This document shows, in pieces, positions 1-64,000 of a DNA stretch of 64,000 bases. The DNA is taken from NCBI GenBank assembly GCA_019096065.1, contig JAGUCH010000004.1, positions 8,494,001-8,558,000 of the forward strand, read 5' to 3'. Made by a program: the position numbers and the translations under genes. Each line of letters begins with the position of its first letter. Position 1 is the first letter of the stretch. The notes below the pieces were generated by a model. The model saw only the letters and a list, made by a program, of their open reading frames with translations, did not search any database and was not told the DNA's origin. Origin of the DNA: Paracyclopina nana (Eukaryota; Arthropoda; Copepoda; Cyclopoida; Cyclopettidae).

Positions 1-1262
1 GCAGTCACTTTTCTTGAAAAGGCTAAAAAGGCCACTTGTGCCAGAAAGGTCATGCTACCAGCTAACTTTTGCAGTAACCACTTTGAAAAAAGTTACTTCT
101 TGGCGCGGGTTTGAAATTGCACTTGAAGTTTTACTTTGCTACATAGGAGAGCAGAAATGGCTGTTTCCTGGCCAGCCACTGCAGTAACTTTTCTTTCAAA
201 GGCCCAAAGGCAACTTGTGCCAGAAAGGTCATGCTACCAGCTAACTTTTGCAGTAACCACTTTGAAAAAAGTTACTTCTTGGCGCGGGTTTGAAATCGCA
301 CTTGAAGTTTTGCATCGCTACATAGGAGAGCAGAAATGGCTGTTTCTTGGCCAGCCACTGCAGTAACTTTTCTTGCAAAGGCCAAAAAGGCCACTTGTGC
401 CAGAAAGGTCATGCTACCAGCTAACTTTTGCAGTAACCACTTTGAAAAAAGTTACTTCTTGGCGCGGGTTTGAAATTGCACTTGAAGTTATGCTTCGCTA
501 CATAGGAGAGCAGAAATGGCTGTTTCTTGGCCAGCCACTGCAGTAACTTTTCTTGCAAAGGCCCAAAAGGCCACTTGTGCCAGAAAGGTCATGCTACCAG
601 CTAACTTTTGCAGTAACCACTTTGAAAAAAGTTACTTCTTGGCGGGTTTGAAATCGCACTTGAAGTTATGCTTCGCTACATAGGAGAGCAGAAATGGCTG
701 TTTCTTGGCCAGCCACTGCAGTAACTTTTCTTTCAAAGGCCAAAAAGGCCACTTGTGCCAGAAAGGTCATGCTACCAGCTAACTTTTGCAGTAACCACTT
801 TGAAAAAAGTTACTTCTTGGCGCAGGTTTGGAATTGCACTTGAAGTTTTGCTTCGCTTCATAGGAGAGCAGAAATGGCTGTTTCTTGGCCAGCCACTGCA
901 GTAACTTTTCTTGCAAAGGCCCAAAAGGCCACTTGTGCCAGAAAGGTCATGCTACCAGCTAACTTTTGCAGTAACTACTTTGAAAAAAGTTACTTCTTGG
1001 CGCGGGTTTGAAATTGCACTTGAAGTTTTGCTTCGCTACATAGGAGAGCAGAAATGGCTGTTTCTTGGCCAGCCACTGCAGTAACTTTTCTTGCAAAGGC
1101 CCAAAAGGCCACTTGTGCCAGAAAGGTCATGCTACCAGCTAACTTTTGCAGTAACCACTTTGAAAAAAGTTACTTCTTGGCGCGGGTTTGAAATCGCACT
1201 TGAAGTTACGCTTCGCTACATAGGAGAGCAGAAATGGCTGTTTCTTGGCCAGCCATTGCAGT
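1..1262. repeat. 180-bp tandem satellite, seven copies, open at the left edge
   Basis: Seven head-to-tail copies of a 178-180 bp unit start near 1, 181, 360, 540, 718, 898 and 1078; an eighth begins at 1258 and diverges at once. Copies differ by a few substitutions and 1-2 bp indels. Each unit holds a short internal near-repeat (GCAGTAAC appears twice, once before TTTTCTT and once before CACTTTGAAAAAAG). Short open frames of 60-76 codons recur in each copy only because the unit length is close to a multiple of three. The array probably continues leftwards outside the window. Confidence 0.95.
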
Positions 1263-1462
1263 TACCACTTTAAAATTTGAAGTTGTAAGTTCATGCTAGC
1301 TAGCACCTGACATTTCCACTTGAAGTTATTCATTTTTAGATAGTTTTGATAAATGGCTTTATTCATGGCCAGTTGTGCCTATAAGCTTTAGCTTGCTACT
1401 AATAAAGTGCTTTATCTATGTTTAGTTTGCTTTTTATTGTGTTTTTTTTGGTTTGTGTGGTA

Positions 1463-1560
1463 GGGTGCGGGTTGGTGCGGCTTGGTGCGGGTTGGTGCGG
1501 GTTGGTGCGGGTCGGTGCGGGTTGGTGCGGGTCGGTGCGGGTTGGTGCGGGTCGGCGCAG
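1463..1560. repeat. 10-bp minisatellite (GGTGCGGGTT)
   Basis: About ten tandem copies of GGTGCGGGTT/GGTGCGGGTC, strongly G-rich on the plus strand. On the minus strand it reads as a proline/threonine-rich open frame (ThrArgThrAsnProHis-like), which I take as a by-product of the repeat. It lies between the satellite and the dispersed segment at 1576. Confidence 0.9.
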
Positions 1561-1575
1561 CTTTTAGACGCGGCC

Positions 1576-1809
1576 GTTTTAGGGCAAGTGTATTTGGAAA
1601 AACTGTCGCGCGCGAAACTTGTCACGTGATCACGCTCGGCAATTTGATTGGCTGATCAGCAGAGCCAGGTTAGAAAAAATTGGTTTCAGCCATGAAAAGC
1701 TTGGAAATTTGCGTGAGTTGCATATGGTTTTGTGGCTTGAAAGGGTGCCATTTTGTCCGTAGATTATGTCATATTAATAAAGTTTTTAGAATTAGTGCAC
1801 CAAAAGCCA
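1576..1809. repeat. Dispersed 233-bp segment, copy 1
   Basis: Nearly identical, in the same orientation, to 7784-8016. It begins TTTTAGGGCAAGT and ends near AGTGCACCAAAAGCCA. It contains CACGTGATCACG (an E-box palindrome) followed by an ATTGGCTG CCAAT-type motif, so it resembles a promoter fragment. No target duplications or inverted ends were found, so its class is open. Confidence 0.85.
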
Positions 1810-2110
1810 TAGTTGATTTTGGCTGCCCTCACTCCTCCAGCCACGACCCCACAAAGATTTGCCTTGTTTCAATCAGCTGAAAAGACATGGCCCCATTTGT
1901 CCCCCTTAGAGCATCCTCGGGGCCGTCAAACTTGAAACCCCATCTAACCACATAGTGACAAGGGGTTTGGGCCCAAAATTGAAAAATTGAATCCGAATAG
2001 ATGTATCAAAACTAGGAATGAGATAGGCCCACAGTCTGAAAAAAAAATAAAAGATAAAAGTATTTTGGAATTTACATATTTATTAGCCAATAAATCAATT
2101 CAGAAAGCAC
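1810..2110. other. Unassigned AT-rich spacer
   Basis: No gene recognised. Around 1960-1985 there is a stretch containing ACAAGGGGTTTGGGCCC that resembles the arms of the inverted-repeat element in the JMJD8 intron (49784-51411), so it may be a fragment of that family. AATAAA-like sequences near 2047 lie downstream of no plus-strand gene. Confidence 0.5.
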
Positions 2111-4998
2111 TCAAGCAAAACTGTCTGCGGATCTAAGCTCGACAGTGTTAGTCGCTTGGATGTGATGAACCTTTAATGGTTTATATAAAACGGAAAAGTA
2201 AATTATGACGCCTACAAATGCGGTTCCAAATCCCCCTAAGGTTCCATAAAAGAAATCAACTATTATGAATGATGAATCTGACTCTAGAACAGGATGAGTT
2301 GAAACATCTCCCTCATTGGTTGAAGTGCCACTATCAGAGGATGTTGAGGTTGTGGATTGTTCGCTTGCAGTGGTTTCAGAGGAAGTTGGATCAGCAGTTG
2401 TTGACAGATCACTAGTAGTTGTATCAGGTGAAGTTGTAACTACATCAGTTGTTGTAGATTGTTCAACAGTACTTGTTTTGGGTGAAGATGTGAAGGTTGT
2501 TGCATCTGAGGATGTAGATTGTTCACTTGTAGTGGTTAAAGGGGAAGTTGTGAAGGTTGTTGTTTCAGTGGTGGTTGACTGATCACTTGTTGTTATTTCT
2601 GGTGAAGTAGTGATTATTGTGGACTCATGTGTTGTAGTAAGTTCACTAGTAGTTGTCTCTGAAGAAGTTGTGATGGCAGTTGTATCAGCTGTTGTTGACT
2701 GATCACTAGTAGTTGTATCAGGTGAAGTTGTAACTACATCAGTTGTTGTAGATTGTTCAACAGTACTTGTTTTGGGTGAAGATGTGAAGGTTGTTGCATC
2801 TGAGGATGTAGATTGTTCACTTGTAGTGGTTAAAGGGGAAGTTGTGAAGGTTGTTGTTTCAGTGGTGGTTGACTGATCACTTGTTGTTATTTCTGGTGAA
2901 GTAGTGATTATTGTGGACTCATGTGTTGTAGTAAGTTCACTAGCAGTTGTCTCTGAAGAAGTTGTGATGGTAGTTGTAACAGCTGTTGTTGACTGATCAC
3001 TAGTAGTTGTAACAGGTGAAGTTGTAACTACATCAGTTGTTGTAGATTGTTCAACAGTACTTGTTTTGGGTGAAGATGTGAAGGTTGTTGCATCTGAGGA
3101 TGTAGATTGTTCACTTGTAGTGGTTGAAGGGGAAGTTGTGAAGGTTGTTGTTTCAGTGGTGGTTGACTGATCACTTGTTGTTATTTCTGGTGAAGTAGTG
3201 ATTATTGTGGACTCATGTGTTGTAGTAAGTTCACTAGCAGTTGTCTCTGAAGTTGTTGTGATGGTAGTTGTAACAGCTGTTGTTGACTGATCACTAGTAG
3301 TTGTAACAGGTGAAGTTGTAACTACATCAGTTGTTGTAGATTGTTCAACAGTACTTGTTTTGGGTGAAGATGTGAAGGTTGTTGAATCTGAGGATGTAGA
3401 TTGTTCACTTGTAGTGGTTAAAGGGGAAGTTGTGAAGGTTGTTGTTTCAGTGGTGGTTGACTGATCACTTGTTGTTATTTCTGGTGAAGTAGTGATTATT
3501 GTGGACTCATGTGTTGTAGTAAGTTCACTAGTAGTTGTCTCTGAAGAAGTTGTGATGGTAGTTGTATCAGCTGTTGTTGACTGATCACTAGTAGTTGTAT
3601 CAGGTGAAGTTGTAACTACATCAGTTGTTGTAGATTGTTCAACAGTACTTGTTTTGGGTGAAGATGTGAAGGTTGTTGCATCTGAGGATGTAGATTGTTC
3701 ACTTGTAGTGGTTAAAGGGGAAGTTGTGAAGGTTGTTGTTTCAGTGGTGGTTGACTGATCACTTGTTGTTATTTCTGGTGAAGTAGTGATTATTGTGGCC
3801 TCATGTGTTGTAGTAAGTTCACTAGCAGTTGTCTCTGAAGTTGTTGTGATGGTAGTTGTAACAGCTGTTGTTGACTGATCACTAGTAGTTGTAACGGGTG
3901 AAGTTGTAACTACATCAGTTGTTGTAGATTGTTCAACAGTACTTGTTTTGGGTGAAGATGTGAAGGTTGTTGCATCTGAGGATGTAGATTGTTCACTTGT
4001 AGTGGTTAAAGGGGAAGTTGTGAAGGTTGTTGTTTCAGTGGTGGTTGACTGATCACTTGTTGTTATTTCTGGTGAAGTAGTGATTATTGTGGACTCATGT
4101 GTTGTAGTAAGTTCACTAGCAGTTGTCTCTGAAGTTGTTGTGATGGTAGTTGTAACAGCTGTTGTTGACTGATCACTAGTAGTTGTTTCAGATGAAGTTG
4201 TAACTACATCAGTTGTTGTAGATTGTTCAACAGTACTTGTTTTGGGTGAAGATGTGAAGGTTGTTGCATCTGAGGATGTAGATTGTTCACTTGTAGTGGT
4301 TGAAGGGGAAGTTGTGAAGGTTGTTGTTTCAGTGGTGGTTGACTGATCACTTGTTGTTATTTCTGGTGAAGTAGTGATTATTGTGGCCTCATGTGTTGTA
4401 GTAAGTTCACTAGTAGTTGTCTCTGAAGAAGTTGTGATGGCAGTTGTATCAGCTGTTGTTGACTGATCACTAGTAGTTGTATCAGGTGAAGTTGTAACTA
4501 CATCAGTTGTTGTAGATTGTTCAACAGTACTTGTTTTGGGTGAAGATGTGAAGGTTGTTGCATCTGAGGATGTAGATTGTTCACTTGTAGTGGTTAAAGG
4601 GGAAGTTGTGAAGGTTGTTGTTTCAGTGGTGGTTGACTGATCACTTGTTGTTATTTCTGGTGAAGTAGTGATTATTGTGGCCTCATGTGTTGTAGTAAGT
4701 TCACTAGCAGTTGTCTCTGAAGTTGTTGTGATGGCAGTTGTTGAGGTTTCAGAGGAAGTTGTGAAGGTTGTTTCTGGTGAAGAAGGCGTTTCATCAGAGA
4801 GTGAAGTTGTGTACATTGTCTTTTCAGTGGTGGATGACTGATCACTAGTATTTGCTTCTGGTGAAATGGTTAATGTAATGTCCACAGGTGTTGTAGTGAG
4901 CTCAGTAGTAGTTGTTTCTGATGAAGTTGTGAGTTTTATTACACCAGAGGCTGTAGATTGTTCACTGATTACTATACCTAAAATTGTTAAGAGTACTT
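2111..4998 (-). CDS. Mucin-like Thr/Ser-rich membrane protein, 98-residue tandem repeats (5' end unresolved)
   Basis: Open frame of about 960 residues, overwhelmingly Thr and Ser with Glu, Asp and Gln, as expected for a densely O-glycosylated surface or peritrophic mucin. The core is eight copies of a 294-bp (98-residue) unit with exact spacing (anchor points 2430, 2724, 3018, 3312, 3606, 3900, 4194, 4488). The C-terminus has one hydrophobic segment (FFYGTLGGFGTAFVG and following) and a tail of about 29 residues, so a type I membrane protein is likely. The frame has no ATG at its 5' end: a TAA lies just upstream of a TTG codon at 5023, and TTAACAATTTTAG near 4995 looks like a splice acceptor. 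The signal-peptide exon is therefore probably upstream, beyond the 18-bp array. No homolog identified by name. Confidence 0.7.
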
Positions 4999-5034
4999 CT
5001 ATCACTGACTGTTGATTGAACAATTAGAAGGCAC

Positions 5035-5640
5035 AATGATCGCATTGTTCACATTGTTCCAAATGTGCACTATTATCATGTTGTGCACAATGATCCCCTT
5101 GTGCACAATGATCATGTTGTGCACAATGATAGCATTGTTCACATTGTGCACATTTCTTCCGTTGCGCACATTGATCCTGTTGTGCACAATGATCACATTG
5201 TCTACATAAATTCTGTTGTGCACAATGATCCCGTTGTGCACAATGATCACATTGTTTACAATGATTTCATTGTTTACAATGATTTCATTGTTTACAATGA
5301 TCCCGTTGTGCACAATGATCACATTGTTTACAATGATCACATTGTTTACAATGATCACATTGTTTACAATGATTTCATTGTTTACAATGATCTCATTGTT
5401 TACAATGATCTCATTGTTTACAATGATCTCATTGTTTACAATGATCGCTTTGTTCACATTGTGCACATTGCTACTGTTGTGCACAATGATCATGTGGTTC
5501 ACATTGCTGCTGTTGTGCACAATGATCATGTTGTGCACAATGATCTCGTAGTGAATAATGATCCCTTTGTGCACAATGATCCCGTTGTGCTTAATGATCA
5601 CATTGGTCTCATTGTTCACATTGGCCGCATTGTGCACAAT
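5035..5640. repeat. 18-bp palindromic tandem array
   Basis: About thirty degenerate copies of an 18-bp unit of the form TTGTTTACAATGATCTCA or TTGTGCACAATGATCACA. The unit contains TTGTGCACAA, a perfect palindrome, and TGATCA, so the array can fold on itself. Because 18 is a multiple of three and the unit lacks stops, both strands have open frames of up to 215 codons (Ile/Val/His/Asn-rich). It lies just upstream of the mucin-like exon and is probably in its first intron or promoter. Confidence 0.9.
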
Positions 5641-5649
5641 TATCCCCAT

Positions 5650-6100
5650 GTGCGCATCGCATTGTGCATATTTATCACCCCACTACCTTTTTGTTTTTCT
5701 TGGCTAGGTTGAGTTTTCGTCAGACACTTCTGAGTTCTCGTTAATTCAGATTCCCATTGAGAACCTGATGGTGTCTGTATTTGATACCTCGCACGATCAT
5801 TTCAGCTAATCTGAAGTACCTTCAAGTTTTCATTTGGAAATCTTAATTGAGTAAAGTTAAGATTCCTTTGCTGTTACAGCATGCGCAAGAGAACACTTTC
5901 TTGTGAGATCAATGTAGCCTATGTTATGTTGAGTTCTGATTGAATGGATGCGTTTTAACATTTTACATCTTATGTGAACTGCGACTTTAATCTCAAGAGA
6001 TATAGTACTTGTCAAAAAAAAACGTTTGACCAATCAGAAGCTGACACCAACAGCCAATCACTGTACGCAGTTTACGCGGAATCTAACCGCCGGCCAAGGG
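5650..6100. other. Unassigned spacer with two CCAAT boxes
   Basis: No gene recognised. At 6025-6065 two CCAATCA motifs lie about 30 bp apart just before the 127-bp array, which could be promoter elements but have no clear gene partner. Confidence 0.35.
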
Positions 6101-6109
6101 AATTCCCGC

Positions 6110-6730
6110 CATTATGTCACTACAAGCTCGGCGCTGCCGAAATTGACTCGGGAGCCGGCCAATTTTGGACTATGGGAAAGACAATTAAGTTTGGATTCGA
6201 ATAAGACAAGCTCAGAGGCCTTGGACTTTGGCAAAAACTCAGGCTTGGAGACTATGAGCTCGGCGCTGCTGAAATCAACTCGGAGTCGCCAATTTTGTAC
6301 AACGGGAAAGACAAGTTTGGATTCGAACAAGACAAGCTCAGCTAGGGGCCTTGGACTTTGGCAAAAACTCAGGCTTGGAGACTACAAGCTCGGCCCTGCC
6401 AAAATCGACTCGGGAGCCGGCCAATTTTGGATGGGAATGCTGGTTTGGATTCGAATAAGACAAGCTCAGGGGCCATGATGGACTTTGGTAAAAACTCAGG
6501 CTTGGAGACTGCAAGCTTGGCGCTGCCGAAATCGACTCGGGAGCCGGCCAATTTTGGATGGTAATGCAAGTTTGGATTCGAATAAGACAAGCTCAGGGGC
6601 CATGATGGACTTTGGCAAAAACTCAGGCTTGGAGACTACGAGCTTGGCGCTGCCGAAATTGACTCGGGAGCTGGCCAATTTTGGATTCGAATAAGACAAG
6701 CTCAGGGGCCTTGGACTTTGGCAGCAAAGA
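6110..6730. repeat. 127-bp tandem array, about five copies
   Basis: Repeats of about 127-130 bp; the landmark AAAAACTCAGGCTTGGAGAC recurs near 6233, 6363, 6490 and 6617. Units carry GACTCGGGAGCCGGCCAATT and GGATTCGAATAAGAC. The first and last units are shortened. Open frames of 68-150 codons in several frames are repeat by-products. Confidence 0.9.
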
Positions 6731-7783
6731 AGAATTAAGTGCACAATTATTATTGAGACTACATTAATTACATGAGATAAATTTCATATGCTTGACAAGG
6801 CCAAAAGGCCTTTATTTTGGGTCCAAAATAAAAAAAAACACTGTTTTTTTCAAAGGTGCAGTTCTCATTTTCCATATGGAGCTATTATTGATCAGGTCAG
6901 GATCTCATTTTTTCATGTAAGAATCCCAATGAGAACCAAGAAGCAAGTGCCGGTCTGTCCAGCGAGATGACGTAGTTTCTCGCAAGAAATCTTGCGAGAA
7001 CAACACCTCTTTGCATAGCCAATCTCGAAGTCCAATTCACGCCAAAATGGCTAGGTTTCTAGGTACAGTTTGTACGTATCCCGGCGAAAAAATTAAAGAT
7101 CTTAACCTTGAGTCTGCAGAGAATCTCACATCGACACTTTCAAAAAGTCCACGAAAATAGGTAGTGGGGCACATAAACAAAATTATTGCTAGTTATAGCT
7201 TTATCTTATGATCTCATGTCCATGCAATGGATATGCAACTTTGGCTTGCATCTTTAAGCTTGGATTCTGCAGCTACTGTTAGTAAGGGTATGCCACACTC
7301 GTTTGTTTATCAACCAACCAGTGAACACATGGAGAGTGAATGTGAATGTACTTTTTTAGAACCTTGAATCAACAACCTTTTTTAGGGAAAATGATCCATT
7401 ATTCATAATCCTAGGTCTTTACAAAAATATTGGTTCATTTCGTGTATGCTTTGAGAGATAATGAAATTGCAACTTGTGATATGAATTAGCATTTTCATTA
7501 AACCAAGCCAGAAAGAATATAAATGGCCAGTTTTTGGCATGCGAGAAGGATTTCAGAAAAGGTACCATTTTCCTTAAAAAAGATTTTTTATTTGAGATCC
7601 TTGATAGGCACTTCATTAGTACCTTTTGACCTCCATGTGTTGAATGGTTGGTAGCAGAGACTTAGATTATAAGAGAAGCGAAGTAAAAATGTAGACATTC
7701 CACTTTTTCGCTACGCGTCAATAAGTTATGTTTTTCATTCCTTTATAAGCCATTGGAGGGACAAACTTTTTCGCTAGATGGCG
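6731..7783. other. Unassigned region with a strong short palindrome
   Basis: No supported gene. At 6975-7001 there is an inverted repeat (TTCTCGCAAGA and TCTTGCGAGAA around a 2-nt loop), followed by a CCAAT motif near 7018 and an ATG at 7046 in the context GCCAAAATGG. This could be a promoter and a tiny first exon, but I could not link it to a downstream exon. Confidence 0.4.
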
Positions 7784-8016
7784 CTTTTAGGGCAAGTATA
7801 TTTGGAAAAACTGTCGCGCGCGAAACTTGTCACGTGATCACGAGCGGCAATTTCATTGGCTGATAAGCGGAGCGAGGTTAGAAAAAATTGGTTTCAGTAA
7901 TGAAAAGCTTTGAAATTTGTCTGAGTTGCATATGGTTTTTGACTTGAAAGGGTGCCATTTTATCCGTAGATTATGTCATATTAATAAAGTTTTCAGAATT
8001 AGTGCACCAAAAGCCA
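7784..8016. repeat. Dispersed 233-bp segment, copy 2
   Basis: Second copy of the segment at 1576-1809, same orientation, mostly identical with scattered substitutions. It lies just left of the ISL2EU-type transposon region. Confidence 0.85.
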
Positions 8017-8356
8017 AAAAATAGCCCATTAGTGATCTTCTATGTAGTGTAGCCATGTCAAATGTACTGGGCAAAGTTGCCGGGCTAGATGGCGCATGGA
8101 ATCTAGCGACTTTACGCCTTTGGCTTATAGAGACACAAATCATAACAATAACATTGACCATACGGATTCCTTTAGTTTCTTAAGGGCAACACTAGATAGA
8201 GCGGAAAGTGAATCATGGGTTCCAGGCAAAATCACAACTACCTTTAATGCTTGAAATAAATCCAAAATTTGGCCCTTTTGGTAAAAAATTGCATGATTCC
8301 GCAAAAATCCAAAATAACTCTAAAAAACAAAAACAAATATTACCGGCATTGAAAAG

Positions 8357-10826
8357 ATGTCGATTTCGTGCACAATATTTGCCGGCTTTCAGAAGATCTT
8401 TGGAAGAGAATTCCGCATTGACCCCCTCAAAGATGGAAAACAGCTAATTGACCCGAAATCTGAGCATATTTTTGACGTCAAAGAGACATTTTTCAAGAAC
8501 CGCGATGTTTCGTCCATAACAGCCAAGTGTGCAAAGTCGATGAAGTTCAAGGAGACACCATATGTTGTTTCCTTTGACATTAAAAGTGACAGAACTGTAG
8601 TTTGGGATATACTAAAATACGCAACATGCGCAATATGCGCAATATACGCAATATGCGCAACAAACTACTAAAATACGCAACAAGCGCAACTACTAGACTA
8701 CGCAACATGCGCAACTACTAAAATGCACAAGGACAATTTTCGTGATAGTATCAGATTTTTTTGAAACCAACTGGTTTAATTTTCTAATTATTGTCATTTT
8801 TTAATACATGCTTATTTAAAATGTCAGATTAACAAAAAAAAATTGAAAAAAAAGGTTATTACAAATTTTTTTTATCTATGTTTAATAATAATTAAAAATA
8901 GTTATTTTTTTCAAGCTGGGGCACAAAAAATAGGGTCATTAAATAGCTGAGCATGGATTTTAAAAAGGGAAAACTTCTTTTAAGATTGATAATGAGTCTT
9001 AATCTTGCTGAAAAATATTAATAATAAAATATAAATAAGTAGCTGACTTTTTTTGTGATAGTCTTATTCTTGCCAAAAAATGTAATTGATAAAATGTAAA
9101 TAAGCAGCTGATTTTTTTTAATTGTCTTATTCTTACTTAAAATTATATTTGACAAAATGAAAATAAGCAGCTGACTTTTATGTTAATGTCAAAATCTTTT
9201 TGAATTTTAAGTGAAATTCAAGCTAAAGAAGTCAGCAGAGAAATATTAATAAAGAGCTGTGATTTTGCATATGTTGCGCATTTCAGCGTGCTGCAACTTT
9301 CATCCAAAAACAGCCAAAAAATGAATTGGCTAATGAAGACTCATTATAATGCTATTATTACAAAAAAAGCCAATGCTTTCATATTAAAAAGTGCCCTAGA
9401 TTACTATGAAGGACAGTTTCAATAAACCCTTAACCTATTAAGTTTTTTAAAGATTTTAATTCCATTTATTTATTCCAGCAGCAAAATGTATTTCACAAGT
9501 TTAAAGGATGTGCAGAAAGTATTTAAAAAATATTCATGGATATTGTTCATGTTGCGCATTTTAGTAGCTGCGCATGTTGCGCATTTTAGCAGTTTGTTGC
9601 GCATATTGCGTATATTGCGCATATTGCGCATATTGCGCATGTTGCGTATTTTAGTATATCCCCTGTAGTTTTAGCTCATTGCTCTTGTGTGTCGGGTGCC
9701 GGTGGCGAGTGCAAACATTCTGCTGCTCTCTATCAATATGTTAATTCTGAGAGGTGTGAGAGCAAAACAAGTCAAACACAAGAGTTCCAAAAACCTTCAA
9801 AAGTGCTTTGTCAGCTGTACCCAAAGGGGGAAAGCATTCAAGAACTTTATCCAAGGTGCCACATATTTGACCATGACTACAGTCCACCAAGTGATGAAGA
9901 GCTTAAAGACTTGTCCTCCTTAATGGGAAAATTTGGACTTCAAAATCGTAGCCTCTTCAAGTCCATAAATTGCCAGAAAAAACCTGCTTCTCTGCCTGAG
10001 GCCAAGCAGAACTTTATTGAGCCACGAATAGCTGCTATGCTAATGGAGACATTGTCTCCAAATATGCTGGGAAGCAATCATGTTGAAAAGGTAAGTCTCA
10101 CTTCAAATATATCCCATTATGCTCTATAATATCACTACTATTCTTCAGATCATGGACAAAAAACCAAAAGAAGAGAAAAGCTTCTTTGAGTCACATGTCT
10201 TGCTTGATTTGTGTGACGCAGTTAAAATATTCCACAACACAGTTGAGCAAGCCAACAGTCCTGAATGGTTCCTCTTTCGAAAGTTCCGAGTAACAGCCAG
10301 TATTGCGCATCGCTTGAGCCGAGGTCGAAAGCCTGAAACTCGTCTGAAATATTTTTCCGAAGATCTGATGTCAAACAAGAATTTGCAGTACGGAAAAGCA
10401 ATGGAACCTGTTGCTCTGGAGAAATACAAGAAGTTGACCAAAAAAAATGTTCTGCCATCTGGGCTAATTGTTGCCACTGCACTTCCTTGGCTAGCATGCA
10501 CACCTGATGGCATTGTGATTGAAGAAAGCGGAGAAATGTTTCCCCTGGAAATAAAATGCCCCATATCTTGCACAAATTCAAGAATAGAAGTTGATTACTT
10601 GATCAATGACAAGCTGAAGAGATCCCACCCGTACTACTTTCAGTGTCAGCTACAAATTTTCCTATGCAGAGCTAAGAAATGCCCTTTCTTTGTATACTCG
10701 AGTGCGGATCATGTTCTCATTACCGTTGAAAAAGATGAGGATTTTCTGTAGAAAAACATCCAACATTTGGAGCAGATATACTTTAATGAACTGTTACCAG
10801 CCCTAGCTTCTCAAAATGAGGCATGA
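8357..10826 (+). pseudogene. SWIM zinc finger and YqaJ-type nuclease of an ISL2EU transposon, interrupted
   Basis: Second protein of ISL2EU elements, a PD-(D/E)XK nuclease related to phage YqaJ. Left part 8357-8603 encodes about 82 residues ending DIKSDRTVV. The frame then enters a 1,059-bp inserted element and resumes at 9663-9671 with LAHCSC...GGECKH, a CxC...CxH SWIM finger split from its upstream half. Removing the element and one 9-bp duplicate restores the frame. A 58-nt intron (10091-10148) precedes the nuclease exon from 10149, where TPDG and LEIKCP give the D...ExK motif. A TAG at 10749-10751 stops the frame, but it stays open for 24 more codons (NIQHLEQIYFNELLPAL) to TGA at 10824-10826, so the TAG looks like decay. 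The true N-terminus may lie upstream of 8357. Confidence 0.85.
8595..9671. mobile_element. Non-autonomous element with long terminal inverted repeats and 9-bp target duplication (Mutator-like)
   Basis: Element 8604-9662 (1,059 bp), flanked by the perfect 9-bp direct repeat CTGTAGTTT at 8595-8603 and 9663-9671. Its ends start GGGATATACTAAAATACGC on both sides and stay complementary for about 130 bp. The arms are made of about 10-bp units around GCGCAATAT/GCGCAACA, so they also resemble a foldback element. The interior is AT-rich without coding capacity. A 9-bp duplication plus long inverted ends starting with G fits Mutator-like elements; that class is inference because no transposase is present. 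Confidence 0.88.
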
Positions 10827-11532
10827 TTTTCTTTTGAATAAACCACATATGAACTAAGTGAGATAACTTGTGTTAAGTATTTTTAAGGTTGTCACGGAGC
10901 CAGTTATTGCAAATGAAGAGCTTAGTTTAGCAGAGACATCACAAAGTGTAAAAATGTAAGACTAGAGGCTGCTTCACAGCCTGTTATGCTTAACATTAAA
11001 CATGCCTTTTTGCGCCATAAGGCTTCATTTTTTGGCAGCCATACTATGCAAAACTAAGCTTAAAAGATGCAAAAATGCATGATTTTGCCTTGTTCTGCAT
11101 GGCAGGTTGCCACTGAACTCACATGATGATTCATATTTTTCAATACCAAGACACAGTGGGTGAAAAAGCCGTTTCACGCGCATCGGAAAATTGCCCGAAT
11201 TCTCTTTTCACAATCAATTTTCAGTACAGTGCACAGTGGGTTTTTGCCGATTTCACGCGCACGGAAAAAAGTCTGCGATTTGATATAATTTCTTGTGCGC
11301 GTAAAATCGGCTTTTTGATCTACTGTGCAGTGGTGGCAGGTTTCTTCTTTGTCAAATGGCATGAATTCATCAGTGGATGATCTGACCACAATATCTCGAT
11401 TCCTGGGCATCCTAGGAATTTTTGTATGAAGTAAAGAAATAAAGATCTCGCAATTCTAGAGGGGAAATATTAACATACAAAATCCGACCAAGTCAATGCT
11501 TTTGGAGCTAGAAGTTTTTCAAGCAGTAGTTT
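10827..11532. other. Spacer between the convergent transposon genes
   Basis: No gene. It holds a small CACAGTG-ended element (11232-11327) listed separately, and a related half-element starting CACAGTGGG at 11152. Otherwise AT-rich. Confidence 0.5.
11227..11332. mobile_element. Transib-like miniature element, 96 bp, 5-bp target duplication CAGTG
   Basis: Starts CACAGTGGG at 11232 and ends in the near-complement TACTGTG at 11327. The 5-bp duplicate CAGTG lies at 11227-11231 and 11328-11332. Inner arms are complementary (CCGATTTCACGCGCAC against GTGCGCGTAAAATCGG). A second CACAGTGGG end lies at 11152. Termini of this type with 5-bp duplications are the hallmark of Transib elements. It belongs to the same family as 24667-25063. 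Confidence 0.75.
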
Positions 11533-13066
11533 CTATTTGTCTTGGTTTATCAGGTCAGGATACATATTGACAATGAAAGCTATTACATTCATTATGTGAT
11601 CCACATGAACCACAAGATTTTGAGACAAATTCTTCAAAATAGCAAAGTTCTTTAGCCTTGCAATGCACCTTTCTACATGGATCCTAACACTCGCACATTG
11701 ATACCCTTCTTTGTTTTCTTGAGGTGTGAATTGTCTGTTTCCAGACTTGAAAGGAGGCATCACTAAAATGGCTCCTTTATTGTTCAAATCTTGCCTAATC
11801 TTTGGAAACCCTTTGTCTGCAAGGATCACATCTCCTGGTTCAATCAATCTGAGGATTCCAGATTTATTCACAATCTCTGTGTCTGTTGCACGGCCACCAT
11901 GAGCTTTGCTCAAAAAAGTAATTTCCCCACTGGGAGCACAAGCTATCAGAAACTTGACAGTGTAGTGGGCCTTATAGCTGCTGTACATTTGCACTTTTTT
12001 CCTTTGGTTGTCAGGTGTCTCACAAAATATTTCAGTACAGTCTAAGATTGCTCTTGTCTTTGGATAAAGAGCACGAAAACTTGGAGGCATTCTTGAGTCA
12101 ATTGTAGCCCTATCAAACCAAAAAACGCCTTTCTTTGACACATCACCCAAAATGGTCAAGCTTTCGTAGAACCAGCCTGCACTTGTCACTTCATTGATGT
12201 CAAAGAGAGCACTTAAAGCGGAGAAGGACAAGTTGAGCTTCAACTTCATGAGAAAATGAGCTATTTTCTCACTCTTTGAGTGATGTTTAGGTGGCTTTAG
12301 TTTGCCCTCAGCTGCAGCAACAAGGAATCCAAAGAGATTGGATTGAACTCCCATTAATGCCACAAATTGATGCTCTGAGAATTTGCAGAGGTCAATACAG
12401 CCATTGCACATAATGTCATCAGTTTCACATGACTTATTAGAGGATGGCAAATGAGTGGTTGAAGCTGAGGCATTCCTATAGGTCTTGGCAGGAGGGATGC
12501 TAGCCTGGGTAGCTTTTTCAGACTTCATGGGATCCAGAAGATGCCTTGAGTAATCTTCTGATGAAAATATAAGATTATCTTCATAGATGAACAACGATTC
12601 AGTTTGAGTGCTGACAGAATGAAGTCCAGAGTCTTGAGCAGCATAAAAATGGTCCATCAGATCCTACAAAAATAAAGAGGAGGTTAAATTGTTTTCTGAC
12701 TTTCTGGCAAATTACCTCGGCTCTATGAAAGTCCACAGCAGCAGCAGCAACAGAAGGGGGCGGTATGTGTTGCACTTTGGGCACGAAAGGCCTGTGTCTT
12801 GAGCAAAATACTGTTGGCACATAATCCCGTTCATTTCTTGATGGGCTGGGCTTTCCACTGACAAAATGTTCGCTGCAAAGCCTACTTGTTGCTGTTGGAG
12901 CCCACATGCCATCTTTGCGGCTATCGCCATTTCGCACTTTATTTATCGCCAGAGTCCACAGTAACTTCTGTTCTTCATTTCTTGCAGGAAAGCGAAAGTA
13001 ACTTCGATTAACTTTTGCATTGCTTTCAAAGCATCCAGGAACAACACAGTATCCAGTACCAGGCAT
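11533..13066 (-). CDS. THAP-DDE transposase (ISL2EU/DDE_4 type)
   Basis: Two exons, 13066-12716 and 12663-11533, joined across a 52-nt GT-AG intron; about 493 residues. The start is the ATG of MPGTGYCVVPGC at 13066, which puts the THAP zinc finger (C2CH: CVVPGC ... CSEHF, then a conserved P before the C-terminal part) at residues 1-90. The second exon carries a helical region and a DDE nuclease core: the first acidic residue in AILDCTEIF, the second in VILADKGF, the third in RIHVERCIARLK. All catalytic residues are present and the frame is open, so this gene could still be active. An in-frame ATG at 13141 would add 25 residues and is less likely. Confidence 0.9.
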
Positions 13067-13141
13067 TGTGATAATGTTGTCGACGTTATCCAAGGGACAC
13101 GAGTTCAACGCCGGTGTTTTTTTGTTGACATAGATAAGCAA

Positions 13142-13513
13142 GAATCGAAAATAACCCGGAACTATTATTTTTTCATCATTTACTTAAATTCAGTTTTCCA
13201 ATAATAGCTATACAAAATGAAAATTGAAGAGAAAGACTCATGTTACTAATTTAGACACACATTTCATGCAATTTTCAGTTGATGTTACACTTTCTGAGGT
13301 TTTTATCATTATTATTAGCCCCAAATTAAGTATCATGATTCAGTAAACAAAACAATCCTACTCTCGCCAGTTCTTCCCATGTTTTGTCGCAAGTGGTCGT
13401 TGCTTTGTTATGATTTGGTTTTCTATATAGACTATACTTTCAAAAAATGCCACACTCGGCATTGTTTTGACAATAAAAATCCCATTTAGAGTAACGCCGA
13501 AATCAGCGCCATA
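13142..13513. other. AT-rich spacer
   Basis: No gene recognised. It probably contains the right end of the ISL2EU-type transposon, but I could not match it to an end near 8.0-8.3 kb. Confidence 0.4.
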
Positions 13514-14222
13514 TCAGAAAGAGATACTGCTTTGATTTCCCAACAGCAATGATTTTCCGTCAAATGACATCAGAGTAACCAGATTCGCAAGTTTGATCAT
13601 ATATATTGGAGAATCGACTTTATCTGTAAGTGTTTGGCCATTTCCAGGAACGCTTAGCTGTATCATAAAATTTATTCTTAAATTGAAACTTTCAATGAAA
13701 ACCTTAAAAATGTCAAAAATAAATATTAGAGGTACTTGGTCACTTACATTCAAACTATACATGACATTGATCACAAATGGATCATTTCTGAAATGTTTGG
13801 AATGAAAAGTCAGCCCCAGTTTAAACTCAGGCAGCCAGCGCTCAAAAACCATTGTATTCTCTTTTGGAGCGTCCCAAAAAAGAGGCACGCATCCCCTATG
13901 ACTTCACTTAATTTCGCTTCTCTATTAATCTAAGTCTCTGGGTGGTAGATAAACAGATGAGTGTGGTTTACCCTAAGTAACAGTTACTACAGCGAGCTAC
14001 TGTAAGCTGGCTGTGCAGTCTTGGCCTTAGGCCTTTTAACCTAGCTTGGCCACTTGATCTGTTATCAGGCTGACTTAGTTGCTTAGTGGTTTGCTTACCA
14101 AGAGTCGAGGGGCCAATAATAAGTTTGCTCCGTGCCTCTCCATTGTTGACCGAAGACGGCAAATGAGCCTGACAAAGTGGCCCAAAAGCAAAAAATACAG
14201 CTAAGTAGCACAACTTGGCCAT
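13514..14222 (-). CDS. Small secreted protein, distantly galectin-like
   Basis: Three exons 14222-13972, 13895-13748 and 13702-13514, with introns of 76 and 45 nt, give 195 residues; all splice phases agree. The first 19 residues (MAKLCYLAVFFAFGPLCQA) are a clear signal peptide; an upstream in-frame ATG at 14249 would put nine residues before it. A Ser/Gln/Arg-rich linker follows, then about 110 residues with beta-strand character (FKLGLTFHSKHF ... FNLRINFMIQLSV.GNGQTL). This recalls a galectin sandwich, but the usual sugar-contact HxNxR and WxxE motifs are not intact. Gene model is good; family is tentative. It lies 180 bp downstream of the mosaic protease, same strand. Confidence 0.6.
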
Positions 14223-14404
14223 TTTATCGAAATATCGCCTGAGTAGCATGATTTGCGCAACTAGGTTCTGTATATTTCCTCCCCATCAGTATGGCCCGCA
14301 AAAAACGCAAGATAAAGATTTATCGAGGATGAGTTGAGCGCTGCTGAAATTGATTGATAAACGTAGGTGTATGCGTGCAATTTGTATTTGCAATTACATT
14401 CTAT

Positions 14405-17400
14405 TTAAATAGCCATTTTCTCATTGATCCAATCGAGATAGTCGGCCACTTTAGTGTAGACGCCGGGCCTGTTGGGCCTACCGCAACCATATCCCCAGCT
14501 TGTGAGGCCGAATACGGCTTGCCTGCCCCGAATGTCGCACATGAGGCCGCCGCCGGAGTCTCCTTGGCAAGTGTCGACGCCACCCTCCAAGTATCCGGCG
14601 CAGAACATGCCCGCGCTCAACTTCTTGGGCCCGTAGATGTGTGGTGCCATGCAGAGTCCCGTGTCCAAGTAGGGAATGGCCGCGGACTGGAGGTATCGCG
14701 TGTAGCCGGGCTCTCTGGGTCCCAGGGATCCCCAACCGGTGACAGAGCAGTTCAAATGCTCTCCATACGCCACGTTTGCGTAGGGAAGACAGGCGGGGCT
14801 CACTCGATCTCCGAAAAGCACGCGTCCTTTCACCTTGAGCATGGCGATGTCATTGTTCAAGTAGACACCGACGTTGTATTGCTCGTGGAAATGGACGGCT
14901 TCAACCTCCAAGGTTTGCTCCTGGATGTCCGCCACCTGGACTAGTAAATGCGCGGCGTTGTGCATACTCAACATATGCGAGGAATTCGTACGTACCTGCA
15001 TGTCCCAATCCCCAATGCGAATCCTGTAGACGTCTTTTGGATAGTCCTCCATGCAGTGGGCTACTGTCAGCACGTGAAACTCGGACAAAAGCACGCCGCC
15101 GCACCAGTGAAAGCTCTTGGCGGAGCCCTGGAGACGGATGGAGACGGCCCAAGGGCTGGTACCAGGCGGTGCCTGCAGGCCTCCCGCAATCCTAGCCACC
15201 GGTACTGCCGGCCGATTGGGCACGGCAGCAAGGCCGCATTCATGGCTGGCCTTCGCCAATGCTCCGCCAGACACCGGCTTGCTATTCGGGATGCACTCGA
15301 TGCCGACGTCTTCGAGGTGCTTGCACTTGAAGGTGGGAGCCCACGGCTCGGACGCGCAGTCCCGCAGGCTTCGCTCTTGGCCGCCACACACAATCGAGTG
15401 TATCCAGATGGGTCCGGAGCCCGGCGAGAAGGCGGCCTCGGCATGTATGACGGGCGTGCTGGCCTCAAAGCCGAGCATCCTACACACCACTTGGCCCTCC
15501 TCCTCGCCGAAATTGTCGTCGCACACGGTCCCCCACGTCCCCTTGTACTTGAGCTCGACGCGACCCGTGGTGGCGTTGTTGCCGTCCGCCAGTCGGATCT
15601 CGACGGGCGACTCGCAAAGCAGAGGCTCCTCGTCGGAACCATCGGCGCAGTCGGCGGCATCGTTGCAGACAAATTCCAGCGAGATGCACTCGCCACTTTC
15701 GCATCGCCAGTGCTGCTGCAGCAACCGAAACACTGAAGCATTGGCTACCTAGCTAAGGCCTACGCACGTACCTCGTTCTCGCAAATTTCCTCCTCGATTA
15801 TACAGATGACGCCGGCCCATTCGGAGGGCCGGCAATCGTGCTTCGTCCATGGGCCGAATGTGCATTCCAAAATGGAACTTTCGCCCCCCTTGCAGTGGAG
15901 ATCGTCCAGAAGGATGTCGCCCTCGCCATGACCGAGGTAGGAGCCGATCAATGCTTCTCTGGCTCCCAACCGGTATCCCGCCATCCTGCACACCACGTGG
16001 GCCTCCTCGAGACCGAAGCCATCATCGCAGACGCCTGAAAGAGGCAGAGTCGCACGCAGCTCTTTTGGGACGTCCTGCAGTGGCTCTCACCTCCGAACGG
16101 GTGGTCGTACGCCTTGACCTCCACGTAGCCCTGGTTCGGTGACGTGCCCCCCACCAGCCTCACCGTCACGTTTGCCTGGACCGGGCAATCCTTTTCGTCT
16201 GTGCGGTCGCGCAGGTCGCCGCAATCTAGCTTGCCATCGCACACCTTACTTGCGTCCAAGCACTTGCCGCTTTTGCAGCGCAGCGCCGGCTCGCAAGTCA
16301 GCGCGGTCTTGGCAGCCTCGTAGTAGTCCCATTGAGCATCTTCGCCGAGCATTCCCGTCAGCCCGACGTTCGCCTCGTTGAGGACGCACAGTCGTTTCGC
16401 CGCGTGATAGTTGAAGGAGCGACACTCGAACGAACGGGCTTTCGAGCAATGGAGGGCGCATGCTTTTGGGGTCGTCTGCAGCCATCGCTCAAGGTACGGG
16501 ACGTCGAGCCGCCTCTTGGCCCACTTCACGTAAGCGGACAAGCCAGCCACATCGTCGCAGCTGGTCTCATCGGCGCCATTGGAGCAGTCTCGCTGACCGT
16601 CGCATACGTAGGCCGACAAAATGCACTCACTGGGATCGGTCTTGCACTGGTACTCGTCAGCCGCGCACTTGAGTGACTTGAGGACCACGTCGCTCTCTCC
16701 TCCCGATGATGCATGCATCTCGTCGCATTTTGGAAGGTCGCAGTAGTCAAACTCTCCGTTGGCCACCATGCACCACGGCGCCACGTCTCCATCGGGGTTG
16801 CGGCAAAAGTTGTTGCCTGTCAGGTTGCCCAGCTTTCCAATCTTCTCCCGGTCCAACACTATGGTGAGGTAAGGCGAGTCCCACGGCTCACATTGAACAC
16901 CCGACTCGCCCCGATTGGCATGACCTCGGTACGACTCGCCATTGCCTACTATGCAGCCTATCTCGTTCTGAGGTCTCTCGCAGATGAACGGAAGCCTCGT
17001 ATCTAGGTCTTCAAGCGTCCAAAAGTAGTAATCGATGAGCCTTTCAAACTTCGTAGGGCCAGGTTGGCTGCTGAATTCGTACTTTCTCTTGAGGGAGACG
17101 CCCATGTCACCCGCTAATGACATGGACCCCATTTTGCGCTCACCGTTCCATCCGGGCCACCAGTTGTGGAAGGAGAGCCTCGACTGTGAAGACGCGTGCC
17201 AAAGGGTAGTGCTTTTTCTTGCAGTCCGCGTCGCTCTTGCCCCTGTCCATGCTTGAGCGAGTATACCGGGTGAAGAATGACTGTGCAAGAGGAGCTCCGA
17301 CAGCAGATCATTCTCGTCCTGATCATTGATCTCTACCAGTCTCTTCTCCTGAGACTTGCACGCCTCGGCTGCTTCCGAAAAGGACGACCGATCAAAATGT

Positions 17401-19268
17401 ACTGAGTAGCACGACTTTCTCCATGGGACCTCGTTGTCTTTGCAAAAGGCATAAGTATCATGCACGCACGTAATGGCAACGATTGAAGTTTGAGAATTGC
17501 ATTGCTCAGCCCTATTTTTGTAACGAATCTGGCACTTTTCTAGCCTGCTTTCGTGACCGAGACACTCAACTCGCTCTGTCATCTTTCTCTCTTCATCGAT
17601 GGGTCCGAAGATGAGGCCTTGGGTCGTCGATCTCACGCCTCTACCAAAGCCTAGCTGTTTGCACACTAAATTAGCTTCCTCTAAAGTCCAGGAGCTGGAA
17701 TCGCACACAAAGCCCCACTGGTACCCCCGATACATTTCTAGGTAGCCTGAAAAAGGCGAATTTCCTCCGCGCAGTCGTATCATTTGTCCTAAAATTATTT
17801 TGTTAAACCAAATTTTTAAACGATTGTAATAAAAGCGACCCGTTACCTGAAGGAGGTGACGAATAAACCAAGTTCACCATCGCCTTTGACGATCGATGCG
17901 TCAGATGAATGCTTCCGATTTGCTCATTGCTAGCGTTCTCAGATATATTTGTATGCTCTCTAGAAGCATAGATTATTGTTGGACCGACCAAAGCTTGTGG
18001 TTTGCAATTTGCCTTAGAAGGCCAATCACACACTGAATTTACAGCGTTGAAATGAGTACCAGGTCCACAACTTTGGATAACAGGCGTGCCCTTCCAGCAA
18101 TTTGCAAACTTGGTGCAATCGTAAGGCACTGGCCTTAACCCCGTAAACTCACTAGGGCACAATTCGCTTGAGGACTTAGCATCTTTCTGTTCAATTTTAA
18201 TAGGCTGAAATTCGGAATCCCTACAGCAAGTTTCGCTGTGTATCGGACACGTCTTGAGCCAAGGCTGGAAAATGCTAGAAGAATTTTTGACAGGATCTCG
18301 GAAGGCTGGACCCTGCTGAGGCTGCCTCTTGGCCCCAGAGTAAAATTTTCCACCCATACATTTCCAATCTGGAACACATACGTACCCCAAGTGGCTAAAA
18401 TCTTTACATTCAAGTAAGTCAAAATTGGTTTTTTGCATAACTTCATTCTTGACTGCTTTATATGCTTGATTGGATTTACATCTTTGCTCCATCTCAATAT
18501 CCCAATAGCCAACACATTTTCCAGAAGATGGGTTAAAAACGAAATTTGGTGGATAGCATGAAAGTAATTCTGCTGATGTGTCCCAACAGTCCACAAATTT
18601 GTGACAGTCCGGCTCAAAAACATTTTTTCCTGGCAAATACTATTTTTGTTCAGATTTGGAAGCTCATAGCCTATTACCTCTAGATGTGCGGCAGTAACTT
18701 TGTAATGGAATCTTATTGGTATTACCATTTCTTGAGATATCCTTTTTACACTTTTCTTTCATCCCAGGCTCCCATGACCACCGACATTGCCCAGAAATTG
18801 CGTCATAAACCAAAGAAGAGGGATTACAAGTCTTTAAAACGACAGCGGAATCCCAGCAATCAACAAATTTATGACAATCTTGATCATAAGCGTTTGTCCC
18901 TCTTGGTTTGATGCAATAATCTTTCAAAACCTTGTGGACTTCTAGTGAACAATTGAAAATTATTAAAAACGCTACTTACAAAATTTTTAAAGAAATGTTT
19001 TACTTTTTGTTTCCGATTTTTCTTCATTTGGTTGCTCAAATGCTTTCAAATTGTTTTTGCTTGACGTTATTTTCCCCAGAAATCCAAAGAGATTAAAATC
19101 TTCTTCATCTATGGTGAGCTTTCGAAATTTATAATTTTGTGTGTTTTTATATCTAACTTTTGCCGATATAATGGCTAAAAAAAGCAACAAAATGAAAATA
19201 AAAACAGTTTCTTGCTTCTTCATTTTGTTTTCATAAACTAAAAACTTGTTGTAAAGAGTAAAGTTCAT
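14405..19268 (-). CDS. Mosaic secreted trypsin-like protease (Tequila/neurotrypsin-type)
   Basis: Exons complement(14405..15715, 15772..16034, 16091..17788, 17847..18629, 18678..18941, 19004..19268), introns 48-62 nt, 1,527 residues. Order: signal peptide (MKKQETVFIFILLLFLAIISA; that ATG at 19223 is an alternative start), chitin-binding peritrophin-A domains near 95-150 and 178-225, a Cys-rich clip-like knot near 245-310, a third peritrophin-A near 330-385, SRCR 439-545, C-type lectin 550-715, kringle 725-800 (NNFCRNPDGDVAPWC), LDLa, PAN/apple 862-945, LDLa, SRCR about 990-1090, LDLa, SRCR 1128-1235, trypsin from about 1265. The cleavage site RIAGG, catalytic His (VAHC), Asp (NNDIAML) and Ser (GDSGG) are present; Asp in VDTCQGDSGG predicts Arg/Lys specificity. 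CBM14+LDLa+SRCR+trypsin is the arthropod Tequila layout; kringle+SRCR is neurotrypsin-like; having lectin and PAN as well is unusual. Confidence 0.9.
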
Positions 19269-20141
19269 TATTTTGTATCAAAACAAGACTGAAAATCTAT
19301 TTTTTTAAGAAAAGTAGCTAGATAAAAAATCTTATTTTTGCTTTTTTTTCTTCATAGTGAGAATAGGAAAAAACACAGGATAGAATAGAACATCTCATCT
19401 GTTTTCATTTTTAGCGGTCTGTTATTTCAACTTTTCCATTTTAAAATTTGGCAGAAGTCCTCCTTTTAAAGACTAAATTGGAATGTTTTTTACATAAACC
19501 TTAGGTACCAACAAAATTTACTTTAATTTTGACAATTTTATCATCACATTAGGGAAATAGTGTTTCCATGTGTTCCTGATTTATTGTTCCTGAGGCTCTA
19601 TAATACTTTATCCTTTTTTATAAAATATTACAAAGGGCCTTACTCCAAAAATGATCCAATTGACAATTGGAAGTTTCAAATACATATTTTTGGTTCGTTC
19701 TCTTTGGCACCCAATTTCGGTAATTCTTGTATTTTCAATTTTATTCTTATTTTTTTTTTATTGAAATGAAGAATAAATTTACTTCACTTGGTGAACTGCC
19801 ATAAGCTGATTTATGCCTAAATCTTTTTTTATTGAAACAGTGAAGGAGACCCAGAGTTTTACATTTAGATAGTTGTGCATTCATGAATTTTTATATATTT
19901 TTTGATTTTTAATTGACAAAAAATACCATTGTAATTTAAACAGTTAAAGACGCAAAGTCTTTTCAATGTTCGCCTTTTTATGCAAAATCAATAGCCTAGT
20001 TCAAAAGAAAATATATTTTGTAAACTGAAAATTAAATCTAAACACAGAAATTGTTGAATCTATACCCAAGAAAGAAGTTATTCTAGTTTTCAGTTGCTTT
20101 TTCGTAAATTGAATACTAGTTGTAGCTTTTTTTCAGAAAAT
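19269..20141. promoter_or_regulatory. AT-rich divergent intergenic region between the mosaic protease and the SVEP1-like gene
   Basis: The two genes start on opposite strands 873 bp apart. The region is very AT-rich with many T-runs and no open frame of note. It should contain both promoters; no individual site is distinctive enough to call. Confidence 0.5.
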
Positions 20142-23100
20142 ATGTTTGGCTTTAAACTTTTTCTTTGTTTAAGCTTCTTCTTTTTGGTAGTGCAATGCAT
20201 TAAAATACCAAGAAGTGAATATAAAAAACAAGTACATTCGTTAAGAGGAAAATTTCAAAAATTAAAAATTGATAGGCTCAGTGTCTCATTCAGGCAAACA
20301 ATATCCAAAATAATGAAGAAGAAAGAATCCGATGTGATATTTCTTATTGACTCGAGTGCATCTGTTGGACAAAATAACTTTCAAATTGAAATAAAGTTTG
20401 TGAAAAAGGTAAGATTTTTTTTAGTTACTAAAATATGTTTAATAGTCTTGTTCTAGTTATTGATGAATTTTGACATTTCTTTAACAAAAACAAGAATTGT
20501 TCTCATAACGTACAGCTCAGAAGACACTGTTTTGCGACAAATTAATCAATTTGACGAAAAAAGTGCATTTAACAAGTGTACTCTCTTTGAATTGGACCTT
20601 CCATCTGTCACTTACATTTCTGGTGGTACATTTACACTAGGAGCGCTCAATGAAGCCTTAGACGCTTTAAAGGTATGTTGTGGAAAAACTTTCAAGTTCA
20701 CCTGAAACGTGTTAGGGAGTAATGGGAGTTTCAAGCGGAATTGTAGTTCGCCTTTTTGAGATGTTTTAGGTGAACTTGTAGTTTTTTCGACAACAAAGGT
20801 AAAAATCTTTTTTAAAATTTTTGTTTTGCTTTTTTTAACTCTAAAAAATTTGCTTTTAAACGCTCAACATGATTTTATATTGATGTAATCCAAAGTATTT
20901 ATGTTTAATTGGTTTTTCTCCTTATTCTTTGATTTTTTTTTAATTGATATCATTATCATCGTTATTCTTACATAAAAATGGTTTTTTTTCTTCTTATCAC
21001 TTCACTAAAGTACGCTTTTTACATATTTAAAAAAAATTAAAACGGTTTTTGCATGCTAGAAGCACTTTGCACTACAACTGTCTCAAATTTTATTAGCAAG
21101 TTATGATTTTAAAGAGAGTTTTTATAGTAATACAAGAAAAAAATATATGCCACAACGTGTTAATAATTTATTAAAAATTGAGATCTGAAGTCGTTAAGAT
21201 ACATTATTTTCTATTCTATAGAAATACATCCAACAAATGTAATGATAACTGCAGAAAGAAAAATAGGAAATAGGAAAATTGCGTCCATTTCCTTTTTTAA
21301 TAAATTTTTAGGCATTTTGCGCGCGTTTTTCTCTGAAAAGAACTTAAAAACCCCTTATAGAATCAAAAGAGCATATTTTTTTTTTATTTACAAATCGCTA
21401 GAATGGGGAGGTTTTGAGGAAAACCACAACAGGGAGGTATGGAGATATGTAGTGCCAAAATATGCATTCTGACTGTTCAAAATTGGACGGTACGGAAATC
21501 TAAACTTTTTGTCACATATTCAATAAATACAGGACTTTTAAATGATATTGTTGGAAAGATTGAGCCTTTTTCCATCTTTTTTGTAAAAGTAGAAAAAATC
21601 AATTGAAAGAGGAATAAACCGGAAAAATTCAATTTTCCCAAGGCAACCCAGAAAATTCTATAAATTCAGAAAATTCTGGTCATTACAGCAAATTGCTTAT
21701 GGTATTGATAATCTCTCAATTTTGCAGGATGTTAGTGATGTTCGTGATAGTAATAAAACAAAGGGGTAGAGCTAGAAGTTTTTTAAAATTTTATGATATC
21801 GGAAGCAATAGCACAAGATTTTGAAATAAACGCCATGCAAATCCCCAAAAAGTAAGATTGTAGAATGTGTTTAACTTTTGGGTGAAAGAACTATGAAGAT
21901 ACAAAACGCTATAACAGCATTAAAATATTGTGTTCTATTTTTTTTTAACTAATTTCATACTTTTAATTTTTTCTTTCAGCTGTCAATAGCTTATTGTAGC
22001 ATAAGTCTTTTAAAAGTAATTGTTGGTCAAAAGAATTGATTGTCAAGCAATAACTTTTCTGTGTTTGAAGCTGGCGCTTCACATTGACTTGAGAGAAAAC
22101 CTAACCTAGACTTAGTCAACCACCATTTTCTGAATGCTTGTCTCAAGGGTTCGTTTAAGGGTCGTTAAAAAATCCTGGCCTGGCGCTTCCCATAACATAA
22201 AAATTTGAAAAACTTCTAGCTCAGTACCGCTTCGTTTTATAGGTATCATGCACTTTGATAACCCCAATTAAAATTAAAAGATGTAACTTTTTTAATTTCA
22301 TAAGGAAGTTGCCAGGATGACCAGGAAAAGAGATACAAAGGGACAATTTTCCAAGAAGCAAAACATTTGAAGCAATTTGATATAAAGTTTGTCACTCTGT
22401 ATCTCCCTTCCTGGTCGTTCTAGCGATTTGCTTATAAAATAAAAAACGTTAGCCCTTTTGATTTTATGTGGGGTAATAGAAGCTCAACTTATCGAAAAAA
22501 GCATGTGGAAGGGAGCTAGAGGTTTTTTAAAATTTTATGTTATGGAAAGCGCCAGGCCAGGATTTTAAAATTACCACCAAACGAACCCTTGAGACATAAG
22601 CTTTCAGAAAATATATTGGTTTAGGGGTGGTAGACGAAGTCTAGGTTAGGTTTTCTCTCAAGTCAATGTGGCTTATGAATTTGTTGTTCTTGTTCAGAGA
22701 ACCAAAACATGTATCTAGCTTATCTAAACAGCATTTTGAGCGCTAACTACATATTTTATCTTATATCTAGATCGTTTAATTATAGAATTTTATCTCTCAA
22801 AAAATATTTTTGCTGACTTATGCACAGAATCTATACGATTGTTTATGCTTACATTTTTAGAGCTCTCGGAAATACACCTTTAAGTGCATTTTTTTGTTTA
22901 CTGATGGATTTTCAAATGGAGGAGATCCTCGTCCCGTTGCAGAAAATTTAAAAAAGCAAAATGTTACGATTGTGACGTTTGGAATAAAAAATGGAAATAT
23001 AAGAGAACTTATAGACATGGCATCTGAACCAAAGGAATTACATAGCTTTATTTTGGAGTCTTTCTCAGAATTTGATTCACTAGCAAGAAAAAGTCTTCAC

Positions 23101-26100
23101 ACAGGTATTTATAGGTATTTAATTTAAAGTTTATTAACTTTTATTTTTTTAAAGATGTTACAGTGAATGAGTTTATTTTACAACCTTCTCAATTTTGTCA
23201 TCAAAATTGCTTTAAAGCAAATATTACTGAACGAATTAATACAAATTGCTGTCAAAATATATCCAAATGCATGTGCAGTGTTAATACAGGAAAATTTGAA
23301 TGCCTTTGTCCTAAAGGTTACTATGGAAATAGCCTTATGGGACAATGCAAAGGTATTTGTAGCGCGTTACTGTAACTTTAAAATTTCAATCTTTATTATC
23401 ATTCATATTTAGCATGCCCTAAAGGAACCTACAAGCCAAATATTATGCCAGGTGATTTTCGATCATGTATTCCCTGTCCTCTAAAATATCAGGAAAGTGC
23501 TGCTGGAAGTTATCATTGGAACCATTGCAGGTGCTTAGATGGATATCAATACAATGGAAAAAAGTAAGTAACGTTCATATTGAACTAACATTTGATTATT
23601 TTTAAAGCACATCGTAGATATGGTATGATGAAGCAATAAAACTTAATTTAAAAAAGCTTTTGTTGAAATTTTTTTTAATTTTACACGTAAATATTGCATG
23701 ATGTATAACTTATGTTAACAAAAGAAATACTTTTTTTTAGTTGCGTTAATTTGTCTTGCATCCAAAATGCTAATCAAGATCAGAACTGTATGGAAGTTAA
23801 AAATACGACAAATGGTATTGTTATCTAATACTTTAAAAAACTGAAATTTATCGCATCCTTTAAGTTTGTAAAAGCCTGCAATCACCGCCTTTTGGATCAA
23901 TCTATCCGACAGTATGTATGAAAAAAGAAGTTCCAAATGGTACCATATGCGTATTTGCTTGTAAACCAGGCTTCCTTTTAAGAGGTCCTGCTATTCGAAA
24001 ATGCCATAATACAAAATGGACTGGTTATATCACAACATTTTGTGAGGGTAATAAGCAATTGTTTCGAATTAAATGGGCATGGGTAAAGCGTTAAAACAAT
24101 AAACTGATAAATCGCTAAATATTTGCAACTTTGCAAATATTTAGCGGGTTTTTTTTTGGGTTTTTTTAGGGTAAACCAATAGGCGTAGTGAAAATAATTT
24201 CCTGTCAAAAAACTCCTCATAACCCAAGCCAAATGGTAAAAATTTTTTTTTTTGATCAGCCCTGCCTAGCTGGAGCAATTGAATTTTTAATGCTTTCTAA
24301 AAAGGGCCAAAAAATCGCCAATTTTCCACCTAGGTCCAAAAATTGGCCTCTAGCTCAGCCCTGGAGCATTTCTAAGCCCATGTTGCATAATAACGTAATC
24401 TTCCCACTATATGGGGGTACTATTGGGATAGGTGTCATTTCATTCTAGAATTTTGGCTTACCATGAATTTGCCACCTGGCTCCTGCATAGACTCTTAAAA
24501 GCTAAAAATTGGGGGAATTGAATATTTTTCAACCCAAAAATATTCTGTTGTAGCTTTTTATCATAAACGTAAACTTTAAAAACTACTAGACCTGTCATTG
24601 TACATGGTAGAGCAAAAAAGGCACTAAGAAGAAAAAATGAACATATAGTTTGTAAAAACTCCTATGCATAGTGGCTCAAAACGCCCAATGGACACGCGCG
24701 AGAAAAAAACTCGCGAAATCGTAGGAGTCAATTTTCATAGAGCCATAAGCTAAAAACTAACATTCAGGGCTCCCAAGTCCGCAAATTTCCGCAACCAATT
24801 TTGATGAATAATCAATAAATGGGGTCTGATTGACCTCTCAGTCATAAAAGAACAATTCAATTCGATTCCAATCAAAAGTTATTGATGCCCAAATTTTTAA
24901 GCAAAGTTTGATTTTGAAGTCAAATTTCAATATGTATTTGTCAATTCAAACAATTTTTGAAGTCTACCTAATTATAGAAGTTGTAAATTGGTGGTTAAAT
25001 GAGAATTCGGACGTTTTGGCGGATTTTCTTGTGCGCGTGAAAATGGCTTTTTGGCCCACTGTGCTATGGTTTTAAAATTACTAAATTTTGCTTAACACTT
25101 TTGTTTCTCCTACTCTCTTCTTCTTATGATTTGAAAAATAAGTTATAAAGTTGCTATCACTCTTTAGAGGACATTTTTACTTGAGCAAGTTATATTTAAC
25201 TACGTTTATGCCATTTGCATCATTCAAAAGAGAGAAAAAAATGCAAAATATTTGATCTACTTTAACTCAAATTGCTTGTAAAAACGAACAATAACAGTAT
25301 GATGTACTTTGCAAAAATAGATCGAGTACTAGTGGTTTTTAAATAAAAATTGCTATTGGTTGCTTAGCTTATATGGTTAGCAACTTCAAAATTTTCTTAT
25401 CACTTACTTTCAGAATATTTATCATTTAAAGGTGGTTGAGGTAGTTTAGGTATAAACCTCACCAGAAACACTATGTGTTGTAGAAAAACTACTGAAGCAT
25501 AACTGAAACGTCTTAAAAATGACGAACTCATGCCCGCCTGAAACTTCCAAACTATACGAACTCAAGCTCAGTTTTGAAATCGAAACCTTTTAGTTAGAAA
25601 TCGATAGAAAAGGAAAAAACTCTTTTGTGAGACTTTGGAGATCTTTTTGAGGCTTTTTAGAGTCTAAAATGCGCGCAAAAAATGGAACACTTTTGTGAGA
25701 CCTTAAGATCTTGTTGCGGATTTATAGCGTTTTAGGTGAGCTTGAGATCGTATATTTAGGGGCTTAAGTTTGCCTTTTTGAGGCGTTTCAGGTGAACTTG
25801 TAGTTTTTTCCACAACAACTATGCATTACTTTTTGTGAGTGAAATAAATATATTTTTGTTTAGATGTTACACCTCCAGAACTTAAATGTCCTAAAGATAT
25901 CCATATTTCTACTGATCTTAATTGCAATTATGCAATATTTAATATTACAGAGCCAAATCCAAAAGGTAAAAAAAATTCAAGATTTTTCTATCCTCTTTGA
26001 CGATTTTTTTTAAGATAACTCAGAAATTTTTCCAATTTTGTCGTCGTGTCCAGTTGTACATCCAAATATGAAATTTATTATTGGAAGGACTGAAATTTTA

Positions 26101-29100
26101 TTTAAGGCTTTTGACATCAACAATAACTCGATAAATTGCTCTTTTTCTGTTTACGTTGAAGGTAAATTTGCCTGTTTACTTGCGAACAAATATTTAGTAT
26201 TGAGAATTAATTTTTTTTAGATGATGAACCTCCAATTTTTGATATTTGTGAGTCGCCACCTACGTTTTTACTTGATGCAAAGAAAAACGAATTGATTGAA
26301 ATTGAATGGAATAATCCTGTTTTTCATGATAACTCTCTTATGGAAGTAAAACTTTTTTTTAAAATCGGAAAACATGCTTATCAAATTGCAACAACAAACA
26401 CTACAAGGCAATTTTTGCCCATGGAATCATCAACTGACGTCACATATCGTGCAATCGATCATTATGGAAACGAAGCGTTCTGCACATTACAAATAAACTT
26501 GCAAAGTAGATTTATAATTTTTGAAAACCATGAATAGGAATAATTTCTTTTTTGAGGTCACAACTGTTTACCACAAAAAGATCCTCTACATGGTCATAGC
26601 AATTGTTCAAAAACGAACTCTACATTTTATTGCAGTTTGGCTTGTGAAACAGGATATGGGTTTACAATTTCATCTCTTACGGTAATTTTGTTTTATTTAA
26701 AATATAACTATAACTTTATTTTTAGGATTATCAGTGCTCAAAAAGTCTTCATTTGAATACTTCAATAACAAGAATACCCCTTCAAGCTCTTGATATTTGG
26801 CAACCAAGCACAAATCCAGTAGTATTTCCAGATTGCTCAATAGCAATTCATCCCAAAATTGAAACAATATTTAGTATGACAGTCAATTTTGGAGATTTTA
26901 CTACCATTCTTTGCGAAGATAGGTTTTTTTCAGAAGAGGTTCTTTATATTTACCTTAAAAATTACCTTATACAAATTGCAATTTTTTAGGACTTCAGTGA
27001 GGCAAAAAATCTGATAAATGAAGCAGTTTCAAAGGCTTTTTGTGATAATGTATTCTTATGTATCCTAGAAATTTCTCAATTTAATTGCGTTTCTCGAAAG
27101 AAACGCGAAGCAAAAACAACCCAAAAAGTTTTTGTAACAATTTCAGGTACGGTTTCTATTGAGATTGAATTTTAATAAAATTTGAATTATTTTAGGAAAA
27201 TCTTTGACGAAGGAGTATTTGCTTTTTGAACATATACGCAATAAAATAAAAAGCATTGCGATCGCAAATCAAAGTTTTGAAGTAATGAAAGAAGATTTTT
27301 TGTGAATTTAGAATCATAAAAGTAATTTTTTTTTATAGATTTTAAATATAAAATTTCATTCTACGACATACATTTGTCAACCAGGAACTATTTTGCAAGC
27401 AGAAATGTGCTGTAAGTTTTTTACGCTTTTCATGAAAGAATATTTTTGAATTTTTCATGAAATATTTTAGATGACTGCCCTGCAGGAACATTTCAAGAAG
27501 AAAGTAAGTGTTTGTTATGCCCTAAAGGCACTTATCAGCATTTAAAAGGGCAGACAAGTTGTATTTACTGTAACCCATCAAAAAATTATACAAGATTTCT
27601 TGGAGCTAAACGACAAGAAGATTGCATTGGTAAGATCTTAGATATAAAAGTATGATAAATTAACTTATGAATCTGAATTAGGAATTTGTCAACCTGGCAG
27701 ATATTCATTTGATGGTCTTGAACCTTGCAACACTTGTGAAATAGGATATTTTCAACCAAAAAGTAAGGCTAAAACCTGCAAAAAGTGTCCAGATGAAAAA
27801 TTATCTAAGATGAGAGGTACTTTTTACAAATTCGATTGCTATGGTAGTATTGTCTCTCAATTTTACAAAAAAGTGTCAAAAACTTTATTTTTGTGCAGAT
27901 GTATGCCAACCTGGATCAATTTCAGAAACAGGATTAAAAATACCACCCTCAGGATGTGAACTATGCCCTCCTGGTTTTTTTCAACACAAAAAGGGACAAA
28001 AAACTTGTTTAAAGTGTGATAATGAAAAATATTGCGGAAATGAAGCTGTAATGGCATTTAAGATAAAAGAAACACAAAACCTGTTACTTATAACTTTTTT
28101 TAAGGTCACTATGAAACCATTTATAAATTATGATTCATGTTTCAAAAATCCGTGCAAAAATAATGGTTCTTGTATTGCTTTGAACTTGGAATTTGCTTGC
28201 AAATGTAAACAAGGATACCAAGGTATTTTTATTTGTCAAAAATGCCAGCAAGATGTTTCAAAATTTGTTTTTTCATCATTCTGTCAACATTTGTCAAAGC
28301 TTAAAACGTATTAGGTTATAAGTCCACATCAACATGAGAGCTATTGTAACGCCAAAAAAATTCTCCATTCAAAGGATATACATATTCTTAATGCTTATGC
28401 TCTGAGGGTTGTTCGGTGCTAATTTTGAAATCTTGGCTGTAGTGGAAAAAACTATAAATATACCTGAAACGTCTAAAAAAGGCGAACTCATTTACCTCTT
28501 TAAGATGTTTCAAGTAAACTTGTAGTTTTTTCCACAACACTTGGCCTAGCGCTTCTAAAAATATAGAATTTAAAAAAAACTTCTAGCGCCGAAAGTAATG
28601 ACTAGTCGAATTTTGCAACTTTTAGTGCCCCCACTAGTATTGCATGATCTATTTTACTTTTTTAATAAGAAAATCGCTAGGATGCCTTGAAATCGAGATA
28701 TATTGATCAACTCGGCCGCTTATGAAGAGAGGTTGAATTCAACCAATTTCACAAAAAAAAAAGAAAAATAGATCTCGCAATTTTAGTGGGGGTATCTATA
28801 AAGGCAAAATCCTACTAAGTCAAGATTTTTGACGCTATAACTTTTTTCACATTTTATGCTATGGGAAGCGCTATTTTTTATTCTTCTTAGATTTTTGCCA
28901 TTTCAATGTTTATGGGCCACTGACTGGCTCCCTTGAAGAAGCCATTCAGTAGACCCGAGAGCTTTCCGAAAATGTTATGGGGCATTTGGAAGGTCTACCC
29001 CTAGGTAGTAACTGTGCCAAAGGGTTTTGCCCTCGGGCTCCTGGGAGGGGAGATATGGGCCCTCAAAGTTTGGGGAAATTCTTATGTAGTAAAACTTTGG

Positions 29101-32100
29101 ACCCCTCTCAAAGCCATATGAATCAACTTTTATCAACCCATTTTTTGTTCATTGTTAGGCCTTCTATGGGTGTCTCAGAGAATGGACTAAAAGTTGTTGT
29201 CCTGCATGCCCACTGTGCTCTAGCTTTGACTTTGACAGACAATATCTGCCCTCAAACAAAAAAGTGTATTTTTTATATTTTTTTTTTGAAAGTAGTTATC
29301 TTTGGCTGACTGTGCAAAAAAAGAAAAAAATTCCACCGGGGGAAGTTTGCTCAATTTTGCTCCAAAGTTACCCCCTAAAAAACACATTTCAGCCGCTAGA
29401 GCACAGTGGGCATGCAGAACTTTTAGTCCATTCTCTGAGACACCCATAGGGGGCCTAACAATGAACAAAAAATGGGTTGATAAAAGTTGATTCATATGGC
29501 AGTGAGAGGGGTCCAAAGTTTTACTACATAAGAATTTCCCCAAACTTTGAGGGCCCATATCTCCCCTCCCAGGGGCCCGAGGGCAAAACCCTTTGGCACA
29601 GATACTACCTAGGGGTAGACCTTCCAAATGGCCTATAACATTTTTGGAAAGCTCTCGGGTCTACTGAATGGATTCTTCAAGGGAGCCAGTCAGTGGCCCT
29701 TATTTGCTCCATTTTAAAAATGTTACCTCTAGGATCTCGCTGTGAAACTATGATTGACTTTTGCCTCCTTGAGCCATGTCTTAATGGAGGTACTTGCACG
29801 TCACTTAGTGGTGATGTCAGATGCAAATGCCAAAGTGGCTATAGTGGAAAATTTTGTGAGGTAAACAGTTGCTCATAATTTAGTTAAATGAAATAATTTT
29901 GAGCACTCCACCCATTTTTTACATAATAGGTGGAAGATAATTACTCTAAAAATCACAATTATGTTTATGTGAAAGATGCATGCGACTCAAGTCACCATTT
30001 GCTGAGAAGTAAGCGATTTATTCAGTAGATTTATTATCTCTATGTAAAAATGCACATTCATGTTGCTGTTTAGATGATTTTGTGTTAACATTTGGTGAAA
30101 AAAACATCAATCCTACCCTTGAGTATATCTTGCATACTGATGATCTTTATTTGGACTTGAATGAAGTAAATAAGGAATACAGTGCAATGAAACTGTTAAA
30201 AGTTTATTATATTAGGCAAGCTTTTGCTTCTGGATGTCCACGTCAGACAAAGAAAACTATGGGACAGTGCTGAGTTATGCTACCTTGTTCGAGGATAATG
30301 AGCTTACCTTCACAGACTATGGAGGATTCGTTTTATCCGTAAAAGGTGCATCAATCAATTCTTTAATGTAACAATACTGTCCTGATGACGAGTCCATATA
30401 GGGTTTTTCGCTCATGAGTTGTCAAATGAGAGATCATTGAGTGGCGAAGCCACGAGTGATCTGGAATGGAAGGGCTTCTAACAGAAAAAAAATTAATTGT
30501 GTGATTAAGAGTTATTTCGAACAGAAAGTAATCATTTCTTGATATGCCAGAAAATGCTTTTAAAAATGTTGGTTCAGATAGTACATTGGCATAGTGCAAG
30601 CCTTTCACCCAGCCGACCCAAGATCGGATCCCGGTCAAGTCTTTTCTTTTTAAATTGAAGAAGAACTCTCAAGCTGCGAACTGTACAATAATGGCCATTA
30701 TTTCTTCACATGTGTAAAAAAAAATTAATTATTGTACGGTAAATGCGAGCGCACGCCAAATCTCATCAAAATACCGGGATTTTCGCTTCACTGCCGTATG
30801 TAGTGAACCCACCGCCAAGCTGACAAAAATTATTTATCTATTGGTTTCTTTTACTTTGTAATCCCACTACTCAACTTGCGGGAGCAATAGTAAAAAAATT
30901 GGCGGGCTGCCAGAATAACATTGCCAACATTTGACAAGCAACATCAGCGGGACTAACGGAACATGATTTTTGAAATTGACGAAAATAAAAATTTACGTGA
31001 CTGCCGGAGTATCGTTTGTAAGGTATGTAAGAATTTGCGGAACTGGCGGAAAAAATTTGCGGGACTGGCAGAAAAAATTGGCGGGACAAACAGATAAAAA
31101 TATTTGCGGGACTACTGGAGTAGAATTTGCGGGACTGGCGGAAAATATTTGCGGGACTAGCAGAAAATATTTGCGGGACTAGCAGAAAATATTATTTGCG
31201 AGACTGCCGGAATAGGATTTGCGGGACTGACGGAAAAAATTATTTGCGGTACTGCCGGATAGGAATTTGCGCAACTGGCGGAAAAAATTTGCGGGCCTGG
31301 CAGATAAAATTGGCGGGACAAACAGAAAAAAATATTTGCGGGACTGCTGGAGTAGAATTTACGGGACTGGCGGAAAAAATTTGAAGGACTAGCGGAAAAC
31401 ATTATTAGCGGCACTGCCGGAGTAGATATTGCGGAACTGGCGGAAAAAATTTGCGGGACTGGCGGAAAAAATTTACGGAATGTAGCGAAAAAGGATTCGC
31501 GGACTGCCGGGATAGGATTTGCGGGACTGCCGAAGTAGATTTTGCGGAACTGGCGGAAAATATTTACGGGTCTAGCGGAAAAGGATTCGCAGACTACCGG
31601 AATAGGATTTGCGGGACCGGCGGAAAATATTTGCGGGACTAGCAGAATAAATTATTTGCGGGACTGCCGGAATAGGATTTGCGGGACTGACGGAAAAAAT
31701 TATTTGCGGTACTGCCGGATAAGAATTTGCGGAACTGGCGGAAAGAATTTGCGGGCCTGGCGGAAAAAATTTGGAGGACTAGCGGAAAACATTATTTGCG
31801 GCACTGCCGGAGTAGATATTGCGGAACTGGCGGAAAAAATTTGCGGGACTGGCGGAAAAAATTTACGGAATCTAGCGAAAAAGGATTCGCGGACTGCCGG
31901 GGATTTGTGGGACTGCCGGAGTAGATTTTGCGGAACTGGCGGAAAATATTTGCAGGTCTAGCGGAAAAGGATTCCCAGACTGCCGGAATAGGATTTGCGG
32001 GACTGGTTGAAAATATTTGCGGGACTAGCGGAAAAAATTATTTGGTTGACTGCTATTTTTGGATTGGAGGAACTGGCGGAAAAGGATATGCGGGACTGGC

Positions 32101-35090
32101 GAAAAATATTACTGGAACTAGCGTAATTAAGTTGCGGGACTGGCGGAAAATGATTTGCGGGACTGCCGGAATAGGATTTATGGGAATGGCGTAATAGGAG
32201 ATGCGGGACTGGCAAAAAATATTTGCGGGACTAGCGGAAAATAATATTTGCGACACTGCCGAAAATAATATTTGCGACACTGCCGAAAATAATATTTGCG
32301 ACACTGCCGAAGTAGAATTTGCGGGACTGGCGGAAAGAATTTTTGGGACTGCTGGAATAGGATTTGCGGGACTGGCGGAATTGGATTAATGGGAATGGCG
32401 GAACAGGATATGCGGGACTGGCGAAAAATATTTGCGGGACTAGCGGAAAAAAATTGCGGGACTGGCGGAAAAGGATTTGCGGGACTGACGGGAAAGGATT
32501 TGCGCGGGACTGCCGGAATAGGATTTGGGGGACTACCGGAATAGGATTTGCGCGGGACTGCCGGAATAGGATTTGCGGGACTTGCGGAAAAACAATTGCA
32601 GGCCTAGCGGTGAAAAACTTGCAGAGATGATAGAAAATAAATTAGCGAGACTGGCGAAAAAAAATTTCGGGCCTTGCGGATGAAACAAGCGTTTCTCCAA
32701 AACCGGATTTGTGTGAGTGCCGAATAGTCTCAAAAATCTCTATTCGTATGTCCCGCAAATCCTATTCCGCCACTCCCGCAATTTTTTCCACTAGTCTCGC
32801 AATTACTTTTTTCCGCGTGTTTTTAAAAATCTGGGTTTGGCAATCCCGCAAATTCTGTTCCGCTAGTCCAGCTAATTTTGTTCAGGTAATCGGGCCAATC
32901 TTGTTTCAACAGGCACGTAAAGCTTTAATCACCAGTCCCACAATTTCATCTACGCCAGTCCTACTAATCTTGCACCGCTTTTCTCGCAAAGATTGTTGTG
33001 CCCGTCCTCAACAGCTCAAACTGCCAGTCCTGCAAACCATGTTGGTCGCTCACAGTTTGTACCAGCGTTCCTGCAAATCACGTTACGTCAGTCCCGCAAA
33101 TCTTTGACCGCCGTTCACGTAGTGCTTCTAGTCTTGGTCCCCTTAAAATTGAAACCGAGAGTCATGGCAAGGCATTCACCGCCAGTCGATGGTCATAGCA
33201 GAAAGTACGTACCACCGAAGTGCTCCAGCAAAGTTGGCTCTGCTTGTCAATGAAAGCTTAGTTATTTTCGTCCTTCAATTTTTGTGCCGCCGCCGCCGGT
33301 CCCACAAAGCTTGAACCGCGGTTCCCGAAAAGAGCTTATTCCGCTCGCGCAATAGTCCCGAAAAAATTTACCGCCTATCCCTCAAAACTTGAAAAGCAAA
33401 TCCCGCAAAGCGAGTAGTTGCTGTCGCGCCTGGCATGCAGCTCCATACTTTTATCTGCTCAAGTAGCCGAATTCGTATTTTCAGGCAAAAAGGTGGTGAC
33501 AGACATTGCTGCTAACGACGGCAAATGGACGTTTTTGTGCGGCACCTGGACTTCAGCAAACGGGAAATGGGCCGTGTATGTGAATGGGCAGGTGGCAGAG
33601 AGCGGTAGCGGACTCGCTGAGTCCGAATCCATTAGAGGAGGAGGAACACTGGTCATCGGCCAGGAGCAGGACTCACCAGGAGGCCATTTCTCGTCGGCGG
33701 AATCTTTTCGCGGCAATATCACCCGCCTGAACATGTGGTCACGAGCAATCACTCACCAACAAGTGTTGGCCATCATGAACAGCTGTCAACCTATTCACGG
33801 AGATTTGATAGCATGGCCGGACCTTTACGCCGGCATTCACGGCTTTGAGAAGGTAACGTCAGCTTGATTTGATGGTGGGCTTTTGCTACTGATGTTAACT
33901 TTAGATAGGGGAGCTGCAACCCTGCCCAAATTGCGCCCAAACCACTATCGATGATGATTGTAGTCAATGCCATATGCCATGCAAATATGTGTCCGCGCAA
34001 AACGACTCTCAAGGTAATAATGAAAAGCAGCAGCGTGTTACTTCGAGACTAAATTGTTCGAAAGTCTTGCATTCAAATTCTGCAGGCCTTTGCGAGTGGA
34101 CCGAAGATGCGTTTCCCAATGGAGAAGCGGTTGACTTGTCGCCACCTACCCTTTTCAACCGTTCTGAAGGCTTCTACGAGGCTGGTGCTCAACTTTTGCT
34201 AAGGTGCGACAACCCAAATGCAAGCCTGGAAGGCTCGTCGACGTTGACTTGCACCTCTGAAGGTCGATGGCATCCCGAATTGCCGGTATGTGAAACTCAG
34301 CCCTGCTCGGAAGTGCCTAGGTGAGTACGCGACTCGCCCGCCGGCCGCATATCACGCGCTTTTTTTCGCCATCGCAGGATGGCAAACGGGCGGTTGCTCG
34401 GTGAGGAGGCGCCTCCGTACGAGATGGGCTCGAAGGTGCGCTTCGGTTGCTTGCCCGGTTTCCGAATGGTCAATGGCGATCAATTGGCGTGTCTCTCATC
34501 GGGGATTTGGGGGCCAGTGGACGGCACTCCAAAGTGCTCTCCGATCAGCTGCCCCCGCGCTTTCCCGCACCATTGGAGAGTGGTGATGGTGAGCGATGCC
34601 GGCGGCCGTGCCTCCCTCGAATAACACGAGTTATTGCTTGCAGATTCGCATGCCGTCGGAGTTTGGCTACAACGCCTCCGCCGGCGTTTCTTGCGCCCCT
34701 GGCTACGCCTTTCCCTCGGGCCGGACCGCCCCCCTCTCGGTTCGATGCAACTTGGACGGGCAGTGGGAGCAAGTTGAAGAGGCTAACCTGAGGTGAGTAA
34801 GTTGCGCTTTTAAGGAATTCCTGACTGACGAGAGATCGTTTAGATGCCGGCCCATTGAATGCGATTTACCCGGCGACCTTCTCAACGGCATGGTGGAGTT
34901 CTCTGGCCTACGCGTGGGAAGCATGGCAAGGTGCGCTCTTTCGCCTCTATCTCAAATGGCCTCCAAAAGTCCACTATTTTTCAGATACTCTTGCGAGAGG
35001 CCTTTTGCGCTCAAGGGCAGGGCTCAGAGGCGATGTTTACCCAGCGGCCAATGGAGCCACGCGCTTCCAACTTGCATTAAACAGATGTGA
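20142..35090 (+). CDS. SVEP1/polydom-like extracellular matrix protein, 30 exons
   Basis: Coding exons 20142-20408, 20457-20672, 22861-23104, 23155-23352, 23413-23563, 23741-23814, 23865-24047, 25864-25965, 26015-26161, 26221-26505, 26557-26681, 26726-26938, 26990-27146, 27196-27281, 27339-27411, 27471-27629, 27682-27816, 27899-28047, 28105-28222, 29733-29860, 29930-30008, 30074-30165, 30216-30345, 33485-33852, 33905-34013, 34086-34320, 34378-34588, 34644-34792, 34844-34930, 34985-35090; 1,591 residues. Signal peptide (MFGFKLFLCLSFFFLVVQC), VWA about 60-240 with DxSxS (FLIDSSAS), Cys-rich/EGF, ephrin-like repeat, sushi 385-444, HYR modules 445-622, sushi, three ephrin-like Cys repeats 840-988, two EGF (995-1070), pentraxin/LamG 1097-1293 (FCFWMSTSDKENYGT), then sushi modules to the end. 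The order matches SVEP1, which binds integrin alpha-9 and angiopoietins in vertebrates, but vertebrate SVEP1 is over twice as long. The first in-frame ATG was used as start. Confidence 0.9.
20670..20801. mobile_element. TGTTGTGG miniature element, copy 1, 6-bp duplication AAGGTA
   Basis: Element 20676-20795 (120 bp) starts TGTTGTGGAAAAACT and ends AGTTTTTTCGACAACA, flanked by AAGGTA at 20670-20675 and 20796-20801. The left duplicate contains the splice donor of exon 2 of the SVEP1-like gene (AAG|GTA), so the insertion copied the donor. Confidence 0.88.
20673..22860 (+). other. Large AT-rich second intron of the SVEP1-like gene
   Basis: 2,188-bp intron that holds the 120-bp TGTTGTGG element at its 5' end and the 591-bp CACATTG element at 22080-22670. 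The rest, 20.8-22.0 kb, is AT-rich without recognisable features. Confidence 0.8.
22076..22674. mobile_element. CACATTGACTTG inverted-repeat element, copy 1, 4-bp duplication GCTT
   Basis: Element 22080-22670 (591 bp) starts CACATTGACTTGAGAGAAAA and ends with the complement, flanked by GCTT at 22076-22079 and 22671-22674. The arms are complementary over most of their length (CCTGGC/GCCAGG, AACATAAAA/TTTTATGTT blocks). No coding capacity. Same family at 59864-60465 and, truncated, at about 53268-53672. Confidence 0.85.
24662..25068. mobile_element. Transib-like miniature element, 397 bp, 5-bp target duplication CTATG
   Basis: Element 24667-25063: left end CATAGTGGCTCAAAACGC, right end the complement of CACAGTGGGCCAAAAAGC, with inner ACGCGCG and TGCGCGT arms. 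CTATG duplicates lie at 24662-24666 and 25064-25068. Same family as 11232-11327. Confidence 0.78.
25470..25823. mobile_element. TGTTGTGG miniature element, copy 2, 6-bp duplication ACTATG
   Basis: Element 25476-25817 (342 bp) with ends TGTTGTAGAAAAACTAC and AGTTTTTTCCACAACA, flanked by ACTATG at 25470-25475 and 25818-25823. It is longer than the other two copies because of extra internal sequence. Confidence 0.88.
28432..28545. mobile_element. TGTTGTGG miniature element, copy 3, 6-bp duplication CTTGGC
   Basis: Element 28438-28539 (102 bp), ends TGTAGTGGAAAAAACTA and AGTTTTTTCCACAACA, flanked by CTTGGC at 28432-28437 and 28540-28545. In the intron between two EGF exons of the SVEP1-like gene. 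Confidence 0.88.
28910..29703. mobile_element. Long inverted-repeat (foldback) element in SVEP1-like intron, copy A
   Basis: Element 28914-29699 starts GGGCCACTGACTGGCTCCC and ends with the complement; TTAT flanks both sides (28910-28913, 29700-29703). Arms of about 310 bp are complementary and contain TACCCCTAGG, CAAAGGGTTTTGCCCTCGG and TACTACATAAGAATTT blocks. Open frames of 110-135 codons on both strands are arm by-products. Related to the element in the SPPL3 intron. Confidence 0.85.
31034..32695. repeat. Short-unit tandem array TTTGCGGGACTGGCGGAAAA
   Basis: More than 60 degenerate copies of a 22-30 bp unit whose core is TTTGCGGGACTGGCGGAAAA. Higher-order blocks of several units recur (for example around 31180-31480 and 31640-31900). 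Gly/Arg/Cys-rich open frames on the plus strand are by-products. Confidence 0.92.
32735..33425. repeat. Degenerate inverted continuation of the same array
   Basis: Here the unit appears on the opposite strand (CCCGCAAATCCTATTCCGCC and similar), increasingly diverged towards 33425. The array therefore changes polarity near 32.7 kb. Confidence 0.8.
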
Positions 35091-37066
35091 ATTAAATACT
35101 GGGCAAAGCGAATAAACGCGTTTATTGGCGAGACGAACATGCGTCGAAGGTTCTGCAGGATCAGCGATCCGCATTGGAAAAAGGAAAAGCCCAAAAAGAG
35201 CCCGAGGGAGCCACCCACGGCCACCAGGATGGCATTGAAGTCAAAAATCAAGTACTCTTCCATGATTTGCATTCTGTCGTCCTCATACCTCACGGCAACG
35301 AAGGTGATCCAGGGTACGTCGAGTGGAATGCTCTTTTTCGCCGTCTCATAGGTGATCTGGACGCAGGGACGCGGGCAGGCCGCGTCACGCTGCGCCGAAT
35401 CCGTCGTCAGCAAGCCGAGCATGCACTCGTACTCGTCCTTGGTGGTGCAATCTGCGAATAAAAGTGGACAAAAACTGGAAATTCTCGCTCTCGACGGCTT
35501 ACCCGCGAAGGCCTGCTGCGTATGGTTGGGCGCGAAAGCAAGCACGTTGGCGTTCTGGGGCACCCTGCACGCCGTCACCGTAATGTTCTTGCCGGCGTCC
35601 GTGCAGTTCAACACGCGATCGGCGTCGACGTGCCTCTTCACGAGAACATTTTGAATGTAGCACTTCTCCTGAGAATCCTCCGGCGGGTAAGTCCTGCAGC
35701 TTTTGGCCTCTTTTTGCACATGCCACCTTGTCAAGTGTCTCGTGATGGAGAGCAGAGTGAACTCCCCCATTCTAACCTTTTCCACCTTCGACCCCTTGCT
35801 CAGCTGATCCCCGGGCACCATGCCATATCTTGAGCCGGGGCTCTCGTGCAGGATGATCACCACTTCGCTGGGTTTTCTGCAACACCAATATTTCGAACGC
35901 TGTAATTGCTATAAAAAAGCCCGTGACGTTCAAAGTCATTTTGGAAAGGCGGCTTTTTCAGCGTGGAACCGTCAGGCTCAATTTACGGTTGAGTGATCGA
36001 CGTTTCAACGGCTAGATCCGACGCGAACTCCGGTCCAGCCGGCGAAACAACTTTTCTGCGGCCCCTACCAAGCGGTAGTTTTTCGAGTTAATTAGGTATA
36101 ACTGAGTTAACACCATTTTTCTTACTAATGCTTTGTCATTAACTAGTTAAGCTTTGATTCGCCGTTCCTCAGCATAATGCGATGAGAAGTTTCCAGCGCG
36201 GTCAAGTTGTGCTCACACTGTCTAGAGAGAGCCACGTCTCACGGTGCAGCTAACGGCTAGATCCGACGCGAACCCCGGTCCAGCGAAACAACTTCTCAGC
36301 GGCCCGTACAAAGTTGGTTAGGCGGGATAAAATATGTAGAAATGTCAGCCCGACCTTTTTTAGAAAAAATCAAAAAGGTACAGCTTGAGGTGTTCAAGGT
36401 TTTTCGGTAAAATTTACCAAATGAAAAATAAAATAATTTCACAAACGCTGGAATACAAATGGGCCGATATCGCGCCACCGTTTTGGCTTTCTTTTGGAAC
36501 TGAGTTTGGTCTGATCCAAAATTGGTGCATTTCTCTTACTTGCTAAAGTACGCAACTCCGACAAGCAGTTCGTCGGTTTGAGCTCGTTTTGGCTGCTTGA
36601 GCACAATGGTTGAGCACTTTCCGTACCAAAAGCTGTTCATGCCTTCCACGTAGTCAATCTCCGATGCATTGGTAGCGCTTTCGAAGGCGTCATTCGTGAT
36701 GATCTCCATGGCAACAGTAATAGCGTTCGGCCTCAAGGTTGCCGCTCGCCACACTTGGGCTAGGCTCATGCTGTCATCGATGCGCGGAAACTTGACGTTG
36801 GCCAGATCGCTGTCGAATTGTCCCGAGTAGAAGAAGAGGTTGGGCGAGGCGTTGTAGGAGTTGATGAGGAGATCCGAGTTGAACGGCGGATCAGAGCAGA
36901 CGGAAAACGAGGGCAACGGCTCGGGCTCCGTTTTCACCTCGCTCGACACGGATATGGAGCTCTTCCTCGCCAGGTACTTTTCGAACGTATCCAAGATTTG
37001 AAAGGTGAAACAGACGACCATTCCGAGAAATAAGAACACCCGAACGAGACCTGTACCGCTCGGCAT
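35024..37066 (-). CDS. DEG/ENaC (amiloride-sensitive) sodium channel family member
   Basis: Exons 37066-36540, 35876-35503 and 35451-35024; 442 residues. Two membrane segments: TM1 near residues 5-30 (LVRVFLFLGMVVCFTFQILDTF) followed by the family FSVCSDPPFN motif, and TM2 near the end with the selectivity-filter GxS type motif (VGGSLGLFLGFS). The Cys-rich extracellular part between them is shorter than usual. The ATG at 37066 is chosen because the upstream gene's poly(A) signal (minus strand, 37148-37153) lies just upstream and the longer frame begins with GTG. This gives almost no cytoplasmic N-terminus and no HG gating motif, so an upstream exon cannot be excluded. The last 67 bp overlap the SVEP1-like stop region on the other strand. 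Confidence 0.75.
35111..35116 (+). terminator. Poly(A) signal of the SVEP1-like gene
   Basis: AATAAA 20 bp after the TGA stop at 35088-35090. It lies within the opposite-strand coding exon of the DEG/ENaC gene. Confidence 0.6.
35877..36539 (-). other. Intron of the DEG/ENaC gene with a 243-bp-spaced direct repeat
   Basis: 663-bp intron. A block beginning AACGGCTAGATCCGACGCGA occurs at about 36008 and again at about 36251, each about 55 bp long. Nothing else recognised. Confidence 0.7.
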
Positions 37067-37147
37067 GCTTACCGCCACCGTTGAAGGTTGCAGAGCAACT
37101 GTGCCGACATATCTCCAATACTGACAATAGGAGATGCGTGCGTTCGA

Positions 37148-37153
37148 TTTATT
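37148..37153 (-). terminator. Poly(A) signal of the WD/RCC1 gene
   Basis: AATAAA on the minus strand (TTTATT on plus), about 105 nt after the stop codon of the upstream gene at 37259. It marks the boundary with the DEG/ENaC gene. Confidence 0.55.
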
Positions 37154-37258
37154 AAGTGGACCTAGCGTAGCATATGTAGCGCGTAATTGCGGAGTGTCGA
37201 CATCAATTATAGGTTTTCTTCCGGGCCTAATTATCACGTTCTAAAAGGTGGAGTACAA

Positions 37259-40200
37259 TCAAAGACTATTTAAGCCTGTCATCAAGGAAGTGAGGGTCTC
37301 TTCCTTCCGCCGTTGGATCTGCAGCCAATCCTTGACGGCTGCCGGGGCAAAGTAGGCTGCGTCCTCCTCCGACTTGAGCGACTTGACAAGAGAATCGCCG
37401 ACCCTCAGACAAAATTCCGGCGTGAACAGATCCACGAGCTTGGGGCCAAAGCTTTCCCCGTCGATGACCGGGCCGGCATTGACTTGGCGTTCATTGTTGG
37501 GGCAAAACAGGGTGAGCACCAAGACTTGCAGTAGGATTGCATCGAAATTCTGCAAGCGATTCACATGATGAGTACAAATTGAGTGGCACGCACCTGCACA
37601 CGTTACCTGAATGAATAGCTGTTCCAGTAGGACAAAGCTGAACTTTTGGTCTTGCCAACAAGCAATCAGTCGCTCGAGCAGTTGCCTCTTTACCTCCATT
37701 TTGGCTTCGTCCTCACCGAGGAGTGGGTTGGGATAATGCAGGTAAAATATGAAAGCTTCGAATATCGCCTCCCCACCCAAGTGTCCGCTCCTCACGAAGG
37801 CCTGCAGGGTGAAGTCGAAGGCTTGCATCAACTGGCCCGACATGAGGCTCAGCTTGGCTGCTGCCAGAGGATTGTCACTGATCAAACACTTCCTCACCAG
37901 CTTCTTGGCTTCCAGGGACTTGGCAAACAGCTCCAGTGTCAGGTGCAGCCGAAAATCCGGCCGATCGAGGTACTGGTCGTAGGCCGCAAAAAAGCCCACG
38001 AGCTGCGCGTTTTGCTCAATGGCGGAGCTGGCCCTCGCAGATACTTGCTCTTGGCTCATGCCCTCATTGGAGTAGACGCCGGCATTGATGCCGGCCACGG
38101 GCTTGGGCACGTCGCAGGAGTTTTGCAAGCTGTGCTGCAGTCTGATGATCCTCTTGGTAGACTTCATGTACAGTACCTTGCCCTCCCAGTTGCCGCCTCC
38201 AGGCCCGTCTTCCATCGGAGGTACGCCATGCTGTCCGCTGCCGTTGTTGCCCCACACGAAGACACTTCCAGCCTCGCTCAGCGCGAGGCTGTAGTCGCCA
38301 CCGCAAGCTATTTCCATGATCGCCTCGTCCTGCAGGGCGCTGACTAGGGTCGGCAGCTTGGCCTCCTTCCGAGAACCGATGCCGAGCTGGCCGTCCAGAT
38401 TCCTTCCGAAGGCCAGAACGGAGCCGGTGTCCGTCAGGATGAGCGAGTGCTGGTTGCCGCACGCAACTTTTTTGACAGTGAACAAGCCAGCAACGCTGCT
38501 GACCAGAGTGGGATGCAGATGAGAAGGCTCAGCCTCAGCGGCGGGAGCCGGCTCGTTCTCGGCGAACGCGTTCACCTCGTCACTGATGAGCTTGTTCTTC
38601 TTCTTTTGCTGAGCTTCCAACCGAAGAACCTGAGGGTTGCACCCCCACATGTACAGCCTCTGGCCGCTGCGGTCAAAGGCTAAATTGTGAAAGTAGCCAC
38701 AGCTGATTTGGTGGATGTCACCAGCGAGCGAAGCAACCAAGGTCGGTACCGTGGACTTTTTCGTCTCGCCAATGCCAAGCTGACCGAACAGACCGCATCC
38801 AAAAGACCACACTTGGCCAGTTACCGTCAAAGCCAGAGTGTGCGCGTAGCCGCATTCAATCTGACGCACCTTGCCCCTCAAAGCCAGCCTCTGAGGCTCG
38901 CATTCGTTTTCTATCGAGTTGTGGCCAAGTTGCCCATGCACGCCCCAGCCCCAAGTCCATGCTCGGCCTTCGTCATCTAGTGCCGCTGAATGATAGCTTC
39001 CGGCAGAGATACCGACGATTGCGGCTTTGGCCAGAGTCCTCACCAGAGTGGGCTTTTTAGCCATCACAACACTTCGACCAAGGCCGAGTTGGCCAAGCTT
39101 CGATGAGCCCCACGCATACAGGCCACAATTCGTCAATGCCAACGAGTGAAGCTTGCCGCATTTCACCGCAACAACGACAATCCTCTGCTGGCCACCCCGA
39201 AGCAGGCCACTGAAAAACTCGACAGCCTTCGGTGGAGAGAACCTGGTGGCGGAGGTCACCGAGTTGGCAGGCAGGCCAAGGACGCCACCGGCAGACGCAC
39301 CCCATGCCAATATGACACCGGATTTGGGCCTGACCAGGAGCACATGAGCATAGCCTGCCGCAAGAAGATTGCCGTTGGCCGAGGAGGCCTTTTTCGGTAG
39401 CTTCACAATCTCGCCGGTGTCAGCCACCGCTTTGACTAGACTTGGATCACAGCGCATTAAGGAACTGTGGAAAAAGAAGGATTAGCAAGGATGCGTAGTT
39501 TAGTCCAAGTTTAACTACCTGGATGTCTTCTTCAGCCACAGCAGCTGAACAGTTATGTAAAAGTTGAGCAGCATCAGGCCAAACTCGTTGCTCTCGCGAC
39601 CATCCCTTAAATGCCAAAGAATCGGCCATAACTCTGGTCGATCAGGCCTGCATTGCTCAACGACTGCCTCCAAATCATGCTCCTGCAGCATTGGCAAAAG
39701 ACCAATGACAATCCTCACTATCTGCTCTCCCAGAGCGGGAAAGGCAACGCAATTCGCCAAATTGTCTCTTTGGTGGACCAGACACTCCAAAAGGCCTTTG
39801 CGTTCGCTGGCAGCCATTTCTGCCAAAACCTTAGCCATGGAGTCTTGGAGATCCTTCACGTTGTCCGTTTCGAGAGACAGGAGTTGAGCAAATGCGGCAG
39901 CAATGGCGACTAGCATGTCCGCGTAAAGGCCTCGTGTCAATGCCAAGTGCCCAAGTAGGCCCCACTCTCTGGTTTCCGCAGCCAGTCGAACCGACAAACA
40001 CTCGTCGTACCTGGTGGGGAACAAGTGAGATAGTATGTCACAACCCTAAATTACTGTGCTATATTAGTCACCATGGGTTGGAGTCGAGGTAAGATTGGAC
40101 TCTTAGGCGTAGGTCATCGACCATACTGGGCTCGGAGGCCAGTGCCATTTGAAAATACGCCATCAGAGCCAGATTTGACAGATGAATTCTATCAGACGGG

Positions 40201-42130
40201 CTGGCCTCTAGATTAGATGTCTTGAAAAGTACGTTCAGGTAGCTTAATAGTTCAGTGACGCGTCCAGAAGCCGCAAACTTGAGAACAGTCTTCAAGTGCT
40301 TGCATCCGGATTGCCTGTAAAGCGAAATGGCCCCCGAGAAATCTTTCTTCGTTAACTTGATATCAGCAGCCAACTCAAACAGACTTTTGGCCTCTAGGCT
40401 GAAGCAGGCGGCAATTTTCTCCGCCTCCTTCACCAGGCCGGAGGTAGTTAAGGCCAAAAATGCCGACACTGGGTCTTGATCTAGTCGAAGGATGTAGACT
40501 GCCTTAGTCGTCACGACGAGAACAGGTGCGAAGAGGGCTTGACCCCGCGACTTGGCCTCGTTCACCTTATGGCCCACATCAGTGGCCAATTTTACGCACG
40601 GGTCTGTGATGAGGCCATGGCTTGGAGCAGAAGAGGCTGCGTCGGAGGTGGAAGAGTTATCACTAGGGGTGCTGGAACTTGAACTGTGAGCAGAGGATCC
40701 ATCAGAAGACGACACAACTTTGTAGAACTTCAGCACGACTTCATCATTGGCGAGGAGGAAAGACTGCAGGATTGGATCTTCACGCGGCTTGTCAAGGCTG
40801 ATTTCGGAGTGGTGCGAGGAAATGACCTTGATGGCAGACTTGTTTGTCTTCACTATCATCACCTTGTCCATGATGAGGACAGTCTCCGTCTGCTTGGGCA
40901 GCTTGAACGCAGCTTGCGGCAACACCTCTAGCTCGTGATTGTGCATGGTGAGAATAGCTGTGTCTCGGAAAAGCCCACTGATCACTTTTTGGCCTTTGAC
41001 GTTCGTTTGAACCTGAAATCAGAGTGGGTCACGCTATCGTCATCGAACGATTGAGGGCAAAGTGTGGACCAACCTGTAGTTGCGTGTCTCCCACCTTTGC
41101 CCCGAGGGGCTCTGGGAGGGCTGCGGATTGGTTTGAGCTTGGCGCCGACACAAGGTTCGTGCCATTTTGGCCACCAACCGGTTGGCCGCTGCAGATTTTC
41201 TTGTCAAATATCTTGCGACTTTCACTTAGCCTCAGCCTGAGGCTGGCAATGGAGGCCACACTCATTTGCTTGAGTCCAGCTAGCCTGGAGCGCGTGGGCA
41301 AGTAGTCCTCGTTAGAGGACGGCTCCAAGTCTGAAATTTGTGAGCTCAACGAGCCCGCCATCGCTGCCTTCTCCAGAGTGGGCGTTTTGGGGTTGCTGGC
41401 AACCTCATTGGCCCCGCACCACGCATACCCAGAGGACCTTTGCTCAACGAGTTGACGCCATTGCTTGCCGCTCGAGTCCGTGATGAAAATGAAAGTGTTG
41501 TCATTGGTGTCATCGCTCACCTGTTCTATCCTCACGATGGACTTGTCGCTGACATTGACATGGCCAATCTGGGAAGGCGAGCAATATAACAGAGGTGACC
41601 AAATGCCACTGTAATATGGATTTTACCTCCTTGCCGTCCACGAGGTCAACGATAATGACAAATCCGTGATTAGTCCCAATGATGGCCAAGGCTTTGCCTT
41701 CGCTGGTGGCCCACCAACAAATGGCGTTAGGCATTGCACGCCTCGCCATTTCCACCTCGTCTTGAGCTCGCACGATTCGCACCTTCTTGTTGCCATGGCT
41801 TGGCTGGTCCGGGGAGAGTAGCGCTTTTACGGGTACGACAGCGAGGAGGCCGGAGCAAGTCCCGATAAGCAGAAGGTCGTCCTGAGTGCTGAAACAGAGG
41901 GCTAGGGGTGCCAGGAGTGGATCTGAGAACCACGAGATCCAGCACGTCTTAACTTGGCCGCCCTTGCCGAGGCTCAGGCTTACAAGAGGCGAATGGCCTC
42001 CCGATGTCCTCGGGACGATAGCTACGCCCAATTGGCGGCATGAGGTCACCTCACACGTCAGAATTTGAGCCTTGTTAGCCAAAGAAAGGACTTGCTCGAG
42101 TTGGAACAGGTTTGGGCTCAGCTCCGACAT
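37259..42130 (-). CDS. Large beta-propeller and RCC1-repeat protein, claret/GLO-4-like
   Basis: Exons complement(37259..37549, 37607..39464, 39519..40010, 40072..41012, 41074..41568, 41627..42130); introns 54-61 nt; 1,526 residues. The N-terminal ~400 residues look like a WD-type propeller (FSTQDDLLLIGTCSGLLAVVPV; GKALAIIGTNHGFVIIVDL). A low-complexity Ser stretch is followed by a helical region with LALTTSGLVKEAEKIAACF, like HPS5/VPS membrane-coat proteins. From about residue 900 there are RCC1 repeats (AWGSSKLGQLGLGRSV; TWGWGVHGQLGH; SFGCGLFGQLGIG; AFGRNLDGQLGIG; VWGNNGSGQHGV), then a helical tail. Drosophila claret and C. elegans GLO-4 are RCC1 proteins acting with Rab32/38-type GTPases in lysosome-related organelles. 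The 57-nt intron 37550-37606 is in frame and free of stops, so retention is possible. Orthology is inferred. Confidence 0.8.
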
Positions 42131-42603
42131 GGTCGCTTCGAGATCTAATCCCTCGGCGACAACCGCTGCATCACAGAATCATCATTTCAATCTCCCTTGC
42201 AGCCATTGCCGAGTGATTTGCTAACTTTGACTTACAGTTTTTTCTCTCATGAAAACAACATATGACGGATCGACAATTGCTACAAGCAGGTGCTATGGGC
42301 GAGTTAATTTTGCAAATTTCTCCACGAAAGCAGGTCAACGCTTGAACCACACTTGGCTTGGATTTTAAGTCAACTCTATGATGCCACAAGGGTCCCTGGG
42401 TACAGCGCGCTGCCATCCATTCGAGGTTGAACCTGGGAGTTGTGCCCGTGAATTGATGTTTCGAGATGTACATCAACACAAAAGCAAGTTTGACGCATGC
42501 GGCGCTCTCGCAACCTACGTACAATTTTAAATGACAAGTCAACGATATGGTACGTCGGCCAGCTCGCCCAGTCGCGAGATCCAGAAGTTCACACACGCAC
42601 AAC
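42131..42603. promoter_or_regulatory. Bidirectional promoter region, WD/RCC1 gene and APRT
   Basis: The two start codons lie 473 bp apart, head to head. No TATA box or other site stands out. A short conserved-looking open frame on the minus strand (42171-42641) is not supported as a gene. Confidence 0.55.
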
Positions 42604-43396
42604 ATGGCTGATCCGCGGCTGAAATTACTTCGTGACAACATTGTTCCCTATGCCAACTTTCCTAAGGCTGGAGTCGTGTTCCAGGACCTGTTCGGGGCAA
42701 TGCGTAAAGCCGACGTCCTCCAGGCCTTGATCGGGCTCGTAGAGGACTTTGCCCTGTCGCTCCAGGGTCGGGTGGACTGCGTAGTGGGCCTGGATTCCAG
42801 AGGATTTCTCTTCGGGCCTTGTATGGCAGCAAAGCTGAACGTACCATTCGTACCGGTATGAAGGATTCTTTGCCATAAAAAATGTGAACTCGTTAAATAA
42901 CAGCCTCGTTTCGTTAATCATTGATGCCTAATAATAGCTGAATTCATTTTGGGCCAAGTATTGCTGGATTTACCAAAAAATGTCCGATTTGTCTTGAAAT
43001 GGCAGCCACCCACCATTTTTGAATACGCTTCTCACTTCTGTAGAGACACACTATCTAGGGTGATCATGCATCCAAATTTTATTGCAGGTGCGCAAGAAAG
43101 GGAAGCTTCCCGGAGAATGCTTGAGTGCCAGCTACGACTTGGAGTACGGTAGCGCCACCGTGGAGCTGCAAAGGAACGCTTTCGACTTTTGCAAGAAAGA
43201 GCCGCGCGTGCTCGTCGTTGACGACCTGCTGGCCACCGGAGGCACCTTGGAGGCCGCCTGCAAGCTCGTCAACGACCTTGGCAATGGCGTCAGAGTCACT
43301 CATGCTTTCGTTATCATCGAGCTAGGTTTTCTGAAGGGTGGCGACAAGCTGCGAGACATTGCCCTCACCTCCCTTATCCAATTCAACGATGAATAA
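42604..43396 (+). CDS. APRT: Adenine phosphoribosyltransferase
   Basis: Exons 42604-42855 and 43088-43396; 186 residues, close to the usual 180. It makes AMP from adenine and phosphoribosyl pyrophosphate (purine salvage, cytosol). Hallmarks: GVVFQDL near the N-terminus, GLDSRGFLFG (substrate loop), RKKGKLPG, ASYDLEYG, and the phosphoribosyl-binding motif VLVVDDLLATGGT with its two adjacent Asp. The start is the first ATG, giving MADPRLKLL like other APRTs. It is head to head with the WD/RCC1 gene and tail to tail with the C3orf38-like gene. Confidence 0.96.
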
Positions 43397-43397
43397 A
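43392..43397 (+). terminator. Poly(A) signal overlapping the APRT stop codon
   Basis: AATAAA at 43392-43397 contains the TAA stop codon (43394-43396). No other AATAAA follows before the next gene's coding end at 43471. Confidence 0.5.
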
Positions 43398-43470
43398 TGT
43401 CTAACTCATAATAATATATATATCATTTCAAAGTGCACAACGTAAATCTCTCGGTGATGGCGGAACAATA

Positions 43471-44625
43471 TCAGCTAAAAGCCATGTGACCTTGGCCGCC
43501 TGAGGACGACGACGGGCTTTCTCTGGAAGGCGGTGATGACGAGGCGACTGAGGACGAGGCCGTGGAGGAGGTGAAAACGAGCTCTGACTGTTGGCAATGC
43601 CTACTACTGCTACTCACAAGGGTAGCGTGGGTGAACTTGATTTTCCAGTTGTTGCCCGAGGTCGAGGGGTCGCGGGCGAGTCCGAATTGCTGGGTGAACG
43701 TGCCGCACAGGCGGGGGCCGGCATGCAACGTGCCCGCGGCAGTGACCAGGGCTAGCCCGTGTGCGTCGATGACACCCTGAACCCCTTCTCGAGGGCTGAC
43801 GTTGGGATTGAATGTGAGGCCGTGCTTGCGCACCACATCTTTGAGCAATTCCGAAGCCAGCCGTCCGTTCTCCTCGACACCGGTGGACTCGGAGGGTCCT
43901 ATTGCAAATTCTCGATTGCATTACCGACCATACAAGCAGTACAATAACGATCTACCTGAGGGCGCCGCCTGCAGCGTGACCCTGGCACTGGCATCGAGCC
44001 AGAAGTGATGTGATCCGAAGGCGTCGTCACAGTCGAGGCTGCCGTTGAGCAGAGGGTAGTACCAGCGCACGAAGCTGCAGGCCATCTCCATGACCTCGAG
44101 GGTGGAGGGCGTCGAGGCGGAAGCGGCCTCCATGTCTTCCTGCATTTCAAGCGAGTTCTCGTTGTCGCTGTCAATGTGCTGATTGATGACGTCGCGGAGG
44201 AGTCCGTGGGTGGAGAGCGGGTGGTTGAAGTCGAGGCTGAGGAGGCTTGAGTAGGAGGTGTTGCGAGAGGGCGCGGGCGCCTCGGGGAGGCTGTCCTCCT
44301 CCAAGAGGGCGGGACCGACGGTAGCCTGCTGGTTACTTCCCCACAGCTGGAGCACATGGGACACGAACACCGACTTGTCCGCAGAGGCCTCAATCGACAC
44401 CTTCTTGGCGTGCAAGTACTTGAACAGAAGCTCCCTCTTGATCTTTCGCCTCCGGAGCAGATCACTAGGTTTCTCCGTGTGCAGCAAAATGGCCGAGATG
44501 GCCTCTGAGGACGTCTCAGGCAGGATGAGCCGCGAGGTCACGGTCTGCGCCAGCGAGTTAAGGTCGCGGGCCGGCAGTCGCGCCAGCAGCTCGGAAATAC
44601 CGTGCTTCTCTTTCTCCGTCAACAT
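43471..44625 (-). CDS. C3orf38-like protein (DUF4518 family)
   Basis: Exons 44625-43956 and 43898-43471; 365 residues against about 330 in mammals. The N-terminal part (LPARDLNSLAQTVTSRLILP, LRRRKIKRELLFKYLHAKKV) matches the vertebrate C3orf38 family, a nuclear protein linked to apoptosis whose biochemical role is not established. The second half (FVRWYYPLLNG, DHFWLDASARVTL) is an NTF2-like fold in that family. The C-terminus is Ser-rich and unlike the family. A GTGAGT near 43618 could be a donor for a further small exon; I kept the continuous frame. Confidence 0.85.
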
Positions 44626-45311
44626 GGCATTTTACACAAATTTGCGCAGTTCGACAACACACTTCAACTGATGATCGAATTTTGAACGCGCGACACGCCG
44701 AAAACTAAGCCCAGTCCTCATTTGAGGCCTGACACCTGACCAATCTCTGGCAGCTTTTCCGAGGAGTGGTCAGCACGCATTGCTTTGCTTGTGACGCAAA
44801 AGTTCTGCTCGCTAAAGACCTGGCCAAACTTGCGGAAAACTAGCCCTCAGAGATCCATCTTAATGTTGGTACATGGCCTTAAATAGTGCGGCGCGCTCCA
44901 TCTGATCTGGAGCGCTTATTTTTGTCCTGCGCAGTTGTTGCTAGGCCAAAACGGAGCGCCTTCGTTGCGACTGAAATTTCGCTACAGCCAGCGACTTATG
45001 TATTTATAAATGTCCAAATGTTGGTAAAAATCTTAAGCGCAAATCAACAACGGCCATTCGCAATGATTGCCGGAAAATGCTTGCGTGCCCAAATTAGAAT
45101 TGTCCACCCCATCTCATTTGAAATTGAAGGTCTGTGCCGGAAAAGGCCAAATCAGCGGTGTCACGCCTCAGGCCTGTTTTGCATGCTGAGCGTACGCAGT
45201 AAACAACAGCTGAAATGACAACAAGATGGAAGAAGCGCTAACGGTAGTTGTTGGGCGCGCTTGCTACAGCTCCGCAAGCTAGAGTCGAAGGAGACAGGTG
45301 AAAGTGCCAGC
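44626..45311. promoter_or_regulatory. Bidirectional promoter region, C3orf38-like and PDSS1
   Basis: 686 bp between two divergent start codons, with an inverted CCAAT near 44740 (GACCAATC). No long open frame with support. Confidence 0.5.
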
Positions 45312-46588
45312 ATGAGCCGTCGGCTAGTGTCATCGGCCTTCCGGATCGCGACGAGGTCGTCCTCCACAGTTGGCCTCCAGCAGGCGGGCAAGAATGCCCT
45401 GCAGTACCCCAAGGTGGACGCCACCTCCCTCGTCTCCGCCCACCTCGACGCCATGGTGGGAGAGATCCACCAGGAACTCCAGGACGAGCTGAGGGACTCG
45501 ACTGAGTTGGCCGACATGGCCAAGTACTACTTCGACGGCCAAGGCAAAGCCGTACGCCCCGTCATAGCCATGACAGTCGGCCACGCCTTCAACGTCCACT
45601 GCGGCGTGCCAGAGGACTCGGACGTCTTTAGCAAGCAGCGCAAAGTCTCCATCATCTCCGAGATGATCCACACGGCCAGCCTGGTCCACGACGACATCCT
45701 GGATGGGTAACCGTCATTGCGTTTATCACTTGTCACTCACTTCATGCGCGTTGTACGTTGCAGAGCCGAAACGCGGAGAGGGAAGGTGTCCGTGAACCGG
45801 CGGTGGGATGCTGGCAGGTCCACCTATGCTGGAGACTACATCCTCGCCGTCGCCTCCAAAGTTCTTGCTCAAATTCGCCACGAGGAGGTTTTGATTGTCC
45901 TTGCCCAAGTCCTCGCCGATTTAGTGCAAGGAGAGTTCCAGCAGCTGCAGAACAAGTCCGACTCCAATGAGAGGTAAACTCGCCAATAATAATAAAGATC
46001 TTTCATGACGTCGTCACGATACCCTCGGCAGATTCCAGCTCTATCTGGCCAAGACGTTCAACAAGACCGCGTCGCTCATTGCCTACTGCTGCAAGGCCAA
46101 TGGGCTGCTAGCGGCCTCCAGCTTGAGCAAGGAGGAGGCGAGCGTGCACGCGGAGGCGGCATACACTTATGGACGCAACGTGGGCATCGCCTTCCAACTC
46201 GTCGACGACATCCTCGACTTTGTGGCCTCGTCTGAGCAGCTTGGCAAACCGGCTGCGGCCGACCTCAAGCTCGGCCTCGCCACCGCGCCGGTTCTCTTTG
46301 CCACCAACAAGTACCCGGTGCTCGAGCAGATGATTGCGCGACGCTTTGCTCACCCTGGAGACGTGGAAAGTGCCTTCAAATATGTAAGCTTCCAGCTAAA
46401 CACAAGCGAACCATGTTTCTAGCACTTCCAATTTCCAGGTGTTGGATAGCGACGGACTTGACCGCACTCGCAAGTTGGCCCGCCAACATTGCGACCTCGC
46501 TCTAACCTCCATCGAGCCCTTGACCGACTCCAAATATAAATGGGCACTCGCAACCATGACTGATAACGTCATAAACAGGCTCAAATAA
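45312..46588 (+). CDS. PDSS1: All-trans polyprenyl (decaprenyl) diphosphate synthase subunit 1
   Basis: Exons 45312-45706, 45764-45973, 46032-46383, 46439-46588; 368 residues. It extends the isoprenoid side chain of ubiquinone in the mitochondrial matrix, working with PDSS2. The start MSRRLVSSAFRIATRSS is a typical Arg/Ser-rich import peptide. Both catalytic Asp-rich motifs are present: first DDILD in LVHDDILDG, second DDILD in FQLVDDILDF; GKAVRP and LATAPVLFA also fit the family. Usual length is about 400. Poly(A) signal AATAAA near 46617, only about 35 bp before the opposite MTX2 stop. Confidence 0.95.
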
Positions 46589-46653
46589 CTATGTTTTGTT
46601 GACTTCTATCATACATCAATAAAGTCTAGTATAGTTTTGCTAGCATCGCTCTA

Positions 46654-47710
46654 CTACTCGATGTGCTCAAAATTATCCGAGCTTTTGGAGGAAGTGAGCC
46701 TATCGAAGTACTCTTTATCTATCAATTGGGATAGCTCCACCAAGTTCTTGTGACGTCTTACGATGGAAGCCAGCCTTGTGTCCGGTAGAGGCGTTGTCAA
46801 GATACAGAAAAGGTGGCCAAATACCAAGGCATCCAATTCGGTGGGCCTATAAAGACAACTCAGATGGTGAAAATAGCCTAGAATATTGAATGACGCACAT
46901 ACTTATTGTTAAAAAAGTACTGCTGGCCATCGAGCCGCTCGCTCAAGGATGTGCAACACTGCTCCACATCTTGATAGACCTACATACACAAAGTGTGAAC
47001 GATAAGACTGAATAGCAAGCAAATGCAAAACTTCCGCCACCTCTTCGAGGCTCTTTGATGTCCATCCAAGTGACCCAAGCTTCTTGAACACAAGTTGCCT
47101 CTTTTGCCACGTGAGAATATGGTTGAGAGGCCAGGGATAAGCGGAGCCGTATCGAGGCTTGGTAACCTCATTATAGGTTACGTTGTCAAGCCAACTCAGA
47201 TAAATCTAGAATATTAATAAAATCAGGCATTGAGTTAACTTTAAATAGCGTGAGCGCTCACCTCGGCGTTCCCCAATACATTGTTGACGAGGCTCATGTA
47301 GGCCCTCATGTCGGCTTTTTGAGCGGCATCCATATGCTCTGTAAGCGTTATTCCCTAAGATATGGCGCCATTGAAATGAGTGCAAAGTCGATTTGAAATG
47401 AGTGGTTGTCACCTTCGTATTGACAAAAGCCGTGATTGGGTCCATTTCAGCTATGACGAATTTGTTGGCCTTGAGAAATGGCAGTCGACCTGTAGACAGC
47501 AAAAAATTTCAAAAGAGACTAGTGACAGTTATAAAGGCATACCTGAGGGCGACATGTGCTCAGCGTTGGACCTCATCTCGATGGTGTAGTCGAGGTTGCA
47601 CATGTTGAGAAAGGCCTGCACTGACAAGATGTTTGCGTTATCAGGTAGAAGGACTTGCTCAACTTCATAGGGCTGGAAAAGCTGGACGTCGTTCGGCCAT
47701 GGCTCTGAAG
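46654..47710 (-). CDS. MTX2: Metaxin-2, mitochondrial outer membrane import and assembly factor (first exon missing)
   Basis: Exons 47710-47543, 47489-47413, 47354-47262, 47205-47041, 46979-46903, 46846-46654. Metaxin-2 acts with metaxin-1 and SAM50 in beta-barrel insertion in the outer membrane. The protein runs from [14 protein letters not shown] through [64 protein letters not shown]: a GST-like fold matching MTX2 in order and spacing. The exon at 47710 has a stop upstream in frame and CCTTCCTCAG before it, so at least one short 5' exon lies further right, in the space used by the divergent trypsin gene. Tail to tail with PDSS1 (65 bp apart). Confidence 0.92.
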
Positions 47711-47758
47711 CTGAGGAAGGGCTCTAGTTACAATTTGCATTTAGCACGCCTTTGAAGT

Positions 47759-48890
47759 ATGTTTGAAAAAATCCTAATTGCACTAAATCTGGCGGTGACG
47801 ATCGTTTCATCAGCTCGAAACGCGAAGCACAACGCATACAGGATCATCGGAGGGTTGAATGCAAACCGAGGTATGGAGCGAATCATTGCTCGCCCAAGTT
47901 TAACCTTTTTCAACTAGATCGGTGGCGATTCCTCGTGTCCCTACAGTTGAACGAGTAAGTGCAGATCACAGCCGAAAAGTAGATATGATGTTCAGCCTGA
48001 CTCAGGAGTGTGATTGGTATGGACATGGGCTTCACGAGGCATTATTGCGGCGCTACCATCATTGACAACTTTCACCTCGTCACAGCAGCCCACTGTTTCA
48101 GAGAGAAGCCCAAGCCGTATTGGAGAGTGTGGCCGGTGTTCAACTTGGCCACACGGCCCCACCTTTTCAGGGAGCATCGCATCGAGTCGATCAAGGTGCA
48201 CGAGGAGTACAAGGAGCCGGGCTACAAGTACGACATCGCAATTATCACGGTCGCCGAGCCCTTCGACCTGGAGACCGAAAACATCGACACGCTCGGCATC
48301 ACCTACAGTGCTCCCAAAGGTAGCCGATGAAGTAGCTCGATTTCATTTCACAAACAAGGCTCATTGCAGTGGGGAGCCTGTGTGAGGTGGCCGGTTGGGG
48401 CAAAACCGATCCGCAGGAAGACAACTACCCGCTGACGCTGAGGCAAATTGCAGTGCCAATCGTCAACTTCACCCTCTGCCAGGCGAGCTTTGACAAGAAG
48501 GACAAGGGCAAGTACAAGGGACGGCTGTACGCAGGCAACATTTGCGCCGGCTCGCCCGGCAAGGATTCCTGCCAGGGCGACTCGGGGGGGCCCTTGGTAT
48601 GCATGGACACAACTTTTTCCACCAGATACTTGGCCGGCGTGGTGTCCTGGGGCGGAGAGTGCGCCGACCCCGACCTCTTTGGCGTCTACACAGATGTCTC
48701 CTTCTTCGCCGATTGGATTCGCGCAAGCATCCCTGATCGATCAATTGGGATTGAGAGAGCAGTAAGATTCGCAATCACCAACCTCCTACTCGCATTTACT
48801 TTCCTTATTAAGAGGCAGGCTGCCCAAAATGGCCGCGGACCCATGGCAAGCAAACTGCTACTGCTAACCTTCCTCTTCATTCTACTGTGA
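47759..48890 (+). CDS. Trypsin-like serine protease with a GPI-type hydrophobic tail
   Basis: Exons 47759-47870, 47918-47954, 48006-48319, 48370-48890; 327 residues. Signal peptide MFEKILIALNLAVTIVSS, short propeptide with activation site YR|IIGG, then the S1 fold with triad His (TAAHC), Asp (YKYDIAII) and Ser (DSCQGDSGGP). Asp six residues before the Ser predicts cleavage after Arg/Lys. The chain continues about 50 residues past the usual S1 end and finishes with KLLLLTFLFILL, a hydrophobic C-terminus after a Gly/Ser-containing stretch, as in GPI-anchored proteases. The start ATG is only 48 bp from the most 5' MTX2 exon I can see. Confidence 0.9.
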
Positions 48891-49131
48891 ATAGCTTACC
48901 TCCGACCTCGAGTTGAAGAGCCTCGGACAAAATGACGTTGGGGGACGTCATATTTAGCCTTTGATGTCTTTGTTTATTTACTTTGAAAGCGTTACTTTGG
49001 CCGTTTTTTTGAATAAAACCAGCCACTGCCTAGAAAAGCCTCAATCTCGGAAAAAATGTAAAAGAAAACCTGGCAACCTCTTCGACTCGGTTTATTTTGC
49101 TTCGTTACAAATTTGACATGTTGATTCGAAT

Positions 49132-52100
49132 ATGATCAAGCTTTGCTTCATCGGCCTTCTCCTCTTTTACCCAGGGACTTGCAACCAACCACCCAAGCTG
49201 CAAAAGCCTTTTTTGAGCGAAGGCGGATGGTAACAATCGCGCGGGCTCCCCCTTGCAATCAACTTGGAAGTCTCTTCTGTTGCAGGATCACCCACTTGGA
49301 CGACATTCTCGTGCAGCCTGGTGCCTGCAACATTCCTATCATTGATGGCCATTCGCTGACCAATGGACAATTCTTGCGCGACTTTGCGTACAGCCAACCC
49401 TTTGTCCTCCGTGATGGGGTGGACAACACGGTAAGAAAGCAGCTAAGCTTCCACCTGACATCGGCTTCTGATGAAAAGCATGAAAGAGGGCACCGTGGCG
49501 CTCTTTTTTTTATTAAGGCCAACATTTTCTGAGAGCTTGTATACCAAGGGCTCGTTTGGTTCAATTTGAGGATAGAAACTCTCAGACTAGTATTAGGGTT
49601 ATGTCGGTGCCCTCGGCTCACTCGTCAAACCAGCAATTGGGCAATGAGCGCATAACTCGAATCGATATTCAATGCTTGTTGGAGACATTTTTCGACTTTC
49701 CGCCAAATGGCCTACATCCATTTTTCTCCATAGCATTTCGGCCAATATTTTGTAACCGCCATCTTGGTAACCGCTACAACTTCTAACAGCTTCGGACTGT
49801 CAGCCACAAGCAATCCTGGCACAAGCTCGCAGATTCAAAAATCAGTTTTTGGGCCCAAACCCTTTGTAATGGTGTGAGAAGTTGGAAAATTAAGTTTCAT
49901 GACCACTGGACCACTCTATAGGTCTAGGGTGGTCAAGTGGTGCAGTAAGCAAAATGCTGTTTAGATTAAGGCAAAAATGAATGGTGGCGCCCAGCTGGAA
50001 GTGCGGGCATGGCCAAAAATCAACTATGCGTATATATACCCTAATCATCTAGGCCCCAGGCAAAAAAAGTGGAAAATGTTAACAAACAAGTTGAAAATTA
50101 CTGGATGAAAGTCATTCAAAAAAGAAAATTTATTGTAAGTCTGCAAATGGAGCTCTAAGAGCTGCTATAGTAATTAGTCTTTAAACAATAAGCCTTACAC
50201 CAAATAGCCTTTAACTGAATAGCCTTTAACTGAACATCCTTTAACCAGTATACCCAGTACAAGCTGTGCTGCTAGAACACTTACCTTGCAGGATGCACAA
50301 TGCTATTTCACCTCATGTAGACACCAAATTTACAACACCAACGGGGAGCCCCTGGCTCCCATGTCTGTGGATGAAAATGCCTTTTTTTCAGCCTCTTGAG
50401 GACTGTGTTGGCCTGGAGGCTTGTCACATGCAAAAAATTCAGGGTGCATTGGTCCTGGCCTGGAGCCAGTGCGATTCCTGTTTTTCTCCATCAAAGCAAC
50501 AAATATATTGCAACAGGGAGCCCCTTGCTCCAATTTCAGTGGATGAAAGTGTCTTTTTTCAGCATGTTGAGTTCTGTTCTGAACTGGAGGCTTTTCACAG
50601 GCCAGAAAATTCAGGGTACATTGGCACTACCCCTGGCACTGTGGAGTATAACTGGAATCGCCCTGGCTCCTGAGCTGGGCCAGTGTACCCGTAATTTTCT
50701 ACCCTGTGACAAGCCTCTAGGTCAGCACAGATCTCAAGAGGCTAAAAAAGACATTTTCATAACTAAGGCTTATTTTTGCAATTGCTACGCGCGCTTACAC
50801 GGCAACCCAGAAAATTGTCACGAAAAAACTAATGCATCATTTATTTTTTGCTGTCACGCGGAATTCATAATTATGTTTTTCATTTTGCCAGAAAACAAAA
50901 AAGATGTTCAAGCTTTCCAACGTTACCCATTAAGCCTCAAAATTGGTAAAGGGCCAAATGGTCAAAGGCAAGATTGGTAAAAGGCTATATAAAAAAAGGC
51001 TAATATATTAGTTGCTACAATGGAGCTCAACTGGAACCACCCTGGCTCCTGGCCAGGGACAGGGCCAATGTACCCTAAATTATTTTGCTTGCGACAAGCC
51101 TCTAGGTGTGCACTGACATTTTTTGGATGGTAAAAAAAGTTTGCACATGACTTCACTTCTACTTGTCAGTTTTAAATGTGTTATGTGTTTATAAGGCATT
51201 TTTCTAGAAAAAAGATGTATTGTTGAGCAGCTCTTAGAGCTCCATGTGCAGACTATTATTTTTGAAACACTTTCTATAGAGTGGTCCAGTGGTCATGAAA
51301 TTTAATTTTCCATCTTCTCACACCATTACAAGGGGTTTGGGCCCTAAAACTGATTTTTGAATCTGAGAGCTTGTATCAGGATTGCTTGTGGCTCTCAGTC
51401 AGAAGCTGTTAAAACATGCACTCCACAAACCAATATATAGCAAGGACCTAGGATTATATGTAATGGATCATTTTGACTTAAAAAGTATTTTACATACTGT
51501 AATACGATTTCCTCGTGTTATAATTCAGTTTACCGATCCGACTCAGCTCTTTTATGTCACATTTCTTTCTAAGCAATTTGGGGGATATTAAATACTTAAC
51601 GGAACCCAGCTAGGATGTGAATGTCTTTTTTCCAATTGCAGCTTTTTCGTGCGCTTTGCCGACGCGAGCAAATTCTAGAGGACTGGGGCCACACGACAGT
51701 AGTGCTGAGTTCGGCCAACTCGTACTCGTACGAGAAGAGGAAGGTGACGTTCCGGACGTACTGCGACACCATGATGCGGCCTCAACGGCTCACCACGTTC
51801 GCCAATGAGACGTTCTACTTTTTCGGCGACAACGACGTCGTGGAGTGGAGCTCGCTCTTGGACGAGTACAGAGTGCCTTCGAGCCTAAGCTTGCCACTCC
51901 ATTCGCCAGCCCTGAGCTTTGGACTCGCCGGACCTGGAACGGGGGTGCCGTTCCATTTTCACGGGCCTGGCTTCGCGGAGACGGTTTACGGGCGCAAACG
52001 GTGGTTCCTCACCGCACCCGACGTCAAGCCCGAGTTCCACCCGAACAAGACCACGTTGCAGTGGTTCTTCGAGGACTACCCGAGGGTCCGGAGCGAGATC

Positions 52101-52217
52101 AAGTTGTACGAGTGCACCCTGAGGCCGGGCGAAGTCATCTACTTTCCTGACAAGTGGTGGCACGCTACGCTCAACTTGGACACGAGCGTCTTCATCTCCA
52201 CTTTCCTCAGCCCCTGA
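49132..52217 (+). CDS. JMJD8: JmjC domain-containing protein 8
   Basis: Exons 49132-49229, 49286-49430, 51642-52217; 272 residues. Signal peptide MIKLCFIGLLLFYPGTC; JMJD8 is an ER-lumen member of the JmjC family. Conserved: FAYSQPFVLRDGVDN, FRALC, ANSYSYEK, ETFYFFGDN, GVPFHFHGPGF, GRKRWFLTAPD, FHPNKTTL, ECTLRPGEVIYFPDKWWHATLNLDTSVF, which match vertebrate JMJD8 nearly to the C-terminus. The 2.2-kb second intron is unusually long here and holds an inverted-repeat element. Confidence 0.95.
49784..51411. mobile_element. 1.6-kb inverted-repeat element in the JMJD8 intron
   Basis: Left arm from 49784 (TAACAGCTTC) and right arm ending 51411 (GAAGCTGTTA) are complementary over about 130 bp (GCCACAAGCAATCCTG, GATTCAAAAATCAG and GGTTTGGGCCC blocks), and again further in (GGAGCTCTAAGAGCTGC/GCAGCTCTTAGAGCTCC). 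The centre carries two tandem copies of a 174-bp unit (GGGAGCCCC at 50343 and 50517). No coding capacity and no clear target duplication. Confidence 0.75.
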
Positions 52218-52237
52218 TATCAAAACTGCCGAGCTTG

Positions 52238-52243
52238 TTTATT
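52238..52243 (-). terminator. Poly(A) signal of VPS26
   Basis: AATAAA on the minus strand, about 170 nt after the VPS26 stop at 52415 and 20 bp from the JMJD8 stop on the other strand. Confidence 0.5.
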
Positions 52244-52414
52244 AATAATTATCATCTAGATATAATGGGCGTAATCATACTAAACAGAGAAGAGAAGTAA
52301 CCACAAAGAAGAACCATCAGCAGAAGCCGCGTAAAAAGGAAACAAAAAAATAATTGGTTGCAGTTGAGAACATAATCATCAGCATCACAGATATTGATTG
52401 CAGCTTCTCAAGTC

Positions 52415-54588
52415 TCAAAGATCATCGTTGCCAATGCGATCCACCAGCTCCCCTTCCTCCTCGTCGTCATCATCATCGAGGTCAACGACGGCTGCAACTG
52501 CATCATGATCCTCATGTTCGTCCGGAACCGAGTCGTCTTCAGGAGGTAGCATGCCGCCATCATCATCGTCGTCGTTGGTAGGCAGGCTGGACATTTGCTC
52601 CGTGACTTCCTCGACAACGCTCTTTTTTGGTGGTGGTGGTCTGGTTTCAGCAACCGCTGCTTGCTGCTCTGCTACTGTATGCTGCTCCTCTGGTCCTTCA
52701 TCATGATCGGTGTTGGAATGACAAGAATCATTTGGTGCCTCGAGGTCGTCTTCAGGCAACGTCGGCGGAGGATTGACCACCGGCGGGATGTGCTCGGCGA
52801 TGGGCGTGTTGGGCTCTGACGGTGTCGGCGCTGTTCTGGCATTGGCACTGGGATGATCGCCGGGGTTGTGTCGGGCCATGGCATGCGGCACCTGGTGGTA
52901 GTTGGGTGTGTTCTGGAGGAGTAGGCTTTTGCGAATGCGGTCGCCTTTGCGCCAAAGCGTGATTTCCTGATGCGAAACGAGCAAACAATTAGATTGGCTG
53001 ACTAGGTCTAAAAAGGTCGGCGGATTACCTGCTGCTTGAAGTACCTCCGATCCTCCTCGTCCACGAGGACCAAGTTGAGATAATATCGCACGGAAAACTT
53101 CTTGTTGATGTCACGCATTGTGGGCGTGACGTCGTAGCCGGCCAAAAACACGCGGATCGGTATCGACTCTCCCTTGACAGGCGCTCCGTCCATAATTTCA
53201 TACCTAACACGATTGTTGCAGTGAATGTACAAAGAAGTCAAAATTCCCCACCAAAAATATGTATATTATCTGTGAGCTCATGTCCCGAGGGTTCATTTAA
53301 AATCATCGCCTAGCGATTCCCCTTACATAACATTTCAAAAAACGTGTAGCTCAGCTTTAGTTGGTTTTTCTGTCATTGTGATTACAATTGACCCCCTTCA
53401 AAAGATCTATCTTTTATTACTTCATAATAAAATCGCTAGAGCTAGCAGGAAAGTAGATACAGACAAGCAAAAATCTACTTGTGATTGTGAGCAATATCGC
53501 CCTTCGAAGTATTTTAGAGACTTGCTTGTGGAATAAATGGCATTTTTATAGGTGGTCACTGCCAGGCCAGGTTTTTTTAATTGCCTTCCAAATGAGCCCT
53601 TAGGACAAGAGCTTTCAGAAAATACGCATGGAATTTTGTCTGGGTTACGCCACCCCTCAAGTTAATGTGGACACTTACTTGGCTATGGGCTCGTTGTCAT
53701 GAAAGGTGTTAGGGCCAGAGCCTGTCGTCTCCCTCTTGATGATGGCCACCTCCATGTGTCGAATTTTGATGCGCACCAGCAAAAAGTAAATCTTGCCCAC
53801 AATCACGTCTTTCAGGTGGTACCTGCAACAGATGTTGTCCGACGAATGCTTTCAACGAGCTCTAGTCAGCGTTACTTGGATTTGTTGTATTCGAATTCAA
53901 TATGCAAGCACTCCTCGATGCCCACTTCCATTTTGATGGGGTTGTTCATCTCCGGGTAAGCAGCCAGGGTGTGGACGAGCAAGTCCATCTCCTTGGTCAT
54001 GTCGGTCAACCGTCGGACAACGGTGACTCGGAGGAAATACCTGCGTAAGGCGATAGTGGGATGTAGGCTCAAAAAGAAGTAATGCTAATCGTACCTCAAG
54101 CGGACGTTGGCACCTGTGTAGCATTCATAGGGCTTTTCCACTTGGTTAAACTCGAATTCGAAGCTCGTATTTTGCGTCAGCTCGCCAGGCCTGAAAAAAG
54201 GAAATGCAATTGCGTGTCCAGGGGTAGTAAAGGAAGTGTCCACCTTGCCAACTCTTTGACGAGCGAGAGGAACTCGTGGTGGTTTCCCCGGTCGTAGTAG
54301 AGCTCGATCTGTCCGATGAACTCGATCTTGATGCCCTGGTGCTCGAGCCGGTTGGTCTTGCGGTGCAACGTCACGTTCACCTTTCCCGTCACGGACTCGC
54401 CATCATAGAAGAGAAACAGCCGCTCTTTTCGCCCGTTCTCGTCCTTGATTTCAGCCATCTTGCGCTCATCCTGGTTGTCCAAAATGATGTCGATTTCCGC
54501 ATTCTGACCAAAGTTCAGCCCAAAGAAACTCTGCAAGGAGAAACAGCGATGAAAACACGGCGGCCAACGAAGTCGACCACCCCACCAT
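52415..54588 (-). CDS. VPS26: VPS26 retromer subunit with a long acidic tail
   Basis: Exons complement(52415..52966, 53029..53203, 53679..53822, 53876..54040, 54095..54190, 54244..54530, 54586..54588); 473 residues. The first coding exon is just the ATG (intron 54531-54585 follows directly), giving MSFFGLNFGQNAEIDIIL as in other VPS26 proteins. VPS26 is the arrestin-fold subunit of retromer, sorting cargo from endosomes. Conserved: [101 protein letters not shown]. After the core (about residue 305) comes a tail of roughly 165 residues, Pro-rich then Asp/Glu-rich with DDDDD and DEEEGE runs, where vertebrate VPS26A has about 30-45. Confidence 0.95.
53268..53672. mobile_element. CACATTGACTTG-family element, truncated copy in VPS26 intron
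   Basis: Right end CAAGTTAATGTG at about 53672; interior shares CCTAGCG, AACATTTCAAAAAACG and GCCAGGCCAGG blocks with the 22080 copy. The left terminal block is missing. Located in the 475-bp intron 53204-53678. Confidence 0.65.
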
Positions 54589-55341
54589 TATGTCAGAGGC
54601 TCATGGGTTCCTCAAGGTGCAAAACAACAAAGTATTCCGCCCCTAATCCTGCGCCGAACTCTCGAGTCAGCTGCCAACAGCCCACTCGCAGATCGAAATG
54701 ATCGCCCGAGATTCAATGACTCGACCTCAACTCTTGGTTCCATGCACCATACGCACTACCTAAAAATTGTTTAATAGATCCCTTTTTGAGCCTACTTTTG
54801 GAAATGCAGATAAAATCATTGTTCCACGTAAATGCTACCCTCATGTACCTTCGGAGTAACCCTTTCGCGCCTTTGATTTGTTGGCACGCTCTTCGAATTG
54901 CGACTACGGAATTCACCAAAATAGTTTGAGTCGGATTCGCCAAATTGGTTTCTCATTGCAAAAGCGCAAATTATATTGCCCCTGAGCTATTCCGCCTGCA
55001 CAATTTCATAATTTGGATCAGGGCGGCAGTGAGACATTTTGGATGCATTTTTTATTAAATCGCGTATGCTGCCATCTCGCGTAGGCGAGCGTTACTCAAC
55101 TCATCCGCGATTTTAAGGCTTGCAACAGGCAAAGGCCGGAAGGAATGGGAAGTGGCCCCGTGCGAAAAAAGTGTTGGTGTAACCTGTGGCGTGCGTTGCC
55201 AATTTGCTCGCCTTGAATGAGCGCCAGCTGGCTGGCGTCAACTTTCAAGGTTTCACTGTGTGATCAAGACCTTGAACGTCGGTTCAGTGCCACTCGCAAC
55301 GCAGCTCCTGTGAGATGTAAAATCTTGTCACCAAAGCGATC
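54589..55341. promoter_or_regulatory. Bidirectional promoter region, VPS26 and SPPL3
   Basis: 753 bp between divergent start codons. No coding support for the short frames inside it. Confidence 0.5.
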
Positions 55342-58247
55342 ATGGAGCCCGCCCTGGAGGACGGCTCGAGCTACTACACGTGGGCCTTCTCCGTCATGGA
55401 CTCGTCCCGCGTGTCCACCTTCTTCATCAGCATCCTGCTCATCGTCTACGGCTCCTTCCGCAGCATCGCCATGGAGAACGAGGAGGACAACGAGACTGGC
55501 GACGACGACAACAATGCTGGCGTTCAGCAGACCCTGGACTCGTGGCAAGCCTTGTGTCTGCCCCTCGGCGCCTCCATCTCCCTCCTTGTCATGTTCTTCT
55601 TCTTCGACTCCATGCAAATCTTGTTTGCCGTCTGCACTGCGGTCATCGCCACCGTCGCCATGGCCTTCCTCCTCCTGCCCATGTGCAAGTACTTTTTGCG
55701 GTAAGTCATTCAATAAGAGCTGATTTTCGATTTTGAAAACTGGCGCCAGAAGTTAAGAGTGAGAATCCGATAGCATTGCAGAATGAGTCTAGTGGCTCCG
55801 ACAGCTTTTCAAAAATCTTATGGACCATCTTGAGGGGCTACCCCTAGATACTCACTGTACCAAAGGGTTTTGCCCTCGGACCCCTGGGAGGGGAGATACA
55901 CGCCCCCAAAGTTTGGAGACATTCTTATGTAGTAAAACTTTGGACCCCCCTGGTGGCCACATGAGGCCTTGGCTGACTCTGTTCAAAAAATGGAAAAAAT
56001 TCATCCGCGGGAAGGTTCCTCAATTTTGCGCCAAAGTTACCCCCTAAAAATAACATATTGCCCCCTGGAGCACAGTGGGCATGCATGACGACAACTTTTA
56101 TCCCATTTCCCAAGAGACCCTTAGGGGGTATAACAATGCACAAAAAATGGGTTGATAAAAGTTGCCTCATGTGGCCACCAGGGGGGTCCAAAGTTTTACT
56201 ACATAAGAATGTCTCCAAACTTTGGGGGCATGTATCTCCCCTCACAGAGGTCCGAGAGCAAAACCCTTTGGTACAGTGAGTATCTAGGGGTAGCCCCTCA
56301 ATATGGTCCATAAAATTTTTGAAAAGCTGTCGAAGCCACTAGACTCATTCTGCAATGCTACGGGATTCTCACTCTTAATCAGCGAGGAGGACTGTCGACG
56401 CGAGGTAGCGTTTCTGAAAAATCTACCCTATTTATAGCTGATTTTTTCATGAGAAATTGATAGCTTCTTCAACATGCCTTCTTATTGAAGTGCCTTTTTC
56501 TAAAAGTGCCAATATGCACAAAGACCCAGGAAAAGGACCGTAGCTTTTTTTAAAAAAAAGTGAACTCTACACAAGTGCATGAATTAAGAGTAGGAATCTC
56601 ACAACAGGGAAGAGTGAGTCTAGCGTCACCCTAAGGGTCTCTCCGGAAATGGCATATAGGTCGTGATCATGGGCTACAAGGGGCAAAACATGATTTTTGG
56701 GGGGTAACTTTGGAGCAAAATTGTGGAACTTTTCCCCGGATGAATTTTTTTCATTGTTTGCACAGAGTCAGCCCCAAGGTTAGTAATTTCAAATGAAAGA
56801 ATAAAAAAATGGCTATTTTTTGTTTGGAGCCAGAGATTGTCCATCAAAGTTTTGCTAATGTTAGCCAATATAACACATGCATAACAAACATACATCAGTG
56901 TCGTTTAAACTTATAGATATTTTAATTAAACTTAAATATAATGAGCTGAAAATTAAATTTTATTATAAATATGTGGTATATTCAACTACTTTTATTTTTG
57001 TCATGATAGTGTTGGATCATTTGCATATTTACCCATATGCATTTTTATAAAATTCATTTTTAGTTAATGCATTTACAGTTTATCACTCAGAAACTAAGGT
57101 TTTTCCATGAATCTTAAAAAGTGCATGGATTTTAAAAGTGGGGAGAGTTTTTGGAAGTTCCATTGATTTCACGCATTTTGCCTTGCATGGATATCTAGTT
57201 ATACTTTGGATTAAATTAGATGGAGCAGAGCTTTTCGAAATGCGGAAGAACGGGCCTTAGCAAGAACTGCATGCATGGCTCGATGAATTTCCCGTTGGCC
57301 ATTTTGGATGCCGTGGATGATAATTGTGAATTTCAGGCCTTGCGGGAATCCGAGCAAAGTGTCGCTGGGCCTGTGCGGTCGGTTCAGCGTGGCCGAATTG
57401 GTGAGCTTTAACATCTCCGTGAGCATCGTGTTCATCTGGATCCTGACCGGGCATTGGCTGTTGATGGACGCGATGGGCATCGGCCTCTGCGTGGCCTTCA
57501 TCGCGTTCGTCCGCCTGCCGAGCCTCAAAGTGTCGACGCTGCTGCTGTCGGGCCTGCTGCTCTACGACGTCTTCTGGGTGTTCTTCTCCAAGTACGTGTT
57601 CAGCGCGAACGTGATGGTGCGCGTGGCCACTCGGCCCGCCACCAACCCCATGAGCGCCATGGCCAAGCGCTTCCACCTGACGCACAGCATGGCCAGGAAC
57701 GCGCCCCCCAAGCTCTCGCTCCCGGGAAAGCTGCTCTTCCCCTCCGCCCAGAACGTCGGCCATTTCTCCATGCTCGGGCTGGGCGACATCGTGATGCCCG
57801 GACTGCTGCTCTGCTTTGTCATGCGCTACGACGCCTACAAGCGGGCTCAGGTACGTGAGGGGTGAAGCTAAGGTCGCGTGCAACGGCCAAATATATATCA
57901 CATTTCCCCCATTAAAGGCCAAGAAGATGGCGGACGCGGGCGTTCCGCTGCCGAGTCATTGGCGCAAAATCACCTACTTCCACTGCTCCCTCTTTGGCTA
58001 CTTTTTGGGCCTCGTCACCGCCACGGTGTCGAGCGAGGTACGAATTGGCGCGATGCCCTCGGAAGCCGGCTTTCACGCTTTTCCCTTTCAGGTGTTCAAG
58101 GCCGCCCAACCCGCTCTGCTCTACTTGGTGCCCTTCACTCTGCTGCCGCTCTTTCTCATGGCCTACTTGAAGGGGGACCTGAAGACCATGTGGCACGAGC
58201 CCTTTTCGCCCAGACACGCCAAACTGTCAAAGTTCGAGGACATCTAG
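55342..58247 (+). CDS. SPPL3: Signal peptide peptidase-like 3 (intramembrane aspartyl protease)
   Basis: Exons 55342-55700, 57337-57850, 57918-58037, 58092-58247; 382 residues (vertebrate 384). A Golgi multi-pass protease that sheds type II membrane enzymes such as glycosyltransferases. It begins [30 protein letters not shown], and has both catalytic motifs, YD ([13 protein letters not shown]) and GxGD ([10 protein letters not shown]), plus the PAL motif ([15 protein letters not shown]). The start gives [16 protein letters not shown]. The 1.6-kb first intron contains a foldback element. Poly(A) signal AATAAA at 58270. Confidence 0.96.
55753..56378. mobile_element. Long inverted-repeat (foldback) element in SPPL3 intron, copy B
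   Basis: Element 55757-56374: ends GAGTGAGAATCC... and complement, with TTAA on both sides (55753-55756, 56375-56378). Arms share TACCCCTAGATACTCACTG, CAAAGGGTTTTGCCCTCGG and CTTATGTAGTAAAACTTTGG with copy A at 28914-29699. Terminal sequences differ from copy A, so the relation may be between subfamilies. Confidence 0.8.
56588..56770. mobile_element. Fragment of the same foldback family
   Basis: Begins TTAAGAGTAGGAATCTCACA, contains GAGTGAGTCTAG and the complement of the CCAAAGTTACCCCC block, and ends near GTTTGCACAGAGTCAG. Only part of one arm and the centre remain. Confidence 0.6.
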
Positions 58248-59205
58248 CCAACCTCTTGAGATGCATCCCAATAAAATTCATTCTGCTTCACGGAATTTAT
58301 TACGATAATCTTGAGCAGGAAGCTTTTATGTCGCGGCAATGTGCGAAATAAGCAGCGTTATCGCTTTTCCGTCGATTCCGTTTAATGTTGCACGAAAAGG
58401 TGGTTGATTCGATGATTGCTAGCGAGCGCACATTATTTGAGCGCTTCCATGCTATGCCGATGATGGTCAAGTGGGCCTCGCGTCAACTGTCCCCGCGCAC
58501 TAAGGCGTAACATGTGCTAGCGTGTGCACGTACCGCGCAGTTTTCTCTCCAGGATGAGGTGCCCCGCTCGATCGCATTGCTTGAAGCAGCGAGCTGCCTG
58601 GACGGGCATGCTAGTCCTACCTAGCGCGATTCGCTTGGACAGTGCTCAAACGTGAGCCAGCTGCCGATCGACGCGCTCGCAACTTGGCCATCTTTTGATG
58701 TAACCTCGGTCAGCCGCCGGAGAGGTGAGCCAGAATCAATAATTTGTACTCGCGACCAGCTACACTCCGCTAGGCCGATACATAGAGTGACATCGCGTCC
58801 AAGGCCGATCGCAAAAAGTAAAGTAAACGACGTGATTTGTTTAGAGAACTTTTTCTTCGCGCGATGACATGGCGGCTTTCCCTAGCTGATCGCATTTCCA
58901 GCTCGCTGATCCTCCGCAGATCGAGGCATGCACTAGCTAGCGAAAAAAGCTCCGGGAAGGAAACCTGTTTGAGAAAACGGGACCCTCATCGCATCACGTT
59001 TCGTTGCCACCTGCGCATCCAGTGAGCAGATGTTTCCCGTCGATCGCTAGCCTCGCTACGTCGTCGTTGCATTGACAGCCGCCGCCGGGGATCCCGCGCA
59101 CGTGTCAAGCTGGCTGGCTGCAACGAGGCCGCCCAAAGGCACCGGCCTGCTCCACCCGTCGTGTCTTGGCCGCGCCACCGCAGAGCGGCCACCACCGCGG
59201 CAGCC
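58248..59205. promoter_or_regulatory. Upstream region of the PDE11-like gene
   Basis: 958 bp, GC-richer, with several CGATCG/GCTAGC-type short palindromes and no supported ORF. It should contain the PDE11-like promoter and 5' UTR; a short upstream intron cannot be excluded. Confidence 0.45.
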
Positions 59206-62200
59206 ATGGCCGACCTCGCCACCGGCCACGAAGGGGACGAGCAGCTCAGGATCGAGGCTTGGCTAGACGAGCACCCGGAATTTTTCCGCTCCTACCTCAT
59301 CAGAAAAGGTGGGCACTCGTTCACGCGTTGCCGCCACTCGCTTACGCTCATCCGCTCCTTTGCAGGCACGCGCTGCATGATTGACGCATGGCTCGTGGCG
59401 CACGCCCTCCCGCCGGCCAGCTCCGCCGGCGCCGGCGGCGGAACGCCGCTCCATAACGTGAGCGAAACGGACGAGGACGACTCGTGCGCGGCGAGGGGAA
59501 CGAGTGGCGCCCGGGCGAGCGGCTCGTCCAAAAGCAGCTCCGGCTCCGGCACGCCGGTGAGGAAGATTTCCGCGCACGAGTTTGAGCGCGGCGGCCTCAC
59601 GAAGCCGCTCGTGACGACCGTCGACGGCGCCCCCACCTTCCTCAGCCCGGAGAGCAACCCGGGGGCCTCGCACCTCTTGATCCGCAAGAGGTCGCGCAAC
59701 GACATCCAGGCGCTCAACGAGACCGACCTCATCCTCGAGCTCGTCAAGGACATTTGCAACGACCTGGACATCAGGCGGTTGTGCCACAAGATCCTGCAGA
59801 ACGTGGGAATCCTCACCAACGCCGACAGGTACGAGCAAATAATCCCGAATTTTGATCACTTACCACATTGACTTGGCTAAGGACCTAACCCAAACTACTT
59901 ACAACACCCAAGAATTATATATTTTCTGAAAGCATATGTCCCAAGGGTTCATTTGGTGATAAAATAAAAATCCCGGCCTATCGCTTCCAATAACATAAAG
60001 ATTTTAAAAACGTTTAGTGCAAAAACGGCTCATTTTGGGGGGAAAGTTAGCTTCATTGACCCCCACTAAAATTCAAAAATAAACTTTTGTTAGTGCATAG
60101 TAAAATCGCTAGGATGAACAGAAACCGAGATATAGCTATGCTAAAAGTTGATTACTGCCAACTTGATTAATTTTGCATATTAAGTTTGGCAGGAAATGTC
60201 TCAATCTGAATGCATTTTACAGACTTGCTTACGAAATAAACAAGTTTGATCTTCTTTTTTCAGTGGGGGTCAGTGCTATACATAATCTCAAAAATTAATA
60301 AACTCTAGGTGCAAGACGTTTTTGAACATTTTATGTTTTGGGAAGCCATGGGCCAGGATTTTTAAATTACTACTAAATGAACCCTAAGAACATAAGCTTT
60401 CAGAAAATGTATACTTTTTGGGTGTTTTAAAGAGTTTGGGTTAGGACCTTCTTCAAGTCAATGTGTAACACCCTTTGAACATGTAAGGCTAATGCATACT
60501 AGCCACAGCAGTGTTTTGAACTTGTAGTACATGCTTACTAGTCACCATTATTGCACTGGCCGAATTTTTATCACCACGATGAGCTGCATGTGCTAGCTGA
60601 CAAACTAAACACTATACGCTCACGCTGACAATTGATGTAGCACTATGACTTACAAACCACTGCACCTTTTGCCCATGGACATTTATGAGTAACTACTGCT
60701 CACACAATAAGCATTGTGCAGTGAGTTAAGTATGGCAAATATCCGCAGTATAACCTTAATTTAGTGGCAGGAGTAATGACAGCAGTTCTGAGAGTATATT
60801 TTAGTGGTGAAGTTGTTGAAAATCAGTAGTTACTATACTGGTGAGTTGAATCGTAAGTGTTTCGTAATGGCACTCCAAAAATTGAGTTTTTGAATTCAGA
60901 AAAAAAATTATCCCAAGCTTTCCAACAGGTAAACCAGGAATAATTGCCTACGACGTTCACATTAATTACGTTCTGCTGTTGCAAGCCTTTTAAAAACTTG
61001 CCCTATTCTTTTCTGCATGGTGGTATTAAGGTCGTCTCGGATTATATGAGCAGATTGGTCTACTTAAAAGCTTGCTATTTCTCCAAATTAAATCGAGTCT
61101 GCTTTTATCAAAAGCCGTATAGTACGCTCGACTTTTAATCAGTGGATGGAGAGGCGTCCAATTTGTTCACGGTGTGCTATTTTTTCTCCAAAATCTTGTA
61201 CTGATTTTTGATTGCAGATGCTCCCTTTTCATAGTGCAGGGCGAGGCCGGGAGCGAGTCGCACTGCCTGGTGTCGGACCTGTTTGACGTCAACACCAACT
61301 CGACGGTGGAGGAGATGAAGAACAAGACCGAGATTCGCATTCCCTGGGGCTCGGGCTTCGTGGGCCACGTGGCAGCCTCTGGAAGAGCGATCAACGTCAC
61401 CGACTGCTACGCCGATCCCAGATTCAATCCCGTACGTAACGCGTGCACAACCGCTCTTACATGTAACACTGTACTAACATTCCAGGAAGTGGACATTTTG
61501 ACGGGCTACTGCACTCAATCCATGATGTGTCATCCCATCCTGGACGGGAGCGGCGAGGTGATCGGCGTGGCGCAGGTGATCAACAAGGGCGGTGGCGGCG
61601 GTCAGTTCTGCGCCTTCGGCCCCGCCGACGAGGCCATCGTGCAAAAGTACTTGCCGTTCTGCGGCATCGGCCTCCGCAACGCGCAGCTCTACGAGCGTTC
61701 CCAGCTGGAGGTGAAGCGCAACCAGGTGCTGCTCGACCTGGCCGGGGTCATCTTCCAGGAGCAGAGCACCATCGACACCATGATCCACCGCATCCTCACC
61801 CACATGCTCTCGCTGATCCGCTGCGAGCGCGCCATGCTGCTGCTCGTCCACGAGGGCAGCCAGACGTGCACATTCTCGCGCGTCTTCGACCTCGAGGTCG
61901 CCGAGCTCGACATGCCCCCGGGCGCCGCCTTCGCATCCCGCGAGGGACGCTTCCCCGTCAACACCGGCATCACCGGCTTCGTCGCCGCCACCCAGCGCAC
62001 CGTCAACATCGTCGACGCCCACGCCGACGCCCGCTTCGACCCCGAGGTGGACGAGGCCAGCGGCTTCCGCCACAAGACCATCCTCTGCATGCCCATCAAG
62101 TACGCGGCCAAGCCGGGCAAGGTGCTCGGCGTCTTCCAGCTCGTCAACAAGTTCGAGTCGCTGCCCTTCACGCGCAACGACGAGAACTTCGTCGAGGCCT

Positions 62201-62427
62201 TCGCCATCTTCTGCGGCATGGGCATCCACAACGTCCACATGTACGAGAAGACGGTGACGGCCATGGCCAAGCAGCAGGTCACCCTCGAGGTCCTCAGCTA
62301 CCACGCCACCGCGGCCCTCGAGGAGGCGCAGAAGCTGGCCAGGCTCAAGATTCCCTCCTCCGCCGCCCTGCACCTCCACTCATTCACCTTCGACGACTTT
62401 GGACTCGCGGACGACGAGATGCTTCAG
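59206..62427 (+). CDS. PDE11-like cyclic nucleotide phosphodiesterase, N-terminal half (catalytic part beyond the window)
   Basis: Exons 59206-59308, 59366-59828, 61218-61431, 61486-62427; 574 residues so far, open at the 3' end (donor GTATGC after 62427). PDE11 enzymes hydrolyse cAMP and cGMP. Start MADLATGHEGDEQLRIEAWLDEHPEFFRSYLIRKGT, then the PDE5/6/11 pattern VRKISAHEFERGGLTKPLVTTVDGAPTFL. GAF-A spans about 185-345 (CSLFIVQGE ... GSGFVGHVAASGRAINVTDCYADPRFNP), GAF-B about 370-525 (ERAMLLLVHEG ... NTGITGFVAATQRTVNIVDAHADARFDP). It ends in FTFDDFGL, just before the metal-dependent HD catalytic domain. The family call rests on this linker and on KPLVTTVDG, closer to PDE11 than PDE5. Confidence 0.9.
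59829..61217 (+). other. 1.4-kb intron of the PDE11-like gene
   Basis: It contains the 602-bp CACATTG element (59864-60465) just inside the donor. 60.5-61.2 kb has no recognisable feature. Confidence 0.75.
59864..60465. mobile_element. CACATTGACTTG inverted-repeat element, copy 2
   Basis: Begins CACATTGACTTGGCTAAGG at 59864 and ends with the complementary CAAGTCAATGTG at 60465. Interior shares AACATAAAGATTTTAAAAACG and GCTTTCAGAAAAT blocks with the 22080 copy. Flanks TTAC and TAAC are not a perfect duplication. Confidence 0.8.
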
Positions 62428-62514
62428 GTATGCGACGTGTATATGAGCTAGCCTGCTCCCTTTTAAAGCCTGCAGATTTGGTATCAGGGTATTAAGATCT
62501 AAGTGGAAAAATCA

Positions 62515-62965
62515 AATAAAGCTCATCATGGGTTTTAATATCTAAAGACTAGGGTTTTAATATCTAAAGGCCTAGGTTTTATGATCTAACAGCGTGGGTT
62601 TTAAGATCTATTGCATCAGAACAAAAAAAAGTACTCTCAAAACCATGTTGCCAACTAAAACCTGAGTAAGCATTACATGAAAATTAAATGCTAAATGCTG
62701 AAATGATATTAGTAAAGTTTTGATAATTGACATTTAATGTTCCAACATTTTAAACTTTAAAACCCACGTCTTTAGATCAAAACACCCAGGTACAGCAAAA
62801 TGATGCTTTTCCAATGTAGATCTCAAAACCCAGGTGACTAGATCTTAACATCCAGTTGTTAGGCTTTAGCATCCAAATCTTTAGATCTTAAAACCTAGGA
62901 GAAAAAAGCTTAGGCTTTAAAACCTATCTTTATTATAGATACTAAAACCCACCCCTATTTTAGGC
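62515..62965. repeat. Opposed short repeats around GGGTTTTAATATCTAAAG
   Basis: 62515-62610 has four spaced copies of GGGTTTTA..ATCTA; 62755-62960 has about seven copies of the complementary TAGATCTTAAAACCCA pattern. The two halves face each other across about 145 bp. Inside the unfinished intron of the PDE11-like gene. Confidence 0.65.
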
Positions 62966-64000
62966 TTTAGTGACTTCTCCCCCCTTTTTAGCTCGCCTGA
63001 GCGGAGCGATCAAGCACAGTAACCAGGCAGAATTTTTCAAAACTTATGTGCATTAATAATTCGCGAATCAGGAAACACTAATGAAAAGTAGCTGAAACTC
63101 AGTGTTGTTGATAAATGATAGAAAACCTAGAAAGAAAGTTTACCGCCTGGTGCATGGGCTTGAACCACCTTAGATTTGGAACCTAGTACCCTGCCTCAAG
63201 ATCCACTCTGATTTTCAGCATTTTTAGCTGTACTGTTGATGAGAAAACACTTTTTCATTATAGAAAGCAATTTTCGCATGTATAATTTAGTTTACCAATT
63301 CGTCTCAGTTCATATAACTACACATGTATAAAAGCTCTGACGTTTTACTTTATCAAGTGACACACATTATAAAGTATTTTATAAGGTGTGTTGCTCCTCT
63401 GTTCGACCAGAGACCATGATATTGTCCAAGAAGTAAATCCCATTGCAGAAAAAAGGAGAAAAAATGCCTTGAAAGGGGATCGAACCCTGATCATCTAGAT
63501 CTCGTAGCATTACTTGGCTCTCGCAAGCTCGAGCCCGCAAAGTTGCCACTCGATTTTTACTTTACAAAATTTGCTCAGCTATTTTTTAGCTTGTTTTATA
63601 AATTGTTTACATATACTAGGTAAAGGCGTCCATAAATGGACAGCGGGGGGCGGGCCTACGGTTTCAAATTTAAGTTGCTTTCTGCTAATTTTGTTCCATC
63701 ATAATTGTAAATTATTTAATGTCAATCTTATGCTGTTCCAGCAAGAAAAAATATCGATTCAGTTATGAGAAATGGTATCTCAGGCTGCACTGTTGCACTA
63801 AATAAACTGGCCAAGTTGGCCGGTATTGATGACTAAATTGGCATTATCTTTTAACAATATTTTCTTGAAGATTATTATCTTATAATCAACTACTAAAGTG
63901 TTAGTGTTTCATTTTTAGCCTTTGTATTCATTGATAGTGTTATATATACTTTTTTGAAATTTTGGATGAGTTTATGTTTCTTGCTGTTTATTCAACTGAT
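62966..64000. other. Non-coding end of the window
   Basis: No exon of the PDE11-like catalytic domain was found, so this is most likely intron. Two minus-strand stretches (around 63135-63205 and 63455-63535) carry tRNA B-box-like sequences (GGTTCAAGCCC and GGTTCGATCCC) and may be SINE or tRNA relics. Confidence 0.5.

Follow-up and report, generated by a model that had tools for sequence, protein, structure and literature searches.

A recent non-autonomous, probably Mutator-type insertion in the YqaJ gene of an ISL2EU-type transposon of Paracyclopina nana

Introduction

In the genome of the copepod Paracyclopina nana, a transposon of the ISL2EU type carries a YqaJ gene whose first coding exon is interrupted by about one kilobase of AT-rich DNA. 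The locus lies in a window of 64,000 nucleotides (contig JAGUCH010000004.1, positions 8,494,001 to 8,558,000), which is the whole stretch of DNA analysed here, and it raises the question of what this piece is, how it came to be there and when the gene was broken. The initial annotation, made from the window alone, read it as a transposon inside a transposon. We have followed this reading through the 92 Mb (10 contigs) of the assembly, and the account that we favour, with a probability of roughly 0.85, is that a MITE-like, foldback-TIR (terminal inverted repeat) element of the Mutator superfamily, itself non-autonomous, recently entered this exon by cut-and-paste transposition.

Results

The inserted element and its target duplicate

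8595..8603, no strand: left 9-bp target duplicate CTGTAGTTT, perfect
8604..9662, no strand: inserted non-autonomous element, 1,059 bp, 28.8% G+C, multicopy in the genome
8604..8709, no strand: left terminal inverted repeat, 106 bp, with short reiterated ...ATGCGCAAC... units
9548..9662, no strand: right terminal inverted repeat, 115 bp
9663..9671, no strand: right 9-bp target duplicate CTGTAGTTT, perfect

The length, coordinates and termini given for the insert by the initial annotation are exact, and so is the perfect 9-bp duplicate that it described on both sides: the match between the two flanks ends after exactly nine bases. The insert is AT-rich in comparison with the whole window (44.6% G+C) and, as had been said, non-coding, the longest stop-free run of its interior being 79 codons, with no ORF of note. 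It starts with GGGATATACTAAAATACGC and finishes with the reverse complement of the same sequence. The inverted ends are real, their reported length of about 130 bp being slightly too long; when they are aligned, 106 bp on the left face 115 bp on the right, where there is one extra 9-bp unit.

The host transposon

about 8129..13424, no strand: ISL2EU-type host transposon, 5,296 bp including the insert, terminal repeats AGAGACACAAATCATAAC / AGAAAACCAAATCATAAC, flanking AT (or TA)
8127..8128, no strand: left AT of the putative 2-bp duplication of the host, partner at 13425-13426, phase AT or TA
8357..8603, + strand: YqaJ gene, 5' half of the first coding exon, from the first ATG common to the host copies C8 and C7 described below
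9672..10090, + strand: YqaJ gene, 3' half of the first coding exon, SWIM-like CxCx7CxH motif at 9680-9718, donor GTAAGT at 10091 by eye
10149..10751, + strand: YqaJ gene, second exon, YqaJ nuclease domain at about 10263-10658 (Pfam PF09588, E 5.8e-16)
11536..12663, - strand: host transposase ORF, DDE_Tnp_4 domain (PF13359, E 4.4e-44), open and ungapped against C8
12602..13183, - strand: THAP-domain ORF of the host transposase (PF05485, E 1.4e-10)

The pairing of a DDE/HTH/THAP transposase with a YqaJ protein characterizes the ISL2EU group of the PHIS superfamily in the account of this group in PMC4482050. DDE_Tnp_4, THAP and YqaJ domains are found within this one element, which also has a putative short duplicate of the AT type, and the classification of the host as ISL2EU-type has held up. 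In contrast to the published group, the host starts with AGAGAC (or TAGAGAC) instead of the usual GG, a mismatch that is not disqualifying because that account says "usually", and its flanking dinucleotide is AT or TA, the published A|AT|T context not being seen. The short inverted repeats at 8129 and 13424 each adjoin this dinucleotide, and in the window as in C8 either phase fits on both sides. For the C8 copy both of these host ends were recovered; for C7 it was the left end, the only one fetched.

The insert was said to separate a SWIM finger from its upstream half. The split is there; as neither the split exon nor its intact counterpart in C8 has a SWIM domain by Pfam, the SWIM reading rests on the CxCx7CxH motif as read by eye. 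Between the two genes of the host, at 11328-11522, there is a second multicopy repeat of about 195 bp with many genome matches at 80-94%, and most of the places that have it also carry a partly inverted neighbouring copy. Elsewhere in the window, at 2111-5712, we observed a long, T/S-rich, tandemly repeated ORF on the - strand, next to which a short-period repeat is open in several frames.

Empty sites

A search with the part of the host to the right of the insert, in which the best 40 of 239 candidates were scored, returned C8 and C7 besides the window, two copies of about 82% identity in which both gene regions are present. The part to the left (12 of 12 candidates scored) led again to C8 and C7, together with nine short matches that cover the first 135 bases of the query and stop before the insertion site. 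C8 and C7, the two other host copies found to span the site, both lack the insert: the counterpart of base 8603 abuts that of 9672 with no gap, and a single CAGTAGTTT, one base off the duplicate CTGTAGTTT of the window, occupies the site. The search for empty host copies that had been suggested as a check thus gave a positive answer, with the reservation that the two copies closely resemble one another and amount to little more than one independent witness.

A multicopy family with 9-bp duplicates

The insert itself has at least 136 matches in the genome (best 40 of 488 candidates scored), and its terminal 19-mer occurs 196 times at up to 2 mismatches, against 0 for the same pattern written backwards. 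Two near-identical copies, L002 and L003, are flanked by perfect 9-bp duplicates of their own, which differ from that of the window (CTCCAAGAC and TTCAAGCAG, respectively). L002 differs from the insert by 1 substitution in 1,049 aligned bases and L003 by 2 in 1,031, length changes of 13 and 31 columns, respectively, being set aside.

To pair the TIRs we fetched loci that were picked by best match or promising spacing, which do not represent a random sample. Of the 26 pairs so obtained, 13 have an exact 9-bp duplicate and 3 more miss it by one base; another 3 match exactly over 8 bp, and 7 have no duplicate. Two of the exact pairs, both from L021, lie inside a 9-bp-period tandem array and were set aside as uninformative. 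Among the 24 informative pairs there are therefore 11 exact duplicates and 3 with one mismatch; the other ten comprise 3 that have an exact 8-bp match at their ends and 7 without a duplicate, perhaps due to mispaired or rearranged ends. De-duplicated combinations of ends from different places, used as a control, yielded 0 exact and 2 one-mismatch cases in 1,043, so that duplication of 9 bp in this family is far above chance. The second proposed check, for 9-bp duplicates at other copies of the insert, is answered by these pairs and by L002 and L003, and together with the empty sites of C8 and C7 they support a nested insertion with precise duplication.

Family members are also nested within each other, as in L004 (C2:16115842-16117504), where one at 1491-2563 sits inside another at 1215-2877, each with its own perfect 9-bp duplicate. 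Two larger rearrangements were observed around family members. In L021 (C7:5139000-5148999), roughly 3 kb are duplicated in inverted orientation at 97%; each arm holds a member, and long tandem arrays of 9-bp and 169-bp period adjoin. L019 (116-4603) and L020 (2174-6655), at 8.56 and 8.94 Mb of C4, are inverted duplicates of one another over about 4.5 kb (98.6%) and lie some 380 kb apart; each of the two holds a family member, and L019 begins in the last 501 bases of the window. The termini of the family are absent from viral contigs when searched as one exact pattern, and a literature search with the terminal sequence in two spellings, Repbase being outside its scope, found no match.

Four TIR pairs are 8-20 kb apart, with exact 9-bp duplicates (L034, J1 and J2) or with one mismatch (L035). 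We had considered that they hold retroelement genes captured between DNA-transposon ends, an idea that was dropped, as LTR pairs are present inside three of the four. Self-comparison revealed direct repeats (LTRs) of 251, 198 and 194 bp at 99.6-100% inside L034, J1 and J2, and no LTR pair was seen by the same means in L035. Thus, in L034, J1 and J2, LTR retroelements inserted into older copies of TIR elements. Such LTR-type retroelements in older TIR-element copies, three of them with LTR pairs, were noted at L034, L035, L037-L038 and L039-L041, and one ORF there weakly matches a viral fusion glycoprotein model.

These observations also bear on the view that the insert is original to the gene, as an old intron or spacer that C8 and C7 have lost. 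The shared frame number of the two flanks would fit such a view; the piece is, however, multicopy at unrelated places, is bordered by an exact 9-bp duplicate of which C8 and C7 have exactly one, and is nearly invariant among three copies, with no more than 2 substitutions in upwards of 1,030 bases. The duplicates and the near-identical dispersed copies refute it, and we give it practically no weight. As for the frame, it does match on the two sides, as the initial annotation reported; that insert plus one duplicate is a multiple of three, which had been offered as support, is incidental, because an insertion of any length, once taken out along with one duplicate, leaves the original frame behind. 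The divisibility means only that both halves happen to share their frame number.

Placement of the insert among the superfamilies

The superfamily placement is an addition of this study, the initial annotation having given none. In MULEs (Mutator-like elements) the duplicate is typically of 9 bp. The portion of PMC6446971 that deals with them gives duplicates of 8-11 bp and long TIRs. The insert family agrees in its duplicates (11 exact and 3 one-mismatch in 24, against 2 in 1,043 control combinations) and the insert in its TIRs (106 versus 115 bp). As in Foldback and Tm1-like elements, the TIRs of the family are made of reiterated short motifs, and the ends of the relatives at L021 contain tandem units of approximately 9, 16 and 25 bp.

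Transposases of the MULE type (PF10551) are encoded at five loci of this genome. Two of these loci have exact 9-bp duplicates (L014, GATATACCT; L016, CATCAGTAT) and L015 has one of 8 bp; the ends of all three are inverted repeats of reiterated short motifs with a G-rich start, a likeness of style to the insert judged by eye. L017 and L018 showed no ends of this kind. L014, L015 and L016 differ from the insert in their TIR sequences and in coding for a MULE transposase. As a separate observation, the transposases of L014 (4424-6034) and L016 (4808-6037) carry a C-terminal RING finger, that of L016 falling just under the curated cut-off.

No transposase-bearing element with the TIRs of the insert was found at the MULE loci or by the MULE-protein search of the TIR-element loci: the terminal motif of the family is at none of the five MULE loci (within about 5 kb, up to 3 mismatches), and the MULE proteins, searched against the window and 46 fetched stretches, reached E 0.05 at best. 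PF12762 gave no match; PF20700, a Mutator domain, has 0 as well, its controls being equally silent. The insert is filed as a probable non-autonomous Mutator-type element by features rather than by a shared transposase, because its 9-bp duplicates, G-rich ends and reiterated-motif TIRs are those of transposase-bearing MULEs of the same genome.

The closest published likeness is with Tm1, a Mutator/Foldback (Phantom-type) group of root-knot nematodes. As PMC3169594 presents it in the sections concerned, Tm1 comprises MULE elements with TIRs of reiterated motifs in variable number and mostly 9-bp duplicates, with non-autonomous, MITE-like members and nested copies. Its terminal sequence and repeat motif are different, and it has a transposase-bearing member, whereas none was found for the insert family. 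The same sections also report foldback TIRs in Galileo, a P-type element; this, together with the autonomous partner that was not found, speaks for a nested insertion of an element from another superfamily with 8-9 bp duplicates (Merlin, Rehavkus or another Mutator branch, P/Galileo, hAT). We consider such an assignment unlikely: the insert resembles the MULEs found alongside it in this genome in the length of its duplicate, in its G-rich ends and in the style of its TIRs, and the Merlin-type domain DDE_Tnp_IS1595 has 0 matches in the genome with a positive control.

Timing and consequences for the YqaJ gene

Over its 82 codons, the 5' half of the split exon shows 30 synonymous codon differences from C8 and 16 nonsynonymous ones; the 3' half, over its first 90 codons, shows 22 and 8, respectively. 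In 1,000 simulation runs of random change of equal amount against C8, the mean numbers of nonsynonymous differences were 36.7 and 24.1, and no run (0/1,000) was as low as observed in either half. Stops, which simulated neutral change usually creates, are missing from both halves. These patterns indicate purifying selection on both halves of the exon and, since both are constrained and free of stops, the gene broke late. In the rest of the host, the transposase has 334 of 376 amino acids identical to C8, without gaps and open, and the second YqaJ exon is open with 84% identity over 201 amino acids and one gap. This comparison with C8, which leaves the THAP exon aside, brought to light no coding lesion other than the insert.

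The youth proposed for the event is retained, on a different basis. Perfect duplicates alone date little; it is the near-identity of the three copies that marks the insertion as recent, in relative terms.

A staggered cut at CTGTAGTTT followed by gap repair would produce the 9-bp duplicate, and a MULE-type transposase supplied in trans would presumably move the element. The insertion would split the YqaJ protein ahead of the SWIM-like motif: the upstream frame meets a stop after 22 codons within the element, and therefore the first 82 residues are separated from both the SWIM-like motif and the YqaJ domain. This copy probably no longer has a working YqaJ protein, and the host transposase, judging by its open ORFs, may still be made.

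A gene that still works would be expected if the insert behaved as an introner spliced from the mRNA. The left duplicate offers a GT (8597) and the right one an AG (9668), and both exon halves are still conserved, which a recent insertion explains equally well. An intron that starts at 8597 and ends with the AG at 9668, or with the next one at 9674, would, however, lose the frame, because the 1,072 or 1,078 bases removed are not multiples of three, and the element begins with GGGATA, not with GT. We regard this possibility as extremely improbable.

Discussion

The recent insertion of a Mutator-type, non-autonomous element that we favour is a clean example, fit for a textbook, of how one DNA transposon disables a gene of another, in which the empty sites, the duplicates and the near-identical sister copies are all found within one assembly. 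Nested insertions of this kind are common, and the mechanism is nothing new.

A more speculative scenario, which we hold to be quite improbable, is that the GGGATATACTAAAATRCGC family represents an unlisted foldback-TIR Mutator family, amplified very recently and with no autonomous member in the assembly, that is cross-mobilised by a MULE with a different TIR sequence and the same reiterated-motif design. If this were true, recognition would depend more on the architecture of the TIR than on its exact terminal sequence.

For the genome of this copepod, the insert family is one that is active or was very recently so, non-autonomous, and useful for repeat annotation. For the ISL2EU group, the constraint that YqaJ was under until the insertion suggests that this helper protein is of importance to the transposon carrying it.
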